From: Oscillospiraceae bacterium
GTDB lineage: Bacteria; Bacillota; Clostridia; Oscillospirales; Ruminococcaceae
Reading direction: 5' to 3'
DNA: 64,000 nt
Assembly (NCBI GenBank): GCA_021203065.1
Contig: JAJQBX010000025.1
Location: 1 to 64,000, forward strand
Shown: positions 1 through 64,000 of the stretch, piece after piece
Layout: every line of letters starts with the position of its first letter
Position numbering within the stretch: position 1 is the first letter of the stretch
Program-made: the position numbers and the translations under genes
The notes under the pieces: generated by a model
The model's input: only the letters and a program-made list of their open reading frames with translations
The model's database searches: none
What the model was told of the DNA's origin: nothing

Positions 1-35
1 TAAAATGTAAAGTTTTAGATGGGATGAGGTAGTAG

Positions 36-54
36 GGGCGGATATTATCCGCCC
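36..54. repeat. Perfect inverted repeat before argS
   Basis: GGGCGGATA/TATCCGCCC forms a perfect 9-bp inverted repeat around a central T, 39 bp before argS. It has no T-run, so it is not a convincing terminator. The same GGGCGGA...TCCGCCC outer arms recur at 21511-21549, so it is probably a dispersed element. Confidence 0.5.
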
Positions 55-92
55 GTCTATTCCGGTTCGATTACGTCGATTGGAGAACATGT

Positions 93-1850
93 ATGAAAAA
101 AATAACATCACTGCTTTCGGAAGTCGTCTCCGAAGCTTTCAAGAAAGCCGGGTATTCGGAAGAGCTGGGAACGGTAAGCGTTTCCGACAGAATGGACCTC
201 TGCCAGTTCCAGTGCAATGGCGCATTTGCCGGCGCAAAGCTTTATCATAAAGCACCGTTCATTATTGCTGATGAAGTGGCGGCGATTCTTTCAGAAAACG
301 CCATGTTCAGCAAAGCCGAAGCAGTCAAGCCGGGCTTTATAAATCTGACATTGACCGATGATTTCCTGCTTGAATACGTCAACAGCGTAATAAGCGACCC
401 GAATTTAGGTGTGCCTCAGGCAGAGACCCCCGAGTCTATCGTAATAGATTATGCCGCCCCGAATGTCGCAAAGCCGCTTCATATCGGGCATCTCCGCTCA
501 TCGATTATCGGCGAATCCCTCAAGAGAATTTCCCGTGCAACCGGAAGAACGGTTGTCGGTGATGCGCACCTTGGCGACTGGGGAACGCCATTAGGTCTTG
601 TCATTGCGGAGTATCAGGAGCGTCACCCCGAGTGGGCTTGCTTCGGGGAGAATTTCGACCCCGAGCGTGACGGTCTTCCCGAAATAGATGTCAACGAGCT
701 CAATGAAATCTACCCTCTTGCAAGTGCTAAGAGCAAGGTTGACGAGGAGTTCAAGGACAAGGCGCACAAGATAGTCTATCAGTTCCAGCACCACCACCCC
801 GGCTACTATGCCCTCTGGAAGCAGATTGTCGAGGTTTCAAAGGCTGATATAAGAAAAATCCTCGACAAGCTCAACGTCGACCTCGACTACTGGTACGGCG
901 AGAGCGATTCGGACGCCTACACCGATGAGCTTATAAGCCGTCTCACCGAAAAGGGTCTTCTCTACGAAAGTGAGGGCGCAATGGTTGTCGACGTCGCCGA
1001 GGACACCGACAAGATAACCGTTCCGCCAGTAATGATAAAGAAGTCGGACGATTCGAGTGCCTATGCCACAACGGATCTTGCAACCATCATCCAGCGTGAG
1101 CACGACTTCAAGCCGCAAAGAATCTGGTATGTTGTAGACAAGCGTCAGTCGCTTCACTTTACTCAGGTTTTCCGCTGTGCGAGAAAGGCGGAATTGGTTC
1201 CTGCCGAAACTGAGCTGACCTTGGTCGGCTTCGGAACGATGAATGGCTCTGACGGCAAGCCTTTCAAGACAAGAGCCGGAGGAGTAATGCGCCTTGAAGA
1301 GCTCATAAAAATGGCGACCGATGGTGCGCTTGAAAAGCTTCAGGACTCGGAATATGTTTCCGGCGACAAGCAGGAAATCGCCGAGAAGATAGGAGTAGCC
1401 GCCATCAAGTTCGGCGACCTCTCAAACCAGCCGTCAAAGGACTATATCTTTGATCTGAACAAGTTCCTCGCATTCGACGGCAAGACGGGCACATATCTTC
1501 TGTACACCGTTACCAGAATCAACTCAATCCTCAAGAAAGCCGGAGTCTCCTATGACGAAATCCGTCCCATCGGCGGCATCTACTCAGGCATTGAGCGTGA
1601 GCTCGCCCTTGACTTCGCCCTCCTTGGCGAAACCTACGATAAAGCGTTTTCTGATCTCGCCCCCTGCGTCCTCTGCGACAGTGCCTATACAATAGCCTCG
1701 ACCTTCTCCCGCCTCTATCACGACGAGAGAATCCTTAGCGAACCGGATGAGAAAAAGCGCAACGACCTGATCGCCCTCTGCCTGATGGCAAGAAGAACCC
1801 TTGCAAAGCAGCTTGATCTTCTGGCAATTGAGACGGTTGAAAACATGTGA
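93..1850 (+). CDS. argS: Arginyl-tRNA synthetase
   Basis: Class I aminoacyl-tRNA synthetase that charges tRNA-Arg with arginine in the cytoplasm. The 585-residue length is normal for the family. Residues 1-90 look like the N-terminal tRNA D-loop recognition domain. The HIGH ATP-binding signature is intact as HIGH at 130-133 in the context APNVAKPLHIGHLRSS. The C-terminal 120 residues, with YTVTRINSILKKAG, look like the DALR-type anticodon-binding helical domain. There is no classical KMSKS, which is common in ArgRS; the region GFGTMNGSDGKPFKTRAGG stands in its place. The ATG at 93 has a GGAG at 82-85, seven bases upstream. The promoter was not identified and may lie before the window. Confidence 0.97.
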   Translation: MKKITSLLSEVVSEAFKKAGYSEELGTVSVSDRMDLCQFQCNGAFAGAKLYHKAPFIIADEVAAILSENAMFSKAEAVKPGFINLTLTDDFLLEYVNSVISDPNLGVPQAETPESIVIDYAAPNVAKPLHIGHLRSSIIGESLKRISRATGRTVVGDAHLGDWGTPLGLVIAEYQERHPEWACFGENFDPERDGLPEIDVNELNEIYPLASAKSKVDEEFKDKAHKIVYQFQHHHPGYYALWKQIVEVSKADIRKILDKLNVDLDYWYGESDSDAYTDELISRLTEKGLLYESEGAMVVDVAEDTDKITVPPVMIKKSDDSSAYATTDLATIIQREHDFKPQRIWYVVDKRQSLHFTQVFRCARKAELVPAETELTLVGFGTMNGSDGKPFKTRAGGVMRLEELIKMATDGALEKLQDSEYVSGDKQEIAEKIGVAAIKFGDLSNQPSKDYIFDLNKFLAFDGKTGTYLLYTVTRINSILKKAGVSYDEIRPIGGIYSGIERELALDFALLGETYDKAFSDLAPCVLCDSAYTIASTFSRLYHDERILSEPDEKKRNDLIALCLMARRTLAKQLDLLAIETVENM

Positions 1851-1916
1851 ACTCGTTACTCGCTGTGCTCGCAACGAGGGAAGCAAATTTCAGCAAGCTA
1901 AAATTTCTTCCGCCTC

Positions 1917-1945
1917 TTGCAAACCCAACCGCATTGGTATATAAT
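1917..1945 (+). promoter_or_regulatory. Sigma-A promoter of ppa
   Basis: TTGCAA (1917-1922), a 17-bp spacer, then TATAAT (1940-1945). It lies 35 bp upstream of the ppa start and after argS, so ppa can be transcribed alone. Confidence 0.65.
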
Positions 1946-1980
1946 AGTCACGTATCCAAAGACAGAAAGGATGAAAGAAT

Positions 1981-2547
1981 ATGAACCTATGGCATGATAT
2001 TGACAAGGAAAGAGTGACGCCGGATGATTTTCTGGCGGTTATTGAGATTTCAAAGGGCAGCAAGACCAAGTATGAGCTCGACAAGAAGTCGGGGGCTCTG
2101 ATACTTGACAGAATCCTCTATACCTCCACCCATTATCCCGCAAACTATGGCTTTTTGCCGAAGACTCTGGCTGACGACGGCGACCCGCTTGACGTTCTGG
2201 TTTTAAGCAACGAGGTGCTCGTTCCGCTGGTGCTCGTTCAGTGCTATCCTATCGGCGTCATCAACATGATCGACAACGGCAGGATGGATCAGAAGATCAT
2301 AGCGGTTCCGTTTGAAGAGCCGAGCTACAACTCATACCGCAGCATCGAGGGCTTGCCAAGCCACATTTTCGACGAGATGATCCACTTCTTCACCGTCTAT
2401 AAGCAGCTTGAGGGCAAGCAGACTGCTGTTGACGAGGTCATGGGAAGAAAAGCCGCTGTGGATATTATCCGTGAAAGCATCCAGAATTATGACGAGATAT
2501 ACGGCAAGAAGTATAACAAGACTCCCGAGCCTGTCGCTCAGAAATAA
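1981..2547 (+). CDS. ppa: Inorganic pyrophosphatase, family I
   Basis: Soluble Mg-dependent hydrolase of pyrophosphate to two phosphates, pulling biosynthetic reactions such as the argS reaction forward. The family I signature is visible as DDGDPLD at residues 65-71, holding the metal-binding aspartates. The substrate-binding region GSKTKYELDKKSG is at 26-38 and the conserved HYPANYGFLP at 51-60. The 188-residue length fits the family. The ATG at 1981 follows a GAAAGGATG-type ribosome site about 8 bases upstream. It has its own promoter at 1917-1945. No oddities. Confidence 0.95.
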   Translation: MNLWHDIDKERVTPDDFLAVIEISKGSKTKYELDKKSGALILDRILYTSTHYPANYGFLPKTLADDGDPLDVLVLSNEVLVPLVLVQCYPIGVINMIDNGRMDQKIIAVPFEEPSYNSYRSIEGLPSHIFDEMIHFFTVYKQLEGKQTAVDEVMGRKAAVDIIRESIQNYDEIYGKKYNKTPEPVAQK

Positions 2548-2652
2548 TATGGTTTTTCAAAACTGTCACGATCCTGTCACAATGAAGTATTACAATGGCG
2601 GGTATTGGCGGCGTAATGTTTACGCAATATAGAAACAATCTATGAAAAGAAA

Positions 2653-2679
2653 GGAAGTACTTCCAAGACTATTGGAAGT
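2653..2679. repeat. Two overlapping hairpins in the prsA-like leader
   Basis: GGAAGTACTTCC (2653-2664) is a perfect palindrome and ACTTCCAA/TTGGAAGT (2659-2679) a perfect 8-bp stem. They share ACTTCC, so only one can form at a time in the 5' leader of the downstream lipoprotein gene, just before its ribosome site. Confidence 0.45.
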
Positions 2680-2693
2680 CACGGAAAGAACCA

Positions 2694-3839
2694 ATGAACA
2701 AATTACTGAAACTACTCGCATTCATCATGGCTCTGATGATTGCGGTGACATGCTTCGTATCCTGCGGAGATTCAGCTGCGGTTGATGATTCCGATTCAAC
2801 CGATTCTACCGACGATACTGAAGAGGATTCCGATTCGGAGGCATTGGCGGCAGGTCTTTACATCGACGGCGAAGAGATCGACACAAGCGATCTTATCATG
2901 CTCACCATCACCCATGATGAGATGAGCGGCTCAGTCGAAGTTCCGTTTGACGAGTACAGATATATGTATATGTATCTTCTCAGCTACTACGGTCTTACAG
3001 ACGACTCCTATTGGGAGGATAATGACGATCTGTTCGACACTTTCCTCTATATAGTTGACTACTATGTCGAGGACAACCAGTGGGGAGCAATCCTTGCCGA
3101 CATCTATGGCATCGAGCTCACCGATGAGGACTATGAGGAAATTGATGAGATAATGCAGGAAGAGGTAGAGAGCTTTGAGACGGAGGAGGAATTCTACGAG
3201 GCTCTCGACGCCAGCGGCATCACCTATGACCTTCTTGAGAGAGTTGTAACCCAGAGCGTTCTTTGCGAAAGAGTTTATCAGGAGCTTTACGGCGGAGACG
3301 ACCCGCTTCTCCTTGAGAGCGACGAAGAAATCAGGGAATCCCTTGAGAACGACTATGTAAGAGTTTACCACATTCTCATTTCCTACGACCACTTCGAGGA
3401 AACCGAGGGCTATGAGGACGCCACCGAGGAAGAGCTCGAAGCTGCTGCACTTGCATATGCTGAGGAAATCTTGGCTGCCTTGCAGGAGAGCGACGACGTT
3501 GAGACTGCTGTCTATGAGTACGCTCAGGACGCAGACGACTCGGGAATGGTCGACAACGAAGTCGGCTACATGTTCACCTATGGCGACATGGTTGAGGAAT
3601 TCGAAGAGGCATCCTTTGCACTCGAGGTTGGCGAGCTCAGCGGAATTGTTGAGTCCACATATGGCTACCACATCATCTACCGCCTTGAGCAGGAGGAGTA
3701 TATCGACGAGAACTGGGACGACCTCAAGTCCGATTATATCAGCATAGTATTCAACAACTATGTTGACGGCGTTCTTGAAGAGTGCACCATGACCTACAGC
3801 GAGTATCACGACCAGTTGGTATATGGAAGCATCCAGTAA
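2694..3839 (+). CDS. Parvulin-type peptidyl-prolyl isomerase lipoprotein (PrsA-like)
   Basis: Predicted extracytoplasmic foldase anchored to the membrane by lipid. The signal peptide ends in the lipobox VSCG with Cys24. A very acidic Asp/Ser/Thr-rich linker follows. Residues about 215-330 resemble a PpiC rotamase domain: VRVYHILISYDH at its start, and GYMFTYGDMVEEFEEASFAL and GELSGIVESTYGYHIIYRLE near its end. The region between is a SurA/PrsA-like helical chaperone part. The ATG at 2694 is preceded by GGAAAG. It probably helps folding of secreted proteins, several of which are encoded nearby. The exact substrate is unknown. The protein is unusually acidic for a PrsA. Confidence 0.85.
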   Translation: MNKLLKLLAFIMALMIAVTCFVSCGDSAAVDDSDSTDSTDDTEEDSDSEALAAGLYIDGEEIDTSDLIMLTITHDEMSGSVEVPFDEYRYMYMYLLSYYGLTDDSYWEDNDDLFDTFLYIVDYYVEDNQWGAILADIYGIELTDEDYEEIDEIMQEEVESFETEEEFYEALDASGITYDLLERVVTQSVLCERVYQELYGGDDPLLLESDEEIRESLENDYVRVYHILISYDHFEETEGYEDATEEELEAAALAYAEEILAALQESDDVETAVYEYAQDADDSGMVDNEVGYMFTYGDMVEEFEEASFALEVGELSGIVESTYGYHIIYRLEQEEYIDENWDDLKSDYISIVFNNYVDGVLEECTMTYSEYHDQLVYGSIQ

Positions 3840-3841
3840 AT

Positions 3842-3866
3842 AATGTACAATGTACAATGTACAATG
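3842..3866. repeat. TGTACAAT tandem repeat (family R2)
   Basis: Three tandem units of the palindrome-containing octamer TGTACAAT directly after the PrsA-like gene stop. Related clusters occur at 7225-7254, 30057-30102 and 62294-62337. Confidence 0.75.
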
Positions 3867-3922
3867 AGTGATTCCTGCTTCGCAGGACAGATTTAAAGAA
3901 TTGATGACAGGGAGAGATTGCT

Positions 3923-5029
3923 ATGAGAAGACTTATTTCTGTAGCTGTAATCGTCTCCCTGCTTTTTTGCGCCTGTGGGAGGACGGAGACTGCGACTGAG
4001 GAGAGCGAGGTCACCATCTACACCACCGAAGCGACTGTAGCTACGACTACCGAAGCCACAACTACAACCGAAGCGGCCACCACCGAAGCAACGACTGTGA
4101 CGGAAGCCACCACAACAGTCGCCACCACTGAGGAAGAGCCAGAGCCGGAGGTGATTTCAATCTCATTTCCTGATGAATTCTTCACGAAGCTTCAGGAAAT
4201 CTTCGACAGGTACGGCATCAACCAGAACTGCGACGGCGACGAGGAGAATTGCACCTGCGACATCTATAACGAAACCACCGACGAGGAGGGCAACGTCACC
4301 CGTGAAAAGGTCGCATCCATTTACTATATGGATCTTGAGACCGGATACTCGTTCGAGATCAATTCAGGCGTTCACTATCCTGTTGCAAGCTGTGTGAAGA
4401 TTCCCTTTGTCGTTTATCTCTACGAAAAAATTGCCGCCGGTGAAATCGACGGCGAAACGGTGCTGACATATGAAAAACGCCACTATATGGGCGGAACGGG
4501 AATCATCCAGAACGGAGAGGTCGGGGATCAGTATACCGTCATGGAGCTTTTGGAGCTTTCTATAATCCGAAGCGACAATATCGCTTTCGAGATGCTCAAG
4601 GACTTGGTCGACTGGGACGAATTTGCCGGTTACTGTGAGGAATACGGCTGCACCCACACAGAGGACACCCGTCTCACTCAGGAGAAGATATGCACAGAAT
4701 CTGCAGGAGCTTATGCGAGAATTTTAGCTCAGTTCCTTGAGAGCGACAACCCTTATGTCGAGACCTTCAAGTCCCACCTCGCAATCACCCGGATCCCGAT
4801 GATCAAGTCGAGCTATACCATCTACCGCAAATACGGCTGGTCACAGTATGCTTTCCACGATATAGCTTACATCGAAGCTGAGCACCCGTATGTCTTGGCG
4901 ATTCTCACGAACCTTGAGGGCGAGGAGAATTCCGACTATTCTTTCTATGAAGAGGTCTCGTATCTGATTGAAGAGTATTCGGTTGCGGCTTGGGCTGAAT
5001 TATCAGAAAATAGCGCAGATAATACTTGA
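3923..5029 (+). CDS. Beta-lactamase-fold serine hydrolase lipoprotein
   Basis: Predicted lipoprotein: the signal peptide ends near FCACG with Cys18. It is followed by a Thr/Glu/Ala-rich linker (about 21-75) and then a serine beta-lactamase/transpeptidase-like domain. Active-site motifs are visible: SCVK (Ser156-Lys159) as SxxK, SDN at 217-219, and a KYG at about 300 in the position of the KTG triad. The segment GGTGIIQNG at 190-198 is typical of the class A-like 'beta-lactamase2' group. Resistance cannot be claimed. Many such gut Firmicutes proteins are cell-wall or unknown-substrate hydrolases. The GGGAGAG ribosome site lies 9 bases before the ATG. A terminator follows at 5055. Confidence 0.8.
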   Translation: MRRLISVAVIVSLLFCACGRTETATEESEVTIYTTEATVATTTEATTTTEAATTEATTVTEATTTVATTEEEPEPEVISISFPDEFFTKLQEIFDRYGINQNCDGDEENCTCDIYNETTDEEGNVTREKVASIYYMDLETGYSFEINSGVHYPVASCVKIPFVVYLYEKIAAGEIDGETVLTYEKRHYMGGTGIIQNGEVGDQYTVMELLELSIIRSDNIAFEMLKDLVDWDEFAGYCEEYGCTHTEDTRLTQEKICTESAGAYARILAQFLESDNPYVETFKSHLAITRIPMIKSSYTIYRKYGWSQYAFHDIAYIEAEHPYVLAILTNLEGEENSDYSFYEEVSYLIEEYSVAAWAELSENSADNT

Positions 5030-5054
5030 AATGTGCCGTGATTTTTGTTAGAAT
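5026..5054 (+). promoter_or_regulatory. Probable sigma-A promoter of malQ
   Basis: TTGAAA (5026-5031), 17 bp, TAGAAT (5049-5054). It starts at the stop codon of the preceding gene and abuts the hairpin at 5055, so the hairpin may lie at the very 5' end of the malQ message as well as ending the upstream transcript. Confidence 0.45.
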
Positions 5055-5098
5055 AGCTGTAGCTGAATTTTATGATAGCTACGGCTTTTTATTTTTTT
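5055..5098 (+). terminator. Rho-independent terminator
   Basis: AGCTGTAGCT pairs with AGCTACGGCT (5077-5086), with one G-U pair, and is followed by a T-rich run to 5098. It ends the beta-lactamase-fold gene. Confidence 0.8.
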
Positions 5099-5118
5099 AG
5101 AAATCGGAGGAAATGTGT

Positions 5119-6648
5119 ATGAGAGTCAGCGGTATTCTACTTGGAATATCCTCGCTTTGGGGCGATTATGGAATAGGAAAGATGGGAAAGGAAGCAAGGG
5201 AGTTTGTAGATTTCTTGAGGAAGTCGAAGCAGCACTACTGGCAGATACTTCCGCTCTCGCCCACAAGCTACGGCGATTCGCCCTATCAGTCCTGCTCAGT
5301 GTATGCGGGAAACCCATATTTAATTGACCTCGAAACGCTTGAGCGTGACGGGCTTCTGAAGCCGGACGAGTATAAAACCGTTCAGTATGGCGACAACCCG
5401 AGATATATCAACTATGGCATGCTCTACGAGACCGTCTGGGACACTTTAAGAATTGCATTTTCCCGTTTTGAACCGGACGAGGATTACAGAGTTTTCCTTA
5501 ACAGTCAGGCAAGATGGGTCGGAAACTATGCTCTTTTCATGGCTCTCAAGGACGAAAACGGCGGACTTCCGTGGTTCGAATGGGATAAGCCCCTCAAAAT
5601 GGCTGAGCCGGACGCAATAGCCGAAGCCAAAAAGCGTCTCTCAAAGGAAATCGACTTCTACATATTCATCCAGTACGAATTCTATAAGCAGTGGTACGCT
5701 CTCAAGAAATACGCCAACGACAAGGGCATCGAGATAATCGGCGACATGCCGATATACTGCGCCCACGACAGCGTCGACGTCTGGCTGAATCCGGAGCTTT
5801 TCGAGCTGGATGGCGACAGAAACCCCGTCAACGTCGCCGGCTGCCCTCCGGATGACTATGCCACAAAGGGTCAGCTCTGGGGAAATCCCCTTTATGACTG
5901 GAAGAAGATGCAGACCGACGGCTACAACTGGTGGGTTCAGAGAATCGCCCACACAACAGATATTTACGACGTTGTGAGAATCGACCACTTCCGTGGCTTC
6001 GCGGGATATTATTCAATTCCATATGGCGACGAGGACGCAATTAATGGCGTCTGGAAGAAGGGACCGGGGATGGAGCTCTTCAACTCCGCCAACTACTGGC
6101 TTGGAAAGAAGAGAATCATCGCAGAGGACCTCGGCTTCATCACCGACGACGTCGGAAAGCTCCTCAAGGACACCGGCTATCCGGGAATGAAAGCACTGCA
6201 GTTTGCCTTTGACCCGACAGGGAAGTCCGACTATCTTCCCTGCAACTACACCTCAACCGGCTATGTTGCCTATGTCTCCACCCACGACAGCGACACAGCA
6301 AAGGGCTGGGCAGACGGGCTATCCGGCAAGGCTCTCAGCTTCGCAAAGAGGTATCTTGGCATTAAGAGCAAGAAAGAAATCCCCGATGCGCTTATCCGTC
6401 TCGGCTGGTCGAGCACTGCAGATGTAGTCATTGCACAGCCGCAGGACTTCTTGGAGCTTGGAAACGAAGCGAGAATCAACGTCCCGTCAACCGTCGGCAC
6501 AAACTGGCGTTGGAGAATTTCGAAAAGCGAGCTCAGCTCTTCTCTTTCCCGAAGACTCCGTGTTCTCACCGAGACGTTCAACCGTGTTCCCGACTATCCG
6601 GACAGCGAAAAAGAGCCGGAAACTGAGCCCGAGAAGCCCGAAAAGTAA
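5119..6648 (+). CDS. malQ: 4-alpha-glucanotransferase (amylomaltase, GH77)
   Basis: Cytoplasmic disproportionating enzyme that transfers alpha-1,4-glucan segments between maltodextrins during starch or glycogen use. GH77 catalytic features are visible: RIDHFRGF (nucleophile Asp), IIAEDLG (acid/base Glu) and STHDSDT (transition-state Asp). The N-terminus GILLGISSLWGDYGIGKMG is typical of the family. About 509 residues is the normal bacterial length. GGAGG at 5106-5110 is only 2 bases from the ATG at 5113 but 8 from the ATG at 5119, so 5119 is preferred. The C-terminal tail is a short Pro/Glu/Lys repeat. No other glycogen genes lie beside it. Confidence 0.95.
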   Translation: MRVSGILLGISSLWGDYGIGKMGKEAREFVDFLRKSKQHYWQILPLSPTSYGDSPYQSCSVYAGNPYLIDLETLERDGLLKPDEYKTVQYGDNPRYINYGMLYETVWDTLRIAFSRFEPDEDYRVFLNSQARWVGNYALFMALKDENGGLPWFEWDKPLKMAEPDAIAEAKKRLSKEIDFYIFIQYEFYKQWYALKKYANDKGIEIIGDMPIYCAHDSVDVWLNPELFELDGDRNPVNVAGCPPDDYATKGQLWGNPLYDWKKMQTDGYNWWVQRIAHTTDIYDVVRIDHFRGFAGYYSIPYGDEDAINGVWKKGPGMELFNSANYWLGKKRIIAEDLGFITDDVGKLLKDTGYPGMKALQFAFDPTGKSDYLPCNYTSTGYVAYVSTHDSDTAKGWADGLSGKALSFAKRYLGIKSKKEIPDALIRLGWSSTADVVIAQPQDFLELGNEARINVPSTVGTNWRWRISKSELSSSLSRRLRVLTETFNRVPDYPDSEKEPETEPEKPEK

Positions 6649-6657
6649 AAAATCATC

Positions 6658-6686
6658 TTGCTTTTTTCTCACAACTCTGTTATATT
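6658..6686 (+). promoter_or_regulatory. Sigma-A promoter of mscL
   Basis: TTGCTT (6658-6663), 17 bp, TATATT (6681-6686), overlapping a second TATAAT-like hexamer. It lies 55 bp before the mscL start. Confidence 0.55.
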
Positions 6687-6741
6687 ATAATTAAACAAAC
6701 GGCTTGGAAGCCGGAAATCTATAGAAAAGAAGGATTATATC

Positions 6742-7220
6742 ATGGATGTAAAAGAAGAAGCCAAAAAGGGCACTGGCAAAGCAAAGGCATTTTTAAACGA
6801 ATTCAAGGCTATGATCTCGAAGGGCAACGTTGTCGATATGGCAGTCGGCGTTATCATCGCAACTGCGTTCAGCAACATTGTAACCTCGCTCGTCAATGAC
6901 ATCATCATGCCGTTCATCAGCATGATAACCGGCGGCATCGACTTTGAGGACTGGAAGTGGGTCCTGAAAGAAGAAGTACTGGACGAAGCAGGCGAAGTAG
7001 TGACATCAGAGGTTGCAGTTACATACGGTAACTTCATCTCGATAGTTCTCAACTTCCTCATCGTCGCACTCTCGTAATCAAGCTCATCGGCAGTGCGAAG
7101 AACAAGGTCAAGAAGCCGGAAGAGCCCGCTCCCGAAGCCCCCGCAGAGCCCGTCATCACCGAGCTCGATGTACTCAAGTCGATTGAGGCGAAGCTTGATG
7201 CTATTGCGGAGAAGAAATAG
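6742..7220 (+). pseudogene. mscL: Large-conductance mechanosensitive channel, frameshifted in TM2
   Basis: The first 111 codons encode a clear MscL: an N-terminal amphipathic part, FKAMISKGNVVDMAVGVIIA (TM1) and the start of TM2, NFISIVLNFLIVAL. The frame then stops at TAA 7075-7077. From about 7074 another frame continues the family exactly, VIKLIGSAKNKVKKPEEPAP through TELDVLKSIEAKLDAIAEKK, to TAG 7218-7220. Family alignment from memory (IVAFAIFMAIKLI) suggests about 10 nt are missing inside TM2. The short 111-aa product lacks the end of TM2 and the cytoplasmic bundle and should not form a normal channel. Sequencing error, true decay or frameshifting cannot be separated here. Confidence 0.85.
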
Positions 7221-7224
7221 TAGA

Positions 7225-7254
7225 AATGTACAATGTACGTGTACAATGTACAAT
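7225..7254. repeat. TGTACAAT tandem repeat (family R2)
   Basis: Two pairs of TGTACAAT-like units separated by CGTG, just after the mscL remnant. Same family as 3842-3866. Confidence 0.7.
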
Positions 7255-7285
7255 GAGAGGTCGGCTGACGCCGACCGATAAAAAT

Positions 7286-7314
7286 TTGCGGCATCGGTTT
7301 GACTGGTGCCGCAA
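7286..7314. repeat. Inverted repeat between mscL and the next gene
   Basis: TTGCGGCA (7286-7293) pairs perfectly with TGCCGCAA (7307-7314). No clear T-run follows, so it is a weak terminator at best, or a leader hairpin for the gene at 7340. Confidence 0.45.
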
Positions 7315-7339
7315 TTTGAGTATGTCTGAGGGGATAAAT

Positions 7340-8017
7340 ATGCAAAGGAAATCAAGGAATAATGCTCCAAAGCAGTTGTTGATTCTGGTTATCAGTCTGG
7401 GTGGGCTCGGGCTTATGATTATTCTCGGTTTGTTCTCGGAATTGAAATGCATTATTTTTGGCTACACCGATTTCACTTCACTGCAGGTCGATGAAATCGA
7501 GACGGGAATGTATGTCCGAGCGGAGCTTGTCCAGAATTATGGCTGCTTTGCTAACAAGGTTGTCTCGGATAACGTTGCGGTTCTATACAAGGAGGGCATA
7601 GGGGAAACTACCGATTGGTACTATGTCATCTATACAGGAGCAAGTGACGACTATGTGTCGGAGTACAAGTATATGGCGATTGGTGTCTCAGAGGATGATT
7701 ATCCGGCTATGGAAACGATGACGGAAAACACGTATAATGGCGAAATTTACGACACGCTGGTATTGTACGGAAGAATATGTCCCATGACCAGCAGTATGGA
7801 AGAGTATTTTGTCGAATTCTTTGAAGATTTTGGCTATACCGATGACGAGATTGAAGAGATGATTCTGCCGTACTACATCGATGCAAGCGATGGGAAGCTT
7901 TCGTGGAGCAGTGCCTCTGCAATACTGTTTATCTTGGCAGCAATATTTCTCATATCGGCGGTAGTCGGATTTATCAGGATACTGACAGTTTTTCGACAAA
8001 ATAAAAAAAGCTATTGA
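7340..8017 (+). CDS. Uncharacterised two-TM membrane protein
   Basis: Function not recognised. The 225-residue product has a basic N-terminus (MQRKSRNNAPKQ), a TM helix at about 12-35 (LLILVISLGGLGLMIILGLF), an acidic extracytoplasmic middle with several Tyr/Asp/Glu runs, and a second TM near the C-terminus (ASAILFILAAIFLISAVVGF) followed by a short basic tail. It resembles small two-TM DUF proteins of Clostridia, possibly the DUF6709 type, but I am unsure. The frame is open back to 7226, but that part is the R2 repeat and hairpin. GAGGGG at 7328-7333 favours the ATG at 7340. Its stop overlaps a terminator. Confidence 0.65.
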   Translation: MQRKSRNNAPKQLLILVISLGGLGLMIILGLFSELKCIIFGYTDFTSLQVDEIETGMYVRAELVQNYGCFANKVVSDNVAVLYKEGIGETTDWYYVIYTGASDDYVSEYKYMAIGVSEDDYPAMETMTENTYNGEIYDTLVLYGRICPMTSSMEEYFVEFFEDFGYTDDEIEEMILPYYIDASDGKLSWSSASAILFILAAIFLISAVVGFIRILTVFRQNKKSY

Positions 8018-8031
8018 CAGGGTAGCTTTTT
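8005..8031 (+). terminator. Terminator overlapping the stop codon
   Basis: AAAAAGCTA pairs with TAGCTTTTT. The stop codon of the preceding gene lies inside it and the T-run forms the 3' arm. Confidence 0.7.
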
Positions 8032-8069
8032 CGGCGGCTAAGAGATAGACGTCGGGGAATCCTCAAACC

Positions 8070-8098
8070 TTGACAATATGCTCGAAAGATGCTATTAT
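8070..8098 (+). promoter_or_regulatory. Sigma-A promoter of bioY
   Basis: TTGACA (8070-8075), 17 bp, TATTAT (8093-8098), 70 bp before the bioY ATG. No convincing BirA operator was recognised around it. Confidence 0.65.
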
Positions 8099-8168
8099 TC
8101 AAGTGGCGGCGATATTCGGCAAAGGGCGTCCGCCTTTGACAAAACAACATAAAAGAAAGGACTTTATC

Positions 8169-8756
8169 ATGAAAGTAAGAGACATAACATTTATAGGGGT
8201 TGCGGCGGCGATCATCTGCATATTTGCTCCGATGAGCGTGCAGATTGGTCCTATACCGATAACCTTGGCAACGTTCGCAATCTACTTCACTGCGGCGACC
8301 TTGGGCGCATACAGGGGGACAATTGCTGTTTCAATCTACATACTCCTTGGAATGGTCGGGCTTCCGGTGTTCTCAAGCTACACAGGCGGTCTTCAGAAGA
8401 TTGCAGGAGCAACCGGCGGCTACATAATCGGCTATATTCCGCTGGCACTCATCATCGGTCTTTTCGCCGATAAGATTCAGGTGTCAGTTAAGAAAGAGGA
8501 CGGCAAGTTTAATCCGAAGTCGATTCTTTCGGTTGCAAAATATCCCATAGGAATGGTTCTGGGCACTGCAATTTTATACGTTTTCGGAACTGCATGGTAC
8601 TGCTTCGTTTCCGGAAATACTCTGGCAGTTGCACTTACCTACTGCGTTATCCCGTTTTTGGGAGTAGATCTCATAAAAATCGTTGCGGCTTCTGCGCTTG
8701 TGACGGCAATTGTCCCGGCTCTCAAGAGAATCCCGGGCTACTATCGGAATTCCTGA
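8169..8756 (+). CDS. bioY: Biotin transporter substrate-binding subunit BioY
   Basis: Integral membrane S-component of the ECF-type biotin importer. The 195-residue length and about six TM segments match. The family pattern is visible in PMSVQIGPIPITLATFAIYF near the N-terminus and in GLPVFSSYTGGLQKIAGATG and GYIIGYIPLALIIGL in the middle, where biotin-contacting residues lie. The energising EcfA/EcfT genes are not in this window, so it probably shares a module encoded elsewhere or works alone. AAAGGAC upstream supports the ATG at 8169 over the longer frame from 8070, which would begin inside the promoter. Confidence 0.93.
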   Translation: MKVRDITFIGVAAAIICIFAPMSVQIGPIPITLATFAIYFTAATLGAYRGTIAVSIYILLGMVGLPVFSSYTGGLQKIAGATGGYIIGYIPLALIIGLFADKIQVSVKKEDGKFNPKSILSVAKYPIGMVLGTAILYVFGTAWYCFVSGNTLAVALTYCVIPFLGVDLIKIVAASALVTAIVPALKRIPGYYRNS

Positions 8757-8771
8757 AGATAAGGTTTTAAA

Positions 8772-10370
8772 ATGCTTAAGCGAACACTTGCAGTGCTGAC
8801 GGCTTCAATTCTTCTTTTAACGATGACCGCCTGCACCGATACCGGAAAAACTGAAGAGATTGTTTCCTCCGACGTCACAACGGAGCTGACCGTCGCCACT
8901 GAGGACGTAACCGAAATTCTTCTGACAGAGGAAGCGGTTACCGAGCTCACTGCGCCGACTGAGCTTCCCACTCACGCCAAAGCGGAGATAAGCGAGGTCG
9001 CCTATAACCCGACAGAATGCTACGTCATCTACGAGGCAGAGGACGGGACTATGGACGGCTACTGCGCCGTTATGTCCTCCCACGACGGCTATTCGGGAAC
9101 TGGCTACGTCACCGGGCTTTCTCTGCCGGACAGCAGTCTGACGGTTGTCCTCGACATTCCGTCTGCACAGCACTATAACGTCACCGTCTGCCTTTCTTCC
9201 GATGAGCCGGTGGAGGGTGTGCTTTACGTCGACGGTCTCGCAAGAGGAACCTTCACCACCTCCGGTTCGGGCGAATTCGAGTCGATAAAGTTTGAGAACA
9301 TCTACCTTTCCCCCGACACCTCTTCGGTCACCATTTCCGATTTGTCAGGGGAGGTTGACCTCGACTTCTTCCTCCTCGAGAATGCCGAAGACCTGAGCGA
9401 GCTCGACTACAGCGTGAGCGGAGTCCTCTCAAATTCCGGAGCTACAGATGCAACAGCAGCACTCTATACATATCTCTGCGAGATGTATGGCGAAAGCGTT
9501 CTGACGGCTCAGCAGTGTTCGCAAGGCTCAAATGCCGAAATATATGCCGTGGCGGCGGTCACGGGGAAGTATCCGCTTATCCGGTTAGGCGAGCTTTCCG
9601 GCTATTCATCCGGTTATGACACAGGCGATATTGAGCTTGCTATTGAGTATTACGAGGACGGCGGCATCATCGGCTATTCGTGGTACTGGGCTATGAACGG
9701 CTCATGCTACTTGGAGGAGTCCGGCTTCACCCTTTCGAACGCCGTCACCACCCACGATGTGGCACACATGAGCATTGAAAAGGTTTCAGAGCTTCTCGGC
9801 ACAGGCGGAGTAAGTGAAGAATGCTATGCCATCATCGAGGGAATCGACCTCATCGCAGAACAGCTCACGAGGCTCAGCGATCTCGACATTCCGGTTTTGT
9901 TCAGACCTTTGCCTGAAGCCGGGAACGGCGAGTTCTGGTGGGGAGAAGACCTTGAATCATATCTGTGGCTGTATGAGCTCATCTACGAACGACTTACTGA
10001 TTATTACATGCTCGACAACATAATCTGGATATGGAACGCTCAGGATGTCAGTTGGTATGTAGGAGACGAATACTGCGACATAATTTCCCTTGACGTCTAC
10101 GATTTCAGCCTCGGCGCATGGGACAACCAAAGTCACGTAACTGCTCTTATCCGGATGATGGACTTAAGTTCCGACAAGCCGATAGCCATAAGTGAGTGCA
10201 ACGTCCTCCCGAGCCCCGCAAATCTCAAAAAAGACAACGCCTACTGGCTCTTCGCCTCCGTCTTCAGCGGCAGCTATGCCATAACCGGCGACAACGAGCT
10301 CTGCACCGACTATATGTCAGAGCAGGAGTGGATACTCTTCTATAATTGCGCTGAGACGGTGACGAAGTAA
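8772..10370 (+). CDS. Lipoprotein with CBM-like and GH26-like domains
   Basis: Predicted surface glycoside hydrolase, possibly a beta-mannanase. The signal peptide ends in TAC with Cys21. A Thr/Glu/Val-rich linker (about 25-70) is followed by a CBM6/35-like beta-sandwich (about 80-205) starting IYEAEDGT with GYSGTGYVTGL. The C-terminal 300 residues resemble GH26: YSWYWAMNG at about 302-310, LFRPLPEAGNGEFWWG (acid/base Glu382), DNIIWIWNAQD, and KPIAISECN (candidate nucleophile Glu475). GH26 usually has His before the acid/base Glu (RPxHE); here it is Pro381. The substrate is unproven. It starts 15 bp after bioY, possibly in the same transcript. Confidence 0.75.
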   Translation: MLKRTLAVLTASILLLTMTACTDTGKTEEIVSSDVTTELTVATEDVTEILLTEEAVTELTAPTELPTHAKAEISEVAYNPTECYVIYEAEDGTMDGYCAVMSSHDGYSGTGYVTGLSLPDSSLTVVLDIPSAQHYNVTVCLSSDEPVEGVLYVDGLARGTFTTSGSGEFESIKFENIYLSPDTSSVTISDLSGEVDLDFFLLENAEDLSELDYSVSGVLSNSGATDATAALYTYLCEMYGESVLTAQQCSQGSNAEIYAVAAVTGKYPLIRLGELSGYSSGYDTGDIELAIEYYEDGGIIGYSWYWAMNGSCYLEESGFTLSNAVTTHDVAHMSIEKVSELLGTGGVSEECYAIIEGIDLIAEQLTRLSDLDIPVLFRPLPEAGNGEFWWGEDLESYLWLYELIYERLTDYYMLDNIIWIWNAQDVSWYVGDEYCDIISLDVYDFSLGAWDNQSHVTALIRMMDLSSDKPIAISECNVLPSPANLKKDNAYWLFASVFSGSYAITGDNELCTDYMSEQEWILFYNCAETVTK

Positions 10371-10431
10371 TTACAATATGAATTAAATATTTTAGCAGTA
10401 ACAGCTTATGATACCGGGGTGATTTTGAGTG

Positions 10432-11294
10432 ATGAAAAACATGAAAATTGACGCTAATGGGACAGAAATCCGAGTTACTGGTGATGTTGTAAACGAAGAT
10501 GCTTATATTTCACTTACTGACATTGCTAAATATAAAAGTCCGGATAACACCTTTATTGTTGTTGCAAATTGGATGCGTAACCACTCTACTATTTCTTTTT
10601 TGGGATTGTGGGAAAAATCCATAATCCGAATTTTAAACCTATCGAATTCGATAGGTTTAAAGCTGAGTCAGGAGATAACGCATTTACACTAACACCGCAG
10701 CAGTGGATAAAAGCAACAGATGCTATTGGTATTATATCTAAATCAGGTCGATATGGTGGAACTTATGCTCATACTGATATTGCGTTTGAATTTGCTTCAT
10801 GGATTTCCCCTGAGTTTAAGCTATATATCGTTAAAGATTATCAGCGGTTAAAAAAGGATGAATCGAACCGATTAGCGATTGGCTGGGATGTCAAAAGAGA
10901 ACTTTCAAAAATCAATTATCGCATTCATACTGATGCTGTAAAGGAATTTTTAATAACCCCAACATTATCTCCACAGGAAATGGCGTACACCTATGCATCA
11001 GAGGCAGACGTTTTGAATATGGCTTTGTTCGGGAAGACCGCAGCGCAGTGGAGAAGCGAACACGGGATAAGCGAGAAGACGCCGAATATCAGAGATTTTG
11101 CTTCAGCAGAAGAATTGATTGTTCTTATCAATTTAGAGGATACGAATGCTGATTTGATAAGGCGGGGCATTCCACAGATTGAGCGATTAAAAATCTTAAG
11201 AGAGAAAGCATATAGACAACTTGAAATTCTTGAAAGGAATCAAGATACGGTTGAATCATTGAAGCAGAATCTTGTTGGATCTATGCCAAACTAA
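10432..11294 (+). pseudogene. KilA-N domain protein, single-base frameshift
   Basis: KilA-N domains are DNA-binding modules of phage and mobile-element origin. The first frame gives YISLTDIAKYKS and ANWMRNHSTISFLGLWEK, then goes wrong at about 10610-10617. The +2 frame resumes the family exactly with IHNPNFKPIEFDRF, TPQQWIKATDAIGIISKSGR and DIAFEFASWISPEFKLYIV. Adding one A to the run at 10612-10616 would read TGG GAA AAA ATC CAT and give one continuous protein of about 288 residues, the usual length. The C-terminus has the common ALFGKTAAQWRSEHG tail. The gene is AT-richer than its neighbours, consistent with acquisition. It may be a real pseudogene or a homopolymer sequencing error. Confidence 0.85.
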
Positions 11295-11330
11295 TTCACA
11301 AATCCTTAACAAAATATCTCAAAAAATATT

Positions 11331-11364
11331 ACGTCCCCAAGAGCCGTTCTTGGGGGCGTTTTCT
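11331..11364 (+). terminator. Strong rho-independent terminator
   Basis: ACGTCCCCAAGA (11331-11342) pairs with TCTTGGGGGCGT (11348-11359), followed by TTTTCT. It ends the KilA-N transcript. Confidence 0.85.
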
Positions 11365-11365
11365 A

Positions 11366-11394
11366 TTGTACTTGTCGTGAAAATCTGATATAAT
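11366..11394 (+). promoter_or_regulatory. Sigma-A promoter of the adaptor-permease operon
   Basis: TTGTAC (11366-11371), 17 bp, TATAAT (11389-11394), directly after the terminator and 47 bp before the adaptor ATG. Confidence 0.65.
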
Positions 11395-11441
11395 CTATGG
11401 TGATGATATTTACGCATAAATTCCATACAGGAGGATTTACC

Positions 11442-12491
11442 ATGAATATAAAAAAGGCTTTATTCGGACTGACTACTGCGGCGGCTATGTGCCTCTCGCT
11501 CAGCGGATGCTATTTCCTGCCGGAGGAAGAGGAGTATCTTGATCCGCCGGTTGTAAAGGCGAGTGAGGTTTCTTATACCACCACCACCGCTACCAAAAAG
11601 GACATAACGAAGCAGGTCACAACTGCCGGAACTATAGCCTCAGGAACTGAGGAGAACGTCTACTTTGCCTCCTATGGCGGAATTATCAAGGCTGTCTACG
11701 TCTCAGCAGGAGACGAAGTGGCGGAGGGCGACCTTATTGCAGAGCTCGAAACAACCGAGCTCGACGAAGAGATTTACATAATGGAGCTCGAAATGCAGCG
11801 TGAGGAGCTCGAGGTGCAGATCGCCATCGAAGACGGCGAGTCGGAGACGGTAAAAGCTAAGGAACAGCTTGACGTCGACCTCTTGCAGATTGACCTCGAC
11901 AAGCTCTATGCAGAAAAAGAGGCTTCAAAGATTTATGCCACGGTAAGCGGCACAGTTTCCTATGTCAAAACCGTTTCTCCCGGTCAGACAGTTTCAGCAG
12001 GCGACACTATTGCCACTATAATCGACACAAACGACCTCTATATAAAGATTTCTCCCTCAAGCGAGAAGTCGGAGTTCCTCATCGGCAGGTCAATCCAGAT
12101 AAGATATGACGGCGAATATTACGACGGTGTAATCGTCTCCAATTCATCCGGCGAGCAGTGGGACGAGGAAACCGAGGACGTTCTCTATGACGAGGACGGC
12201 GAAGCAATATTAGGCGAAATCACAGAGGATATAGTTGTTGCGTTCACGGGCGAGATCCCCGAATCCTCGGCAGTCGGAAACTCCGCCGACACAATCCTCG
12301 TCTTGGACAGCAGGGAGGACGTTATTGTAATCTCTGCGAACCTTATAAAAACAGTAAACGGTCAGCAGGTTGTCTATGTGTTCAAGGACAACGAGCGAGT
12401 TCAGGTGGCAGTTGAAACCGGACTCCAGAGCGGCTCTCTTATAGAGATAACCTCAGGTCTTGAGGAAGGCGACGAGATTATCATCCGTTAA
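11442..12491 (+). CDS. HlyD-like efflux adaptor lipoprotein
   Basis: Predicted extracytoplasmic membrane-fusion/adaptor subunit of a MacAB-type exporter. The signal peptide ends LSGC with Cys23. The hairpin arrangement is typical: half a lipoyl domain (YFASYGGIIKAVYVSAGDEV, AEGDLIAELETTELDEEIY), a short coiled-coil of Glu-rich helix, then the second half (IYATVSGTVSYVKTVSPGQT). A beta-barrel region (LYIKISPSSEKSEFLIGRS) and the C-terminal VVYVFKDNERVQVAVETGLQ ending GLEEGDEIIIR complete it. AGGAGG before the ATG at 11442 fixes the start. The permease follows 39 bp downstream. No ATPase gene is present in this operon. Confidence 0.88.
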   Translation: MNIKKALFGLTTAAAMCLSLSGCYFLPEEEEYLDPPVVKASEVSYTTTTATKKDITKQVTTAGTIASGTEENVYFASYGGIIKAVYVSAGDEVAEGDLIAELETTELDEEIYIMELEMQREELEVQIAIEDGESETVKAKEQLDVDLLQIDLDKLYAEKEASKIYATVSGTVSYVKTVSPGQTVSAGDTIATIIDTNDLYIKISPSSEKSEFLIGRSIQIRYDGEYYDGVIVSNSSGEQWDEETEDVLYDEDGEAILGEITEDIVVAFTGEIPESSAVGNSADTILVLDSREDVIVISANLIKTVNGQQVVYVFKDNERVQVAVETGLQSGSLIEITSGLEEGDEIIIR

Positions 12492-12530
12492 GACAAAAGA
12501 CCATCTTAAACCCTAAGGAGGGAAGCTCAA

Positions 12531-15335
12531 GTGCTGACATTACTCATAAGAAAAATGAAAAACACAAAGTGGATGGTCATCTGCCTTTTGGTAGGCTTCA
12601 TTATGGCTACTGCCATGACAAGTGCCATCCCGATATATATGCAGGGCTCGCTGCAAAGAATGCTGATAAAGGACATGCAATCTTATCAGGAGGAAAACGA
12701 CGAGTATCCCGGCATCTATTCGGTATCAAAGACGATAGTAAGCGGAACGAGCATAACGAAGCAGCGTTCAACCGTCTATAACGTCTACCAGACAGCGGCT
12801 GACAGGTTCAATAACCTGATGGTTCCGTTTCTCACGTATAAGTGCTTCACATCCGATTCGTATCTCTATGTTTCGAGTATAGAATCTGATGATCTGTCGC
12901 TTCTGAAGCTGGGCGGCATGACCGACATCGGGGATCATATCACCATAACAAACGGCAGAATGTTCGAAGCTGGAATCAATGAGGACGGCTGCTACGAGGT
13001 TATCTGTACAGAAGCGGCTTTGCAGACGGCTCAGCTGGTTTTGAATCAGGAATATGAAGTAACGAATATCCTTTCTCCCGGCGACACAGTCAAGATTATC
13101 GTCGTCGGTACTTTCGAATCGGCAAGCGACACCGACACCTACTGGTCGGAGGGCTTGACAGAGTATGATAACACCTTCTTCTGCGACTTCACAACCCTTA
13201 CCGACGAGGTCATCATGACCGGCGTCGTGAGCCTCGGCTCTGTTGAGTGCACATTCATAATCGACTATCAGAACCTCGACATGAACGGCATCGAGCTCTT
13301 GGTTGCAACTCTTGAAAATCAGGAGGAGCTCTATAAGAGCGAAAACTGCACATTCTCAGTTCCCGCACTCGAGGTTTTGCAGGACTATGCCGACGAAGCT
13401 TCCCAGCTCCGCTATATCATGCTGATGCTCGACATTCCGGTTGTTCTGATGCTGGTATTCTACCTCTACATGGTCTCCCAGCTCCATATCGAGTCGGAGA
13501 AGAACGAGATAGCAATGTATAAATCCCGTGGCGCATCACGCTGGCAGATTGTCAAAATCTATGCCCTTGAAACTTTGATCCTCGGCGGCATAGCCGGAGT
13601 GGTGGGACCGTTTGTGGGACTGCTTCTTTGCAGGATAATCGGCGTATCGAACGGCTTCCTTGAATTCGTCAACAGAACAGCACTTTCAACAAAGCTTTCA
13701 GTCACTGCGTTTGCCTACTCGTTCATAGCTGTCGCAGTCTTCTTCCTGACGACCTTAGGACCGGCAATAAAGGCTTCGAACACGACAATTGTCGAGCACA
13801 AGCAGTCGAAAGCCCACGGTCAGAAGAAGCCTCTCTGGAAGAGGGGATACTTCGACATCATCATGGTAGTCCTGACCGTCGCATGGCTCTACTGGTACAA
13901 CTATCAGCAGGATGTCCTCATCTCACAGGGCGTCACTGACACGTCGGCGACAATGAACCCTCTCATGTTTGCGGCTTCGACTGTGTTCATCCTTGGCTGT
14001 GCGCTCTTCTGCGTCAGACTCTATCCCTACTTTGTAAGACTTATCTATCGTATCGGCAGAAAGCACTGGTCGCCGGCGGCTTATATCTCGATGAACAACT
14101 TAAGCCGCTCCTCAACCGGTCGTGAGTCGTTTATAATGATATTCCTTATGCTCACAGTAGCCCTTGGAATCTTCTCTGCGAACACTGCCCGGGCTATAAA
14201 CAAGAACACGGAAGACAGAATCAACTATAACTTGGGAGCGGATGCGGTTTTGGAAGAGTCGTGGAAGTACTCCCGTGTCACCGTAGTAAACGACGAGGGC
14301 GAGGAGGAAACCGAAGCCCAGTACACCGAGCCCGACTTCATCTATGAAGACCTCGATGGCGTCGAGGTTGCAACCCCGGTACTCAACAGAGAAAACGCAC
14401 AGGTAAGATACAACGACTCCACCAAGACGGGAATCAACATAATGGCGATTGTTCCCGAGCAGTTTGCCGAGGTCTGCTGGTTCAGGGATGATTTGCTTCC
14501 CGTTCACATCAACTACTACATAAATGCTCTTTCCGAGTGCACCAACGGCATTATCGTCTCGCAGTCCTATCAGGACAAGACGGGAGTAAGCCTCGGCGAC
14601 GTTGTCGAGGTAAAATGGGGCTCGAACGACTGGTTTGAAGCTGTTGTAGTCGCAGTCGTCGACTACTGGCCTACATTCAATCCTCTTGACAAGAATTCGA
14701 GTGGCGAGTATCAGGACTTCATCATCATGAACTATAACTACGTCTCGATTCAGACGAGTCTTGAGCCGTATGAAGTCTGGATGAAGCTCTCGGACGACGC
14801 TGTAATCGCCGACCTCTATCAGTCGGTTGAGGATGCAGGAATCACTCTTACAAGGCTCGACGTCGCTTCTCAGCTCATCACATCCTCAAAGACAGACGCA
14901 ATTTTGCAGGGCGTAAACGGAGCACTTACTTTAGGCTTCATCACGATAATGGCGATGTGCTTCATCGGATTCCTCATCTACTGGATTCTCTCAATCAAGG
15001 AGCGAACGCTTCAGTTCGGTATCCTCCGGGCGATGGGTATGTCGTTCAGGGAGATTGTTGCGATGCTCATCTATGAGCAGGTGCTGGTTTCCGGAGTCTC
15101 GATATTCCTTGCGATCATCATAGGAGGAATAGCAAGCGACCTCTTCGTCCCGCTCTTCCAAGTCCTCTACAACGTGACCGACCAAGTCCCGCCGTTCGTA
15201 GTAGCTGCCTCCCGAAGCGACTACATCAAGCTCTACTGCATTATCGGAGTAATGCTCGTAGTAGGCTTCCTGATAATTGCACGGTTGGTTAAGAAGATCA
15301 ATATCAATAAAGCACTTAAGCTTGGTGAGGACTAA
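12531..15335 (+). CDS. FtsX-type ABC transporter permease
   Basis: Large (934-residue) membrane subunit of the MacB/FtsX superfamily. An N-terminal TM (MVICLLVGFIMATAMTSAIP) is followed by a long extracytoplasmic domain. Then come TM clusters near residues 305-425 (LMLDIPVVLMLVFYLYMVSQ; EIAMYKSRGASRWQIVKIYA) and a second FtsX unit at about 790-930 (SIKERTLQFGILRAMGMSFR). The 'YKSRGAS' and 'LRAMGMS' loops are the usual ATPase-contact positions. There is no Walker A, so it needs a separate ATPase. GTG at 12531 follows AAGGAGGG. It is co-transcribed with the adaptor and ends at a bidirectional terminator. Confidence 0.9.
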   Translation: MLTLLIRKMKNTKWMVICLLVGFIMATAMTSAIPIYMQGSLQRMLIKDMQSYQEENDEYPGIYSVSKTIVSGTSITKQRSTVYNVYQTAADRFNNLMVPFLTYKCFTSDSYLYVSSIESDDLSLLKLGGMTDIGDHITITNGRMFEAGINEDGCYEVICTEAALQTAQLVLNQEYEVTNILSPGDTVKIIVVGTFESASDTDTYWSEGLTEYDNTFFCDFTTLTDEVIMTGVVSLGSVECTFIIDYQNLDMNGIELLVATLENQEELYKSENCTFSVPALEVLQDYADEASQLRYIMLMLDIPVVLMLVFYLYMVSQLHIESEKNEIAMYKSRGASRWQIVKIYALETLILGGIAGVVGPFVGLLLCRIIGVSNGFLEFVNRTALSTKLSVTAFAYSFIAVAVFFLTTLGPAIKASNTTIVEHKQSKAHGQKKPLWKRGYFDIIMVVLTVAWLYWYNYQQDVLISQGVTDTSATMNPLMFAASTVFILGCALFCVRLYPYFVRLIYRIGRKHWSPAAYISMNNLSRSSTGRESFIMIFLMLTVALGIFSANTARAINKNTEDRINYNLGADAVLEESWKYSRVTVVNDEGEEETEAQYTEPDFIYEDLDGVEVATPVLNRENAQVRYNDSTKTGINIMAIVPEQFAEVCWFRDDLLPVHINYYINALSECTNGIIVSQSYQDKTGVSLGDVVEVKWGSNDWFEAVVVAVVDYWPTFNPLDKNSSGEYQDFIIMNYNYVSIQTSLEPYEVWMKLSDDAVIADLYQSVEDAGITLTRLDVASQLITSSKTDAILQGVNGALTLGFITIMAMCFIGFLIYWILSIKERTLQFGILRAMGMSFREIVAMLIYEQVLVSGVSIFLAIIIGGIASDLFVPLFQVLYNVTDQVPPFVVAASRSDYIKLYCIIGVMLVVGFLIIARLVKKININKALKLGED

Positions 15336-15351
15336 GCAAAAGGCATAAGAA

Positions 15352-15381
15352 AAAAGCAGGTTTCGGGTGAGACCTGCTTTT
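15352..15381. terminator. Bidirectional terminator
   Basis: AAAAGCAGGT pairs with ACCTGCTTTT; A/T runs on both sides serve the permease (+) and the convergent GNAT (-). Confidence 0.85.
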
Positions 15382-15382
15382 A

Positions 15383-15892
15383 TTATTCGTCCGCAATTAC
15401 ATACTCATAAATATATTCCTTATCCGTCTCTCCCACCCGGGAAAAGCCCAACCGCTCATGCATTTTCTGCGACGCCACATTCCATTTGTAGACGATACTG
15501 CCGGTGATTTTCTTATAGCCGAGGGACGAAAGGCGGCTTATGACAGCCGTCATCACCTTTGAACCGATTCCGACACCCCGATATTTATCAACCCAGATTG
15601 CAATTGGCGGGTTTTCGGGCTTCACTGTAACATCCCCGACAGAAGTATATTCGCTGTCTTCAAGCACTTGTATAAAGTACATCTCGCCGACACTATCAAG
15701 ATAGTGGCACATTCTCGTTATGTACTCCATGTCGGGAATTTTGTCTTCGTCAAAGATCCCCTCTGAGTTCTGATATACAACCGGGTCGTGGTAGCCCTCA
15801 AGCATCTTGTCAATATTCCCGTCAAATCTCTTGAGTCGAAGCCCCGGCTCGATTTCGATTGTTTCGGGTTGGTCTATGTTTGGAAATGGCAT
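15383..15892 (-). CDS. GNAT-family N-acetyltransferase
   Basis: Predicted acetyl-CoA-dependent acyltransferase, 169 residues. Motif A is recognisable in IAIWVDKYRGVGIGSKVMTA, with the R-G-x-G-x-G/S type pyrophosphate loop (YRGVGIGSK). The C-terminal AYxR-like region is WNVASQKMHERLGFSRVG. The substrate cannot be told. The layout with an N-terminal antiparallel sheet and 'MHERLGF' resembles RimJ/RimL-like or small-molecule acetyltransferases. AGGAGC lies 10 bases before the ATG at 15892. It converges with the permease operon. Confidence 0.85.
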   Translation of the reverse strand: MPFPNIDQPETIEIEPGLRLKRFDGNIDKMLEGYHDPVVYQNSEGIFDEDKIPDMEYITRMCHYLDSVGEMYFIQVLEDSEYTSVGDVTVKPENPPIAIWVDKYRGVGIGSKVMTAVISRLSSLGYKKITGSIVYKWNVASQKMHERLGFSRVGETDKEYIYEYVIADE

Positions 15893-15930
15893 TTGTTTTA
15901 AGCTCCTATTAAAGTTTTCCTGATGCAGTT

Positions 15931-15980
15931 ATGGCTCCCCTTACTAAGGGGAGCTGTCAGCCGTAGGCTGACTGAGAGGT
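15931..15980. repeat. Hairpin repeat family R1, copy a
   Basis: ATGGCTCCCCT/AGGGGAGC stem, then TGTC, then a variable short stem (CAGCCGTAGGCTG), then ACTGAGAGGT. It lies between the GNAT start and the ssrA terminator. Confidence 0.85.
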
Positions 15981-15991
15981 TCTCCTATTCG

Positions 15992-16011
15992 AAAAAATCC
16001 CCGAATGGGGA
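15992..16011 (-). terminator. Terminator of ssrA
   Basis: On the minus strand TCCCC-ATTC-GGGGA is followed by TTTTTT, 14 nt after the tmRNA 3' CCA end. Confidence 0.75.
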
Positions 16012-16024
16012 CTTTCTCAGATTT

Positions 16025-16376
16025 TGGTGGAGGCGATGGGAATCGAACCCATGTCCGAAAACTCTTCAGGAAAACTTTCTACGAGTGTAGCTTATCTTTT
16101 GAATTCCCGAACCCAGACGCCGACAAGCAGGCTTATGGGCTCAGTATCCGGTAATTCATCCCACAGCTACCGGAGTTACCAAGGGACGTTCACTGCTAAT
16201 CGACGCCCAGACCGATGCCGCAGTACTCATCGGCAGGACGGGCTACTGTCAGGCAGCAGCCAATTCTAAACTATTATTGTCGTTTAAAATTGAAAATTTG
16301 CACAGGTTATAGAGCTCAGTGCGTTCTCTACTCGCTTATTCGCCGTCTGAATCCCCGTCGAAACCTTTACGCCCCC
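16025..16376 (-). ncRNA. ssrA: Transfer-messenger RNA (tmRNA)
   Basis: About 352 nt. The 3' end on the minus strand is the tRNA-like part ending GGTTCGATTCCCATCGCC then TCCACCA, with encoded CCA. The 5' end starts GGGGGCGTAAAGGTTTCGAC, the conserved tmRNA start. In between lies a short open frame encoding ...NDNNSLELAAA and then TGA (about 16250-16290), a degradation tag ending in Ala-Ala-Ala. The resume codon could not be fixed because the frame is open further upstream. tmRNA with SmpB rescues stalled ribosomes. It lies directly downstream of smpB on the same strand, the usual smpB-ssrA arrangement. Confidence 0.96.
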
Positions 16377-16410
16377 AATAATTACGCATTACGCATTACG
16401 CATTACGTAC
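16376..16410. repeat. ACGCATT tandem repeat (family R3)
   Basis: About four tandem units of ACGCATT between smpB and ssrA. Related clusters are at 43287-43319 and, shorter, 29294-29306 and 54994-55008. Confidence 0.7.
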
Positions 16411-16412
16411 TT

Positions 16413-16880
16413 TTATTGGTTCCGTTCTTTCAGAATCCGTTCTATGTCCCTCTCCGTTTGCCGTCTTGCCATGTCGTCACGCTTGTCGTAGAGCTTTTTG
16501 CCCTTACAGAGCCCTATTTCCATCTTGACACGTGAGCCCTTGTAGTAGAGCTTGAGGGGGACAATTGTCAAGCCTTCCTGACGGACCTTGTCGAAAAGCC
16601 GCCTTATTTCCGATTTGTGGATGAGAAGCCGCCGGTCACGCCGGGGGTCTCTGTTAAAAATGTTGCCTTTTTCGTAAGGACTGATGTGAACACCTATGGC
16701 ATAAATCTGCCCGTCACGAATCTCGCACCAGCTGTCCTTGAGGTTAACTCCGCCCAGACGAATGGACTTGACCTCAGTCCCGACAAGCTCAATGCCAGCC
16801 TCCAGAGCCTCCAATACAAAGTATTCATGCCTCGCCTGCCGGTTCTCGGCAATAACTCTCTCGCCACTTGATTTAGCCAT
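16413..16880 (-). CDS. smpB: SsrA-binding protein SmpB
   Basis: Small RNA-binding partner of tmRNA needed for trans-translation. The 155 residues match the family: MAKSSGERVIAENRQARHEY, then LVGTEVKSIRLGGVNLKDSW (core OB-fold signature), HISPYEKGNIFNRDPRRDRR and LLIHKSEIRRL. The basic C-terminal tail (KLYDKRDDMARRQTERDIER) enters the ribosomal mRNA channel in known structures. GGAGGTGGG precedes the ATG at 16880. ssrA follows 36 nt downstream on the same strand, with an R3 repeat between. Confidence 0.97.
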   Translation of the reverse strand: MAKSSGERVIAENRQARHEYFVLEALEAGIELVGTEVKSIRLGGVNLKDSWCEIRDGQIYAIGVHISPYEKGNIFNRDPRRDRRLLIHKSEIRRLFDKVRQEGLTIVPLKLYYKGSRVKMEIGLCKGKKLYDKRDDMARRQTERDIERILKERNQ

Positions 16881-17024
16881 CCGCCCACCTCCTCGTCTGT
16901 TGTTATTATATACTATTTTGGACGGGATGTCAACGGGTATGCGGGGGAAGACTGCTTTTTAAAAATCTAAAACGGGCATTATAAAACAATTTCCGTATAA
17001 CCGAAATTTTTTCTACGTATTTTG

Positions 17025-17053
17025 TTGACAATGACGAATTTACATGTTATAAT
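17025..17053 (+). promoter_or_regulatory. Consensus sigma-A promoter of the peptide cassette
   Basis: TTGACA (17025-17030), exactly 17 bp, TATAAT (17048-17053): a perfect consensus. It is about 225 bp before the small peptide gene, leaving a long leader. Confidence 0.85.
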
Positions 17054-17123
17054 GTAAGCATAACAGATGTGAATGACGATTTTTTACGAATTGTCTAAAA
17101 TCATGCGGGGGGTAGAAGCTATC

Positions 17124-17163
17124 GCCCCGTAACCCCGAATGCAATGTGCTACGGGGCTTTTTT
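17124..17163 (+). terminator. Leader terminator 1
   Basis: GCCCCGTA (17124-17131) pairs perfectly with TACGGGGC (17150-17157), followed by TTTTTT. Confidence 0.8.
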
Positions 17164-17176
17164 ATTTGATATTGTT

Positions 17177-17210
17177 CCCTCTGGCACAGTTGTGCTGGAG
17201 GGGATTTTTT
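17177..17210 (+). terminator. Leader terminator 2
   Basis: CCCTCTGGCAC (17177-17187) pairs with GTGCTGGAGGG (17192-17202), with one mismatch-like position, followed by ATTTTTT. It is the second terminator between promoter and peptide gene. Confidence 0.75.
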
Positions 17211-17277
17211 ATTTAGCGATAACAGAGCGACTATTCCGCTTTGCTATGTTCATCACTAAAGGCGGGAGGTGAAATAC

Positions 17278-17466
17278 ATGAAGGCTGTTTCTATGGAGGA
17301 ATTACGTACTGTTGACGGTGGTAAGATCAGATATAGGACTTTGTGCTATGGACTTTATTTCTATGACACAGTAGGTGGTCTTATTTCAGCAAACTTGCAC
17401 TATTCTTGCTGCTCTCAGTGCCGTGCAAACAAGAAGGTTAAGGGCTATTGGTATACATTTGCTTAA
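17278..17466 (+). CDS. Small double-glycine secreted peptide precursor (bacteriocin-like)
   Basis: A 62-residue peptide of no recognised family. The leader MKAVSMEELRTVDGG has the double-glycine form (hydrophobic/acidic EL..V-GG) cut by C39 peptidases. The predicted 47-residue core starts KIRYRTLCYG. It has four Cys (core positions 8, 29, 30, 33), many aromatics and a basic C-terminal half (RANKKVKG), net about +6. A second GG lies inside the core. The ATG at 17278 is 7 bases after GGGAGGT; the frame from 17269 would start inside the ribosome site. The C39 exporter directly downstream supports secretion. Bacteriocin, signalling peptide or RiPP are all possible. No modification or immunity gene is visible. 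Confidence 0.75.
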   Translation: MKAVSMEELRTVDGGKIRYRTLCYGLYFYDTVGGLISANLHYSCCSQCRANKKVKGYWYTFA

Positions 17467-17493
17467 TTCGCATGAGCATTGTGCAAGGGCAAA

Positions 17494-17590
17494 CGTGGAA
17501 GTACTATGAGAGCATCTCATGAGTCAGTCCACGAGCCGTGAGATTGGTTCGGCAAAACTAGCAGTACAGAATAGTTGTCTGCTTTTGCCG
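17494..17590 (+). promoter_or_regulatory. Structured spacer between precursor and exporter
   Basis: CGTGGA/TCCACG (17494-17499, 17528-17533) encloses ATGAGA-GCA-TCTCAT (17506-17520). A second stem, CGGCAAAA/TTTTGCCG (17550-17557, 17583-17590), is extended by GCAG/CTGC. There is no T-run. Such hairpins can stabilise an abundant upstream peptide mRNA or lower exporter expression. No ORF longer than 16 codons lies here. Confidence 0.5.
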
Positions 17591-17629
17591 GACGAATTGC
17601 AACTGATCAACAATATATGAGGTGTTACA

Positions 17630-19891
17630 ATGAGCCGGATTACTTTTGTAAAACAACATGACCAGAGAGATTGTGGTGCAGCTTGTCTTTCTATGATCTC
17701 GGCATACTACGGGTTAAAGCAACCGTTATCAAAATATCGTGAACTGACTAAGACAGACCGTATGGGAACGAATCTCTATGGTTTGGTTGATGGCGCAAAT
17801 AAAATCGGCTTAGAGGCGCAAGCATCCTCCGGGACACCAGAGGATTTGTTTTCAGGCATATCAAGCGGCGAAATCAATTTTCCTTTCATTGCACACATCG
17901 TATCGGATGGTGCACTTCTTCATTATATAGTTGTATTTGAAATAAAAAACGGTATTTTGGTTGTGGGCGACCCGGCAAAAGGGAAAATGCGGATTGATAT
18001 AGAGACGTTTGTCAATTTGTGGACAGGATATATCGTTACATTCAATAAGACTGATGAATTCAAAAAAGGCAACACCCAAAAAGGCAGTATTCTTAAATTT
18101 TTTGGATTGCTAAATGGGCAATACAAGAAGCTTATAGGTGTTCTTATTCTTTCGGGAATAATATCAGCTGTTGGCATTATGGGAGCGTTTGTGTTTGAAT
18201 TGGTTATTGATGACTTTGCGCTTGCAGAAGGATATTACGAAGAAACTGAAGAGGAAAGTGAGGAAGAAGAGGAAGAAGAGCATGATCATGAGGACGAAGG
18301 CGTTATAATGCAACTACTTGAGGAACTTGAAGAGTCGGTTTCAGTTTCAAGCTTCCATCTGATTTTTATTGCGGTTATTTTGTTGTATTTGTTGCAGGGT
18401 TTCATCCAGATGATGCGAGGATATCTGATAGCGTCTGTTTCCCGAAAAATTGATTTGAAGCTGATTCTATCGTATTATTGTCATATCATTGATTTGCCAA
18501 TATCTTCTGTGTCAGTCAGGCAAACAGGAGAGTATATTTCACGATTTTCAGACACCGGGACAATAAGAACCGCAATTTCCAGTGCTACATTGACTTTGGT
18601 TTTGGACTCTATTATGGTAGTTGCGTTTGGAGTAATTCTATTTATGCAGAGCTGGAAACTGGCAATAGTTTCCCTGCTTATAATCGTATTTTATGCAGCA
18701 ACTGTACTAATCTATCGCAAACCATTATCCAATGCAAATCGTCAGGTCATGGAGCAGGATGCAGTAGTTCAATCATACTTGAAAGAAAGCATTGATGGTG
18801 TAGAGACAGTCAAGGCTTCATGCGCCTCTGAACAGGTTGAGGAAGTTGCAACATCGAAGCTCCGCAAGCTTATTAACCTTATTTTCCGAAACAGTGTCTT
18901 ATCTGTTTCTCAGGAAGCTATAGCTGATACAGTGGAGCTTGTTGGAACAATGGTCATTTTATGGCTTGGCTTTTCGATGGTGTTGACTGATCAGACTACA
19001 ATCGGCGAATTGATTACATTTTACGTGTTGGTAGGCTATTTTACTGATCCGATTAAAAATCTTATTGAGTTACAGCCGACCATTCAGACTGCTTTTATAG
19101 CTGTTGACCGTTTGAATGACATTCTGGACTTGCAAAAGGAAGATGAAGACGAAAATTCTGCGCCTTTGGGAACTGTCGAGAAATGGGAAATCAATAACAT
19201 AGATTTCAGATATGGCAACCGAAAATTAACTCTTAATGATGTCAGTATTTCCATTTCAAAAGGTGAGAAAATAGCGATAATCGGTGAGAGTGGAAGTGGA
19301 AAAACAACGTTGGCAAAATTGCTTCTGCGCTTTTACGATGCCGAAAAGGGTGAAATTCTCGCCGACGGAAAGCAGATTCAGACAATATCGCTCTCTTCAT
19401 TGCGTCAGGCTATCGTTTACATAGACCAGAACACGTTTTTGTTTGCAGATACAGTAAAGAACAATCTGCTTATAGGAAATCAGGCTACCGACGAGGAAAT
19501 TGCCGAAGCCTGTAAAATTGCTCATGCAGATGAGTTTATAGAGAATCTGCCTTTTGGCTATGATACTCCCTTGGATGAGAACGGCTCGAATCTTTCCGGT
19601 GGTCAATGTCAGAGACTTGCAATAGCTCGTGCAATATTGAGAAAACCTCAGCTACTTATTCTGGATGAGGCGACAAGCAATCTTGACACCATCACTGAAA
19701 GTGGAATAAAAGACACCGTCTTCGGACTTAACGAAGATCTCAGCTGTATTATCATAGCGCATCGCCTTTCGACAATCAGGAATTGCGACCGGATTTATGT
19801 GATGGATAATGGTCACATAATCGAAAGCGGGACTCATGATGAGCTTATTACTGCAAATGGTAAATACGCAAGACTGTGGGAAAATCAATAG
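17630..19891 (+). CDS. Peptidase-containing ABC exporter (C39 type)
   Basis: Combined protease and exporter that removes double-glycine leaders and pumps the peptide out. Residues 1-140 are a C39 peptidase with DCGAACLSM (Cys15), His98 (LLHYIVV) and Asp114 (VVGDPAKG) as catalytic triad. Residues about 155-490 are the six-TM domain. The ATPase has Walker A GESGSGKTT, signature NLSGGQCQR, Walker B LLILDEATSNLD and H-loop IIAHRLST. Odd: the loop after TM1 (about 200-236) contains a run of 15 or more Glu/Asp/His residues. It starts 163 bp after the precursor gene and is AT-richer than surrounding genes. 753 residues is normal plus this insert. Confidence 0.93.
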   Translation: MSRITFVKQHDQRDCGAACLSMISAYYGLKQPLSKYRELTKTDRMGTNLYGLVDGANKIGLEAQASSGTPEDLFSGISSGEINFPFIAHIVSDGALLHYIVVFEIKNGILVVGDPAKGKMRIDIETFVNLWTGYIVTFNKTDEFKKGNTQKGSILKFFGLLNGQYKKLIGVLILSGIISAVGIMGAFVFELVIDDFALAEGYYEETEEESEEEEEEEHDHEDEGVIMQLLEELEESVSVSSFHLIFIAVILLYLLQGFIQMMRGYLIASVSRKIDLKLILSYYCHIIDLPISSVSVRQTGEYISRFSDTGTIRTAISSATLTLVLDSIMVVAFGVILFMQSWKLAIVSLLIIVFYAATVLIYRKPLSNANRQVMEQDAVVQSYLKESIDGVETVKASCASEQVEEVATSKLRKLINLIFRNSVLSVSQEAIADTVELVGTMVILWLGFSMVLTDQTTIGELITFYVLVGYFTDPIKNLIELQPTIQTAFIAVDRLNDILDLQKEDEDENSAPLGTVEKWEINNIDFRYGNRKLTLNDVSISISKGEKIAIIGESGSGKTTLAKLLLRFYDAEKGEILADGKQIQTISLSSLRQAIVYIDQNTFLFADTVKNNLLIGNQATDEEIAEACKIAHADEFIENLPFGYDTPLDENGSNLSGGQCQRLAIARAILRKPQLLILDEATSNLDTITESGIKDTVFGLNEDLSCIIIAHRLSTIRNCDRIYVMDNGHIIESGTHDELITANGKYARLWENQ

Positions 19892-19905
19892 ATAAATAGC
19901 ATATA

Positions 19906-19936
19906 AAAACCGTCCACAGAGTATACGGACGGTTTT
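19906..19936. terminator. Bidirectional terminator
   Basis: AAAACCGTCC pairs perfectly with GGACGGTTTT; it closes the peptide cassette and the convergent lipoprotein gene. Confidence 0.85.
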
Positions 19937-19955
19937 ATTATGTCGTAAAGAGGAT

Positions 19956-21329
19956 TTACCTACTCGACACCACTTCCACCTGCGCATTCGGATTCACCTT
20001 AGTCCCGTTAATCTCCACCAGCACATACCAATACGCCATATCAGCGGTGGAGACTTCGGGGTAGTCGTCATTGATATAGATGGTATAGTTCCGGTCTTCG
20101 TCCCTTGTGACGTCAGTCACATACGGGTTGATACTGCCGCTGGGCTCTTCTAAAACGAGAAGAATCAGGTCGTTACTCTTGAACCACTCATCAGTATACT
20201 TCGCCGTTAAGAGCTCCCAAGTGGTGTCGACGTTATCTGCAATGGTAAGACCCATCTCGTCATGGACGCTTTCAAGCTCGTTTTGGGAACGGATGACGAC
20301 ACTTACCGGGAAAGAAGCAATTCCGCCGTCGCTTTCGGCGGGGACGGTGTAGTAGTCAAACTCCACTGTGCCGGTCGTATACCACGGCTTCTCGCCATCA
20401 TAGTCATAATCTGCGCCTGCGAACTGGTAGCCATAGACACCTGAAATTGCGTCGAGGAGCTCGCCCGAGCTTGAGCCGTAGCTGACAATCACGTTGTCAA
20501 GCAGGAAGAAGTGCGTAGGACTTGCGTAGTCGATTCCGATGGTGTAGTCCTCGCCTGAGTAGAAGCTGGCACTCGCCGAGTACCTCGAAGCCTCGTCCAG
20601 TGCTTCATACTCGTCCGGGTATTCATAAAGATAGATAACCTCGTCGTTCGAGACAACCAGCATGCATGCGCTGACAGTCTCCTTGAGATAGTCCCGACCG
20701 GTGTCTGAGCAGTATTTATAGCTGACGCTATAGCCTGCGTCCCAGAGGGCATAGATAAGCTCGTTTGCATAGACGGGTCTGTAGTAGTCGCTCCCTGCGC
20801 CGGCAAACTCAGTGCCGAGGATTGCGTTCAGGTCCTGCAAAAGCTCTCCCGTTTCGGAGCAATAGAAGATGATATTAGAGCCGTTCAGCCAGAAGTGAAC
20901 AGGGTAGACGTATTCATATTCGGTGACGCTTCCGTCGCTTCCGTAAAAAGTAGTTCCTCCGGCGTCGAACTGAGAAGCGACAGCAGCTGCGGCTTCCTCG
21001 GAATCGTATTCATAGATGTCGATATATTGGTCATTTTCGAGGATATACCCCGTCCCGCCATTTGATTCGTAGTTATTGGTGTCGAAATCTCTTTCGGTGT
21101 AGGAGTATACCCCCTCAAACACCGCAACGATGTCCACTTTCCCGACAGTAACACTGCCGGGCACGGCTCCATCCTCCGTTGCGGAAGCAGTGACCGAAGC
21201 GTCTTCACTCACAAGAGTGCTTTCAGTAGTAGCCTCGGTAGTCACCTCCGGCTCGTTCTCCTGCGAACCGCAAGCGGTGAGGGATAAAAGCATGGATAAA
21301 GCCAAAGCTATTGATAAAATTCTTTTCAT
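19956..21329 (-). CDS. Lipoprotein with internal duplication, unknown function
   Basis: Not recognised. The signal peptide ends LTAC with Cys20, followed by a Thr/Glu/Ser linker to about 55. Two related units of about 130 residues follow. Each has a helix rich in Asp/Glu/Ala (YDSEEAAAAVASQFDAGGT; PDEYEALDEASRYSASASF), a 'PxHFWL/FFLL-N-I' strand and a 'SGELLxxLxxxxGxxFAGA' end. The C-terminal 140 residues (FPVSVVIRSQNELESVHDEM...) resemble the protease-complex-like domains seen on Clostridial lipoproteins, but this is a guess. GAAAGGAG lies 9 bases before the ATG. Location outside the membrane is the only safe statement. Confidence 0.75.
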   Translation of the reverse strand: MKRILSIALALSMLLSLTACGSQENEPEVTTEATTESTLVSEDASVTASATEDGAVPGSVTVGKVDIVAVFEGVYSYTERDFDTNNYESNGGTGYILENDQYIDIYEYDSEEAAAAVASQFDAGGTTFYGSDGSVTEYEYVYPVHFWLNGSNIIFYCSETGELLQDLNAILGTEFAGAGSDYYRPVYANELIYALWDAGYSVSYKYCSDTGRDYLKETVSACMLVVSNDEVIYLYEYPDEYEALDEASRYSASASFYSGEDYTIGIDYASPTHFFLLDNVIVSYGSSSGELLDAISGVYGYQFAGADYDYDGEKPWYTTGTVEFDYYTVPAESDGGIASFPVSVVIRSQNELESVHDEMGLTIADNVDTTWELLTAKYTDEWFKSNDLILLVLEEPSGSINPYVTDVTRDEDRNYTIYINDDYPEVSTADMAYWYVLVEINGTKVNPNAQVEVVSSR

Positions 21330-21353
21330 AGTAATTGTTCTCCTTTCGCAGTA

Positions 21354-21448
21354 ATGGCTCCCCTGACAAGGGGAGCTGTCAGCGAAGCTGACTGAGGGGT
21401 GCTATTTCCGCCGGAGGCGGAAATAGCAAGTTTGCCAAAGGCAAACTT
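21354..21448. repeat. Hairpin repeat family R1, copy b
   Basis: GGCTCCCCT/AGGGGAGC stem, CAGCGAAGCTG, ACTGAGGGGT, then two further perfect hairpins: GCTATTTCCG/CGGAAATAGC and AAGTTTGCC/GGCAAACTT. It lies upstream of the lipoprotein gene. Confidence 0.85.
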
Positions 21449-21510
21449 CAATTCCCAATTATAATACACATCAAATCGTGAAATTATTGCATTCTCTCAA
21501 AAAAAGTAAT

Positions 21511-21549
21511 GGGCGGAGAAGTTCGTTTTGCGAACTTCAATATCCGCCC
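21511..21549. repeat. Nested inverted repeat (related to 36-54)
   Basis: Outer arms GGGCGGA/TCCGCCC enclose GAAGTTCG/CGAACTTC. It lies just after the stop of the P-type-like gene (minus strand) and could end that transcript, but no T-run is seen. Confidence 0.55.
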
Positions 21550-21560
21550 TACATTATATT

Positions 21561-24107
21561 TTACGTTCTTGAAATTGATTGCACAATCGCCGTAACCGCT
21601 GTCCAGATGAGGTTGTAGACCAGCACCACCGTCGCTGTGAGCATGCCTCCGAACGAATCGGCTATGGCAAGCACCACTGCAAGTATTACGCCCAAGATTG
21701 AGGCAAGAGCCTGAATGGTGACGCCTACTGCGGCTGAACGTTGGAGCTTCTTTGTTCCGCAGAGGAGCATTGCAAGGGAGGAAAATCTTCCCGAATAGAT
21801 CATAGGCGAGGACATCGACGCCACATATGAGGTCTGCGCATCGTAATCTGAGTGATACCTGAACGGCAGGAGCTTGAATATCGTCGGCTTTACTGCGAAT
21901 AGCTCAGAGAGCTTTGTGATGCTTAAGAGCGAATCGACCGAGCGGAGGATAACCGTCACATTCTGCCTGTCAAGGTCTCTTAAAGCCCTTGAAACGGAGA
22001 GCGATGCTTTCATCTTGACTACGTATATCATCGCCAGTGCTCCGCCAATAGAGAGGTAGACAATGCTGTCGCCCTTGGCATAGGACTGCTCTTTTTCAGG
22101 AGTCGGAAGACCCTCGATAGAGTGGCTCTCCATAAGAGTGCGGTTTCCGAAGAGGACTCTCTGGTTCTCAATCCAGCCGGAAAGCCCCAAGCCGTCCTCA
22201 TAAATGTAGCTTTCAACCGGATATAGCATCTCAGTCTTGCCCTTGATGGTCTTGTAGAATGCCGGGCGAAGAATACTTTCCGTCTGACAGCAAAGGGAAG
22301 CGGCATAGAGGATGCCCTCCTCGATAGGGGTCTTTCTTACGGGCTTTATGTTGACAATTTCGACCATTCCGTCAGGGAAGAGGTCGACGGCGTCTATAAG
22401 AACGGAATTGGTGTCGGCAAATTTGTCGACAGCCGAATAGCCGAGCATCACTGCCGACGACTGCAGATACTTCTTCGAGCCCTTTGCAAGGGGGATATTC
22501 GTGACAAGCATCATTCCCATAGCCGAGCAGAGAGCCATTGCCCCTGCGGCGCAGGAAAGCGCATAGTAGATTCTTCCCGCTGTGTCGGTGATATTGACCG
22601 GATAGAGGAAAGCGGTGATGACACCGACGATTATCGAGATAACCGTCACAATCGGGACATAAACCTTGCAGAAGGAGTCGGTAAGGTCGGCTGAATAGCT
22701 GTTCTTGATGAAATCGGTCACGAATTCGGTTTTTCTTGAGGTGGAGAGTGACGGGAAGTCGGTTAGAGCACCCTTTGTGAACTTACTTGCAACCTCCTCG
22801 TCGTCAATGTGTATGGCGGCATACTTTGAATATCCGCCGGAAATATATCTGAAATTGCGCTCGGTTCTCGTGACTATAAGAAGCTTTCCGATGGTGTTGA
22901 CAAGAAGCCCGAGTATTGAAACGCTGATATAGACGTTTGCAAGCTTCATTTCGACAACCTGCGAGTCGGCTAAAAGTGCAACAGCTGAAACAAGGCTGAA
23001 TATCATCGAGATTGCGGCAAGGCTGTCGCTGTCCGCTTTCATTGTGAAGAGCTTTTTGAGTCCCACTGAGATGACGGTGTAGGACACAAAGCAAGCGATA
23101 AGCCCCAAGATAACGTTTGCGAATACATAGGAGGTTGCCTGAGTTAATATTGAAATAAGGCTCAGCCCCATGTCGGTTGCAATCGTTATGTATGCCGACA
23201 GAAGCGAAGTGATGACGAGTGCGCAAAGCCTCACAACAAGGCTTGACTTGAGAGAGGAAATGCTCTTCGCCATCTCCTGCGCCTGATCGAAGCTTTCGAA
23301 GTCGTCTATAGTCTTCTTCTCCTGCTTCTTCTCTTCATCCTCGGACTCTGCGATGAACTGCTTCACCCTCTCACGACGCTTGGCGTTGAGATAGGCGAGC
23401 TTCTCCTCCTCGGTGGCGTTTTCGTCAAGACCAACCTCGGTGTTCGGGATAATCTTCTTTTCCATCCCGAGGTCTATATCCTCAATCGAAGCACGGTTTA
23501 CCGGGTCGACGTTTTGCCTCTTTGGCTTCGGAGTGCCACGCTCCTTTTTGAGCTTGAGAAGATCCTGCATTATGAGCTCATCGGCGTTCTTGCCGGTTAT
23601 CGGGTGAATCTCCGGCTCGCTTGATGAAGTTCTTTTCACGGGTGTTGGCTCTGGCTCAGGTTCGGGCTCAGGCTCAGGCTCTGGCATCTTTGCCGGCTTC
23701 TCCAAGATCTTTTCCATCTCGACAGTGCCCTTGACCGTTTCGCTTCCGTGGCGGAGATTGAGATCCTCGGCAAGGTCTTCATGAGACTCGTGCACAAGCG
23801 AATCAAGAGCTGAACCGGCAGCTGCAGGCTCTGAAACCGTCGGCTCAAAGGGATACCTTGGCTTCGGAGCTTCGGTGGAGGCAACCGCCTCGTCGAGCAT
23901 CGACGGGTCGAAAACAAAGCTGTTGTCGCCGACCTCCAAAACGTCCTCAATGACCTCGGTTTTTGCAGGTGTAGTTTGCTTCCCGGTGCCGTTCAGCAGG
24001 GCATCGAGGTCAAAGCTATCATCGCTGACGCTTCCGGACGCCTTTCCGGTTGTTTTATTTGAGTATTCTTCGAGTATATCCTCAATAGACAGATTTTTAT
24101 CAGACAT
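21561..24107 (-). CDS. Degenerate P-type-ATPase-like membrane protein
   Basis: 848 residues. Residues 1-285 are hydrophilic and low-complexity, with a Pro-Glu repeat at 142-155. The rest follows the P1B/P-type ATPase plan: TM pairs from about 290, 'GLKKLFTMKADSDSLAAIS' at 349-367 like the pre-TM3 loop, TMs at about 480-540, then P/N-domain-like sequence including 'LSGWIENQRVLFGNRTLM' and a final TM pair. The phosphorylation motif DKTGT is replaced by DAVDL (Asp572), TGD by RSVD, and GDGxND is absent; the actuator TGE is also missing. It is therefore probably not an ion pump; a structural, regulatory or envelope role is inference. It follows rlmB by 41 bp on the same strand. Confidence 0.72.
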   Translation of the reverse strand: MSDKNLSIEDILEEYSNKTTGKASGSVSDDSFDLDALLNGTGKQTTPAKTEVIEDVLEVGDNSFVFDPSMLDEAVASTEAPKPRYPFEPTVSEPAAAGSALDSLVHESHEDLAEDLNLRHGSETVKGTVEMEKILEKPAKMPEPEPEPEPEPEPTPVKRTSSSEPEIHPITGKNADELIMQDLLKLKKERGTPKPKRQNVDPVNRASIEDIDLGMEKKIIPNTEVGLDENATEEEKLAYLNAKRRERVKQFIAESEDEEKKQEKKTIDDFESFDQAQEMAKSISSLKSSLVVRLCALVITSLLSAYITIATDMGLSLISILTQATSYVFANVILGLIACFVSYTVISVGLKKLFTMKADSDSLAAISMIFSLVSAVALLADSQVVEMKLANVYISVSILGLLVNTIGKLLIVTRTERNFRYISGGYSKYAAIHIDDEEVASKFTKGALTDFPSLSTSRKTEFVTDFIKNSYSADLTDSFCKVYVPIVTVISIIVGVITAFLYPVNITDTAGRIYYALSCAAGAMALCSAMGMMLVTNIPLAKGSKKYLQSSAVMLGYSAVDKFADTNSVLIDAVDLFPDGMVEIVNIKPVRKTPIEEGILYAASLCCQTESILRPAFYKTIKGKTEMLYPVESYIYEDGLGLSGWIENQRVLFGNRTLMESHSIEGLPTPEKEQSYAKGDSIVYLSIGGALAMIYVVKMKASLSVSRALRDLDRQNVTVILRSVDSLLSITKLSELFAVKPTIFKLLPFRYHSDYDAQTSYVASMSSPMIYSGRFSSLAMLLCGTKKLQRSAAVGVTIQALASILGVILAVVLAIADSFGGMLTATVVLVYNLIWTAVTAIVQSISRT

Positions 24108-24148
24108 TTTGACCTCCGGAAAAATTTTATATAAACTTGATACTTATA

Positions 24149-25006
24149 TTACTTTTTTGACCTCTGGCGGAGAACCTCATACATGAATATTCCAGCCGCA
24201 ACAGAAGCGTTGAGGGAGTTGACCTTTCCCTTCAGCGGCAGGCTCAGCATGAAGTCGCACTTTTCGCTGACAAGCCGTCCCATGCCCTCGCCCTCAGAGC
24301 CTATCACAAGCCCTATAGGACCGGTTAAGTCCGCCTTGTCATACTGCTCGCCCTTGGCGTCGGTGCCGTAAATCCAGACTCCGTTTTCTTTCAGCTCGTC
24401 AATAGCGGCAGGGATATTCGGGACTCTTGCCACAGGAAGCCAGCTTGCAGCTCCTGCAGAGGTCTTGTAGACCGTTCCGCTTAATGACGCCGACCGTCTC
24501 TTCGGAATTATGATCCCGTGAGCACCCGAGCACTCAGCAGTTCTTATGATAGCTCCCAAGTTGTGCGGGTCGTTGATTTCATCGCAGATGATTATGAACG
24601 GGTCTTCGCCACGGCTCTTGGCAAGCTCAAGTATATCGGAAATCTCCACATACTTGGCGCATGCGCCCATTGCGACAACTCCCTGATGGTTGGTCATCCG
24701 TGACATCGCCGTCAGCTTTTCGTGGCTCACCTGCTTTGTGACGATTCCACGCTCCTTTGCGAGCTGGACGATGACCGCAATTGAGCCGGTAGCCTCCTTG
24801 TCGATGTAGATGGTGTCAAGCGGCTTTTCCGCCTTTAATGCCTCGATAACCGGGTTTCTTCCGACAATCATCTCTACGGGATAATCCTCATCCTGATGCA
24901 TATCCTCACGCTTGTCAGGCTTTCTTTGGTCGGGCTTCTTACTATTATTGTATCTTTTATCGCCGTTATGGCTGTTATTTTTGCGGTAATTCGAATTTTT
25001 GTCCAT
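24149..25006 (-). CDS. rlmB: 23S rRNA 2'-O-ribose methyltransferase (RlmB/TrmH family)
   Basis: SpoU/TrmH-type SAM-dependent methyltransferase of the trefoil-knot fold, expected to methylate the ribose of a guanosine in 23S rRNA. The substrate-binding domain VGRNPVIEALKAEKPLDTIYIDKEA is at about 48-73. Catalytic-domain motifs are visible: DEINDPHNLGAIIRTAECSG (motif 1), IGLVIGSEGEGM (motif 2) and LPLKGKVNSLNASVAAGIFM (motif 3). A basic Asn/Lys-rich N-terminal tail of about 40 residues precedes it. AGGGGA before the ATG at 25006 supports the start. It probably leads an operon with the P-type-like gene. Confidence 0.93.
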   Translation of the reverse strand: MDKNSNYRKNNSHNGDKRYNNSKKPDQRKPDKREDMHQDEDYPVEMIVGRNPVIEALKAEKPLDTIYIDKEATGSIAVIVQLAKERGIVTKQVSHEKLTAMSRMTNHQGVVAMGACAKYVEISDILELAKSRGEDPFIIICDEINDPHNLGAIIRTAECSGAHGIIIPKRRSASLSGTVYKTSAGAASWLPVARVPNIPAAIDELKENGVWIYGTDAKGEQYDKADLTGPIGLVIGSEGEGMGRLVSEKCDFMLSLPLKGKVNSLNASVAAGIFMYEVLRQRSKK

Positions 25007-25163
25007 ATGTCGTCCCCTGAATATATTTATACAAAGCTATTATATCACATGTACGTCGCAAATAAAAGCACTTTTTCAAATATTTTTTGCATTTTTCGGG
25101 AAGTAAAAACACTTAAGAAAGAGTATGCACTTTGATTGCATATAAGTCCGGAATTTCTCCCTT

Positions 25164-25194
25164 CAAAACAGAAAAGCCCGCAAAACTGCGGGCT
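25164..25194 (-). terminator. Terminator of the ECF sigma/amidase operon
   Basis: On the minus strand AGCCCGCA-GTTT-TGCGGGCT is followed by TTTTCTGTTTT. It lies about 320 bp after the last gene of that operon and before rlmB. Confidence 0.65.
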
Positions 25195-25199
25195 CATCC

Positions 25200-25510
25200 A
25201 ATTAATATTCTCCTAAAATGTACTCTTTTCCGATCCTGAAACCTCCGGCAAAAACCGCATAAATCCGACATCCTGAAAAATTCTGGGTTGAAAGCTCCCT
25301 GAAAAAGGCATGTATATCTTAAATATACGTAAAGTAAACCTGACACCTTATGTTCGGTTTAAAACCAAACGTCGCAGAATCGCCGGTTTCTCAACTTTTA
25401 AACGGAGTTTTCAACAGGAAAGCTTAATTAAAGTTCCAACTTTCAACAGTTTCAACGGACTTTTCAACAGGGAAGTTGAAAAAGAGGGTATACTGAGGGT
25501 ATAATCACCG
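25200..25510. repeat. Gene-free stretch with TTTTCAAC inverted repeats
   Basis: No credible gene. Several TTTTCAACAG motifs occur at 25407-25418, 25441-25449 and 25461-25470. TTTTCAAC (25461-25468) and GTTGAAAA (25475-25482) form a perfect 8-bp inverted repeat with a 6-nt loop. The stretch would be a 3' untranslated region of the lipoprotein gene at 25516 (minus strand). No DnaA-box array was seen, so an origin is not supported. Confidence 0.4.
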
Positions 25511-25515
25511 CCCCC

Positions 25516-26382
25516 TCAGTCGATAAACTTCCCCTCCAGCTCCACCTCGGTATCCGCCTTGTAGCAAGACCACTCGCCGGTGTCGAGGTCTTTTTCCATC
25601 CAGAGAACAACGCCGGTGTAACCGTCTTCGGCATCGACGAGATCATGATCATATTCGATGTAGCACTCGGCATAGATTGCCATAAAAGTCCAATTTTCCC
25701 TGATCCAACCGTCATGATTCCAACCACGCTCCGTCACAAGCTCCGTCTCGGTTTTAAGAATTTCGCTCGTTTTGGTGTAATCAATATCGCCGCCGCAGAC
25801 CTCTGATGACAGAATGTAGTCCTCATCTTCAAGAGCTTCGAGAGCTTCAAGAGCCGCTTCTGTGGATTCGAGCTCATACTTGAATTTCGACATATGCCCT
25901 GTGCCTTTTTCGCAGAAAATCCCTTTGAAACCACACTGGTTTGAGTAGTCGTCAACTTGCCACCAACCGTATTCATCCTGCATCATGTGCACATATCTGC
26001 CCTGATAGCCACCGTCCGATGGTGTCAGATCGTTGTCATATTCAACATAGTATTCGACGTAAACTATAACAAAATGCTCATCAAGATATTCATCTGTCAA
26101 GCCATCCATTACAGCCGATTCGCTTCCTTTCAACAGGCCTCGCCGGTATGCGGTTTCCTCCTCATCAATCATCGCACCATAGAATTCAAACAAAAGGACA
26201 TAATCTTTGGTTGCTTCTTCTTCATAGTGCATGATTACCGCTTCTATCGGGTCGGTAGAGGTCACGTTTTCTTCTGCATCGTTTTCATGCGTACTGTCGT
26301 CCGGCATAGCCGATATACAACCGGCAACTATGACTGCGATAACTATCACAATTGCTACAATCCAACCGATTATCTTTTTCAT
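25516..26382 (-). CDS. Lipoprotein with two copies of a 'YIEYDN' domain
   Basis: No known family recognised. The start is taken at the ATG at 26382, one base after the stop of the upstream gene, with GGAGAG before it. The signal peptide MKKIIGWIVAIVIVIAVIVA ends at Cys (GC), a lipobox. Two extracytoplasmic units share a pattern: 'VIVYVEYYVEYDNDLTPSDGGYQGRY' with 'EYGWWQVDDY', and 'MAIYAECYIEYDHDLVDAEDGYTG' with 'TGEWSCYKAD'. A third copy is in the neighbour at 26384. Between the units is an Ala/Glu helix (ESTEAALEALEALEDEDY). It is last in the ECF sigma operon, so envelope sensing or stress protection is possible but unproven. Confidence 0.7.
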   Translation of the reverse strand: MKKIIGWIVAIVIVIAVIVAGCISAMPDDSTHENDAEENVTSTDPIEAVIMHYEEEATKDYVLLFEFYGAMIDEEETAYRRGLLKGSESAVMDGLTDEYLDEHFVIVYVEYYVEYDNDLTPSDGGYQGRYVHMMQDEYGWWQVDDYSNQCGFKGIFCEKGTGHMSKFKYELESTEAALEALEALEDEDYILSSEVCGGDIDYTKTSEILKTETELVTERGWNHDGWIRENWTFMAIYAECYIEYDHDLVDAEDGYTGVVLWMEKDLDTGEWSCYKADTEVELEGKFID

Positions 26383-26383
26383 A

Positions 26384-26917
26384 TCAGCTCTCCGTTTCTG
26401 CACCGTCATAAACGGCACTGTAGTAGGAAATCATGGTGTCATAGATTACCCATGCGCCTGAATCGTCTTCTTCAAGAAAATACCACACGATGTAGTGCCC
26501 GCTTCTTGCGTCGGTCAGGGCATTGTCGTATTCAATATAGTATTCGCCACTGATTACGTAAAAAGTGCTCGGATTCCAACCACGTTCTTTGACTGTGGTT
26601 CTCCAAGTGTCAAGGACTTTCGACTTTTTGAATGGATCCATTTCCACCTCGATAACCTCAAGATCGAGCGTGTAGTCGGCATCGGCAAGATGAGAAAGTG
26701 ATTCTCTGACCGGCTCTAAAGGGTCTTGCTCCTGTCTGTCAACTTCTCTGTTGGCTGAATATACGGTGAACGCACAAACAACAGTCAGAATCACCACTAC
26801 CGCCGCAATGAGCATTCTTCTCATGGTGATGGCACGCCGGCGATTAACATTCATTGCATGAAAGATATATTCATCTTTAATATCATTAAGAGCATAAAAG
26901 ATGTCATTGGCGTCCAT
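26384..26917 (-). CDS. Single-TM protein, possible sigma-operon regulator
   Basis: 177 residues: a cytoplasmic part of about 30 (MDANDIFYALNDIKDEYIFH), basic RRR/RR, one TM (MLIAAVVVILTVVCAFTVYS) and an acidic outer domain. That layout is like membrane anti-sigma factors, and an ECF sigma gene leads this operon, but no zinc-binding anti-sigma motif (HxxxCxxC) is seen. The outer domain ends with 'VISGEYYIEYDNALTDARSG' and 'SGAWVIYD', the same unit that occurs twice in the next gene. AAAGGAAG lies before the ATG at 26917. The next gene starts one base after its stop, so translation is likely coupled. Confidence 0.65.
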   Translation of the reverse strand: MDANDIFYALNDIKDEYIFHAMNVNRRRAITMRRMLIAAVVVILTVVCAFTVYSANREVDRQEQDPLEPVRESLSHLADADYTLDLEVIEVEMDPFKKSKVLDTWRTTVKERGWNPSTFYVISGEYYIEYDNALTDARSGHYIVWYFLEEDDSGAWVIYDTMISYYSAVYDGAETES

Positions 26918-27001
26918 TGGTGAAACTTCCTTTCAGTTGTTTTGATATACAGTGTGTCAGAAAAACGATCTTTATAGTTAGCAATAACATTACAAGAATT
27001 A

Positions 27002-28327
27002 TTAAGACTGAACTTTTGAGTAAAAGCCACAAACTATATTACATCTTCCAAACTGACTTACAGAAACACTAGTATATGATGCAACAGTTTCATATGCAGA
27101 ATTAGTATCAGTTGTATGCGCAGCGATCATAACATCAGATTTTGATCTTGAGCCGGCAGTTCCGGAAACTTTCGTCACAAACATTGCGTGTTCCCACGTA
27201 CTCATGGAAGGTGTTCCTGACCATCTAACGATAAGCACATCTCCGACAGTTGCATTTATAATTCCGTTGTACGTTGTAGTACCATACGGACCCTCTCTAT
27301 CTGCTGAACTATTATTGATAAGATTCGCAAATCCACATACATTGTCCCATGCCCAGTTGTAGTAATACTCTGATGAAGGGTAGTACGAGGAGTATTGATT
27401 ATTACACCAAACATTTGCCGCACTACTTCCAACTAGTGTAGTTGATACAGCTGGAATAGCAGTTTTGCTTGTATTTTTACCTCCCAGTCCTGCTGCTACA
27501 CATTGTGAGGCGAAATTCTGGCAATCCTTCCCAGTATTATATGTGAAAGTGCTATTTGTGCTGTTGTAGTACTTTTCTGCATATGCCACTGCTAATGAGG
27601 CGTCGTATGTCCATTTGTACAAAAGAGTTGAACTTGTTGGTTGTATGCCTTGCTCTGCATACTGTTCTTCATCACTTTCTATCAACAATGTTGCTTCTAT
27701 TATACTCGCTTCCACATCAATCGGCTCGTATACAAACGATTCACTTGTTTCCCATGAATCATCTGTTGTTACACCGACTATTTTCCATTCGCCTTTGCTC
27801 TTGCGAAGAGAGAAAGTGTACTTTCTGCTTCGATAGTTCTCACATTCAAAGTCATTTGTGACATAGTAGGTGTACTTTTCGACGATTGATGCAGTAGCGG
27901 TGTCATCTGTCACGGTGACGGTGAAGCCATCAAATTCAAGACTGTCCTCGGTGATTTCCCAGTCTAAAGCCGGATAAAGTGCGGCTAAGTAGTCGTATTC
28001 GGACTGCCTGTAAGCGAGTTGGCTTGTCATGGTTTCATCGCCAATATTTGCGGTTAATGCTTCATTGGAATATTCTTCAGGACTTCTTACGTATGCTCTT
28101 GATGAAGCGATATATGCTTTGCAGATGTTTTCTATGATGACTTCATCATCGCTCGCTAAGTTTGAACTTCCGCACATTTCAAGATAGTCGTCTTGAGTAT
28201 ACGAAAGTGTGTCAAATCCGTTCGCTAAAGTTCCTGCGTCACCTGATACAGCGTCATCAGCGAAGCAAAATACACTACACACTAACAATATTACTGCTAC
28301 CAACAAGGTTTCTGCTTTTTTCAACAT
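27002..28327 (-). CDS. Secreted amidase-domain protein (Amidase_6-like)
   Basis: 441 residues with a signal peptide (MLKKAETLLVAVILLVCSVF then CFADDA). The middle (about 35-225) is an N-terminal domain with Tyr/Thr/Asp strands. The C-terminal 200 residues match the putative amidase domain common in Firmicutes: YDASLAVAYAEKYYN, then NTGKDCQNFASQCVAAGL with Cys as the likely nucleophile, and later WEHAMFVTKV with the His and VMIAAHTTD. Peptidoglycan or peptide amidase activity is inferred. The start at 28327 has AAAGGATG 9 bases upstream; the ATG at 28336 would overlap it. It lies between the ECF sigma and membrane-protein genes and is AT-richer than the flanks. Confidence 0.8.
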   Translation of the reverse strand: MLKKAETLLVAVILLVCSVFCFADDAVSGDAGTLANGFDTLSYTQDDYLEMCGSSNLASDDEVIIENICKAYIASSRAYVRSPEEYSNEALTANIGDETMTSQLAYRQSEYDYLAALYPALDWEITEDSLEFDGFTVTVTDDTATASIVEKYTYYVTNDFECENYRSRKYTFSLRKSKGEWKIVGVTTDDSWETSESFVYEPIDVEASIIEATLLIESDEEQYAEQGIQPTSSTLLYKWTYDASLAVAYAEKYYNSTNSTFTYNTGKDCQNFASQCVAAGLGGKNTSKTAIPAVSTTLVGSSAANVWCNNQYSSYYPSSEYYYNWAWDNVCGFANLINNSSADREGPYGTTTYNGIINATVGDVLIVRWSGTPSMSTWEHAMFVTKVSGTAGSRSKSDVMIAAHTTDTNSAYETVASYTSVSVSQFGRCNIVCGFYSKVQS

Positions 28328-28406
28328 TATAATCATCCTTTCTAATTGTTACTATTTCCTGTTCCCTTGACTTATGAGCGTTTTAAGCGGTAAATCACCT
28401 CTTATA

Positions 28407-29009
28407 TTATTTTATGTTAGTCGTAAAGTTCTCGTCAGCAAAGTACTCTTTTTTAAGCACTGCTAACAGCTTTTGTCTGGTGCGGAACAGTGTGGTCTTA
28501 ACCTTACTTTCCCCGCACCCGAACATTTTCGCTATGTCCTTGATAGAATCCATATACCAGTACCGCCGCAGGAACATGTCTCGCTCGGTTTCTTTCAGCT
28601 CGCCTAAGAATTTGTTAAGCGTTTCCGTAAGTGCCTTGGCGTCTATCTCCTCTTCAACGGAGGACTTCGACGGCAGGCATTCTGCGAGCTCGTCAAGGAC
28701 AAGGTCTAACTCCCCTCCGCCTCGCTTTTCGGCTCTTTTGTCTCTTCGCTTGTTGAGAGAAATGTGGCGGGTGATTTTTGCCAAGAATGCAGATAAAATA
28801 TTCGGTCTCTCGGGAGGCATGCTGTCCCACGCACGAAGATATGTATCGTTGACCGCCTCCGAGGAGTCCTCAAAGCTGTATAGAATATTGTAGGCGATAG
28901 TCTTGAGATACCCGCCATATTTTCGGTCAGTTTCGCCGATAGCGTTTTCAGAGCGAGCCCAGTATAAATCGATAATAGCATTGTCCTCCAAGCTATCACT
29001 CCCTTTCAC
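28407..29009 (-). CDS. ECF-type RNA polymerase sigma factor
   Basis: 200 residues. Region 2 is seen in 'LYWARSENAIGETDRKYGGY' and 'NILYSFEDSSEAVNDTYLRAW' (the usual DAED-type -10 recognition), and region 4 in 'LKETERDMFLRRYWYMDSIK' with 'KMFGCGESKVKTTLFRTRQK' as the -35 helix-turn-helix. Sequence and length differ from the two paralogues at 56 and 58 kb, but the upstream promoter is alike. It starts an operon with the amidase and two membrane-anchored proteins and presumably directs its expression. No classical anti-sigma gene follows directly. Confidence 0.9.
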   Translation of the reverse strand: MKGSDSLEDNAIIDLYWARSENAIGETDRKYGGYLKTIAYNILYSFEDSSEAVNDTYLRAWDSMPPERPNILSAFLAKITRHISLNKRRDKRAEKRGGGELDLVLDELAECLPSKSSVEEEIDAKALTETLNKFLGELKETERDMFLRRYWYMDSIKDIAKMFGCGESKVKTTLFRTRQKLLAVLKKEYFADENFTTNIK

Positions 29010-29015
29010 TTATAT

Positions 29016-29043
29016 AGACACGGTTTTTGTGCCGCTCGTTACA
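29016..29043 (-). promoter_or_regulatory. Predicted ECF promoter (sigma at 28407)
   Basis: On the minus strand TGTAAC, 16 bp, GTGTCT, then TATATAAGTGAA. The same spacing and hexamers occur before the other two ECF genes (56845-56872 and 59278-59305). Confidence 0.55.
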
Positions 29044-29082
29044 TTTATTTTACTATAATTTTTGGGAGGGTGCAAGCCCATC

Positions 29083-29306
29083 GCCGCCTCCCTTTGGTCG
29101 GCGGACCCCTCCACCACCGCACTCCGTGCGGCGGTCCCCCTCCCCTTAACAGGGGAGGCAATAGCATCCTGATACAGGAACTTATGGGAGGAGAAGTTAT
29201 GGCTCCCCTGTCAAGGGGAGCTGTCGCCGCAGGCGACTGAGGGGTGCTATTTTCGGTGAAGCCGAAAATAGCAAGTTTGGCGTTAGCCAAACTTTAATTA
29301 CGCATT
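29083..29306. repeat. Hairpin repeat family R1, copy c (composite)
   Basis: Fills the 357-bp gap between the ECF sigma and DUF6062 genes. Contains module B (GGTCGG..CCCCTCCACCACCGC, CCGTGCGG, CCTCCCCTTA..AGGGGAGG), a spacer, module A (GGCTCCCCT/AGGGGAGC, CGCCGCAGGCG, ACTGAGGGGT), two more hairpins (GCTATTTTCGG/CCGAAAATAGC; AAGTTTGGC/GCCAAACTT) and an R3-type TAATTACGCATTG end. Confidence 0.85.
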
Positions 29307-29333
29307 GATTTTCTCTTCAAAATCCTCTATAAT
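29305..29333 (+). promoter_or_regulatory. Sigma-A promoter of the DUF6062-ogg-tmcAL operon
   Basis: TTGATT (29305-29310), 17 bp, TATAAT (29328-29333). The -35 hexamer begins in the last bases of the R1/R3 repeat copy. Confidence 0.65.
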
Positions 29334-29366
29334 ATAATCATAAAACCTACGAAAAGAGGATTCGCC

Positions 29367-30056
29367 ATGCGAGAAAGCATATTAACCATACCGATAAATG
29401 AAATATTCGAGCCGAAGTGCGGGTGTCCTATCTGCACCATGCGGGAGATGCTCGAGAAGAGAACTATTGAATACATAATGGGTGCGGCGATGATGGAGCC
29501 GGACGTCAGAATCGAGACCAACCGCCTTGGCTTCTGCCGGGAGCACTATAACATGATGCTTAAGCAGAAGAACCGCCTCTCGCTCGCCCTCATGCTCCAG
29601 ACGCATCTTGAGACCATCAATCACGAGGTCTTCGAGAAGAAAGGGCTCTTTTCCTCTAACTCAAAAAAGAGCAAAGCCATCAGCGAGTATGACAGCTCCT
29701 GCTTCGTCTGCTCAAAAGTGGATTGGGCGATGGAACGGCTTATGGTGACCGTTTTCGACATGTACGAAAACTCCGAGGACTTCCGCAAGCTTTTCTCGGA
29801 GCAGCCCTATATCTGCATGCGTGACTGCGAGCTTCTTATCTCAAAAGCCCAGAGCGACCTTAACAAGAAGTATCAGTCGATGTTTATTTCCACCTGCATC
29901 GACCTCGCCGGGAAGTACTGCGGGGAGCTCTATGACGACGTTTCCCACTACTGCTCAATGTACGACTACCGCAATTCCGGACCGGACGCCGACTGGGGCA
30001 ACTCCCGCGATTCGATTGAGAGGGCGATTAAGTTCTTGACGGGAAAGGATGCGTAA
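29367..30056 (+). CDS. DUF6062 family protein, cysteine-rich
   Basis: 229 residues, function unknown. The N-terminus MRESILTIPINEIFEPKCGC with CPIC, then 'LGFCREHYNMML' and later 'SCFVCSKVDWAMERL' and 'YICMRDCELL', is characteristic of the DUF6062 family of Clostridia. The paired Cys and the CxEH motifs suggest metal (zinc or Fe-S) binding, which is inference. Soluble, no signal peptide. The ATG at 29367 follows GAGGATT. It leads a run of genes (ogg, tmcAL, GNAT) with short or no gaps, hinting at a link to nucleic-acid maintenance, though this layout may be incidental. Confidence 0.85.
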   Translation: MRESILTIPINEIFEPKCGCPICTMREMLEKRTIEYIMGAAMMEPDVRIETNRLGFCREHYNMMLKQKNRLSLALMLQTHLETINHEVFEKKGLFSSNSKKSKAISEYDSSCFVCSKVDWAMERLMVTVFDMYENSEDFRKLFSEQPYICMRDCELLISKAQSDLNKKYQSMFISTCIDLAGKYCGELYDDVSHYCSMYDYRNSGPDADWGNSRDSIERAIKFLTGKDA

Positions 30057-30102
30057 AATGTACAATGTACAATGTACACCGTACAAGTGTACGGCGTACA
30101 AT
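30057..30102. repeat. TGTACAAT repeat (family R2) inside the ogg start
   Basis: Units ATGTACAATGTACAATGTAC, then CCGTACAAGTGTACGG (imperfect palindrome), then CGTACAATG. It lies between DUF6062 and the conserved start of the glycosylase and is in frame with it. Confidence 0.75.
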
Positions 30103-30885
30103 GATAATGGCGGAGTGCTCGTCAAAGTCGACCACCTGAATTTAGCGAAAACCCTTGATTGCGGACAGGCTTTCCGGTGGGAGTGCATAGGTGAGGGGAG
30201 ATACCATGGCTATTACGTCAACCGTGAGCTCTACATATCTGAGACTGACGATGGGATTCTCTTTGAGAACATCACCGAAGACGAGTTCAGAAGCGTCTGG
30301 TACGACTATTTTGACTTGGGGACGGATTGGGGAGAGATAAGGGCACGATTGAGCCAAGACCCGACCCTGAAGCTCGCCTGCGAGAAGTGCGAGGGCTTAA
30401 GAATCCTCCGGCAGGACCCGTGGGAGGGGCTTATAGCGTTCATAATCTCGCAGAATAATAATATCCCGAGAATCAAGAGCATACTTGCAAGACTCGTCGA
30501 GCACTTCGGCGGCTTCCCGACAGCGGAAGAGCTGGCTTCAGAAACGGTTGAAAGCCTTCAGTTTCTTCATTCCGGCTATCGTGCCCGGTATCTTATTGAC
30601 GCCGGAAAGATGGTTTCAAGCGGTGAAATCTCCCTTGAAGCCTGCCGCAAGATGAGCTATTCCGACGCCAAAAAGGAGCTCATGCGGATATGCGGCGTTG
30701 GCAGTAAAGTAGCCGACTGCACACTTCTTTATGGGCTCGGCTTTATGGAGGCTTTCCCGGTTGATGTCTGGATTAAGAGGGCAGTTGCGAAGTACTACCC
30801 GGATGGACTCCCAGAGTGCACCAAGGGCATCGAGGGGATAGCGCAGTTATTTTTGTTTGACTATATCAGGAGTGAGGAAACGTGA
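30058..30885 (+). CDS. ogg: 8-oxoguanine DNA glycosylase/AP lyase (OGG1-like)
   Basis: HhH-GPD base-excision enzyme that removes oxidised guanine. The N-terminal OGG domain reads LAKTLDCGQAFRWE, and the catalytic domain LRQDPWEGLIAFIISQNNNI with the catalytic Lys expected in RICGVGSKVADC (helix-hairpin-helix GVGSKVAD) and the Asp in FPVDVWIKRAV. The frame is open from 30049. The ATG at 30058 has GGGAAAGGA eight bases upstream, but its first 17 codons are the R2 repeat. A GTG at 30115 would give the usual N-terminus, without a well-spaced ribosome site. Its stop overlaps the tmcAL GTG by 4 bp. Confidence 0.92.
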   Translation: MYNVQCTPYKCTAYNDNGGVLVKVDHLNLAKTLDCGQAFRWECIGEGRYHGYYVNRELYISETDDGILFENITEDEFRSVWYDYFDLGTDWGEIRARLSQDPTLKLACEKCEGLRILRQDPWEGLIAFIISQNNNIPRIKSILARLVEHFGGFPTAEELASETVESLQFLHSGYRARYLIDAGKMVSSGEISLEACRKMSYSDAKKELMRICGVGSKVADCTLLYGLGFMEAFPVDVWIKRAVAKYYPDGLPECTKGIEGIAQLFLFDYIRSEET

Positions 30886-31961
30886 AAACAGCGGGAATTA
30901 TCGCCGAATACAACCCGTTTCACAACGGGCACATCCGCCATATCAGGGCAACCCGTGAGGCGGGCTATGACCGGATAATCGCCGTGATGAGCGGAAATGT
31001 CGTCCAGCGTGGCGATGTCGCCGTCTGCGACATGGGCTTCCGTGCAAGAACTGCCGTCGCAAATGGCGTTGATCTTGTTCTGGAGCTTCCCGTGCCCTAT
31101 TCTCTTTCGAGTGCCGAGGACTTCGCCCGGGCAGGTGTCAGTATTCTTTCACGTTTCGGCTGTGTGGATGCGCTTTCTTTCGGCTCAGAATGTGGGGACG
31201 TTGGGCGTCTCCAAGCCTGCGCTGACGCTATTGACAATATAAATCCCTCTGAAATCAAGGCTCTTATGTCGGATGGGCTTACCTATCCGCAAGCGACTGC
31301 AAGGCTTATCGGCGATGACATACTGAGCGGCGCAAATAATACTTTGGCAATAGAATATATCCGAAAGCTTAAGGGGACAGGCATTCTGCCTTTCACCGTT
31401 CAGAGAAACATCTCGCATGATAGTTCCGAAATAGCCGACACTGTTTCGGCGATGAAGCTTCGGGAAATGCTCAGAGCAGGCGAGGATATTTCGCACTTCG
31501 TTCCCGAAGTCCCAGAAGAGCTCTCTTTCATAGAAAATGCTGAAAAGCTTATCCTGAGCCTTGCGGCATTTCAGGACTCAGACAACCCAAGAATCAAAAA
31601 ATACGCCATGCAGGCGTCAAGCCTCAGTGAGCTTTACGATATGGTGAAGACGAAAAACGTCACCCACGCCAGAGTTCGCCGTGAAGTCTTGCAAGCTGCT
31701 TTAGGCATCAGAAGTGGCGAAACGGCAATCGAGCCGCCGTATGCGAGAATCTTGGCGGCAAACCAGACCGGCATCGAAATCTTAGGTGAAATCAAGAAGT
31801 CAGGCACTATACCAGTTTCGACTTCGCTTATGGAGCTTTCAAAGATTTCTGAACGCAAAGCAGAGCTGACCGAAAGAGCTTCAAAGCTATGGCACTTCGC
31901 AAGAGCAGAGCAGGGGAGCTATCGCTCCGAATTTTCGAGGGAGTTTAAAATATCGACATGA
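30882..31961 (+). CDS. tmcAL: tRNA(Met) cytidine acetate ligase
   Basis: Nucleotidyltransferase-fold enzyme that uses ATP and acetate to form N4-acetylcytidine at the wobble position of elongator tRNA-Met. The N-terminus GIIAEYNPFHNGHIRHI has the HxGH ATP-binding motif; FGSECGDVGRL and 'SGANNTLAIEYIRKL' are also typical. It is 359 residues; many homologues are nearer 400, so the C-terminal domain looks short, but the end is not visibly broken. GTG start overlapping the ogg stop (GTGA), which implies coupled translation. Acetate kinase is encoded 0.6 kb downstream, perhaps by chance. Confidence 0.9.
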   Translation: MKTAGIIAEYNPFHNGHIRHIRATREAGYDRIIAVMSGNVVQRGDVAVCDMGFRARTAVANGVDLVLELPVPYSLSSAEDFARAGVSILSRFGCVDALSFGSECGDVGRLQACADAIDNINPSEIKALMSDGLTYPQATARLIGDDILSGANNTLAIEYIRKLKGTGILPFTVQRNISHDSSEIADTVSAMKLREMLRAGEDISHFVPEVPEELSFIENAEKLILSLAAFQDSDNPRIKKYAMQASSLSELYDMVKTKNVTHARVRREVLQAALGIRSGETAIEPPYARILAANQTGIEILGEIKKSGTIPVSTSLMELSKISERKAELTERASKLWHFARAEQGSYRSEFSREFKIST

Positions 31962-32446
31962 ACCAAAGACTGAGACTTGAATATCTCACGCCTGAGAATA
32001 TAGATAGGGTGAAAGCCATCCATCGTGAGGACATCAGCGAGGACTGGGTTGACGATATTGACACGATAATGGAGTACACTCAGTACGGTCTGGAGCACGG
32101 TTGCGTCGGGCACACCTATGCAATTGTATGGGACAACCAGTATATCGGCGTGATTCTTCTGGGCGAGGCTATACCGTGGGAGACCGACCCGCCGGAAATG
32201 AGCGAGCAGCCCTTCTACAGGCTTATGAACTTCATCATCGACAACCGCTACCGCAATCTCGGCATCGGCGGTTATGTCCTTGAGACGGTAATCAAGGCTA
32301 TTTATGATGAATACGGCGTCCGACCGATTGCCCTCGGAGTTCACGAGGACAACTTGGGTGCGGCTCGCTTCTATGAGCGGCACGGGTTCAGGAAAACGGA
32401 GTATCGGGAAGATGATGACTGCTATTTTATCCGATATGAAAAATAA
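31958..32446 (+). CDS. GNAT-family N-acetyltransferase
   Basis: 162 residues. Acetyl-CoA loop NRYRNLGIGGYVLETVIKAI (R-x-x-G-I-G) and C-terminal NLGAARFYERHGFRKTEYRE are typical of GNAT enzymes. The substrate is unknown; the general shape resembles spermidine/aminoglycoside-type small-molecule acetyltransferases. It overlaps the tmcAL stop by 4 bp (ATGA), so it is the last gene of the ogg-tmcAL operon. It is not close in sequence to the GNAT at 15383. Confidence 0.88.
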   Translation: MNQRLRLEYLTPENIDRVKAIHREDISEDWVDDIDTIMEYTQYGLEHGCVGHTYAIVWDNQYIGVILLGEAIPWETDPPEMSEQPFYRLMNFIIDNRYRNLGIGGYVLETVIKAIYDEYGVRPIALGVHEDNLGAARFYERHGFRKTEYREDDDCYFIRYEK

Positions 32447-32467
32447 CTGCGAAATCCGCACTTTCTC

Positions 32468-32496
32468 TTGATTTTTCCCGCCTCATATTGTATAAT
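32468..32496 (+). promoter_or_regulatory. Sigma-A promoter of ackA
   Basis: TTGATT (32468-32473), 17 bp, TATAAT (32491-32496), 41 bp before the ackA ATG. Confidence 0.7.
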
Positions 32497-32536
32497 TTTT
32501 ATGGAAATAATACTTCAAACCGAAAGGAAGTTATTT

Positions 32537-33745
32537 ATGAATTTAGTATTGGTAGTAAATGCGGGAAGCTCATCTCTTAAGTATCAGCTTCTCAATATGG
32601 ACGATGAATCGGTTCTGGCAAAGGGCAACTGCGACAGAATCGGTATTGATGGGCATCTTTCGCACAAAGTCCCATCAAAGGGCGTTGAGCTGAGCGAGGA
32701 TTGCAGCTTCCCCACCCACACTGAGGCTTTCGAGAAGCTTGTTGAGGTTCTCACCTCCGGCGAGGGCAAGGTCATCGACTCGATGAGCGAAATTTCGGCT
32801 GTCGGACACAGAGTCGTTCACGGCGGCGAGCTCTATAAGGAGACCACCCTTGTTACAGATAAGGTCATCGAGGACATCGACGCTCTGTCTGAACTCGCAC
32901 CGGTTCACAATCACCCGAACGCACTGGCTCTCAGAGCCTGCAAGAATGTTTTAGCTCCCGGCACTCCGCAGGTAGCAGTTTTCGACACCGCTTTCCATCA
33001 GACAATGCCGCCGAAGGCTTTCATGTTCGGTCTGCCGTATGAGGACTATAAGAACTATCAGGTGAGAAAATACGGCTTCCACGGCACTTCTCACAGATTC
33101 GTAACCAAGGCTCTGGCTGAGGCTATGGGCAAGCCGATGAGTGAACTCAAGATAGTTTCCTGCCACCTTGGAAACGGCTCATCGATCACCGCTGTTGACG
33201 GCGGCAAGTCTGTTGACACCACCATGGGCTTCACGCCCCTCGACGGTCTTCTTATGGGAACTCGTTGCGGAAGCGTCGACCCGTCGGCTGTCACCTATGT
33301 CATGGAGAAGCACGGCTTCTCAGCTCACGAGATGAGCGAGTATATGAACAAGAAGTCCGGATTCCTCGGAATGAGCGGAGTTGGCTCTGACAACCGTGAA
33401 GTATGTGCCGCAGCTGCAGAGGGCAACGAAAGAGCACAGATTACTCTTGACATTCTCACCTATCAGATCAAGAAGTACATCGGCTCATATGCTGCCGCAA
33501 TGAACGGTCTTGACGCAATTCTCTTCACCGGCGGTATCGGCGAGAATTCGAGCGAGGTAAGAGGCGGCGTTTGCAAGGATATGAGCTTCATGGGAATCGA
33601 AATTGACGAAGAGCTCAATAACCACACCCGTGGCAAGCTTGTAAAGATTTCGACTGAGAGCTCTAAGGTTCAGGTCTGGATAGTTCCCACCAACGAGGAG
33701 CTTCTTATCGCCCGTGACACCCTTGCAGTAGTTGAGGGCAAATAA
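32537..33745 (+). CDS. ackA: Acetate kinase
   Basis: Converts acetyl phosphate and ADP to acetate and ATP, a main energy step in fermenting Clostridia. 402 residues, full length. Signature VLVVNAGSSSLKYQL is at the N-terminus; VGHRVVHGG, FDTAFHQTMP, YGFHGTSH and the ATPase-superfamily ILFTGGIGENS follow. The ATG at 32537 has AAAGGAAG upstream; the longer frame from 32468 starts inside the promoter. The partner pta is not in this window. A DUF1294 gene begins 2 bp after the stop. Confidence 0.97.
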   Translation: MNLVLVVNAGSSSLKYQLLNMDDESVLAKGNCDRIGIDGHLSHKVPSKGVELSEDCSFPTHTEAFEKLVEVLTSGEGKVIDSMSEISAVGHRVVHGGELYKETTLVTDKVIEDIDALSELAPVHNHPNALALRACKNVLAPGTPQVAVFDTAFHQTMPPKAFMFGLPYEDYKNYQVRKYGFHGTSHRFVTKALAEAMGKPMSELKIVSCHLGNGSSITAVDGGKSVDTTMGFTPLDGLLMGTRCGSVDPSAVTYVMEKHGFSAHEMSEYMNKKSGFLGMSGVGSDNREVCAAAAEGNERAQITLDILTYQIKKYIGSYAAAMNGLDAILFTGGIGENSSEVRGGVCKDMSFMGIEIDEELNNHTRGKLVKISTESSKVQVWIVPTNEELLIARDTLAVVEGK

Positions 33746-33747
33746 TC

Positions 33748-34041
33748 ATGATTTATGAGGGCTTTTTCGTCTGGTTATACGCTGTGTATCTTCTTTTTAT
33801 GAGCTTCGTCACTTTCGTCATGTATGGCGTCGACAAGCGTCGGGCTAAGAGGGGACAGTGGCGCATCAGCGAAAAAGCTCTCCTCACTTTAGGCTTCATC
33901 GGCGGAGCGGCAGGAGCCATCCTCGGCATGCACCTCTTCCGCCACAAGACGAAGCACTGGTATTTCTGGGCGATAAACATAGTTGCAATTATTTTGCAAC
34001 TAGCTATACTGGCATTGGCAGTTGCTACGCAACTGCGCTGA
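33748..34041 (+). CDS. DUF1294 membrane protein
   Basis: 97 residues, three or so TM helices. The family pattern is clear: YGVDKRRAKRGQWRISEKAL, then LGFIGGAAGAILGMHLFRHK and TKHWYFW. Function is unknown; fused versions exist with cold-shock domains in other bacteria. It begins 2 bp after ackA and is probably co-transcribed. The final codons run into repeat copy d, so the natural C-terminus may have been changed by repeat insertion. Confidence 0.87.
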   Translation: MIYEGFFVWLYAVYLLFMSFVTFVMYGVDKRRAKRGQWRISEKALLTLGFIGGAAGAILGMHLFRHKTKHWYFWAINIVAIILQLAILALAVATQLR

Positions 34042-34225
34042 TTTCGCCTTTGGCAAAATCAGCACCCCTCAGTCAGCTTCGCTGACAGCTCCCCTTGACA
34101 GGGGAGCCATAACTGCTCCTATCATGAAATCTTAGTTTAGGATGCTATTGCCTCCCCTGTCAAGGGGAGGGGGACCGCCGCCGAAGGCGGTGGTGGAGGG
34201 GTGCGCCACAGGCGACTGAGAGGTT
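34039..34225. repeat. Hairpin repeat family R1, copy d (composite)
   Basis: Begins at the DUF1294 stop: hairpin GATTTCGCC/GGCAAAATC-like, then ACCCCTCAGTCAG-CTTCG-CTGACAGCTCCCCT (module A reversed), a spacer, and module B (CCTCCCCT/AGGGGAGGGGG, CCGCCGAAGGCGG, TGGTGGAGGGGT). It ends about 18 bp before the nadE start. Confidence 0.85.
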
Positions 34226-34243
34226 CACAAAGGGGTAATACAC

Positions 34244-34978
34244 ATGTCATACACATTCACACCATCAAAAGCCGCAGATGCCTGCATCGACTGGATCAGA
34301 GATTGGTTCGATAAAAACGGCAAGGACTGCAACGCCGTCTTAGGCATTTCCGGAGGCAAGGACAGCTCAGTTACGGCGGCACTTCTCGTAAAAGCTCTTG
34401 GAAAAGAGCGGGTCATAGGAGTTCTCATGCCGCAGGGCGAACAGTTCGACATCGGATATTCACGGGAGCTCTGCGAAATCTTAGGTATCAGAAGCATTGA
34501 GGTCAATATCGGCGAGACTGTCGAGGCTCTCAAGAAGTCTCTCGGCTTCGAGCCGTCGGTTGCGACGCTCACAAACATCCCGCCAAGGGTGAGGATGACC
34601 GTTTTATACGCTGTGGCTCAGAGTAATAACGGCAGAGTTGCCAACACCTGCAATCTTTCGGAGGACTGGGTCGGCTATGCGACGCTCTATGGCGACGGGG
34701 CAGGGGACTTCGGACCTATTTCTAACTTCACCGTTCAGGAGGTCAAGGCGATAGGAAGATACTTGGGACTCCCCGAAAAGTTCGTCGAAAAGCCGCCGCT
34801 CGACGGTCTTTGCGGCAAGACTGACGAGGATAACCTCGGCTTCACCTATAAGGCTCTTGACGAGTATATCCGTGAGGGGATTGAACCTGAGCCGGACATC
34901 AAGGCGAAGATTGATCGCCTCAATAAGCTCAATCAGTTCAAGCTCAAGCGTTTCGACACGTTTTTGTATGAAGAATAA
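34244..34978 (+). CDS. nadE: NH3-dependent NAD+ synthetase
   Basis: Amidates nicotinic acid adenine dinucleotide to NAD+ with ATP and ammonia. 244 residues, ammonia-dependent type with no N-terminal glutaminase domain. ATP-pyrophosphatase loop GISGGKDSSVTAALLVKAL (SGGxDS) at about 35-53; NTCNLSEDWVGYATLYGDGAG; and KPPLDGLCGKTDEDNLGFTY at the C-terminal substrate loop. AAGGGG lies about 8 bases before the ATG. It lies alone between a repeat and a bidirectional terminator. Confidence 0.95.
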   Translation: MSYTFTPSKAADACIDWIRDWFDKNGKDCNAVLGISGGKDSSVTAALLVKALGKERVIGVLMPQGEQFDIGYSRELCEILGIRSIEVNIGETVEALKKSLGFEPSVATLTNIPPRVRMTVLYAVAQSNNGRVANTCNLSEDWVGYATLYGDGAGDFGPISNFTVQEVKAIGRYLGLPEKFVEKPPLDGLCGKTDEDNLGFTYKALDEYIREGIEPEPDIKAKIDRLNKLNQFKLKRFDTFLYEE

Positions 34979-34983
34979 AAAAC

Positions 34984-35009
34984 ACCGGCAGAGTTCATCC
35001 TCTGCCGGT
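34984..35009. terminator. Bidirectional terminator
   Basis: ACCGGCAGAG pairs perfectly with CTCTGCCGGT with flanking A- and T-rich runs; serves nadE (+) and the ABC operon (-). Confidence 0.85.
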
Positions 35010-35025
35010 CTTATTTATACCGAAA

Positions 35026-35694
35026 TCAATCTATAACGACTCCGTCTTCAATCTTTATGACCACATCCGCCTTTGCGGCAATCTCCGGGTCATGAGTGAC
35101 CATGATTAAAGTCTGCCCGAACTGCTGTGCGCAGTCCCGAAGAAGCTGAATAGTGTTTTCGCCGTTTTTCTTGTCGAGGTTGCCTGTCGGCTCGTCGGCA
35201 AAGATGAGCTGAGGCTTAGCAAGAACTGAGCGGGCTATAGCCACTCTCTGCTGTTCGCCGCCCGAAAGCTCGGTCGGGTATTTCTTGAGCTTGTCGTCGA
35301 TTCCCAAAAGCTCGGTGACATTCTGTAAAAATTCCGGGTCGGGCTTCTTGTTGTCAAGCTTCATAGGCATGCAGATGTTGTTTAAAACGGTGTATTCATC
35401 CAGAAGATTGAACTGCTGGAATACAAAGCCCATGTGACGCCGTCTGAATTCCGCCATCTTGGCGTCGGGATAGGAATAAAGGTCCTCTTCGCCAAGGTAG
35501 ATGTTGCCACTTGTTGGCTCATCAAGACCGCCCAAGATATGTAAAAGCGTCGACTTTCCTGAGCCGCTACGCCCGATGATGGTGTAGAAAAGCCCCTCCT
35601 CGAACTCGGCACTCACTCCGTTCAAAGCGTGAGTCTCGCCCGACTCAGCCTTGTAGGTTTTATAAATATCCTTTGCTTTTAATACTGTACTCAT
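35026..35694 (-). CDS. ABC transporter ATP-binding protein (MacB/LolD type)
   Basis: Energises the two FtsX-type permeases encoded just upstream. 222 residues. Walker A GRSGSGKST, Q-loop FVFQQFNLLDEYTVLNNI, signature LSGGEQQRVAIARSV, Walker B LIFADEPTGNLDKKNG and the H-loop TLIMVTHDPEIA are all intact. The Walker-B extension 'EPTGNLD' is typical of the o228/MacB class. AAGGAG lies 8 bases before the ATG at 35694. It is the last gene of the permease-permease-ATPase operon. It could also serve the orphan permease at 12.5 kb, but this is speculation. Confidence 0.95.
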   Translation of the reverse strand: MSTVLKAKDIYKTYKAESGETHALNGVSAEFEEGLFYTIIGRSGSGKSTLLHILGGLDEPTSGNIYLGEEDLYSYPDAKMAEFRRRHMGFVFQQFNLLDEYTVLNNICMPMKLDNKKPDPEFLQNVTELLGIDDKLKKYPTELSGGEQQRVAIARSVLAKPQLIFADEPTGNLDKKNGENTIQLLRDCAQQFGQTLIMVTHDPEIAAKADVVIKIEDGVVID

Positions 35695-35815
35695 ATCAAT
35701 TACTCCTTTTCCTCAGAACGCTTTTTTACATTCTTCGAATATTATAGTACCATATTTTTCTGCCACTGTCAATAGCAATTTACGAATTTTTTAGAAATAT
35801 TTTTCTGACAGGAGG

Positions 35816-38236
35816 CTATCTGTCCGACTGTAGCATCTCCATCAGCTTGTACTTGTTCAGGCTAAGCTTTGAAATGTAGCAGACCACGAACACAACCACG
35901 AATAAAACAACCGCGGTGAGGACCATTGTCCATGTTTCCATATGGTAGCTTGCAAGGCTGTCAAGTTGCCTCTCGAGAATTCCCACAAATGAAGTGTCCA
36001 AGCCAAGTTCTTCATAGCGGCTCATCGTATCGGCGTTTGTCATTGTGACAAAACGGATTTTATAAACCATGTAGCCAAAGTACACAGCCCATCCGGAAAT
36101 GCTTGCGATAGCTCCACGTATTACAGATGTCAGTAAAAGCCTGATATTGCGCTGTCCCCGTGACATTCCGATTGCCTGAAGAATGCCATACTTCTTCTTT
36201 TCACGCTCCGTTTCAAGCCTTATGGTACTGCCCAGAATAAGCAGTGTTATGAAAGCAATGCACCCTCCGCTGACCAAGAACATGATAAGCGTCTGGAGAT
36301 ATTCACGGGCTTTGGAGGAATTGTAGTCCCGGTTGTTTTCAGTGATCATCAGCGAACTTGCGGTAAATAATTTTGCAAGCGTCTTATCAGTTGAAAGATA
36401 TTCCGCATTCAGGTCGGTGAACACGAGAACGTTTGAGAAGCCGGCTGTATCACCAGCAGTGTAGTAGTATCCCCACGTTGTGCCCTCCGGAACAGCATCC
36501 AAGACCTTCTGCACAAAAGCCACAGAGCAGACTAAGTCATAGGTGTCGGGATACAGGCTATAGTTATAGCCGAGTCCGGAGGTGCGGTAGTAATTGCTTA
36601 TTCCACCGACGGTTGTCGTGATTTCAGTGCCGGAAATGGTCAGAGTAATTTCGTCACCTGCTGCCGGGATAACCGATTCTGTATCAGTTGATACCTTCAT
36701 GAGAATAACGCTGTCGCCTGAGTTGAAGCTTTCAAGGTCAGTGCATGTGAAATCAATCATATCATCCCAGCTGTCGGAGGAATCCACTACGTATACTGAC
36801 ACCTCCTGCAATCCGACGTCATCGGTTGTAAGGTAGGTGGACACCTCCGTATAGCCCCATACGTCCGAAACTCCCGGGATGGAAGCGATCTCCGAAATGA
36901 TGTCGTCCTGCAGGTGCTGACCGGAGTAGCTCAGCGTGTTGATCGCCTGATAGGAATAGTTGCCGGAATAGTATGAATAACTGTAGTACGGTTCAAGCGA
37001 GAAAACAGTTGTGAAGATAACTGCCGAGCAGAAGACAACGCACATCGCTATAATCAAGCCTTTTTGGAATCTCAGGGAGAACCGTTGCTTTCCTGTCTGC
37101 ATTTCCATCCTGCCTGTAAGAGGCGTTGCAATTGCAATCTGGAATATCACCATCTTGACAAGCAGTGTTCCCAGAATCCACAACACGAGGAACATGGCAA
37201 GACTCTTCCAAGGCATACTCACAATAATTGCCACAGACCCGGAAAATACGCTGACCCGGAGCAGTATCCAGATGCCGATTGCACCTACAATAATTCCCAT
37301 GAGCAGAGACGGTATGCAGATTATAAGTGTTTCAATCGCCACGAGAAGCCTCAGCTGTCCTTTCGAGCCTCCGAGACTGCGGACTCTTACAGTTCTTCTT
37401 ATTTCCGGCTGCATCTGTAGGATATAGACGACCACGACAGCCAATATCGCAACTGCGAAGATGAGCCAGATATAGATGGAGTTGAATTCCGTTTCGCTGT
37501 TGTCCAGATAGGCATATGAGTTGAGCTTGACCGTTTTCCGGCTTGAAGCCACGCTCGAGCCTCTCGACTCGGAAAGATATGCGTTGACCTCTTCAGAAAC
37601 TGTGTCCTCGAGCCCATCCCTGACAGTGAAGAAGTAGGAGACATCAGGCGTTGCGTCGCCGAATATAGCTTCTGCGTCCTCCTCGGTTATAATCACGCTG
37701 TTAAGTGTTTCGGAGTAGTCCCAAAGAGTTGTGTAAGTAGAAATAACGCCGACAAGGGTAAAATTGCGGTAGACAGTTTCATCGTCGGAAATGGTTATCG
37801 GAAGAGTTATGGTGTCGCCAATGGTGTAGTCATAACCGAGACTGTTGAGGACGCTTACCTCAACCGCAACTTCTCCGCTGTTTTTGGGAAGAGTGCCCTC
37901 TTCCAAGGAAATTCCCATTCCGACAAACGCCTCATCAACAGTTCCGATTCCCCTGCCACTCACAGTTCCATAGTTAACGCTTTCGCCGACGCTTTCAGCC
38001 CAGCCGGTTGACTCAAGATATGCCGCATCGCCATCCTGTCCATACGCAATAGAGCCGTACCATGAGCCATAAATAGAGAAGCGATACTCCTGATTTGTCG
38101 CAGCAATGCTGTTGGTATAGCTTAAGAGCATGACTGCAAAAGCGAATGTTATAAGCAGGACGAAGAAAATCAGCAGCGATTGCCTTTTTCTTCGTTTTGT
38201 GCCTTGAAATGCAAGCCCGAATATGGTTTTGAACAT
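35816..38236 (-). CDS. FtsX-type ABC permease (second of pair)
   Basis: 806 residues. N-terminus MFKTIFGLAFQGTKRRKRQS plus one TM, a long outer domain of Ser/Tyr/Asp-rich strands, an FtsX TM block at about 255-385 with the cytoplasmic loop RRTVRVRSLGGSKGQLRLLV, a second outer domain, and a C-terminal FtsX block with KKYGILQAIGMSRGQRNIRL. Paralogous to the gene at 38336. GGGTGAT lies before the ATG. Such pairs with one ATPase are typical of exporters or sensors for antimicrobial peptides or lipoproteins; the substrate here is unknown. Confidence 0.92.
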   Translation of the reverse strand: MFKTIFGLAFQGTKRRKRQSLLIFFVLLITFAFAVMLLSYTNSIAATNQEYRFSIYGSWYGSIAYGQDGDAAYLESTGWAESVGESVNYGTVSGRGIGTVDEAFVGMGISLEEGTLPKNSGEVAVEVSVLNSLGYDYTIGDTITLPITISDDETVYRNFTLVGVISTYTTLWDYSETLNSVIITEEDAEAIFGDATPDVSYFFTVRDGLEDTVSEEVNAYLSESRGSSVASSRKTVKLNSYAYLDNSETEFNSIYIWLIFAVAILAVVVVYILQMQPEIRRTVRVRSLGGSKGQLRLLVAIETLIICIPSLLMGIIVGAIGIWILLRVSVFSGSVAIIVSMPWKSLAMFLVLWILGTLLVKMVIFQIAIATPLTGRMEMQTGKQRFSLRFQKGLIIAMCVVFCSAVIFTTVFSLEPYYSYSYYSGNYSYQAINTLSYSGQHLQDDIISEIASIPGVSDVWGYTEVSTYLTTDDVGLQEVSVYVVDSSDSWDDMIDFTCTDLESFNSGDSVILMKVSTDTESVIPAAGDEITLTISGTEITTTVGGISNYYRTSGLGYNYSLYPDTYDLVCSVAFVQKVLDAVPEGTTWGYYYTAGDTAGFSNVLVFTDLNAEYLSTDKTLAKLFTASSLMITENNRDYNSSKAREYLQTLIMFLVSGGCIAFITLLILGSTIRLETEREKKKYGILQAIGMSRGQRNIRLLLTSVIRGAIASISGWAVYFGYMVYKIRFVTMTNADTMSRYEELGLDTSFVGILERQLDSLASYHMETWTMVLTAVVLFVVVFVVCYISKLSLNKYKLMEMLQSDR

Positions 38237-38335
38237 ATTTTATCACCCGTCCTCTCGCAATCGATTAAAAGATAATATCATTGTAGCATGTTTTCTATTA
38301 TTTGTCAACCGAGAGCGTTGCATGGCGTGCAACAA

Positions 38336-41032
38336 CTATTCATTGCGTAGCATCTCCATAATTTTATACTTATTTATACCCAGCTTCGAGCCGAAGCAGA
38401 TTGCAAATGTGATGAGGAACACTACTGCAAGAATCCCAAGAAGTACCGGCACTGTCAGTCCGTATCCTGCAAGCGTTGTGAACATAGTTCCTAAGACCGC
38501 AAGAGGGCTTGTACCCTCAGCAATAACTGAGATATTTATCACGAGGTAATATGAAAGATAGCTCACCACCGCCACAGCCATTGAAATAACGCTTCTGATG
38601 ATTGCACGCCGGGCAAGTTCAAGATTACGTTGCCTCTTCGACATGCCTATTGCCTGCAGGATGCCATAGCGTTTCTTCTCGCTTTCTGTTTCGAGCCTTA
38701 AGGTGCTGACGAGAATCAGGAGGACAACCAAGGCTATGCACACGCCGCTGATCATGGTCATAATCACCGATTGCTGGTAAACCTGTGCGCTGGCATAGTT
38801 GATTTCACGGAAATTATAGATCTGGAAGTATTTTATATCTACAATTCGAAATGTGGCGACTGCTTTATAGACAATCTGGGATATGATTTTTGATATAGCG
38901 GTGTCCACCCCAAGGTCTCCTGCGTTCATGTTGGTGTAAATAAACGCCTGATTATATCCGACCACCTGCTGACCACGCAAAAATCTCTCACATTCTATCC
39001 ACCACTGCTCGCCCTCAGGAATCTGGTCAACAATCTCCTGCAAAACCGGCAGGGCACAGATCACAAAGTAATTGTAATTCTCAAGCGAATATCTTTCTGA
39101 ACGGTCGTATTGAAGAAGCGATACGAGAAGCTCGTCGCTCTCAACCAGCTGCACACAGCCGACATTAACGTCAACGTTTACCAGCCCTGAGCTTTCAAAG
39201 ATGCTTTCATCAAGATTCGGACCGATAATATGTGAGTTGACATAAGAATCCGAATAGTCGCTGAAATACTCATAGTCGATAGAAATGGTTATATCCGTGT
39301 TTTCTTCGGGGATGACCGAAATAGGATTACTGTACTTTGTAATTTCCATCTGAATTATTTCGTCGGTTGAGGAGTCGTAGGTTTCAATCACATCGGAATA
39401 CCCGTCAAGCATGTCGCTTGCTATCTGCACGATAACGCTTTCGCCGCTCTCATAAGCCTGCCTGTCTATCCCTGAGGTGTCCATGAATCTCCCGAGGTCG
39501 TCCCAGTCCATTGTGATAACAACTGCGTTATCAACGCCCTCTTCGTCAGAGGTGACCAAGGCGAAAAAGTCATTGAATCCGACAAAATCGGTAACACCCT
39601 CAATCGCCAACAGCTCATCTTCGTAGAGGGATAAATCAGGAATAGAATAATCACTGCGGACGTTGGTTCCGTCGCTTTCGCTTATGTAGTAGGACCACTG
39701 CGATGCCCAGTAGTTATACTCGCTCAGTGGTTCTGCCAAGTTTGCCGTCGTGAAAACAGCCGAAATGCAGAGAAGAGTAGCCATTACCATGATGAGGGCT
39801 TTTCTGAATCCGACAACAAGGCGGGACTTGCTTCTTTGCATTCCCATTCTGCCTGTTAAGGGAGTTGCAAGAGCTATCTGGAAAGTAATCATTCTGACGG
39901 CTAAAATACCGACAATCCAGAAAGCAAGTGCCATCAGAAGATAGTTCCAAGGGATGCTTACAATCACGTCAACCGAGCCGGAATAGACGCTCAGGCTGAG
40001 AAGCAGCTTGGTTCCAAAAAATCCCAAGCCGATGCCCAGTATCATTGCCGGAATCGCAAGCATAAGCGTTTCTGTGAGTATAAGAAGCCGAAGCTGACCC
40101 TTTGAGCCGCCGATGCTCCGGAATCTGACGATTCTTCTGACCTCCGACTGCATCTGGAGTATATAAATCATGACAACTGCAAGGATGGTAATCGCTAAAA
40201 TCAACCCGAGGTAGACCATATTGGTCTGAGCTGCCTCGCTCTCCATTTCGAGGACGGAATTCAGGGTAACGGTTCTGAATGTGCTTCCCTCACGGTTTTC
40301 ATATAGATAGCTGTTGACCTCTTTCTCAACGCCCGATTCCATCCCCGATTTGACGCTGAAGAAGTATACGGTTTCGGTGCTCATTGAAACGCTTTCTCCG
40401 AGCTCCTCCTCCGCTTGGGCGATAATCTCCGCTATAGCCTCTTCGGTTATGAATGCGGTATTGAGTGAGCAGTCAATGTCCCAAAGACCGGTATATTCAC
40501 TGATAGATCCGCAGATTTTGAAGGTCTTCTCGACAACGGCAGTATCGCCAGCTTCGTTGCTGAATTCAAACTGCAGGGTGATTGATGAACCGACGCCGAA
40601 GCCGATCTCCGAAAGTGTTGCCGATTCTATTGCGATTTCGCCGGACTTCTCAGGGAAGCTTCCGCTTTTAAGAAAGATTCCCATATCGATAAACGAATCG
40701 TCGACAGTTCCAATGTCGTAGAGTGTCCCGTATTTTGCTTCCTTGACGATTATTGAAGCGGAACCATAGTAAATGCTGGTGCCGACCTCGTCTATCCACT
40801 CGGTGCTTTCGAGGTATTCCTTGTCACTTTCAACGCCGTTGGTGATCGCTCCATACCAATAGCCGTAGGTATCCTGCCGGAGCTGTGAATTGGTCTCGGC
40901 GACGCTCGAAGTGTAGCTGAGAAGAATTATTGCGAATGTGAACGATATGAGCAGGACAAAGAAGATTAAAAGCGATTGCCTCTTCCTGCGCCTGACCCCC
41001 TGAAATGCCAGTGATATAATATTTCTGAACAT
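38336..41032 (-). CDS. FtsX-type ABC permease (first of pair)
   Basis: 898 residues and paralogous to its downstream neighbour: MFRNIISLAFQGVRRRKRQS, RRIVRFRSIGGSKGQLRLLI and KKRYGILQAIGMSKRQRNLE match position for position. The extra length is in the second outer domain (about 430-740). GGGAGGAG lies before the ATG at 41032. The two permeases presumably form a heterodimer with the ATPase at 35026. No two-component system or adaptor gene is adjacent. The upstream 170 bp contain AT-rich sequence where a promoter is likely, but none is clear. Confidence 0.92.
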   Translation of the reverse strand: MFRNIISLAFQGVRRRKRQSLLIFFVLLISFTFAIILLSYTSSVAETNSQLRQDTYGYWYGAITNGVESDKEYLESTEWIDEVGTSIYYGSASIIVKEAKYGTLYDIGTVDDSFIDMGIFLKSGSFPEKSGEIAIESATLSEIGFGVGSSITLQFEFSNEAGDTAVVEKTFKICGSISEYTGLWDIDCSLNTAFITEEAIAEIIAQAEEELGESVSMSTETVYFFSVKSGMESGVEKEVNSYLYENREGSTFRTVTLNSVLEMESEAAQTNMVYLGLILAITILAVVMIYILQMQSEVRRIVRFRSIGGSKGQLRLLILTETLMLAIPAMILGIGLGFFGTKLLLSLSVYSGSVDVIVSIPWNYLLMALAFWIVGILAVRMITFQIALATPLTGRMGMQRSKSRLVVGFRKALIMVMATLLCISAVFTTANLAEPLSEYNYWASQWSYYISESDGTNVRSDYSIPDLSLYEDELLAIEGVTDFVGFNDFFALVTSDEEGVDNAVVITMDWDDLGRFMDTSGIDRQAYESGESVIVQIASDMLDGYSDVIETYDSSTDEIIQMEITKYSNPISVIPEENTDITISIDYEYFSDYSDSYVNSHIIGPNLDESIFESSGLVNVDVNVGCVQLVESDELLVSLLQYDRSERYSLENYNYFVICALPVLQEIVDQIPEGEQWWIECERFLRGQQVVGYNQAFIYTNMNAGDLGVDTAISKIISQIVYKAVATFRIVDIKYFQIYNFREINYASAQVYQQSVIMTMISGVCIALVVLLILVSTLRLETESEKKRYGILQAIGMSKRQRNLELARRAIIRSVISMAVAVVSYLSYYLVINISVIAEGTSPLAVLGTMFTTLAGYGLTVPVLLGILAVVFLITFAICFGSKLGINKYKIMEMLRNE

Positions 41033-41160
41033 ATTTCTTCTCCTCCCTACAGAAATAGTGGTTCTAAACTCTTAGTTAAAAGTATAGCACATTAAAGCCT
41101 CCCTGTCAATAGATATTACACTATTTTTTTCGATTTTTTCGAAATGCTTTGCTGAAAACA

Positions 41161-41186
41161 AAAAAGCCCGATTCCTCGAGCTTTTT
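41161..41186. terminator. Terminator after the ATP-grasp gene
   Basis: AAAAAGC/GCTTTTT with an inner CGA/TCG; it lies 19 bp beyond the stop of the ATP-grasp gene (minus strand). Confidence 0.6.
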
Positions 41187-41204
41187 CTGATTTACAGTAT
41201 AAAC

Positions 41205-42401
41205 TTAATCCTTGAGAGCGAGAAGGTCTGAGAAGAATCTCCGCATTTCCTCCTCGGTGTCGAAGACGGCTGTATACATCTGGTTGGACATGGCATCCGC
41301 CAGTGCATCGGGAATTCTTCCCCACATGCGCATATTCGGACCGTATTTCGCCATTATCGCCTCATGATTCAGGTTGAATTCCATCCCGTCCCGTCTGCCG
41401 CAGAAAGCGCAGAATTTGCGGACTTTATAGGGTTCAGTGGTCGGCTTATTGAATGCAATCATATCCGCCCAGAGCTTGTAAACGTCGGTTTCATAGGCAT
41501 AGTCGTACATATCCGGAGTGTAGCCGCCTGAGGGGCGCATGTTGACCTCCAAGCCCACGATGTCGCCTTTTTTGCCCAAGCCCTCCTGATCGGCGTTGAG
41601 GACGAAGTATTCAAGATGGATAAACCTTGCCTTAACCCCGAAAGCCTTGACTGTGCGCCTGCCGATGTCGATAAGCTCGTCCGGAAGCTGAGGGACGATA
41701 TAGTAGATGGTGTTTCTTGCCTCATTGACGACGTCCATGAGCGATTCGGGGGTGACGTTGCCGGACTCAAATATCGGCTCGCCGTCCTGATCGATGATGG
41801 CGTCATAGGTTCTGACATAGCCGTTGACGAACTCCTCCATGATGTAGGTTTCGTCATCCTTATTTGCGAAGAAGAACTCAAGCTCGTCATCGCTGCTGAG
41901 CCGATATGTGTGGCTCGCTCCGACACCGTTGTCCGGCTTCACGATGACCGGGTAGCCGACAGTGCTGATAAACTCCCTTGCATCGTCGATATTTTCGATA
42001 ACGTGATACCTCGCAGTCGGGACGCCAGCCTTTTTGTAGTACTCTTTCATGAGCGACTTGTACTTGACGTGCGAGATGTCGCCGTCTTTAAATCCGGAGG
42101 TGATATTAAACTCTGTACGAAGATGAGCATCCCTCTCAAGCCAGTACTCGTTGTTCGATTCCAGCCAGTCAATCTTTCCGTACTTATAGGTAAAGAACGC
42201 CACAGCCTTGAAGACCTCGTCATAGTTCTCGAGAGTCGAGACCTTGTAGTATTCGTCAAGGCTCTCCCGCAGATGCTGGTCAAGCTCCGCATAAGGGCAG
42301 TCTCCGATTCCCAAGACCCTCATCCCATTATTCTTAAGCTCAGCGCAGAATTTCCAGTATGTCACCGGGAAGTTAGGAGAAATAAAGATAAAGTTTTGCA
42401 T
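41205..42401 (-). CDS. ATP-grasp domain protein
   Basis: 398 residues, soluble. The N-terminus FIFISPNFPVTYWKFCAELK gives a pre-ATP-grasp Rossmann-like domain. 'VGYPVIVKPDNGVGASHTYR' is the ATP-binding Lys and glycine-rich loop, 'YIMEEFVNGYVRTYDAII' the adenine-contact Glu strand, and 'GLEVNMRPSGGYTPDMYDYA' carries the metal-binding Glu/Asn. Members ligate carboxylates to amines or thiols; the substrate here is unknown. It follows two esterase genes on the same strand; the trio looks like a functional cluster. 'KFCAFCGRRDG' near residue 330 is an unusual Cys pair that may bind metal. Confidence 0.85.
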   Translation of the reverse strand: MQNFIFISPNFPVTYWKFCAELKNNGMRVLGIGDCPYAELDQHLRESLDEYYKVSTLENYDEVFKAVAFFTYKYGKIDWLESNNEYWLERDAHLRTEFNITSGFKDGDISHVKYKSLMKEYYKKAGVPTARYHVIENIDDAREFISTVGYPVIVKPDNGVGASHTYRLSSDDELEFFFANKDDETYIMEEFVNGYVRTYDAIIDQDGEPIFESGNVTPESLMDVVNEARNTIYYIVPQLPDELIDIGRRTVKAFGVKARFIHLEYFVLNADQEGLGKKGDIVGLEVNMRPSGGYTPDMYDYAYETDVYKLWADMIAFNKPTTEPYKVRKFCAFCGRRDGMEFNLNHEAIMAKYGPNMRMWGRIPDALADAMSNQMYTAVFDTEEEMRRFFSDLLALKD

Positions 42402-42450
42402 TTAAGTCGTCATATCCTTTCGATTCTATATAAAGTAGTGCAGGAGTAAT

Positions 42451-42514
42451 CTTGGCTCTCCCTCTGGGAGAGCTGTCAGCCGTAGGCTGACTGAGAGGGC
42501 GCACGAAGTGCGAA
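42451..42514. repeat. Hairpin repeat family R1, copy e
   Basis: CTTGGCTCTCCCT/GGGAGAGC, CAGCCGTAGGCTG, ACTGAGAGGGCGC, CGCACGAAGTGCG. The CTCTCC variant of the repeat, between the ATP-grasp and esterase genes. Confidence 0.8.
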
Positions 42515-42515
42515 A

Positions 42516-43265
42516 TTACCCAAGCAGATCCGGAAGATAAGTCTTCACCATCTTATACCACCAGCACCAATCGTGCGCCACGTCGTAGCCCCAGTATTCA
42601 ACTCTGCCGTTGATGCCCTTTCGCCTCATGACGTCGTCGAGCCAGCGGGTGCTAGCAAGAAGCGGCTCTTCCCATGCTCCCTGACCAACAACGATGAGAA
42701 TCTTTCGCTCGTTGTACATCTGAATATACGGGTGATCGCTTGGCATGTCCTGTAGATAGTTGACCGGAGAATTCCGGTATAAAATATCGTCCATATAGTC
42801 CCCGAAGAAGAGCTTTGAGTCGTAGAGTCCGGAGATGGCGAAGACGGTGTCGAAGATGTCGGGACGCCTGAAGAAGAGGTTCGCCGCATGCATCGCCCCC
42901 ATCGAGCAGCCGAAAGTCATGATGGGCTGATCATAGCCGTTCTTCAAGCCGCTAAGGTGCTTAACAGTCGGGACGAGCTCTTCTATCATGTAGTTATACC
43001 AGTGCTCGTGCCACTCAATTCTGCCTCTCGGGTCGCCGTTCGCCGCATAGGTTTCGTTGTCGACGACATCGACAGAATATACAGTGCATTTTCCCTCATC
43101 GATCCACTTAGCCCAGTAATCGATCATCTTAAAGTTCTCAAAGTCAAAGAACCGTCCGCCCTGACAAGGAATAAATATAACCGGCTTCCCGCCATGTCCA
43201 TACACCTTGAACTCCATATCCCTCTGGAGATAACTGCTGTAGTGTTTATGGTACTCTATGTTCAT
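42516..43265 (-). CDS. Alpha/beta-hydrolase esterase
   Basis: 250 residues. The nucleophile elbow is GCSMGAMHAANLF (Ser of GxSxG), the His lies in YDVAHDWCWWYKM, and 'PVIFIPCQGGRFFDFENF' begins the fold. It resembles the 'putative esterase' group (esterase D/Fes-like) but lacks a signal peptide, so it acts inside the cell. A start at 43265 is supported by GAGAGGGCG 7 bases upstream; the frame extends to a TTG at 43283. The substrate is unknown. It lies between a second esterase (43322) and the ATP-grasp gene. Confidence 0.85.
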   Translation of the reverse strand: MNIEYHKHYSSYLQRDMEFKVYGHGGKPVIFIPCQGGRFFDFENFKMIDYWAKWIDEGKCTVYSVDVVDNETYAANGDPRGRIEWHEHWYNYMIEELVPTVKHLSGLKNGYDQPIMTFGCSMGAMHAANLFFRRPDIFDTVFAISGLYDSKLFFGDYMDDILYRNSPVNYLQDMPSDHPYIQMYNERKILIVVGQGAWEEPLLASTRWLDDVMRRKGINGRVEYWGYDVAHDWCWWYKMVKTYLPDLLG

Positions 43266-43286
43266 ATAGTTACGCCCTCTCAAATT

Positions 43287-43319
43287 AATTACGCATTACG
43301 CATTACGAATTACGCATTG
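43287..43319. repeat. ACGCATT tandem repeat (family R3)
   Basis: TAATTACGCATTACGCATTA then CGAATTACGCATTG; four near-identical units between the two esterase genes. Confidence 0.7.
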
Positions 43320-43321
43320 AA

Positions 43322-44074
43322 TCACAGTCCTAAACACTCCATAAAAATCGGAATCTGCTGCTCCCAGCTCGCCTCGCTGTGCGTCCCACCCGGAACTATC
43401 CGGAAAGTGAGGTTTACCCTCTTTGTTAAGAGCATATGCGAAACGGAAATCAGAGCTTCGGATGAGCTCGAATGGTTGAAAATCTCTTTACTGCCATAGT
43501 CCATATAGATGCAGGTGTCATTGCGGATTTTTGCGGTGGCTATCATCTCAAGAATCTTTCCCGGATCAATCCATAAGCTAGGCGAAAGGCATGCCGCACG
43601 CTGGAAGACCTTGTTGTAGCATACAGCCGCATAGAGCGACATCAGCCCACCCATCGAAGAGCCGCAGATAATGGTGTGCTCCCGGTTGGGAACAGTCCGG
43701 TATTCCCGGTCAATAGTCGGCTTTAGTGTCCCGACAAGCCAGTCCATGTAGATTTTGCCCTTTCCGGGGACTTTCCCGAGAGTTGAATTCTCGAAGTCGA
43801 TAGGGGAGTACTCCGAAAGCCTCGAGTCGCCCTCATGGTTGCACTCGACCGCCACTATTATAAGAGGCGTTTTCGTCCAGCTCATATAGCTGTTCATGCC
43901 CCAAGACTTGCCGTATGTAGCGTCGCTGTCAAAGAATACGTTGTGCCCGTCAAACATGTACATAACCGGATACCTCCGGTCATCGTCGTAGTAATAGTCG
44001 GGAAGGTACAGATAAACCCGCCTTGTCCTCTCCCCCGAAAGCTGAGGGATTTTAACATCCCAGACTTTAATCAT
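43322..44074 (-). CDS. Alpha/beta-hydrolase esterase (Fes-like)
   Basis: 250 residues. 'RRVYLYLPDYYYDDDRRYPV' and 'MYMFDGHNVFFDSDATYGKS' are the N-terminal signature of putative esterases related to enterochelin esterase. The nucleophile elbow is CGSSMGGLMSLYA, and the His is in PGGTHSEASWEQQ. No signal peptide. The best start is the ATG at 44074 with AAAGGGG about 8 bases upstream; GTG and TTG codons precede it. First gene of the esterase-esterase-ATP-grasp set. The substrate is unknown; siderophore ester cleavage would need uptake genes, which are not here. Confidence 0.85.
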   Translation of the reverse strand: MIKVWDVKIPQLSGERTRRVYLYLPDYYYDDDRRYPVMYMFDGHNVFFDSDATYGKSWGMNSYMSWTKTPLIIVAVECNHEGDSRLSEYSPIDFENSTLGKVPGKGKIYMDWLVGTLKPTIDREYRTVPNREHTIICGSSMGGLMSLYAAVCYNKVFQRAACLSPSLWIDPGKILEMIATAKIRNDTCIYMDYGSKEIFNHSSSSEALISVSHMLLTKRVNLTFRIVPGGTHSEASWEQQIPIFMECLGL

Positions 44075-44158
44075 CACCAAAACCCCTTTGATTTTTTTGT
44101 TGCTTATAATAGTATAGTTTTATCTGACCAAAAAGTCAATAAGTTTGAGCAAAAAAAC

Positions 44159-44324
44159 GTCCCTGCGGGACGCCCTCTCAGTCGCCTGACGGCGACAGCT
44201 CCCCCAGAGGGGGAGCCAAGATTTCGGAGAGAACGACTTCTTGGCTCTCCCTTTGGGATGAGCGAAGAAGTTCGCTTGCGAACTTCAGCGAAGCTGACTG
44301 AGAGGGCGCGACCGTAGGGAGCGA
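44159..44324. repeat. Hairpin repeat family R1, copy f (two head-to-head modules)
   Basis: CGTCCCTGCGGGACG hairpin, then CCCTCTCAGTCG-CCTGACGG-CGACAGCTCCCCC..GGGGGAGCC, a spacer, then TTGGCTCTCCCTTTGGGA interrupted by GAAGTTCG/CGAACTTC, and AGCGAAGCTGACTGAGAGGG. It lies just downstream of copA. Confidence 0.8.
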
Positions 44325-44328
44325 ATTC

Positions 44329-46851
44329 TTATCTGCTTATGCTAATCACCTTATAATCCTGCTCCTCAACAGCATTCTTTAAAACGCTGTCCTCAACAGG
44401 AGCACTAAGGGTTACAACCGCAGTTCCTGCAGTGTGGCTTACCTCTGCAGATGAAACACCCGGGAGGGCTTCGAGAGTCTTCTTGACTCTTGCCTCACAG
44501 TGACCACACATCATGCCTTCGATTTTCATTGTAACTGTCATATCCTTCACCTTCTTTCCGTGTGATTTTTTATGCCTTGGTTTGTCGTGTTTACTCGTTC
44601 TTATGTCCGCAAAGTTGAGCCGGAGGGCGTTTGATACTACGCAGAAGCTTGAAAGGCTCATTGCCGCAGCGGCGAACATCGGGTTTAGTTCCCAGCCGAA
44701 GAGGTTTATATAAACTCCCGCCGCAAGAGGAATTCCTATTGAGTTATAGAAGAACGCCCAGAAGAGATTTTCGTGAATGTTCCGAAGTGTTGACCGGCTC
44801 AGCCTTATCGCCGCCGGAACGTCCATAAGACTGCTCTTCATGAGGACGACATCGGCAGCATCCACAGCAACATCCGCACCTGCGCCGATTGCTATGCCAA
44901 TGTCCGCACGTGTGAGAGCCGGGGCGTCGTTGATTCCGTCGCCGACCATGGCGACCTTGCCCGATTCCTTGAGACGCCTGATGACGCTTTCCTTGCCGTC
45001 GGGGAGGACTCCGGCTATAACCTCGTCAACTCCCGCCTGAGAGCCGATGGCGTTTGCAGTTCTCTCGTTGTCGCCGGTGAGCATGACAACCCTTATGCCC
45101 ATGCCCTTGAGCTCGCTTATAGCCTGTGCGCTGTCCGGCTTGATGACGTCGGCAACTGCTATAATTCCCATAAGCTTCCCGGATTTCGAGAAGAAGAGGG
45201 GAGTCTTTCCCTCGCCTGCAAGTCGCTCAAACGTCGCTTCAATTCCGTCAGGAAGCTTCGCAACCGTGCCGATGAACTTGAAGCTTCCGCCATAGAGGGT
45301 TTCGCCGTTCAGGATAGCCGTAAGCCCGTTTCCGGGAAGAGCCCGGAAGTCAGTCACATCGGAGTTCACGAGGCTGTTCTCCTCGCCGTAGCTCAGGATA
45401 GCCTTTGCAAGCGGATGCTCACTGCCTTTCTCAAGAGACAGCGCAAGCTCAGTCAGCTCGCTTTCACTGACTCCATCGCAGGGGATAATGTCGGTGACAG
45501 TGGGAGTGCCGGCTGTGATAGTCCCCGTCTTGTCGAGGACGACCGTTTCGGTCTTTCCGGTCTGCTCGAGGGATTCGGCAGTCTTGAAGAGGATGCCATT
45601 TTTCGCACCTACGCCGTTTCCGACCATAATTGCAACCGGCGTAGCAAGCCCCAATGCGCATGGACAGCTGATTACCAAAACAGAGATTCCCCTTGCCAAG
45701 GCATAGCTGAACGTCTGCCCGACGAGCAGCCATACTATAATGGTAATGACCGCAATTGTTATGACAGCAGGGACGAATATTCCCGACACTTTGTCTGCGA
45801 TCTTTGCGATCGGAGCCTTTGTGGCGGCGGCATCGCTGACCATTTTGATTATCTGGGAGAGAGTGGTGTCCTCTCCTACTCTCGTCGCGCGGCACTTTAT
45901 GAACCCGGACTGATTGATGGTTGCGGCTGAAACGCCGTCGCCGGTCTCCTTGTCAACAGGGATGCTTTCGCCGGTGAGTGCTGACTCATTGACGGCACTT
46001 GAACCCTCAATGATGACTCCGTCAACCGGAATACTCTCTCCGGGGCGAACCACGAAAATATCCCCGACATTTACTTTCTGGATTTCGACCTCAGTCTCAA
46101 CGCCGTTTTTAAGAACAGTAGCCGTCTTCGGGGCGAGCTTCATAAGCCCTTTGAGGGCGTCGGTGGTCTTGCCCTTTGAGCGTGCCTCGAGCATCTTTCC
46201 AACGGTTATGAGCGTCAGGATCATCGCCGCAGACTCGAAATAGAAGTCGTTCATATACTCCATGACCGCTTCCATATTGCCCTTAAGCTGGGCGTCGGTC
46301 ATCATGAAAAGCGCATAGGTCGAGTAGACGAACGCAGCAGATGATCCGAGAGCCACAAGGGTGTCCATATTCGGAGCTCTGTGGATAAGCCCCTTGAAGC
46401 CGCTTATGAAGAATTTCTGGTTGATGACCATGACAATTGCCACCAAGATCATCTCAAGAAGCCCCATCGCAACATGGTTATCTTCAAAGAACCCGGGAAC
46501 AGGGAAGCCCCACATCATGTGCCCCATCGAGAAGTACATGAGTACTATCAGGAATCCGAGCGAAGCAATCAGTCTTCTTTTCAACTTCGGCGTTTCGGTG
46601 TCCTTAAGGGAGTCGACCTCGTCACCACTGCTCGCCGATGCTGCCTTTTCAGCTCCCTTTAAGGAAGCTCCATACCCGGCATTTTCGACAGCAGAGATTA
46701 TAGAGTCAGGACTCGCCGTCCCCTCAACCCCCATTGAATTGGTGAGTAGGCTCACCGAGCAGGAGGTGACACCCTCCACCTTCGAAACGGCTTTCTCCAC
46801 CCGAGCACTGCAAGCCGCACAACTCATGCCGGTAACATTATATTGGTCCAT
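44329..46851 (-). CDS. copA: Copper-exporting P-type ATPase with C-terminal CopZ-like domain
   Basis: P1B-type pump that expels Cu(I). About 840 residues. N-terminal HMA domain with [11 protein letters not shown]; eight TM helices; actuator TGES ([10 protein letters not shown]); ion-binding [12 protein letters not shown]; phosphorylation motif [13 protein letters not shown] motif [23 protein letters not shown]; and [11 protein letters not shown]. Unusually, a second HMA domain ([20 protein letters not shown]) ends the protein after a Lys/His-rich linker (about 755-775), like a fused CopZ chaperone. The start at 46851 has GAAAGGATG about 9 bases upstream. It lies downstream of csoR on the same strand. 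Confidence 0.95.
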
Positions 46852-46872
46852 ATATTTCATCCTTTCTGGATT

Positions 46873-47032
46873 TGTCGGCTTCGCCGATCGCACTTCGTGC
46901 GCCCTCTCAGTCGCCTGCGGCGACAGCTCTCCCAGAGGGAGAGCCGAGAAATGCGCCTCCCGAAAATCTTGGCTCCCCCTTTGGGGGAGCTGTCATGCGA
47001 AGCATGACTGAGAGGGCGCGACCGGAGGGAGC
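46873..47032. repeat. Hairpin repeat family R1, copy g (two head-to-head modules)
   Basis: TCGGCTTCGCCGA, GCACTTCGTGC, CCCTCTCAGTCG-CCTGCGG-CGACAGCTCTCCC..GGGAGAGCC, a spacer, then TTGGCTCCCCCTTTGGGGGA, CATGCGAAGCATG, ACTGAGAGGGCGC. It lies between csoR and copA. Confidence 0.82.
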
Positions 47033-47035
47033 GTT

Positions 47036-47335
47036 TCACTTCATCAGCTTCTGCATCGTCACAACCAGCTCTTCAATCGTCTCGTCGTCGCCATTGCGGA
47101 TGTCTCTGGCGACGCAGTGGCGGATATGGCTTGAAAGGAGCTCCCGGTTGAACGAATTTATGGCGGAGGACACCGCTGCCGACTGGGTCAGGATGTCCGG
47201 GCAGTAAGCCGACTCATCAAGCATCCGCTTGAGCCCCCGAATCTGCCCCTCAATCCGGTTGAGCCTGTTCATAAGCTTCTTATATTCATCATCCGACCGC
47301 TCAGTAGTCTTCCCGCAACAACACTCTTTGCTCAT
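47036..47335 (-). CDS. csoR: Copper-sensing repressor CsoR
   Basis: All-helical metal-responsive repressor that leaves DNA when it binds Cu(I). 99 residues. NRLNRIEGQIRGLKRMLDES is the conserved first helix; the Cu ligands are Cys in AYCPDIL and His-x2-Cys in SHIRHCVARD. An extra N-terminal KECCCGKTT may bind metal too. The start at 47335 is chosen from MIMM by spacing to GAGGTGATA. Its promoter spacer is a CsoR operator and a second box lies in the leader, so it controls itself and copA. Confidence 0.94.
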   Translation of the reverse strand: MSKECCCGKTTERSDDEYKKLMNRLNRIEGQIRGLKRMLDESAYCPDILTQSAAVSSAINSFNRELLSSHIRHCVARDIRNGDDETIEELVVTMQKLMK

Positions 47336-47356
47336 CATTATCACCTCGAATATAAA

Positions 47357-47373
47357 ATACCCCCGGAGGGTAT
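47357..47373. promoter_or_regulatory. CsoR operator 2
   Basis: ATACCCCC-GGAGGGTAT, a near-perfect palindrome in the csoR leader, matching the known CsoR box type (TACCC...GGGTA). Confidence 0.8.
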
Positions 47374-47385
47374 CTCTCTATAAGC

Positions 47386-47414
47386 ATTATATACCCGTAC
47401 GGGGTATTTGTCAA
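47386..47414 (-). promoter_or_regulatory. csoR promoter with CsoR operator 1 in the spacer
   Basis: On the minus strand TTGACA, 17 bp, TATAAT. The palindrome ATACCCCGTACGGGTAT (47391-47407) fills the spacer, so a bound repressor would block RNA polymerase directly. Confidence 0.88.
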
Positions 47415-47441
47415 GAGCTTTTCGGAATATTTTTTTGGGGC

Positions 47442-47470
47442 TTGACAGAGTGATACCAGAGTATTATAAT
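47442..47470 (+). promoter_or_regulatory. Sigma-A promoter of the DUF3990/HTH pair
   Basis: TTGACA (47442-47447), 17 bp, TATAAT (47465-47470), divergent from the csoR promoter. Confidence 0.8.
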
Positions 47471-47479
47471 TAAGACAGA

Positions 47480-47499
47480 AGTAATACTATAGTATTACT
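47480..47499. promoter_or_regulatory. Perfect 20-bp palindrome, likely autoregulatory operator
   Basis: AGTAATACTATAGTATTACT, a perfect palindrome just after the -10 box and before the ribosome site. Probably bound by the HTH protein encoded downstream. Confidence 0.65.
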
Positions 47500-47515
47500 T
47501 TCAGGAGGCGATAAC

Positions 47516-48217
47516 ATGTATAAAGACCTGAAAATTTACCACGGCTCACAGCAGATTGTCGAGATTCCACGTTTTGGGGTGGGAAAAGAGTATAATGACT
47601 ATGGTCAGGGCTTCTATTGCACTGAAAAAATTGAGCTTGCCCGTGAGTGGGCTTGCCCGATAAAAAACGACGGCTATCTCAACAAGTATTCCCTCCACCT
47701 TGACGGCTTAAACGTGATGCACCTGACCCGGGGAGAGTTCAACATTCTTAACTGGCTTGCTGTTTTGCTTGCGCACAGGAGGTTTGACATCACATCGGCA
47801 GTCGGAAGCAACGCAAGGGATTTCGTCATCCAGAGGTTCATGCCTGATACCTACGGCGTCGACGTCATGATTGGCTATCGTGCGGACGATTCATACTTCT
47901 CTTTTGCAGAGGATTTTGTCAACAATACCATTTCGCTTCGTGATCTCAACATCGCCATGCAGCTTGGCACTCTTGGGGAACAGGTGGTTCTCATCTCCGA
48001 AAAGTCCTTCAGTCGGATAGAGTTTACCGGATATGAAACGGTCGACTATCGTGAATACTATTTTAAAAGAGCCGAAAGAGACCGGAAAGCCCGTGAGGCT
48101 TACGCCAGCCGCAAGAGAAGTCTTGAGCAGCTCACCCAAGACATTTTCATCTTGGATATTATGAGGGAGGATATGATGCCCGATGACCCACGCTTACAGT
48201 CAGTTATATCTCGCTAA
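47516..48217 (+). CDS. DUF3990 protein, probable toxin
   Basis: 233 residues. The N-terminus has LKIYHGSQQIVE (His), DYGQGFYCTEKIELAREWA (Tyr/Thr strand) and, later, NIAMQLGTLGEQVVLIS (Gln), which fits the H-Y-[Q/E] pattern of ADP-ribosyltransferase-like folds to which DUF3990 has been linked. The C-terminus is a charged helix (FKRAERDRKAREAYASRKRS). Overlapped by a downstream HTH gene and preceded by a promoter with a perfect palindrome, the layout of a type II toxin-antitoxin pair. Toxicity and substrate are inferred only. GGAGG lies before the ATG. Confidence 0.8.
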   Translation: MYKDLKIYHGSQQIVEIPRFGVGKEYNDYGQGFYCTEKIELAREWACPIKNDGYLNKYSLHLDGLNVMHLTRGEFNILNWLAVLLAHRRFDITSAVGSNARDFVIQRFMPDTYGVDVMIGYRADDSYFSFAEDFVNNTISLRDLNIAMQLGTLGEQVVLISEKSFSRIEFTGYETVDYREYYFKRAERDRKAREAYASRKRSLEQLTQDIFILDIMREDMMPDDPRLQSVISR

Positions 48218-48809
48218 AGCCGCCTCGGCAGTCGGAAACATGCTTCACGATGCGGTCAATGAATTCGGAATTGACGGGGGAGATTTTCTTGATCGCTTCG
48301 TTCAATCGGGCATTGCGGGCGAAATTGAGTCCGGAAACCCGAAATACATCGCCGGAAAGAGTGGCTTGGAGCTTTGCTTGGAGGTTATCGAGAGGACATG
48401 TGGAAGAAGCCCAAGGGTGGAGCTCATCGAGAGCTACGACCGCAGTCCCGAATACTGGGTCGGCTGGATGTTCACCCATTATCAGTGGCACTCCGGCAGG
48501 AGCTTCCGCAGTATTCTCGACACCGTCCCGTATTATGAGCTTTTGGGGTTATATCCCATCCTCCACGAAGCGGCAGTTGAAAAGAGCTACGAGGTCCTTG
48601 ATGCGCACTTCAAGCCCGGTGCAAATAAGCTGAAGCTCATCCGTAGCCGTTCCTGCATGACCCAGAAAGCCCTGTCCGAAGCCTCTGGCGTCCCGATAAA
48701 CACCATCCGGGCATATGAACAGGGGAGAAAGGATATTTCGAAAGCTCATGCGGACGCTGTAATTCGCCTCGAAAGAGCTCTTAAATGCGACTCAGGAGAA
48801 CTGAGATAA
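48183..48809 (+). CDS. HTH-domain protein, probable antitoxin/repressor
   Basis: 208 residues. An uncharacterised N-terminal domain (about 1-140, with YDRSPEYWVGWMFTHYQWHS) is followed by an XRE-type HTH at about 148-200: LKLIRSRSCMTQKALSEASG, VPINTIRAYEQGRKDISKAH. Overlaps the DUF3990 gene by 35 bp in another frame. Likely neutralises the DUF3990 protein and binds the palindrome at 47480-47499. A C-terminal rather than N-terminal HTH is less usual for XRE antitoxins. GGGAGG is 12 bases before the ATG, so translation is probably coupled to the upstream gene. Confidence 0.8.
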   Translation: MTHAYSQLYLAKAASAVGNMLHDAVNEFGIDGGDFLDRFVQSGIAGEIESGNPKYIAGKSGLELCLEVIERTCGRSPRVELIESYDRSPEYWVGWMFTHYQWHSGRSFRSILDTVPYYELLGLYPILHEAAVEKSYEVLDAHFKPGANKLKLIRSRSCMTQKALSEASGVPINTIRAYEQGRKDISKAHADAVIRLERALKCDSGELR

Positions 48810-48813
48810 ATAA

Positions 48814-48841
48814 AAACGCCCATGCCTTTGCATGAGCGTTT
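48814..48841. terminator. Bidirectional terminator
   Basis: AAACGCCCATGC pairs with GCATGAGCGTTT with one mismatch, between convergent genes. Confidence 0.75.
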
Positions 48842-48865
48842 CATATTAAGTATCTCTTTCAGCGA

Positions 48866-49267
48866 TCAGAGCCCATAGGCTTGGTTATAAGCTGTTGCCA
48901 AGGTGTTGGTGTTCTTCATCAGGAGGTGGAGCCCGTAGTACTGACCGAGACCGCAGATGAGGATTCCGAGGATGAGCCAGAGTAAAACGGTGGTGCCGTT
49001 TTCGGAGATGGTTACGCCATAGGTGGGACCATTAGCCTGAAGACGGTTTCCAAGCTTGTAGTACCAGTAGTAGCTATACAGCCCGCAGGTGATCAGGGAC
49101 AAAAGAATGAGCTTCAGAAGTCCCGGGGTTTCGTCGCCGTCGTTGCGGCATATTTCGTTCACATCCTGTGCCCACTCATAAATAAACCATAAGCCATAAA
49201 TGCCGCAGGTTATAATGGTGAGAAGAACGTAGACGACGATGTTTCTGTCAGTACGGATTTTTCTCAT
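48866..49267 (-). CDS. DUF4234 membrane protein
   Basis: 133 residues, three TM helices. The family pattern appears twice as 'LLTIITCGIYGLWFIYEWAQD' and 'LLSLITCGLYSYYWYYKLGN' (T-C-G-I/L-Y-x-x-Y/W), followed by 'LILGILICGLGQYYGLHLLM'. Function unknown; such proteins often lie near DUF2752 genes, as here. GGAAAGA lies before the ATG at 49267. It begins 30 bp downstream of the DUF2752 gene, so the two likely share a transcript. Confidence 0.88.
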   Translation of the reverse strand: MRKIRTDRNIVVYVLLTIITCGIYGLWFIYEWAQDVNEICRNDGDETPGLLKLILLSLITCGLYSYYWYYKLGNRLQANGPTYGVTISENGTTVLLWLILGILICGLGQYYGLHLLMKNTNTLATAYNQAYGL

Positions 49268-49296
49268 GATTATCTTTCCTTACATAGAGTATTTAT

Positions 49297-49740
49297 TTAC
49301 TGCCTGAGCCCGAATAGCGAAAAAATATAAGAGCCAAGGCGATAAACCAGACCTTCCTTTGGGTGGAAAACGACCACGTCACAGCTTGGGTCAGCCATCC
49401 GTATTATGTAGACCACCAGAAACAGTGCGATAATTATTGCAAAAGACACCTTTGCGAGGCGGGGAAGCCTCTTCCTGAAAATAATGATAAGAGCCATCGG
49501 GATGACCGTCCAGAACAGGGGATGGTACTCAAATGCCCCCGCAAAATCAAGCCTTAAGGCGCAGAGCCAAGCCCTCGACATCCCGCAACCGCCGCAGGAG
49601 ACGCCGGTCAGATATTTTATCGGGCATCCGGCACCCAGAATCGCCAGAATTCCATACAAAACGACCACTCCGGCAAAAGCAAAAACCGCTGAGCGGTTAT
49701 TTTTAATCCAGTTTTTGAGTGTGGCAAAGAGTGCATTCAT
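49297..49740 (-). CDS. DUF2752 membrane protein
   Basis: 147 residues with about four TM helices. The family core is GAGCPIKYLTGVSCGGCGMS then RAWLCALRLDFAGAFEYHPLF, containing the Cys-x-x-Cys-G-M and HPLF motifs. Function unknown; found widely with DUF4234 and type-IV-pilin-like or stress genes. No strong ribosome site is seen before the ATG at 49740. Probably first gene of a two-gene unit with DUF4234. Confidence 0.88.
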   Translation of the reverse strand: MNALFATLKNWIKNNRSAVFAFAGVVVLYGILAILGAGCPIKYLTGVSCGGCGMSRAWLCALRLDFAGAFEYHPLFWTVIPMALIIIFRKRLPRLAKVSFAIIIALFLVVYIIRMADPSCDVVVFHPKEGLVYRLGSYIFSLFGLRQ

Positions 49741-49882
49741 ATTTTTATATCAACAGATTATAGATATTTTGTGTATTTGCATGGGTTCATTATATACATT
49801 TTTCGACATTTTGTCAATCCCTTTTTGAAAATTTTAATTTTCGGATAGATTGTTGTCCGCCGGCAAGCATTTCCAAAGAAAA

Positions 49883-49901
49883 ACCGCCCGGGGTGGGCGG
49901 C
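49883..49901 (-). terminator. Terminator of the CmpB-mntA-hepT operon
   Basis: On the minus strand GCCGCCC-ACCCC-GGGCGGT followed by TTTTTCTTT, 7 bp after the hepT stop. Confidence 0.8.
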
Positions 49902-49907
49902 TTTGGC

Positions 49908-50249
49908 TTAGTCCAACTGCTTTTCGCAGAAATCTTTCAGAATCGGAATGTCATTGACAGCAGTTTCCCAAATGACAGCTCGGCTCATACTGCCGTAATT
50001 GTGCGCAACGAGATTACGCATTCCTTTTATCGCAGACCATTGCATGAGGTCTGATGTTTCACGCTTGTATTCTGGTGATAAGCCGCCACTTAGCTCTCCT
50101 ATCTGCAGTATGCAGAATGAAACGGAACGCTGATAGTCGGCATCTTCGTTGAAAATCTCGAAAGATTTTCCGTAGCGATTAATTGTCTTTTCAATTTCAA
50201 TGCAGTAGTCGAGCATGTGGCTCAGCCTTTGTTTATCAAGCGACTGCAT
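49908..50249 (-). CDS. hepT: HepT-like HEPN ribonuclease toxin
   Basis: 113 residues, DUF86/HEPN fold. The Rx4HxY motif is exact: RNLVAHNY, where Arg and His form the RNase site and Tyr is the residue AMPylated by MntA in characterised systems. 'LDYCIEIEKTINRYG' and 'SFCILQIGELSGGLSPEYK' are typical helices. It overlaps mntA by 14 bp in the order mntA-hepT. A type VII-like toxin-antitoxin module is the best reading. Confidence 0.92.
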   Translation of the reverse strand: MQSLDKQRLSHMLDYCIEIEKTINRYGKSFEIFNEDADYQRSVSFCILQIGELSGGLSPEYKRETSDLMQWSAIKGMRNLVAHNYGSMSRAVIWETAVNDIPILKDFCEKQLD

Positions 50250-50568
50250 ACAAATTCACCTTTTCTTTCTGCACATTATCCCTGAACCCTATTTCGCTTG
50301 GCATCTGAGGCGTCTGAGTCAGGGAGGAGAGGGTTATCAGGTCGATTTCCTTGCCGAGGGCTTCTTCAAGCTCTGAGTAGAGTGCTCCGAGGGCAAACAG
50401 ACTCTTGATTGATGTACCGGTTGTATCGATAACCAAATCAATATCACTTTCCTCGTTCGCTGTGCCACGGGCATAAGAGCCATAGAGGTATACAGCACGT
50501 AGCCCATACCTCTCCGCAATCGGCTTGACAATGTCCGCAATTTCCTGCAAACTGAGTATTCTGTTCAT
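50236..50568 (-). CDS. mntA: MntA-like minimal nucleotidyltransferase antitoxin
   Basis: 110 residues from the ATG at 50568, set by GGAGGTG 6-7 bases upstream; the longer frame to 50649 overlaps the upstream gene. The nucleotidyltransferase signature is complete: VYLYGSYARGTANEESDIDL (GSYARG and DxD). MntA enzymes add AMP to the Tyr of HepT and silence it. The catalytic Asp pair and partner gene are intact, so the module is probably active. Confidence 0.92.
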   Translation of the reverse strand: MNRILSLQEIADIVKPIAERYGLRAVYLYGSYARGTANEESDIDLVIDTTGTSIKSLFALGALYSELEEALGKEIDLITLSSLTQTPQMPSEIGFRDNVQKEKVNLYAVA

Positions 50569-50584
50569 CGGAGCACCTCCAAAA

Positions 50585-51379
50585 TCAATCTTTTTTCTTC
50601 CTCTCCATGAAGTTGACCTTTTTTCTGAGCTCGATTCGCTTCTCTTCAAGCTCCTCCATGTACTCCTTCAGGACTTCATTAAGCGGCTTGTCGGTCGAGA
50701 ATGGGTGGACGAACTGGTAACGACGCTGGCTGCCCTTGGCACGCTTGAGGAGCTCCTCGTTGCGAGCCCGGATTTGCGCCTTGATGTTCTCGTACTTGAG
50801 GACGACCTCGTTCTCCTCGGCGAAGTGCTTGAGCTTGACAAGTAGCTGTGCCGAGTTGCACATATCCACGATGAAGACGCCGAAGAACAGTCCGATAAAG
50901 AACGAGAATGCCAGATTCTGACTGAGCCACACAAGCGATTCCTTTATGTACGGGTGGATGAAGAAGTAGTAAACTCCGCCCAAAATTGCCCAGAAGAGCG
51001 AGAACTTCGGGCAGATGATGCCCATGATGTTTCCCTTTTCGTCGGTATAGTCCCACAGCCGGACTTTGCTTATTTTGAGCGAGATAAAACCTGCGATAAA
51101 TTCGATAACCGTCATCATCACAGCCATCAGAACGAACAGGATTATTTTGTTGACGACATCGCTCTCAAACGGAAGATAGTCTTCGAGCGACGCCAGCAGG
51201 TACAGAACGCAAAGCCCTGTCCCGTAGAGAGGCAGATAAGGACCGGTGCAGAAGCCCGGATTGATCCACTTGTGTTCCGGGTTCGCTTCCGAGAAAAATC
51301 TTCTGAACAAAAGCTCAATCCACCAGCCTAAAACCGAGCCGATGAAGAACAGATACGCTAAAATCAATGGCAGATTCAT
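50585..51379 (-). CDS. CmpB-like membrane protein (PF06541 type)
   Basis: 264 residues. The N-terminal 165 residues have about five TM helices with the family motifs GSVLGWWIELLFRRFF, 'NPGFCTGPYLPLYGTG' and 'LKISKVRLWDYTDEKGNIMG'. Annotated as a putative ABC-transporter permease in databases, with little functional proof. A charged coiled-coil tail (LLVKLKHFAEENEVVLKYEN..) ends the protein. The start at 51379 has GGGAG upstream. It ends 16 bp before the mntA ATG, so the toxin-antitoxin genes may be transcribed with it. Confidence 0.85.
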   Translation of the reverse strand: MNLPLILAYLFFIGSVLGWWIELLFRRFFSEANPEHKWINPGFCTGPYLPLYGTGLCVLYLLASLEDYLPFESDVVNKIILFVLMAVMMTVIEFIAGFISLKISKVRLWDYTDEKGNIMGIICPKFSLFWAILGGVYYFFIHPYIKESLVWLSQNLAFSFFIGLFFGVFIVDMCNSAQLLVKLKHFAEENEVVLKYENIKAQIRARNEELLKRAKGSQRRYQFVHPFSTDKPLNEVLKEYMEELEEKRIELRKKVNFMERKKKD

Positions 51380-51411
51380 ATTTAACTCCCAGATGTTGTA
51401 ACGATGCACTT

Positions 51412-51465
51412 ATGGCTCCCCTTACTAAGGGGAGCTGTCGCACGAAGTGCGACTGAGGGGTTCTC
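51412..51465. repeat. Hairpin repeat family R1, copy h
   Basis: ATGGCTCCCCTTACTAAGGG then GAGC, CGCACGAAGTGCG, ACTGAGGGGT. Between the CmpB-like and nitroreductase genes. Confidence 0.82.
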
Positions 51466-51472
51466 CCTCAGT

Positions 51473-51997
51473 TCACACCTTAACAATATACCCAGCCTTT
51501 CTCTCCGCCGCAGGTCTTACTCCCTCCGGTTCGCCATAGCCTAAGATCACGTTTCCAACGCCGACATAGTCGCCCTCGATGCCCCATTTCTTAAGAAGAG
51601 CCTTGCCCTCAGGCATGTCGAATACTTCACGGGCTCTGTAGATGTAGCAGGAATCGACCCCGACGGCGTGTGCGGCGTTCAGGATATTTCCTATTACCAT
51701 ATTTCCGTCGTCACGTCCGGTCGGAAAGTCTGCAGGCACCAAAACGACGACAACCGTCGGTGCACCGTAAAGCGGGTCAATGCCCTCTCTTCCCATTACG
51801 GAGGCGTTGAGTCTTGAAAGCTCATCCCGGTCAGCCTTGTTCTGAACTGCGACGATAACCGGGCTCTGCTTGCCCATTCCCGTCGGCGCATAAGTTCCAG
51901 CCTCCAAAATCGTATCGAGCTCAGTTTCTTTGATCTGCTCCGGGCGATACTTCCGGCAGCTTCTTCTGGTCAATAAGTCCTGTAATGTTTCTTTCAT
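51473..51997 (-). CDS. Nitroreductase family protein
   Basis: 174 residues, FMN-dependent NAD(P)H oxidoreductase fold. 'RRSCRKYRPEQIKETELDTI' is the N-terminal FMN-binding Arg region, 'AGTYAPTGMGKQSPVIVAVQ' the Ser/Thr loop and 'GVGNVILGYGEPEG' the C-terminal FMN loop. Short forms like this are common in anaerobes; the substrate (nitro compounds, flavins, quinones) is unknown. The start at 51997 has GGAGGT about 7 bases upstream. It stands alone between repeat copy h and the hydrolase gene. Confidence 0.9.
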   Translation of the reverse strand: MKETLQDLLTRRSCRKYRPEQIKETELDTILEAGTYAPTGMGKQSPVIVAVQNKADRDELSRLNASVMGREGIDPLYGAPTVVVVLVPADFPTGRDDGNMVIGNILNAAHAVGVDSCYIYRAREVFDMPEGKALLKKWGIEGDYVGVGNVILGYGEPEGVRPAAERKAGYIVKV

Positions 51998-52094
51998 GAT
52001 TGATACCTCCAATTTTTGTTATATAGTAAACTATTCTGCTTGTGCTATTTTTTTGCAAATACTCTCTCCGCCTCAAAATACCATTCCCCGAATA

Positions 52095-53816
52095 TCAGAA
52101 CATCGAAATCAGTGCCGCACTGTTTATCATAAGAAGCTGGAAGAGAACAGCCGTCAGGATTGCGGCAATAAGGCGGTTTCCGGTGCGGTGTCTTACAAAC
52201 GTGCCAATCGGAATGCAGAGAATGTACATGAGCAGAACGTTGACAATCTGCCCGATGAGCCCCGAATAGCTCTTTATTACGAGATAGAAGAGAACAAAGA
52301 GGAAGAGCGGAACATACTGAATCAGGCTATATAAGAACCTCGTGCCTCTTCCTGCACCGGCATTTTCGAGCATATCCTGTTCCGTTCCGGAGACATAGTA
52401 GCCGATGGTCATCAGTGCACCGTTGAAGATAAGCCAGAAGAGCCTCCAGTTCAGCGGCATCAGCCGGTACATCGAAGCTCTCAGGACGTACCATGCGAAT
52501 ATGCATAAAAGCGCAACGATTCCGAAGCACCATAGATTATGCTTCCAGTCGGATCTGGTCTTAAGTGTGGGCTTGGGGAGCTTGCCGGAAGTACCCTTGA
52601 AAGTGCCCTTACGATAGGCTATAAGCATCACAAGACCATAGCCTGCGATGAAGCACATGTAGGGGATATTCATTATCGGGCTTCCGAAAGGCATCGCTAC
52701 GCATATACAGCAGATGACAAACGCCATCAGAATTCCCGGAATCCACATAATGAGCTTTCTTATGAGGAACGACTTTGAGTTTTCAAGCACCGGCAGGCTT
52801 TCGCCCTCGGTGGTAATCTTTGAGCCCATATTCAGCCCATAGAGAAGAGTGAAAATGCCGATAAGTGCGCTGAACCAGCCGACATAGACAAGCCGCATGA
52901 GCCCTGCATTGAAGCTTGACTCAGTCCCGGTTATGTCTTCAACTGCCTCGTTCACAAACTCTGCGAACTTGGCTGAGTACATCTGATAGGAGTGAAGAAC
53001 TCCCGATGTGACGCCGACGGTTATCTTACTTCCATAGCTGTTGACCTGCGAGTCGGTGTAAACTCCGCTTTCAGGAACATCAGTCGCACCAAGACGTTCA
53101 TAGATAGCTAAAATATCCTTATCAGAAACAATATCGTCGGCGGTTGAGCCGTAGAGATAGACGTTTGTGCCCTTGATGAAGCTTGAATCATAGGAAGCCC
53201 AAGGCTCTTCCTCAGCGTCGGTAGTCCCGGCAAAGAGGCTCGCCTGAGCGTTGGCGTAATAGTTGACCTCGGGAGCTATCAGGATGACGTTCTCGATATT
53301 TCGCTTGGTGACGGTTGTCTCCGCCTCCGGGTTGTTATAGTCCTGCAAAAGCCTTAGGATCGAGCGCCCGCCCATCGAGTGTCCGACCAAGATTATGTGG
53401 TCATAGTCGATGCCGGTTCGCTCGTGCAGAACCTCGATAGCGTCGGCAATTTCGACTGCGATGTCGTCGGTTTTTGCGTTGTCAAAGCCGATTGTTCCGT
53501 TCGATCCGCCCTGACCGGAATAGTCAAAGCTCATGACGGTCATGCCGTTAGAGGTGAAGAGGTTCGCAAGCGGTCTCCACTTCTGCCTGTCGCAGGAGTA
53601 GCCGGGGCAGATGAGGACCGCATATTCAGCGTCTTCCTCCTCCCAGATGGTGGCTTTCAGGGTCACCTCGTCGCCTTGATAGGTGGAGGTAAACGAGAAG
53701 GTCTCCTCACCCATTGTGTTCCAGTTGAGAATAGTAAAGCTCACGATGCTTATAACTATCGCCGCAATGCCTATGCCAATAAGAACTCTCTTGATTATAG
53801 TCTGCTTGTTTGTCAT
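52095..53816 (-). CDS. Membrane-anchored alpha/beta hydrolase with C-terminal TM domain
   Basis: 573 residues. One N-terminal TM, then a serine hydrolase domain (about 45-285): 'AVLICPGYSCDRQKWRPLAN', nucleophile elbow VGHSMGGRSILRLL, and 'VTSGVLHSYQMYS' with the His. Residues 300-573 hold six or so TM helices with short loops, unlike ordinary lipases. The hydrolase part would face outside. The pairing suggests action on lipids or peptides near the membrane, which is inference. AGAGGA lies before the ATG at 53816. It follows fRMsr by 17 bp. Confidence 0.82.
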   Translation of the reverse strand: MTNKQTIIKRVLIGIGIAAIVISIVSFTILNWNTMGEETFSFTSTYQGDEVTLKATIWEEEDAEYAVLICPGYSCDRQKWRPLANLFTSNGMTVMSFDYSGQGGSNGTIGFDNAKTDDIAVEIADAIEVLHERTGIDYDHIILVGHSMGGRSILRLLQDYNNPEAETTVTKRNIENVILIAPEVNYYANAQASLFAGTTDAEEEPWASYDSSFIKGTNVYLYGSTADDIVSDKDILAIYERLGATDVPESGVYTDSQVNSYGSKITVGVTSGVLHSYQMYSAKFAEFVNEAVEDITGTESSFNAGLMRLVYVGWFSALIGIFTLLYGLNMGSKITTEGESLPVLENSKSFLIRKLIMWIPGILMAFVICCICVAMPFGSPIMNIPYMCFIAGYGLVMLIAYRKGTFKGTSGKLPKPTLKTRSDWKHNLWCFGIVALLCIFAWYVLRASMYRLMPLNWRLFWLIFNGALMTIGYYVSGTEQDMLENAGAGRGTRFLYSLIQYVPLFLFVLFYLVIKSYSGLIGQIVNVLLMYILCIPIGTFVRHRTGNRLIAAILTAVLFQLLMINSAALISMF

Positions 53817-53833
53817 ATTAAATCCTCTATCCG

Positions 53834-54301
53834 TCAAATATTATTTAAAGAGCGTTCCCATGCAAGCTCAATTATCTTGGCAGAGAGCATAAGCCCGTTT
53901 AAATCAGTTTCCGTAAATCTCCCTGTTGTCGGGCTGTCTATGTCCAAGACCCCGACAATTTTGCCGTTTGCGTGAAGTGGAATCACAATTTCTGAGTTCG
54001 AAGCTGAATCGCAGGCGATATGCCCGGGGAACTGGTGAACATCCCTGACAAGCTGGGCTTTGTCCTCCATTACAGCCGTCCCGCAGACGCCCTTTCCGAC
54101 AGGAATTCTTATGCATGCAGGCTTCCCCTGAAACGGTCTGAGAACCAGAGTATCTCCCATAAGCTCATAGAATCCAGTCCAGTTTACATCCTCAAGACTT
54201 TCATAAATCGCCGCACTGGCGTTGGATAAATTCGCAATCAGGTCGTTTTCGCCGTCTGTAAGAGCCTTGACCGAAGCGGCGAGAAGTTCATATTTTCCCA
54301 T
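53834..54301 (-). CDS. Free methionine-(R)-sulfoxide reductase (GAF domain)
   Basis: 155 residues. Reduces free Met-R-sulfoxide to methionine using thioredoxin. The single GAF domain has the family signature VNWTGFYELMGDTLVLRPFQ, then VGKGVCGTAV (Cys) and 'HIACDSASNSEIVIPL' (Cys), the redox cysteines, and LDIDSPTTGRF. GGGGTGATCTG precedes the ATG at 54301. The upstream lipoprotein gene ends just 4 bp away, so the two are likely coupled. Confidence 0.92.
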   Translation of the reverse strand: MGKYELLAASVKALTDGENDLIANLSNASAAIYESLEDVNWTGFYELMGDTLVLRPFQGKPACIRIPVGKGVCGTAVMEDKAQLVRDVHQFPGHIACDSASNSEIVIPLHANGKIVGVLDIDSPTTGRFTETDLNGLMLSAKIIELAWERSLNNI

Positions 54302-54305
54302 CAGA

Positions 54306-54914
54306 TCACCCCAACATCGCAATAATTTCGTCCGGAGTGACGGTGTAGCCGTCGATGGTGGTTATGATGATGAAGCACATATAGTCGTCGATGCGTCTGA
54401 CCAAGAACGCCTGCGTCATGTCATAGCCGCTCTCCTCAACCGTTCCGACCGCCTCATAATAGGTGTTGCCGCCTATCTCGACAGTGGTGATGTCTCCGAA
54501 AGTATATCCCGAAGCGACGCACTGATTGACAAGCTCTTCGGCGTAATCCTCGCTCGAATAGGAAGTTCCGTCAGTGGCAAGGGTGAGGTTCTCAAAGCCC
54601 ACGATGAGGTTCGCACCCGTTTCGTCCATAGCCATAGCGGTGTAAAGCGTCTGAACCCTTGAAAGGACATTCTGACGCCTCTTCTCGGTGTCGACCGAAT
54701 CCTCCGAAATGTCCATCATTTCAAGAAGCTCCGAATCGTCATAAAAGGTCCACGATGAGGGCGGCGAGAAAGTGAAGTCGGCATACTCGTTGGTATAAAC
54801 CCCATCGGTAACAGAGCCCATAACAGTATTCATATCAAGCTCTTTCGACCCACAGCCGGTCAGCAAAGCGAGAGCCATAACGAGACAGAGGGTGAATGCA
54901 AAAAATCTCTTCAT
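54306..54914 (-). CDS. Small lipoprotein, unknown function
   Basis: 202 residues. The signal peptide ends LTGC with Cys21. The rest is one domain with 'YADFTFSPPSSWTFYDDSEL' and 'GYDMTQAFLVRRIDDYMCFI', a pattern seen in photosystem II PsbP-like or DUF1795-type lipoproteins; membership is uncertain. AAAGGAAT lies before the ATG at 54914. It precedes fRMsr and the membrane hydrolase in one probable operon. No binding residues can be named. Confidence 0.7.
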   Translation of the reverse strand: MKRFFAFTLCLVMALALLTGCGSKELDMNTVMGSVTDGVYTNEYADFTFSPPSSWTFYDDSELLEMMDISEDSVDTEKRRQNVLSRVQTLYTAMAMDETGANLIVGFENLTLATDGTSYSSEDYAEELVNQCVASGYTFGDITTVEIGGNTYYEAVGTVEESGYDMTQAFLVRRIDDYMCFIIITTIDGYTVTPDEIIAMLG

Positions 54915-55015
54915 AGTGAAAATTCCTTTCAGGATAGGTGCTACTATAATAATAACCTATATTGAGGAAAAAATCAAGATACAGATTAGGGGATAATGCG
55001 TAATTCGCAACTAAC

Positions 55016-55234
55016 GGCGGGCGATGCGCCTCCCGTTGGTCGGCGCACCCCTCCACCACCGCACTTCGTGCGGCGGTCCCCCTCCCCTTATCAGGGGAGG
55101 CTATAACTGCCTCCAGACAAGGACCTGTGAGAGGATAAAAATGGCTCCCCTGTTAAGGGGAGCTGGCGCACGAAGTGCGACTGAGGGGTGCGCCGACCAA
55201 AGGGAGGCGCCGACTTGGCGACAGCCAAGTCGCT
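55016..55234. repeat. Hairpin repeat family R1, copy i (composite)
   Basis: GCGCCTCCCGTTGGTCGGCG, CCCCTCCACCACCGC, ACTTCGTGCGG, CCTCCCCTTA..AGGGGAGG, a spacer, GGCTCCCCT/AGGGGAGC, GCGCACGAAGTGCG, ACTGAGGGGT, GCGCCGACC...GGCGCCG, CGACTTGGC/GCCAAGTCG. It ends at the stop codon of the DUF4179 gene at 55233. Confidence 0.85.
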
Positions 55235-56252
55235 ATTGGAGTTCTATAATTTCCTCCCCAATCTTAATCGCCACCACCTCATCAAGATCTATGGGCACTG
55301 CCCAGTCATAGCGGGCTGTGGCGAGACCATCGTCGGAGTTTCCTATCGAGGATGCGTAAGTGGTGCGTATTTCAGTGCCGCTTTCTGTAATGGCATAGAT
55401 GTTGCTGAAGCGGAAGCCGCTCGGGTATATGTCATATGACGGATAGTCGTACACGGCATACAGCGTGAATTCGGAGAAGGACAGCTCGTATATTCCCGAC
55501 CATGTTTCGGGGATAGCAAGCTCTATAGTGTGGGTTTCCGTTCTCTCAAGAGTGAATTCGAAGTCCCACACTCCGCCGTTGAAAGTGCCGGTAAGTCCGG
55601 TGTCCTCGGCATAGTAGGCGCAGAAGTCCTCAAAGTGCAGAGTGACGTTGACAGGCTCGTCGCCGTCTTCGATTTCAAAGGTAGCTCTCATCATGAGGCA
55701 GACTCTGCCGTTTTCATCCGTATACTGCCATGATGTGCCGACGTTTGAGAACCGGGTGATAGGGGCATTGAGCTCTATGGCGGCGGTTTTGAAGCTTGTA
55801 CCGGCAGACACATTCGGAGCAAACTTTGCGTCGTCGCTCTCAACATAGATGAGGACATATATGATGTCATCGCCCATGGCTGCCGAATCGATGGTCACGG
55901 TAACGCCCTCCGAGCTCTGGCAAAGTCCTATATACTGGCTGAGGCTTGCAATGGTTTCATACTGGGCGTCGCTCATCTCTTCACCGGTGTAATTTTCCCA
56001 ACGATCTCTGAACCAGCCGTCGATGCTGTCGCTGGCGGCTATGAAGCCGGCACCCATCAGGAGTACTGCCGTAACCACCGCCAAGAGCACTATCGGGAGC
56101 TTCCGATAAACTTTCTTTATGATAATATTTTCTCTTCCAAGCTTGTTGTTCGTGAGGGCGCAGACCCGATTGTCGCTTGAAGACGGCGAGTCCTTCAGGC
56201 TTATGCTTTCATCGCTGTAGCAGTCGAAAATGTCTTTAAGATTCATGTTCAC
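55233..56252 (-). CDS. DUF4179-type membrane regulator (partner of ECF sigma at 56249)
   Basis: 339 residues. Cytoplasmic part (about 1-48) with 'DIFDCYSDESISLKDSPSSS', one TM (LPIVLLAVVTAVLLMGAGF), then the outer domain with 'TVTIDSAAMGDDIIYVLIYV' typical of DUF4179 proteins and a C-terminal strand region (IDLDEVVAIKIGEEIIEL). By position it is the likely anti-sigma partner of the ECF factor. GTG at 56252 overlaps the sigma stop (GTGA), with GGAGG nine bases upstream. Paralogue of the gene at 57202 but with only one outer unit. Confidence 0.85.
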   Translation of the reverse strand: MNMNLKDIFDCYSDESISLKDSPSSSDNRVCALTNNKLGRENIIIKKVYRKLPIVLLAVVTAVLLMGAGFIAASDSIDGWFRDRWENYTGEEMSDAQYETIASLSQYIGLCQSSEGVTVTIDSAAMGDDIIYVLIYVESDDAKFAPNVSAGTSFKTAAIELNAPITRFSNVGTSWQYTDENGRVCLMMRATFEIEDGDEPVNVTLHFEDFCAYYAEDTGLTGTFNGGVWDFEFTLERTETHTIELAIPETWSGIYELSFSEFTLYAVYDYPSYDIYPSGFRFSNIYAITESGTEIRTTYASSIGNSDDGLATARYDWAVPIDLDEVVAIKIGEEIIELQ

Positions 56253-56809
56253 TTTGCAAGACCTCCTTTCTCAAGAATTTCTTTGAGACTGTCCCGCCCC
56301 CGGCGTAGTCTCGACTTGACCGTCTCAATATTCGTCCCGGTCTCCTCCGAGATTTTCGTCACCGTCTGGTTGTAGAAGTAGTACCTTATGACCGTCTCCC
56401 GCTCGTGCTTCTTAAGCTTCTTAAGAGCATGCCTGAGCTCCCGAGCCTGTTCTTCTTTTTCGAGATTCAGAAACTCTTCGGAGACTTGGACGAAATCTTC
56501 CAAATCTTCGCCGATTCTCTCATCAAGACTCTCAGTCAGAAGCCTCTGTGCCCGTATGTAGTTCTTCGCCTTGTTTCTTGAGACAGCCCCGAGCCAGCCT
56601 TTTAGATGAGAGGAGGTGAGCTTACCCCGGTTCTGCCACAGCTCAAAGAACACATCCGCCGCCAGCTCTTCAATAACCGCAGTATTACTGAAATCCCTCA
56701 GCTGATTGGCTATAACCGTTGAAACATACCGGTTGTACTTGAAAATAATCTCGCTGAGAACATCCTCATCCCCGTTCCGAAGCCTTTTCACAAGCCTTTG
56801 ATCGTCCAT
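56249..56809 (-). CDS. ECF-type RNA polymerase sigma factor
   Basis: 186 residues from the ATG at 56809. Region 2: 'LSEIIFKYNRYVSTVIANQL' and 'AVIEELAADVFFELWQNRGK'; region 4: 'LKKHERETVIRYYFYNQTVT' and 'ISEETGTNIETVKSRLRRGR'. Very close in sequence to the sigma at 58677 (shared VIANQLRDF, EELxADVFFELWxNR, ETGTNxxTVKxRLxRGR). Coupled to a DUF4179 gene by a GTGA overlap. Its promoter element matches those of the other two ECF genes in the window, so autoregulation is likely. Confidence 0.93.
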   Translation of the reverse strand: MDDQRLVKRLRNGDEDVLSEIIFKYNRYVSTVIANQLRDFSNTAVIEELAADVFFELWQNRGKLTSSHLKGWLGAVSRNKAKNYIRAQRLLTESLDERIGEDLEDFVQVSEEFLNLEKEEQARELRHALKKLKKHERETVIRYYFYNQTVTKISEETGTNIETVKSRLRRGRDSLKEILEKGGLAK

Positions 56810-56844
56810 CACTCACCCTCACTTTCTTTTGGATTCATTATAAG

Positions 56845-56872
56845 AGACACCGGATTTTTGCATTTGGGTGCA
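56845..56872 (-). promoter_or_regulatory. Predicted ECF promoter (sigma at 56249)
   Basis: On the minus strand TGCACC, 16 bp, GTGTCT, then CTTATAATGAA. Same form as 29016-29043 and 59278-59305. Confidence 0.55.
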
Positions 56873-56934
56873 GAAATCTGAATTTATTTTAGCAGATACG
56901 AGGAAGGAAGTCCAGATGCGCCGGCATATCCATC

Positions 56935-57187
56935 AGTCGGCTACGACGACTTGCGTCGTCTCCGCCGACGCGCCTCCCTTCGGTCGGCGCACCTCTCCAC
57001 CACCGCACTTCGTGCGGCGGTCCCCCTCCCCTTATCAGGGGAGGCTATGACTGCCTCCAGACAAGAACCTGTGAGAGGATAAAAATGGCTCCCCTTGATA
57101 AGGGGAGCTGTCAGCCGCAGGCTGACTGAGAGGTGCTGTTTTAGGCGAAGCCTAAAACAGCGCAGTTCGCCGTAAGGCGAACTGCTT
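56935..57187. repeat. Hairpin repeat family R1, copy j (composite)
   Basis: Fills most of the 390-bp gap between the two ECF modules. ACGACG/CGTCGT, GCGCCTCCC..GGTCGGCGC, module B, the spacer shared with copy i, module A (GGCTCCCCTT/AAGGGGAGC, CAGCCGCAGGCTG, ACTGAGAGGT), then GCTGTTTTAGGC/GCCTAAAACAGC and GCAGTTCGCC/GGCGAACTGC. Confidence 0.85.
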
Positions 57188-57201
57188 GCACTGCCAGTAG
57201 G

Positions 57202-58680
57202 TCACCCAACCTCAATAACCGTCCCCTCAATCATCTCTCCGAACACATCCACAAAGTAGAGATAATCTACTTCGTCAAGGTCAATGATCACTGCCCACTG
57301 ACGGTACCAGTGCTCTTCGTCGCCGTCTGAGGGTGTAAGACCGTCTACGATTCCGGTGTACTGCCAGCCACCCTCGGTGGCAACCTCGCTTCCGTCTTTC
57401 ATGACGGCAATCACGTTGAGTGCTCCTTTGCTGAAATCAACCACTGAGGTGTCGATGAGGTAGTTCACGCCGAACTCAGAAATCGTAAATTCAGAAATTC
57501 CCTCGATGCCGGTATCTATAGTGACATAGGTGACGTCCGCAACATCGACCGTGAAGTCAATAGTCCAAGGACCGCCGATAAAGACCTTGTTGCCGTCGTC
57601 ATCGTAATAGTACACTCTGCCATAACTGAATGAGCAGTCAAGTGTTTCAACGTCATCGCCAATGGTGCTGTATTGGGCGATGTAGAGTGAATAGTATGCG
57701 CCGTCCTGAACATAATCCCAGCCAGACCGGTGACCATAAGACGCCATGTTTGCGTTATCAATGTCGAAGATAACTCGCTCAAAGTACCATTCCGCCCCTG
57801 AATCCAGCATCTCCATAAAGCTCTCGCCCTCAACCTTGACGAGGAAGTACATCTCATTCTTGCTAGCAATAGCAGAGTCGATGGTGACTGTGATGTCCGA
57901 TTCAATAACTCCGGAGGCGTCTATTTCCTGAGCGGAGTCGGTCGTCGAGCTATCGGTGGTATCTTCGGTATCTTCACTCACATCAACCGTGAAATCAAAG
58001 CTCCATGAACCGTTTATGACCACGTCATCATCCTCTTCATAGTCGGAATGAAGTGCGCCCATGCGGAGCGAGCAGGTCAGCGTTGTGACATCCTCAGGCA
58101 GGGTATCATAGCTGCATTCCCAGAGCCAATAGTAAACGCCGTCCTCTTCGTAACGCCAGTCAACATGGCTGCTGTAAGCGGCAATCTCAGCATTTTCTAT
58201 GCCAAAGTAGAAATGCTCAAAGTACCAGTATTCGCCCTCAACAAGTACGTCTTTGAGGCTTTCACCCTCCATCCTGAGGAGGAAGTACATTTCGTCCTTG
58301 CTTGCCATCGCAGAGTCGATGGTAACGGTAATGTCGTTTGAAATCTGACTTGAGTCTATCTCCTGACTGAATTCGTCGATAACCTCAAGCTGTCCCTGAG
58401 ACATCTCGTTGCCGGTCAGCTCCTGCCAACGGCTTTGGAAGAAGCTTGTCAGGCTGTTGCCGGCAGCCGCAAACCCCGCCCCCATCAGCAGCACTGCCGC
58501 AATCACTACAGCAAGCACCACCGGCAGTCTTCTATGTTTATTCTCCATAAAAACGTTTTCCTTTCCCGCCTTGGTATTCGCCAAAGCATAAATCCTGTCA
58601 CTGCTGACAGCGGGAGTCTTCCTGAGCCTGATTTTCTCCTCACTGTAGCAGTCGAGAATATCGCTATAAAGTTTTTTCAC
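57202..58680 (-). CDS. DUF4179-type membrane regulator with duplicated outer domain
   Basis: 492 residues. Cytoplasmic part 'DILDCYSEEKIRLRKTPAVS', one TM (LPVVLAVVIAAVLLMGAGF), then two related outer units starting 'ISNDITVTIDSAMASKDEMY' and 'IESDITVTIDSAIASKNEMY', joined by a Ser/Thr/Asp linker (EDTEDTTDSSTTDS). The C-terminus has a strand region like its paralogue (IDLDEVDYLYFVDVFGEMIE). GTG at 58680 overlaps the sigma stop. Probable anti-sigma partner of the sigma at 58677. The duplication distinguishes it from the one-unit paralogue at 55233. Confidence 0.85.
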   Translation of the reverse strand: MKKLYSDILDCYSEEKIRLRKTPAVSSDRIYALANTKAGKENVFMENKHRRLPVVLAVVIAAVLLMGAGFAAAGNSLTSFFQSRWQELTGNEMSQGQLEVIDEFSQEIDSSQISNDITVTIDSAMASKDEMYFLLRMEGESLKDVLVEGEYWYFEHFYFGIENAEIAAYSSHVDWRYEEDGVYYWLWECSYDTLPEDVTTLTCSLRMGALHSDYEEDDDVVINGSWSFDFTVDVSEDTEDTTDSSTTDSAQEIDASGVIESDITVTIDSAIASKNEMYFLVKVEGESFMEMLDSGAEWYFERVIFDIDNANMASYGHRSGWDYVQDGAYYSLYIAQYSTIGDDVETLDCSFSYGRVYYYDDDGNKVFIGGPWTIDFTVDVADVTYVTIDTGIEGISEFTISEFGVNYLIDTSVVDFSKGALNVIAVMKDGSEVATEGGWQYTGIVDGLTPSDGDEEHWYRQWAVIIDLDEVDYLYFVDVFGEMIEGTVIEVG

Positions 58681-59231
58681 TTTGTGAGACCTCCCTTTTC
58701 GAGTATTTCTCTGAGCTTAGCCCGTCCTCTTTGAAGTCTTGTCTTGACGGTGGCGACGTTGGTGCCGGTTTCTTCCGATATTTGCGTAACCGTCTGGTTA
58801 TAATAGTAGTACCGAAGAAGCACCTCACGCTCAGATTTCTTGAGCCTGTCAAGAGCTGCCTTGATTTCTTTCGCTTGCTCCTCTTTCTCGAGACCTAAGA
58901 AATCGTCCGTCATGTCGATGAGATTCTCAAAGTCGCTGTCGTCAAGGCTCTCAAAGACAAGCTTCTGGGAGCGTATGTAGTTCTTCGCCTTGTTTCTCGC
59001 AACGGCTGAGAGCCAGCCCCGGAGGTGCGAGGTGTTAAGGCTCTCCCTGTTCCGCCAGAGTTCAAAGAACACATCCGCCGAAAGCTCTTCGATGACGGTG
59101 ACATTGTCGAAATCCCGGAGCTGGTTGGCGATAACCGCAGAAACGTAGCGGCTGTAGCCGGAAACTATCTCCCGAAAAGCCTCCTCGTCGCCCGAAACGA
59201 GCCGCCTAAGAAGCCTCTTATCGTCAATCAT
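58677..59231 (-). CDS. ECF-type RNA polymerase sigma factor
   Basis: 184 residues from the ATG at 59231, with GAGGTG upstream; earlier ATG/GTG codons overlap the ribosome site. Region 2 'FREIVSGYSRYVSAVIANQL' and 'TVIEELSADVFFELWRNRES'; region 4 'LKKSEREVLLRYYYYNQTVT' and 'ISEETGTNVATVKTRLQRGR'. Close paralogue of the sigma at 56249, with near-identical recognition helices, so the two may read overlapping promoters. Coupled to the DUF4179 gene by GTGA. Confidence 0.93.
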   Translation of the reverse strand: MIDDKRLLRRLVSGDEEAFREIVSGYSRYVSAVIANQLRDFDNVTVIEELSADVFFELWRNRESLNTSHLRGWLSAVARNKAKNYIRSQKLVFESLDDSDFENLIDMTDDFLGLEKEEQAKEIKAALDRLKKSEREVLLRYYYYNQTVTQISEETGTNVATVKTRLQRGRAKLREILEKGGLTK

Positions 59232-59277
59232 CACCATCACCTCTTTCGAATTGTATTGAAAACGTTTTCATACTTAT

Positions 59278-59305
59278 AGACACCGAATTTTTGGGGTTGG
59301 ATTCA
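59278..59305 (-). promoter_or_regulatory. Predicted ECF promoter (sigma at 58677)
   Basis: On the minus strand TGAATC, 16 bp, GTGTCT, then ATAAGTATGAA. A perfect GAAAACGTTTTC palindrome follows at 59258-59269 and may be a further regulatory site. Confidence 0.55.
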
Positions 59306-59317
59306 AAAAAATTTTAA

Positions 59318-59420
59318 ACCCCTCAGTCAGCTTCGCTGACAGCTCCCCTTTCAGGGGAGCCTATAAGTGCCTCCCCTGAAAGGGGAGGGGGACCGCCGGC
59401 GAAGCCGGTGGTGGAGGGGT
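59318..59420. repeat. Hairpin repeat family R1, copy k
   Basis: ACCCCTCAGTCAG-CTTCG-CTGACAGCTCCCCTTTCAGGGGAGCC (module A reversed), a 10-bp spacer, CCTCCCCTGAAAGGGGAGG then GGGACCGCC and GGCGAAGCCGGTGGTGGAG. Its last T is the first base of the dinB -35. Confidence 0.85.
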
Positions 59421-59448
59421 TGACAACTCCGAACAAAAGTGTTATAAT
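59420..59448 (+). promoter_or_regulatory. Sigma-A promoter of dinB
   Basis: TTGACA (59420-59425), 17 bp, TATAAT (59443-59448), 41 bp before the dinB start. Confidence 0.82.
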
Positions 59449-59475
59449 GGAACAAAAGTTAGGAACAAGGGTTCG
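59430..59475. promoter_or_regulatory. Three tandem LexA-like boxes
   Basis: CGAACAAAAGTGTT (59430-59443), GGAACAAAAGTTAG (59449-59462), GGAACAAGGGTTCG (59462-59475). The third is closest to the Firmicutes LexA consensus CGAACNNNNGTTCG. They overlap the promoter, so SOS control is likely. Confidence 0.65.
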
Positions 59476-59489
59476 GGAGGGCATACAAA

Positions 59490-60713
59490 ATGGACATACT
59501 TCACTGTGATCTTAACAACTTCTACGCTTCTGTGGAGATTCGTGACAATCCGTCGCTTCGGGGGAAGCCGGTGGCGGTCTGCGGGAGCGTGGAGGACAGG
59601 GCGGGAATAGTCCTCGCAAAGGATTATATCGCAAAATCCTGCGGCGTCAGGACCGGCGAGGCGATATGGGAAGCCCGGCAGAAGTGTCCGGGACTGACAA
59701 TAGTGCCGCCAAGGATGCACGTCTACAGCCGGATTTCAAAGCAGGTGAGGGCTATCTATGCCCGGTATACCGACCTCGTTGAGCCGTTCGGAATCGACGA
59801 GTGCTGGCTCGACGTGACCGGCTCGCACATTCTTTTTGGCACGAGCGAGGAGATCGCCTATGAGATAAAAGAGACGGTGAAGAGGGAAGTGGGCTTGACG
59901 ATTTCCGTCGGCGTGAGCTTCTCGAAAACCCTCGCCAAGCTCGGCTCAGACATGAAAAAGCCGGACGCCATCACCGTCCTCGAGCCGGAGCACTACCGGG
60001 AGATGATCTATCCGATGGCGGCAGACGAGATGATAGGAATCGGTTCATCGACTATGCAAAAGCTCCGCAAGCTTGGGATTCTCACCTTGGGAGACCTTGC
60101 GGAATTTGACCCGGAAATTCTGGAGCGAAAGCTCGGCAAGGTGGGGCTGACACTCTGGAGGATGGTCAACGGTCTCGACAATGAGCCGGTGCACGAGATA
60201 GGCTATACCCCCGTCCCGAAATCTGTCGGCAACTCGACAACGCTGCGGCAGGATTTACAAACTGACGAGCAGGTCTGGCAGGTGATGCTTTCCCTTTCGG
60301 AGGAGATCTGCCGCCGGATGCGCCGTGACCACCTCTGCGCAGGTGGCGTCTCAATCTCTGTGAAGACAAACGACCTCTCATACCGGGAATATCAGTCGAA
60401 GCTTGAATACCCGCTCTCTTCGGCACTGCCTCTTGCACAGGAGGGCTTCAAGCTCTTTCAGGAGCGTTTTGACTGGAGTCTCCCCGTCCGTGCCGTGGGC
60501 ATAAGAGGAATAAGCCTGCAGAACTATGACGACGGATGCCAGAGCACCATTTTCTCCGACTGCGAAAAAATAGACAAATGTGACATCCTCAGTCAGGTCT
60601 CCGACAGCCTGAGAAGCCGATTTGGAAGCGATATAATATATCCTGCAAGACTCCAGCATGATCTGAATCTGGGGCAGGAAAAGATAAATGTGTTTACGAA
60701 TGTGAGGAGATGA
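59490..60713 (+). CDS. dinB: DNA polymerase IV (Y-family, DinB)
   Basis: Low-fidelity translesion polymerase. 407 residues. 'ILHCDLNNFYASVEIRDNPS' (first metal-binding Asp and steric-gate region), 'VYSRISKQVRAIYARYTDLV', 'PFGIDECWLDVTGSHI' (catalytic DE), 'TISVGVSFSKTLAKLGSDMK' and 'ADEMIGIGSSTMQKLRKLGI' (HhH) are all present. The C-terminal little-finger domain is seen; no clear clamp-binding QLxLF motif is visible at the end. GGGAGG lies before the ATG at 59490. Expression probably rises on DNA damage through the upstream boxes. Confidence 0.95.
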   Translation: MDILHCDLNNFYASVEIRDNPSLRGKPVAVCGSVEDRAGIVLAKDYIAKSCGVRTGEAIWEARQKCPGLTIVPPRMHVYSRISKQVRAIYARYTDLVEPFGIDECWLDVTGSHILFGTSEEIAYEIKETVKREVGLTISVGVSFSKTLAKLGSDMKKPDAITVLEPEHYREMIYPMAADEMIGIGSSTMQKLRKLGILTLGDLAEFDPEILERKLGKVGLTLWRMVNGLDNEPVHEIGYTPVPKSVGNSTTLRQDLQTDEQVWQVMLSLSEEICRRMRRDHLCAGGVSISVKTNDLSYREYQSKLEYPLSSALPLAQEGFKLFQERFDWSLPVRAVGIRGISLQNYDDGCQSTIFSDCEKIDKCDILSQVSDSLRSRFGSDIIYPARLQHDLNLGQEKINVFTNVRR

Positions 60714-60724
60714 AATAAAAAACA

Positions 60725-60753
60725 GAGCCCCTGACTATGAAAGTCAAGGGCTC
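60725..60753. terminator. Bidirectional terminator
   Basis: GAGCCCCTGACT pairs with AGTCAAGGGCTC with one mismatch; between convergent dinB and the Cys-rich gene. T-runs are weak. Confidence 0.65.
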
Positions 60754-60776
60754 AACGCTATGCCACTTTCAGAAAA

Positions 60777-61367
60777 TTATCCCTCGGTATGCGGCTGGTC
60801 ATCAACGTGGATTTCGTCGGCGACCTCTTCGGCGGCTTCCTGAATGTCCTCTGCTACCTCAGCGGCAGCTTTGAGGGTTTCGTCTACCGATTCGGGAACG
60901 TCAGGTTCTTCGTCTTCATCCTCGTCCTCGTCGTCCCATTCGATAGTGTACTCCGCCTCGTGACGCTCCTCAAGCTTCTCGGCAACCTTGTCGGCGATGA
61001 TGGAAGCCCACTCGCTTGCCTTGTCGGCAGCAATGACAATTCCGCTCATGACACCGTCAACGATGCTGTTGACAGCCTCGGAAATATCCTGACCGTGACC
61101 CTCGTCACAGCAGTCGCACTCATCGTCGCAGCAGTCGCAGTCGCACTCGTCGTCACATTCGTCACAGTCTTCGTCGCATGTGCACTCCTCGCCGTCCCAA
61201 GCTTCGCACTCGTCACATTCGCACTCGTCAACGTCGTCGAGACCCTCGAAATCCTCGGTGTCGTCGACCTCTTCGTTTTCACGGAGCTTCTTTGCAAGAG
61301 AGAAGCCAAGCGCAGCGGCAGCTGCAGCAGCACCTATACCAAGAGCTATTTTAAATACATTACCCAT
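60777..61367 (-). CDS. Membrane-anchored acidic protein with 14-Cys cluster
   Basis: 196 residues, no family recognised. N-terminal helix MGNVFKIALGIGAAAAAAAL then GFSLAKKL looks like a YtxH-type membrane anchor or phase-variable helix. Residues 49-87 hold 14 Cys among Asp and Glu (for example CECDEC, CDCDCCDDECDCC) with almost no other residue types, suggesting metal chelation. The C-terminal half is amphipathic helix (EAVNSIVDGVMSGIVIAADK) and an acidic Glu/Asp tail. Metal storage or buffering is inference; the Cys run could also be low-complexity drift. The start is at 61367 with GGAGATG-like spacing. Confidence 0.72.
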   Translation of the reverse strand: MGNVFKIALGIGAAAAAAALGFSLAKKLRENEEVDDTEDFEGLDDVDECECDECEAWDGEECTCDEDCDECDDECDCDCCDDECDCCDEGHGQDISEAVNSIVDGVMSGIVIAADKASEWASIIADKVAEKLEERHEAEYTIEWDDEDEDEDEEPDVPESVDETLKAAAEVAEDIQEAAEEVADEIHVDDQPHTEG

Positions 61368-61436
61368 CTGAAAACATCTCCTTCAGTTTTTCTTAAGTTA
61401 AATATAGCACACATTTGAGAAAAATGCAATACCCAT

Positions 61437-62156
61437 TTACATATTACCGGACAAAAACATGATTATGGCGGTCGCCGCAAGCGGTGCGGTCTCGCATCTC
61501 AGGATTCTGTCCCCGAGCCACACTTTTCTGACGCCATTTTCTTCGAGGATTTCAATCTCCCCGGGCTCAAATCTGCCCTCAGACCCGATAAACAGCCCGA
61601 TTTTTGAGTTTTCGGGAATCTCAATCTCTTTAAGACTGACTCCGCCCTTTTCGTAGCAGACGACGCCAAGATCCATCTTTGCCAGCTCTTTAACACACCC
61701 GTCAAAGCTCATTATGTCCGAAACCTCGGGGATAATTCCACGCCCCGACTGCTTCGCCGCCTCGAGAGCTATCTTCTGTAGCCGCTCCCGCTTTGCACGG
61801 AATCGTTCGTTATCCGGTCGTGAAACGCATCTTTTCGTCAGCACCGGGCAAATTTTCACGACTCCAAGCTCAACCGATTTCTGAACGATAAGCTCAAGCT
61901 TGTCGAGCTTCGGCATCGCCATAAACAGCGTCAGTTCTATATTCGGTTCGCTTGACTCCGATTCGCTGACTACTTTTAAAGAGACGTCCTCCCGGGTTAT
62001 CCCGATAATCTCGCATTGATAGTCGATTTTATCACAGCAGACGGTGAGCTCGTCTCCGACAGCCATCCGAAGCGACTTTCCGATGTGGACAGCATCCGCC
62101 CCGTCGATGGTTATAATTCCGCCACGTGGCGGCTCTGAAACAAAGAACCTCGGCAT
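61437..62156 (-). CDS. rsmE: 16S rRNA (uracil-1498-N3)-methyltransferase
   Basis: SPOUT-class methyltransferase acting on 16S rRNA. 239 residues. N-terminal PUA-like domain begins MPRFFVSEPPRGG and continues HIGKSLRMAVGDEL. Trefoil-knot motifs are visible: 'FMAMPKLDKLELIVQKSVEL', 'IGLFIGSEGRFEPGEIEIL' and 'VWLGDRILRCETAPLAATAI'. Of the tandem ATGs at 62159 and 62156, the second has better spacing to AAAGGG. No partner prmA is seen next to it, as is common elsewhere. Confidence 0.94.
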   Translation of the reverse strand: MPRFFVSEPPRGGIITIDGADAVHIGKSLRMAVGDELTVCCDKIDYQCEIIGITREDVSLKVVSESESSEPNIELTLFMAMPKLDKLELIVQKSVELGVVKICPVLTKRCVSRPDNERFRAKRERLQKIALEAAKQSGRGIIPEVSDIMSFDGCVKELAKMDLGVVCYEKGGVSLKEIEIPENSKIGLFIGSEGRFEPGEIEILEENGVRKVWLGDRILRCETAPLAATAIIMFLSGNM

Positions 62157-62293
62157 CATATTGCCCTTTCCGATAAATTTGCTATTGTCACAAATAAATT
62201 ATACGCTCAAATTGCAGGTTTTTCAAGAGGAAATTTCATTTTTCGCTCTTATTTCATATTGATTTCACAAACAGATTTCGCTACTGACAACCA

Positions 62294-62337
62294 TGTGCAT
62301 TGTACATTGTACATTGTACATTTTACATTGTACATTG
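62294..62337. repeat. TGTACATT/TGTACAAT repeat (family R2)
   Basis: Five tandem units of ATTGTAC in the region between rsmE and the deaminase gene, reverse orientation of the other R2 clusters. Confidence 0.72.
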
Positions 62338-62402
62338 CTCTTGCATATCTTCCCAAAATGTGCTACACTATTCTTAAACACTCAATCGGGAGGAGCGATT
62401 TT

Positions 62403-62888
62403 ATGCGTAGAGACAAGATTAATTATTACCTCGACATTGCGGATGCGGTTTCCGAAAGGGGAACCTGCCTCAGACGAAGATATGGCGCAGTAATTGTCAA
62501 GAACGACCAGATTATCTCGACCGGCTATGTCGGAGCACCACGTGGCAGAAAGAACTGCACCGACCTCGGCTATTGCGTCCGTACACAGCTCAACATTCCC
62601 CGTGGTGAACGGTATGAGCTCTGTCGGAGCGTTCACGCCGAGATGAACGCCATCATCAACGCTCCCAGAGAAAGCATGATAGGCGCATCGCTCTATCTCT
62701 GCGGCAGGGAAGCGGACACCGGCGAATATATCAAGAACTCCTCCTGCTGCTCGATGTGCAAGCGTGTCATAATCAACGCCGGAATCGAGCGTGTCATCAT
62801 CCGTGATGACGACGAAAATTATCGCATAATCGACGTTTTCGACTGGGTGATGAACGACGATTCGATTGAGGGAAAGTTCGGATATTAG
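62403..62888 (+). CDS. dCMP/cytidine deaminase family protein (ComE type)
   Basis: 161 residues. Zinc-dependent deaminase of the ComEB/dCMP deaminase group. The catalytic motif is SVHAEMNAI and the second zinc site CCSMCKRVI (CxxC). 'RYGAVIVKNDQIISTGYVGA' and 'PRGRKNCTDLGYCVRTQLNI' are family features. It converts dCMP to dUMP for thymidylate synthesis, by analogy. The ATG at 62403 has GGAGGAG 7 bases upstream; the longer frame runs back into the R2 repeat. The tsaE ATG begins one base after its stop. Confidence 0.9.
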   Translation: MRRDKINYYLDIADAVSERGTCLRRRYGAVIVKNDQIISTGYVGAPRGRKNCTDLGYCVRTQLNIPRGERYELCRSVHAEMNAIINAPRESMIGASLYLCGREADTGEYIKNSSCCSMCKRVIINAGIERVIIRDDDENYRIIDVFDWVMNDDSIEGKFGY

Positions 62889-63338
62889 ATGACTAAGATT
62901 TTTGAAACAAATTCGGCTGACGAAACAATAGCTCTGGGCGAAGCCGTTGGCAAACTGCTCCACGGCGGCGATGTCGTCGCTTTCCGTGGAGGACTCGGAG
63001 CAGGGAAGACGACGTTCACCCATGGTCTGGCAGTTGGCTTGGGTCTTCGTGACGACGTCAGCAGTCCTACGTTCGCCATCGTCAACGAGTATTCCGAGCC
63101 TAGGAAGACTCCTCTTTACCACTTCGACATGTACCGTATCGCCGACAGCGACGAACTCGAATCGATCGGCTTCTATGACTACTTGGACAGCGACGCCGTT
63201 CTGGCGATCGAGTGGAGCGAGAATATCGCCGGTGAACTCCCGGAGAACACGACTATTATAAGTTTTGAAGTGACGGGGGAGAGCTCACGGAAGATTACAA
63301 TAATCGGAGATGACAGATTTGACAATATTGGGCATTGA
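62889..63338 (+). CDS. tsaE: tRNA threonylcarbamoyladenosine biosynthesis ATPase TsaE
   Basis: 149 residues. P-loop GGLGAGKTTFTHGLA at about 36-50, 'SSPTFAIVNEYSEPRKTPLY' (switch-like SSPTF) and 'HFDMYRIADSDELESIGFYD' are all typical. TsaE energises the TsaBD complex that makes t6A on tRNA reading ANN codons. It starts at ATG 62889, immediately after the deaminase stop, and overlaps tsaB by 20 bp. Confidence 0.95.
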   Translation: MTKIFETNSADETIALGEAVGKLLHGGDVVAFRGGLGAGKTTFTHGLAVGLGLRDDVSSPTFAIVNEYSEPRKTPLYHFDMYRIADSDELESIGFYDYLDSDAVLAIEWSENIAGELPENTTIISFEVTGESSRKITIIGDDRFDNIGH

Positions 63339-64000
63339 TACCTCCGGCAAAACCGCCTCCTGCGCCGTTTATCGTGACGGAATCATATTGGGGCAGACAA
63401 CGGTTTACACCAAGCTCACCCATTCTCAGGTGATTCTGCCGTTCATTGAGAGGCTTCTTTCTGATACGGAGCTCACCATCGGCGACATCGACCTTATCGC
63501 CGTCGCAAACGGTCCCGGGTCGTATACAGGACTCCGAATCGGAGTTGCGCTCGTCAAGGGGCTCTGCGCCATGGGCGGAAAATGCGTCGGCGTTTCAACT
63601 CTTGAAGCCTTGGCGGCGAATTCTCTGGCGGCAAAAGGCACTATTTTCTCACTGATGAAAGCCCGCCCCGAGGTGGTCTATTTCGGAGCATATTCCTCCG
63701 ACGGCGAAAAGCTCAGCATGGTGAGGCCTGACGACGTCACCGGCTACGAAGCAGTAAAAGCTCTTGCAGAGAGCACCCCCGGCGACATCATCCTCACCGG
63801 CGATTGCGCCGAGGACATTAAGGCGAAGCTTTTTGCAGACGATGAACGAGTCCGCTTAGCCCCGGTTCAGGACCGACTTCAACAGGCAACCGGAGTGATT
63901 TCTGCGGCACTTGAGCATCTTGAAGAAGCAGGGAGTGCGGAGGACTTAAGAGTGAGATATTTGCAGGTTACTAAGGCGGAGAAAGATAGTGTGGACCCCT
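63319..64000 (+). CDS. tsaB: TsaB, t6A biosynthesis subunit (partial, runs off window)
   Basis: About 227 residues are visible; the end lies beyond the window. ASKHA-fold scaffold protein that supports TsaD. 'TILGIDTSGKTASCAVYRDG', 'THSQVILPFIERLL' and 'IAVANGPGSYTGLRIGVALV' are diagnostic. TTG at 63319 is preferred because GGAG lies 9 bases upstream; the ATG at 63310 touches the ribosome site. It overlaps tsaE by 20 bp. The final visible part, VRYLQVTKAEK, is usual near the C-terminus of TsaB. Confidence 0.93.
   Translation, partial: MTILGIDTSGKTASCAVYRDGIILGQTTVYTKLTHSQVILPFIERLLSDTELTIGDIDLIAVANGPGSYTGLRIGVALVKGLCAMGGKCVGVSTLEALAANSLAAKGTIFSLMKARPEVVYFGAYSSDGEKLSMVRPDDVTGYEAVKALAESTPGDIILTGDCAEDIKAKLFADDERVRLAPVQDRLQQATGVISAALEHLEEAGSAEDLRVRYLQVTKAEKDSVDP

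Follow-up and report, generated by a model that had tools for sequence, protein, structure and literature searches.

Organization of the cassette

The window (the whole stretch of DNA analysed, 64,000 nucleotides) carries at 17025-19938 a cassette made up of a promoter, a structured 5' region, a precursor gene, an exporter gene and a terminator hairpin (Table 1). Such an export cassette had been described in the first-pass annotation, and its parts were found as described: a sigma-A promoter that is perfect at 12 of 12 positions, a 62-aa double-glycine (GG) peptide with a good ribosome-binding site, a C39-peptidase ABC exporter and a terminator. The terminator hairpin was not among the hits of a simple terminator scan; the region around it (19898-19945) has a folding energy of -18.3 kcal/mol. 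The long leader of the transcript was borne out too, but two terminator-like hairpins inside it had gone unnoticed. The GC content is 37-43% across 17000-19999 versus 47-53% in the closest 1.5 kb on either side, in agreement with the earlier remark that the region is AT-richer than its flanks (comparably low-GC intervals also occur at 10500 and 25000 within the profiled stretch).

The insert that holds the cassette (16895-19955) contains the precursor and the exporter and otherwise merely short or nested ORFs. Outside the exporter (16895-17640 and 19880-19955), no additional ORF of at least 30 aa with an SD-like sequence was found, and the insert thus shows no evident gene for immunity or regulation. 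It also contains no modification enzyme of a lanthipeptide or other modified RiPP, no evident thiol-oxidase gene or HlyD, and no metal uptake, receptor or two-component genes. The missing HlyD is not odd, because peptidase-containing ABC transporters (PCATs) act alone or with one accessory protein (PMC7018657, available text).

Table 1. Features of the cassette and of the insert, with positions in the window.
Feature	Position	Strand	Basis or remark
Insert, variable cargo	16895..19955	.	between smpB and lipoprotein gene; absent in four congeners
Sigma-A type promoter TTGACA-17-TATAAT, 12/12	17025..17053	+	promoter scan
Structured 5' RNA with two terminator-like hairpins	17058..17214	+	folding, G002 conservation
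First hairpin (putative function)	17104..17131	+	-15.7 kcal/mol
Terminator-like hairpin 1, GCCCCGTA/TACGGGGC then T6	17124..17163	+	sequence
Terminator-like hairpin 2, 14 pairs then T-rich tail	17174..17211	+	terminator scan, folding
Shine-Dalgarno (SD) GGGAGGTG, 6 nt upstream of ATG	17264..17271	+	sequence
62-aa GG precursor	17278..17466 (leader 17278-17322, core 17323-17463)	+	ORF, translation
C39-peptidase ABC exporter, 753 aa	17630..19891	+	domain profiles
Acidic/His stretch of exporter, residues about 204-224	18239..18301	+	alignment with 13 other exporters
Terminator hairpin	19904..19938	.	separates cassette from convergent lipoprotein gene

The precursor and its exporter

The leader of the precursor is MKAVSMEELRTVDGG, and the 47-aa core has C8, C29, C30 and C33, as had been read from the letters, and a net charge of +6. 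The PCAT leader consensus is L(-12)xxxE(-8)L(-7)xxxxGG (PMC6959990, available text); the window leader has V (not L) at -12, which is likewise hydrophobic, E at -8, L at -7, V at -4 and the Gly-Gly. Core positions 30-33 read CSQC, a CxxC motif of the kind that arises in 23% of shuffles of this core. By eye, the core lacks the YGNGV motif of class IIa bacteriocins and the features of class IIb (there is a single precursor, and its core is without GxxxG). The precursor gave weak, leader-only matches to Lactococcin (PF04369, E 0.059) and Bacteriocin_IIc (PF10439, E 0.085). In a search of 60 relatives, its best match beyond its own locus (E 0.009) was judged to be chance, as was the one match in plasmids (E 0.3), and phages and viral contigs gave no match. 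The AlphaFold2 models were poor (pLDDT 46.5 for the core and 47.8 for the exporter). A profile search of the PDB returned 23 non-significant matches, of which the best was the leader of carnobacteriocin B2 (E 0.2) and several were zinc proteins; they were not taken as evidence of a fold.

The exporter consists of a C39 peptidase domain (PF03412, 115.8 bits) fused with the membrane (ABC_membrane, PF00664) and ATPase (ABC_tran, PF00005) domains of an ABC transporter, which is the architecture of a PCAT, and it scores 598.6 bits with TIGR01193 (cut-off 523.85). It is the sole PF03412 match of the 2.36-Mb, 36-contig genome. An acidic/His stretch sits between its transmembrane helices one and two, probably on the external side, and 20 of the 41 residues of this loop are acidic. 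The exporter had no match in viral contigs, and its relatives in plasmids and phages were all below 60% identity (the best among the matches listed, 42% and 35.5%).

A chromosomal site with variable cargo

The cassette is flanked on the left by tmRNA and smpB (the latter identified from position and sequence) and on the right by a lipoprotein-like gene without a Pfam match; the tmRNA was the sole match at the gathering threshold in an Rfam scan. A DNA search with smpB found a match in 28 of the 31 genomes of the genus, including the window genome, and the context of the site was read in 10 of the 27 others, leaving out 17 more diverged loci. In four congeners (L220-L223) the site is empty: both flanks match the window by BLAST, and the ORF of the lipoprotein starts 79-123 nt past the equivalent of window position 16895, so that about 3 kb are missing. 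In G002, the same site holds a different GG cassette. L215, L216 and L219 have there a protein with what we take to be cytosine methyltransferase motifs; L214 has a 210-aa protein and, farther along, a protein that presumably carries a DPPW motif, and L218 has a 462-aa protein without a Pfam match. Because its contents differ among congeners or are missing, the gap between smpB and the lipoprotein gene is a site of variable cargo. Judged from these alignments, the cassette is gained or lost there as one unit. Horizontal acquisition, which the AT-richness had suggested at first, is supported by the empty site in the four congeners.

The promoter and the 5' RNA

The promoter resembles those preceding tRNA-Thr genes at the congener loci L246, L251, L254 and L256; near the similar promoters at L243, L244 and L253, neither a tRNA nor an Rfam match was found. 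Behind the window promoter, the region 17058-17285 folds more stably than shuffled versions (z -3.68), of which one in 200 was as low. The first hairpin and terminator-like hairpin 1 (17120-17158, folding energy -14.9 kcal/mol) are mutually exclusive, since they have the arm GCCCCGTA in common. A 9-codon ORF without an evident SD (17103-17132) overlaps the first hairpin. Sub-threshold Rfam matches in the 5' RNA (E 0.13 and 3.8) were regarded as chance, and the exact pattern of the RNA core was absent from viral contigs.

The 5' RNA is conserved in G002, with 94% mean column identity over 17072-17214, and a search of the genus with it gave a long match in that genome (86% over 195 nt, E 8e-59); in the other 29 genomes the matches listed were short, the best being a 38-nt match to the promoter (E 2e-6). 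The genes that follow it in G002 encode a protein partially matching PedC_BrcD, a further two GG peptides and an exporter that falls outside the clade described below. As a component of the peptide family the RNA was dropped: its long match is confined to the window genome and G002 among the 31 genomes of the genus, and the precursors of the related loci L140, L135 and L020 have no terminator-like site upstream, which sets the RNA apart from the family. We read it as a putative attenuator for the cassette at this site, or as a small RNA. As an attenuator, the two-terminator RNA would probably gate the output of the cassette. We give a chance just short of even to the alternative that 17058-17163 is an independent small RNA and that expression of the peptide genes starts elsewhere or depends entirely on read-through; the likeness of the promoter to those of tRNA-Thr genes, the two terminator-like hairpins upstream of the ATG and the conservation in G002 ahead of different genes would fit it, whereas the scan found no other promoter-like site on the + strand from 17102 to the ATG.

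An exporter group and its CxxC precursors

Exporter or C39 queries made up 1589 of 1720 genome searches (overlapping draws), to which one scan of named genomes was added. Eight intact exporters, including that of the window, adjoin ten GG precursors whose cores contain CxxC. Besides the window, these loci are L140 (G296; locus identical to L103), L135 (G656), L020 (goat-rumen Clostridia), L136 (G436, two precursors), L203 (G179, two precursors), L204 (G994; identical to L148) and L212 (G1128). At a ninth locus, L205 (G265), the exporter is split over two ORFs and the GG peptide is without Cys. In an unrooted tree of 54 exporters, in which L212 and L020 are on long branches, the eight intact exporters and the split one of L205 came out as a single group (85/96, not starred; present in 86% of bootstrap trees), and the window, L140, L135 and L020 as a subgroup (100/100). 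When the group labels were shuffled on the tree, none of 500 shuffles was as low for each group and none of 200 for the labels together. The acidic/His loop was found in five of the eight clade exporters and is missing from L136, L204 and L212, and it was therefore dropped as a mark of every CxxC exporter.

Integrase genes lie on each side of L203, and terminase and portal genes near L020, neighbours that fit mobility. The distribution is patchy at the threshold used (1 of 70 genomes in the family of G994 and 1 of 9 in that of G436). This patchiness, together with the split exporter copy in G265, might be taken to mean that the cassette is decaying cargo with its function lost, which we regard as very improbable, because the exporter of the window is an uninterrupted reading frame that has its C39, membrane and ATPase domains, and the precursor, SD and promoter are intact.

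Among strict candidates (automatic leader rule), CxxC occurred in 9 of 10 in the clade and in 0 of 20 elsewhere (Fisher p 7e-7; the tenth clade candidate is a spurious downstream ORF), and with the L205 peptide added in 9 of 11 (p 3e-6); the clade is here the set of exporters with CxxC, and these p-values are descriptive, since one data set served both to find the pattern and to test it. Among all candidates the counts were 9 of 12 in the clade and 0 of 31 beside other C39 exporters, some spurious ORFs included. The precursor of L135 was left out of the count because the automatic rule rejects it, even though it looks like a GG peptide.

Further Cys and His residues accompany the CxxC. The arrangement C-x2-C-x13/15-H-x3/5-H was present in four cores (two of L136, one each of L203 and L204; 155-567 of 200,000 shuffles of each core) and C...H-x3-C-x2-C in the window and L020 (33 and 11 of 20,000 shuffles), the spacing ranges for the shuffles having been chosen after the cores were seen; neither was present in the 31 non-clade cores. 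CPxCG with a C-terminal His was found in L140, L135 and the second precursor of L203. At least four Cys plus His were counted in all ten CxxC precursors and also in 5 of the 31 non-clade cores.

None of the ten precursors, nor the L205 peptide, reached a Pfam or NCBIfam cut-off or matched PHROGs at an E below 0.01. Several sub-cut-off matches were to zinc families (e.g., L203 to Zn_ribbon_16 and YnfU), and the best NCBIfam match of L212 was to the rSAM-modified RiPP model TIGR04149 (18.6 bits, cut-off 25). Leave-one-out profile scores were 24-50 bits for eight precursors (raised by leaders in common and by the presence of two same-locus pairs), 12.6 for L020 and 8.0 for the window, the weakest family match (E 2e-4 for one sequence). 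The window precursor matched L020 by BLASTP at E 1e-4, and its leader is identical to that of L140 in 10 of 16 positions. We base its place in the family on the exporter, the likeness of its leader to that of L140 and the similarity to L020; its CSQC-bearing core lies next to an exporter of the tree group, within the 100/100 subclade. On these comparisons the core belongs to what appears to be a precursor family not recognised before, which goes with a single exporter clade and has CxxC and further Cys/His as its hallmark. The first-pass annotation had placed the precursor outside the bacteriocin families it knew, which holds for the curated families, none of whose cut-offs was reached, but relatives do exist beside the eight intact exporters; the proposal made there, of an undescribed GG peptide served by an exporter of its own, is supported. 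It had also named homologues without the leader or a nearby exporter as evidence against the proposal; none came to light in nine genomes scanned with the precursor profile, whose matches away from exporters were all at E 0.02 or worse.

Proposed function

We consider it probable that the locus is a transferred two-gene GG cassette exporting a cationic peptide that folds outside the cell, probably around a metal (or through disulfides), most likely for competition. By analogy with PCAT1 and its substrate CtA (PMC6959990, available text), the leader would dock on the C39 domain of the exporter, which would then cut the precursor after the Gly-Gly. The flexible core, cationic, aromatic and Cys-bearing, would be pumped across the membrane, as is known of the exporter family, and most probably folds extracellularly around zinc, or through disulfides, to act presumably in competition between bacteria. 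Release or metal loading may be aided by the extra loop of the exporter, which is rich in acidic residues and His and is probably external. Should the hosts be anaerobes, which is expected of the goat-rumen relative L020, their reduced thiols would tip the balance towards metal and away from disulfides. It is odd that no immunity gene is evident; the exporter might itself confer immunity, the producer might lack the target, or the peptide might have a signalling or metal role.

A more specific reading, which we hold tentatively and with more doubt than belief, is that these are secreted zinc-finger-like GG peptides, small proteins folded by metal that a dedicated PCAT clade exports unfolded and that serve as metal-dependent weapons or zinc scavengers; the acidic/His loop, in members having one, would then be a platform for folding or zinc loading. 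An ordinary class II (IId-like) bacteriocin, in which the four Cys form two disulfides and the CxxC is incidental, seems rather unlikely. The GG leader, the cationic core and the TIGR01193 exporter would fit such a bacteriocin, and the GG cassette at the same site in G002 includes the partial PedC/BrcD match (34.6 bits, cut-off 120); however, the insert has no evident immunity or thiol-oxidase gene, L140 and L203a carry just two Cys apiece, both within the CxxC, and none of nine neighbour proteins in six relatives belongs to a Pfam immunity family (four of the nine matched nothing in Pfam, and small ORFs were left out). It is unlikely, too, that the peptide handles metal in the manner of a zincophore, or signals, rather than kills: the insert holds no metal uptake, receptor or two-component gene, and three clade members are without the loop, although the missing immunity gene, the Cys/His ligands and the acidic/His loop of the other five exporters would suit such a role.

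Exporters of GG peptides are well known. In the literature searched, which had most subscription papers outside its scope, no paper on zinc-finger-like GG peptides was among those listed, and no precursor family with conserved metal-site-like cores emerged there or from the libraries searched. The word 'zinc' is absent from the main texts of PMC12648078 and PMC13289728, and the available text of PMC9200625 has a single, unrelated mention of a 'zinc ribbon'. Such peptides may be among the unnamed candidates of the IIBacFinder study. If the cores bind zinc extracellularly, this would be a new way of stabilising unmodified bacterial peptides and a testable explanation of the extra exporter loop. 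The conserved RNA, which precedes two different cassettes at one site, offers a regulatory handle.

Comparison with known systems

The class II GG bacteriocins (Lactococcin, Bacteriocin_IIc and pediocin-like) share with the window the double-glycine leader and a TIGR01193 exporter, but the window core matches none of them (no YGNGV and no GxxxG pair) and its insert is without an evident immunity gene or HlyD. The likeness to classical C2H2 zinc fingers and zinc ribbons lies in the four precursors with C-x2-C-x13/15-H-x3/5-H; however, their spacer is 13-15 and not 12, the window core has C...H-x3-C-x2-C instead, and the C2H2 form C-x2-4-C-x12-H-x3-5-H does not fit the window or ten other cores.

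PCAT1 (PDB 4RY2 and others) is likewise a C39-ABC exporter and the best solved relative of the window exporter (641 bits), with the same leader consensus (PMC6959990, available text). According to the same text, CtA has a 24-residue leader and a 66-residue cargo, compared to the 47 aa of the window core; the word 'zinc' is not in the main text of that paper, and the 23 weak matches of precursor profile A3 include no chain named as CtA. The closest counterpart by position is the cassette of G002, which has the same site, promoter and 5' RNA and, as in the window, GG peptides with a C39 exporter, but its peptides differ from that of the window, its exporter forms a long branch outside the clade, and it has an extra protein, the one with the sub-cut-off PedC/BrcD match.

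Variable cargo between smpB and the lipoprotein-like gene

Within the genus, the interval that separates smpB from a lipoprotein-like gene (16895-19955 in the window; congener loci L214-L223) carries variable cargo: in some loci it is empty, and its contents in others include methyltransferase-like genes and double-glycine (GG) peptide cassettes. In the cassette of congener G002, two GG peptides (39 and 41 aa) are accompanied by a distant C39 exporter and a 227-aa protein that matched PedC_BrcD below the cut-off.

Features of GG peptide loci in relatives
Feature	Position	Remark
Second GG cassette, congener G002	L209:1716-4976	Same chromosomal site as the window cassette
Group exporter broken into two ORFs	L205:938-3740	Adjoins a GG peptide without cysteine
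Terminator-like hairpin and T run	L135:4401-4432	Between precursor and exporter

Promoters and expression

Window positions 17018-17055 (promoter and spacer) are similar to promoters upstream of tRNA-Thr genes in four congener loci (L246, L251, L254 and L256). A window-like promoter is also found in L243, L244 and L253, where it is followed by a sequence common to these loci (about GTGAGAGGT..GGTTGCTCTTTCC) that had no tRNA or Rfam match. The hairpin of L135, an exporter-group locus with a CxxC precursor, could favour expression of the peptide over that of the exporter.

Other exporters and GG peptides

Downstream of the exporters in L163, L164 and L165, GG peptides are built from repeated VKYG/LYGI-like units. 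Plasmid NZ_CP100661.1 (L145), whose label, Pseudomonas fluorescens, may be wrong, carries Blp-type bacteriocins together with an exporter that shares 40.5% identity with that of the window.
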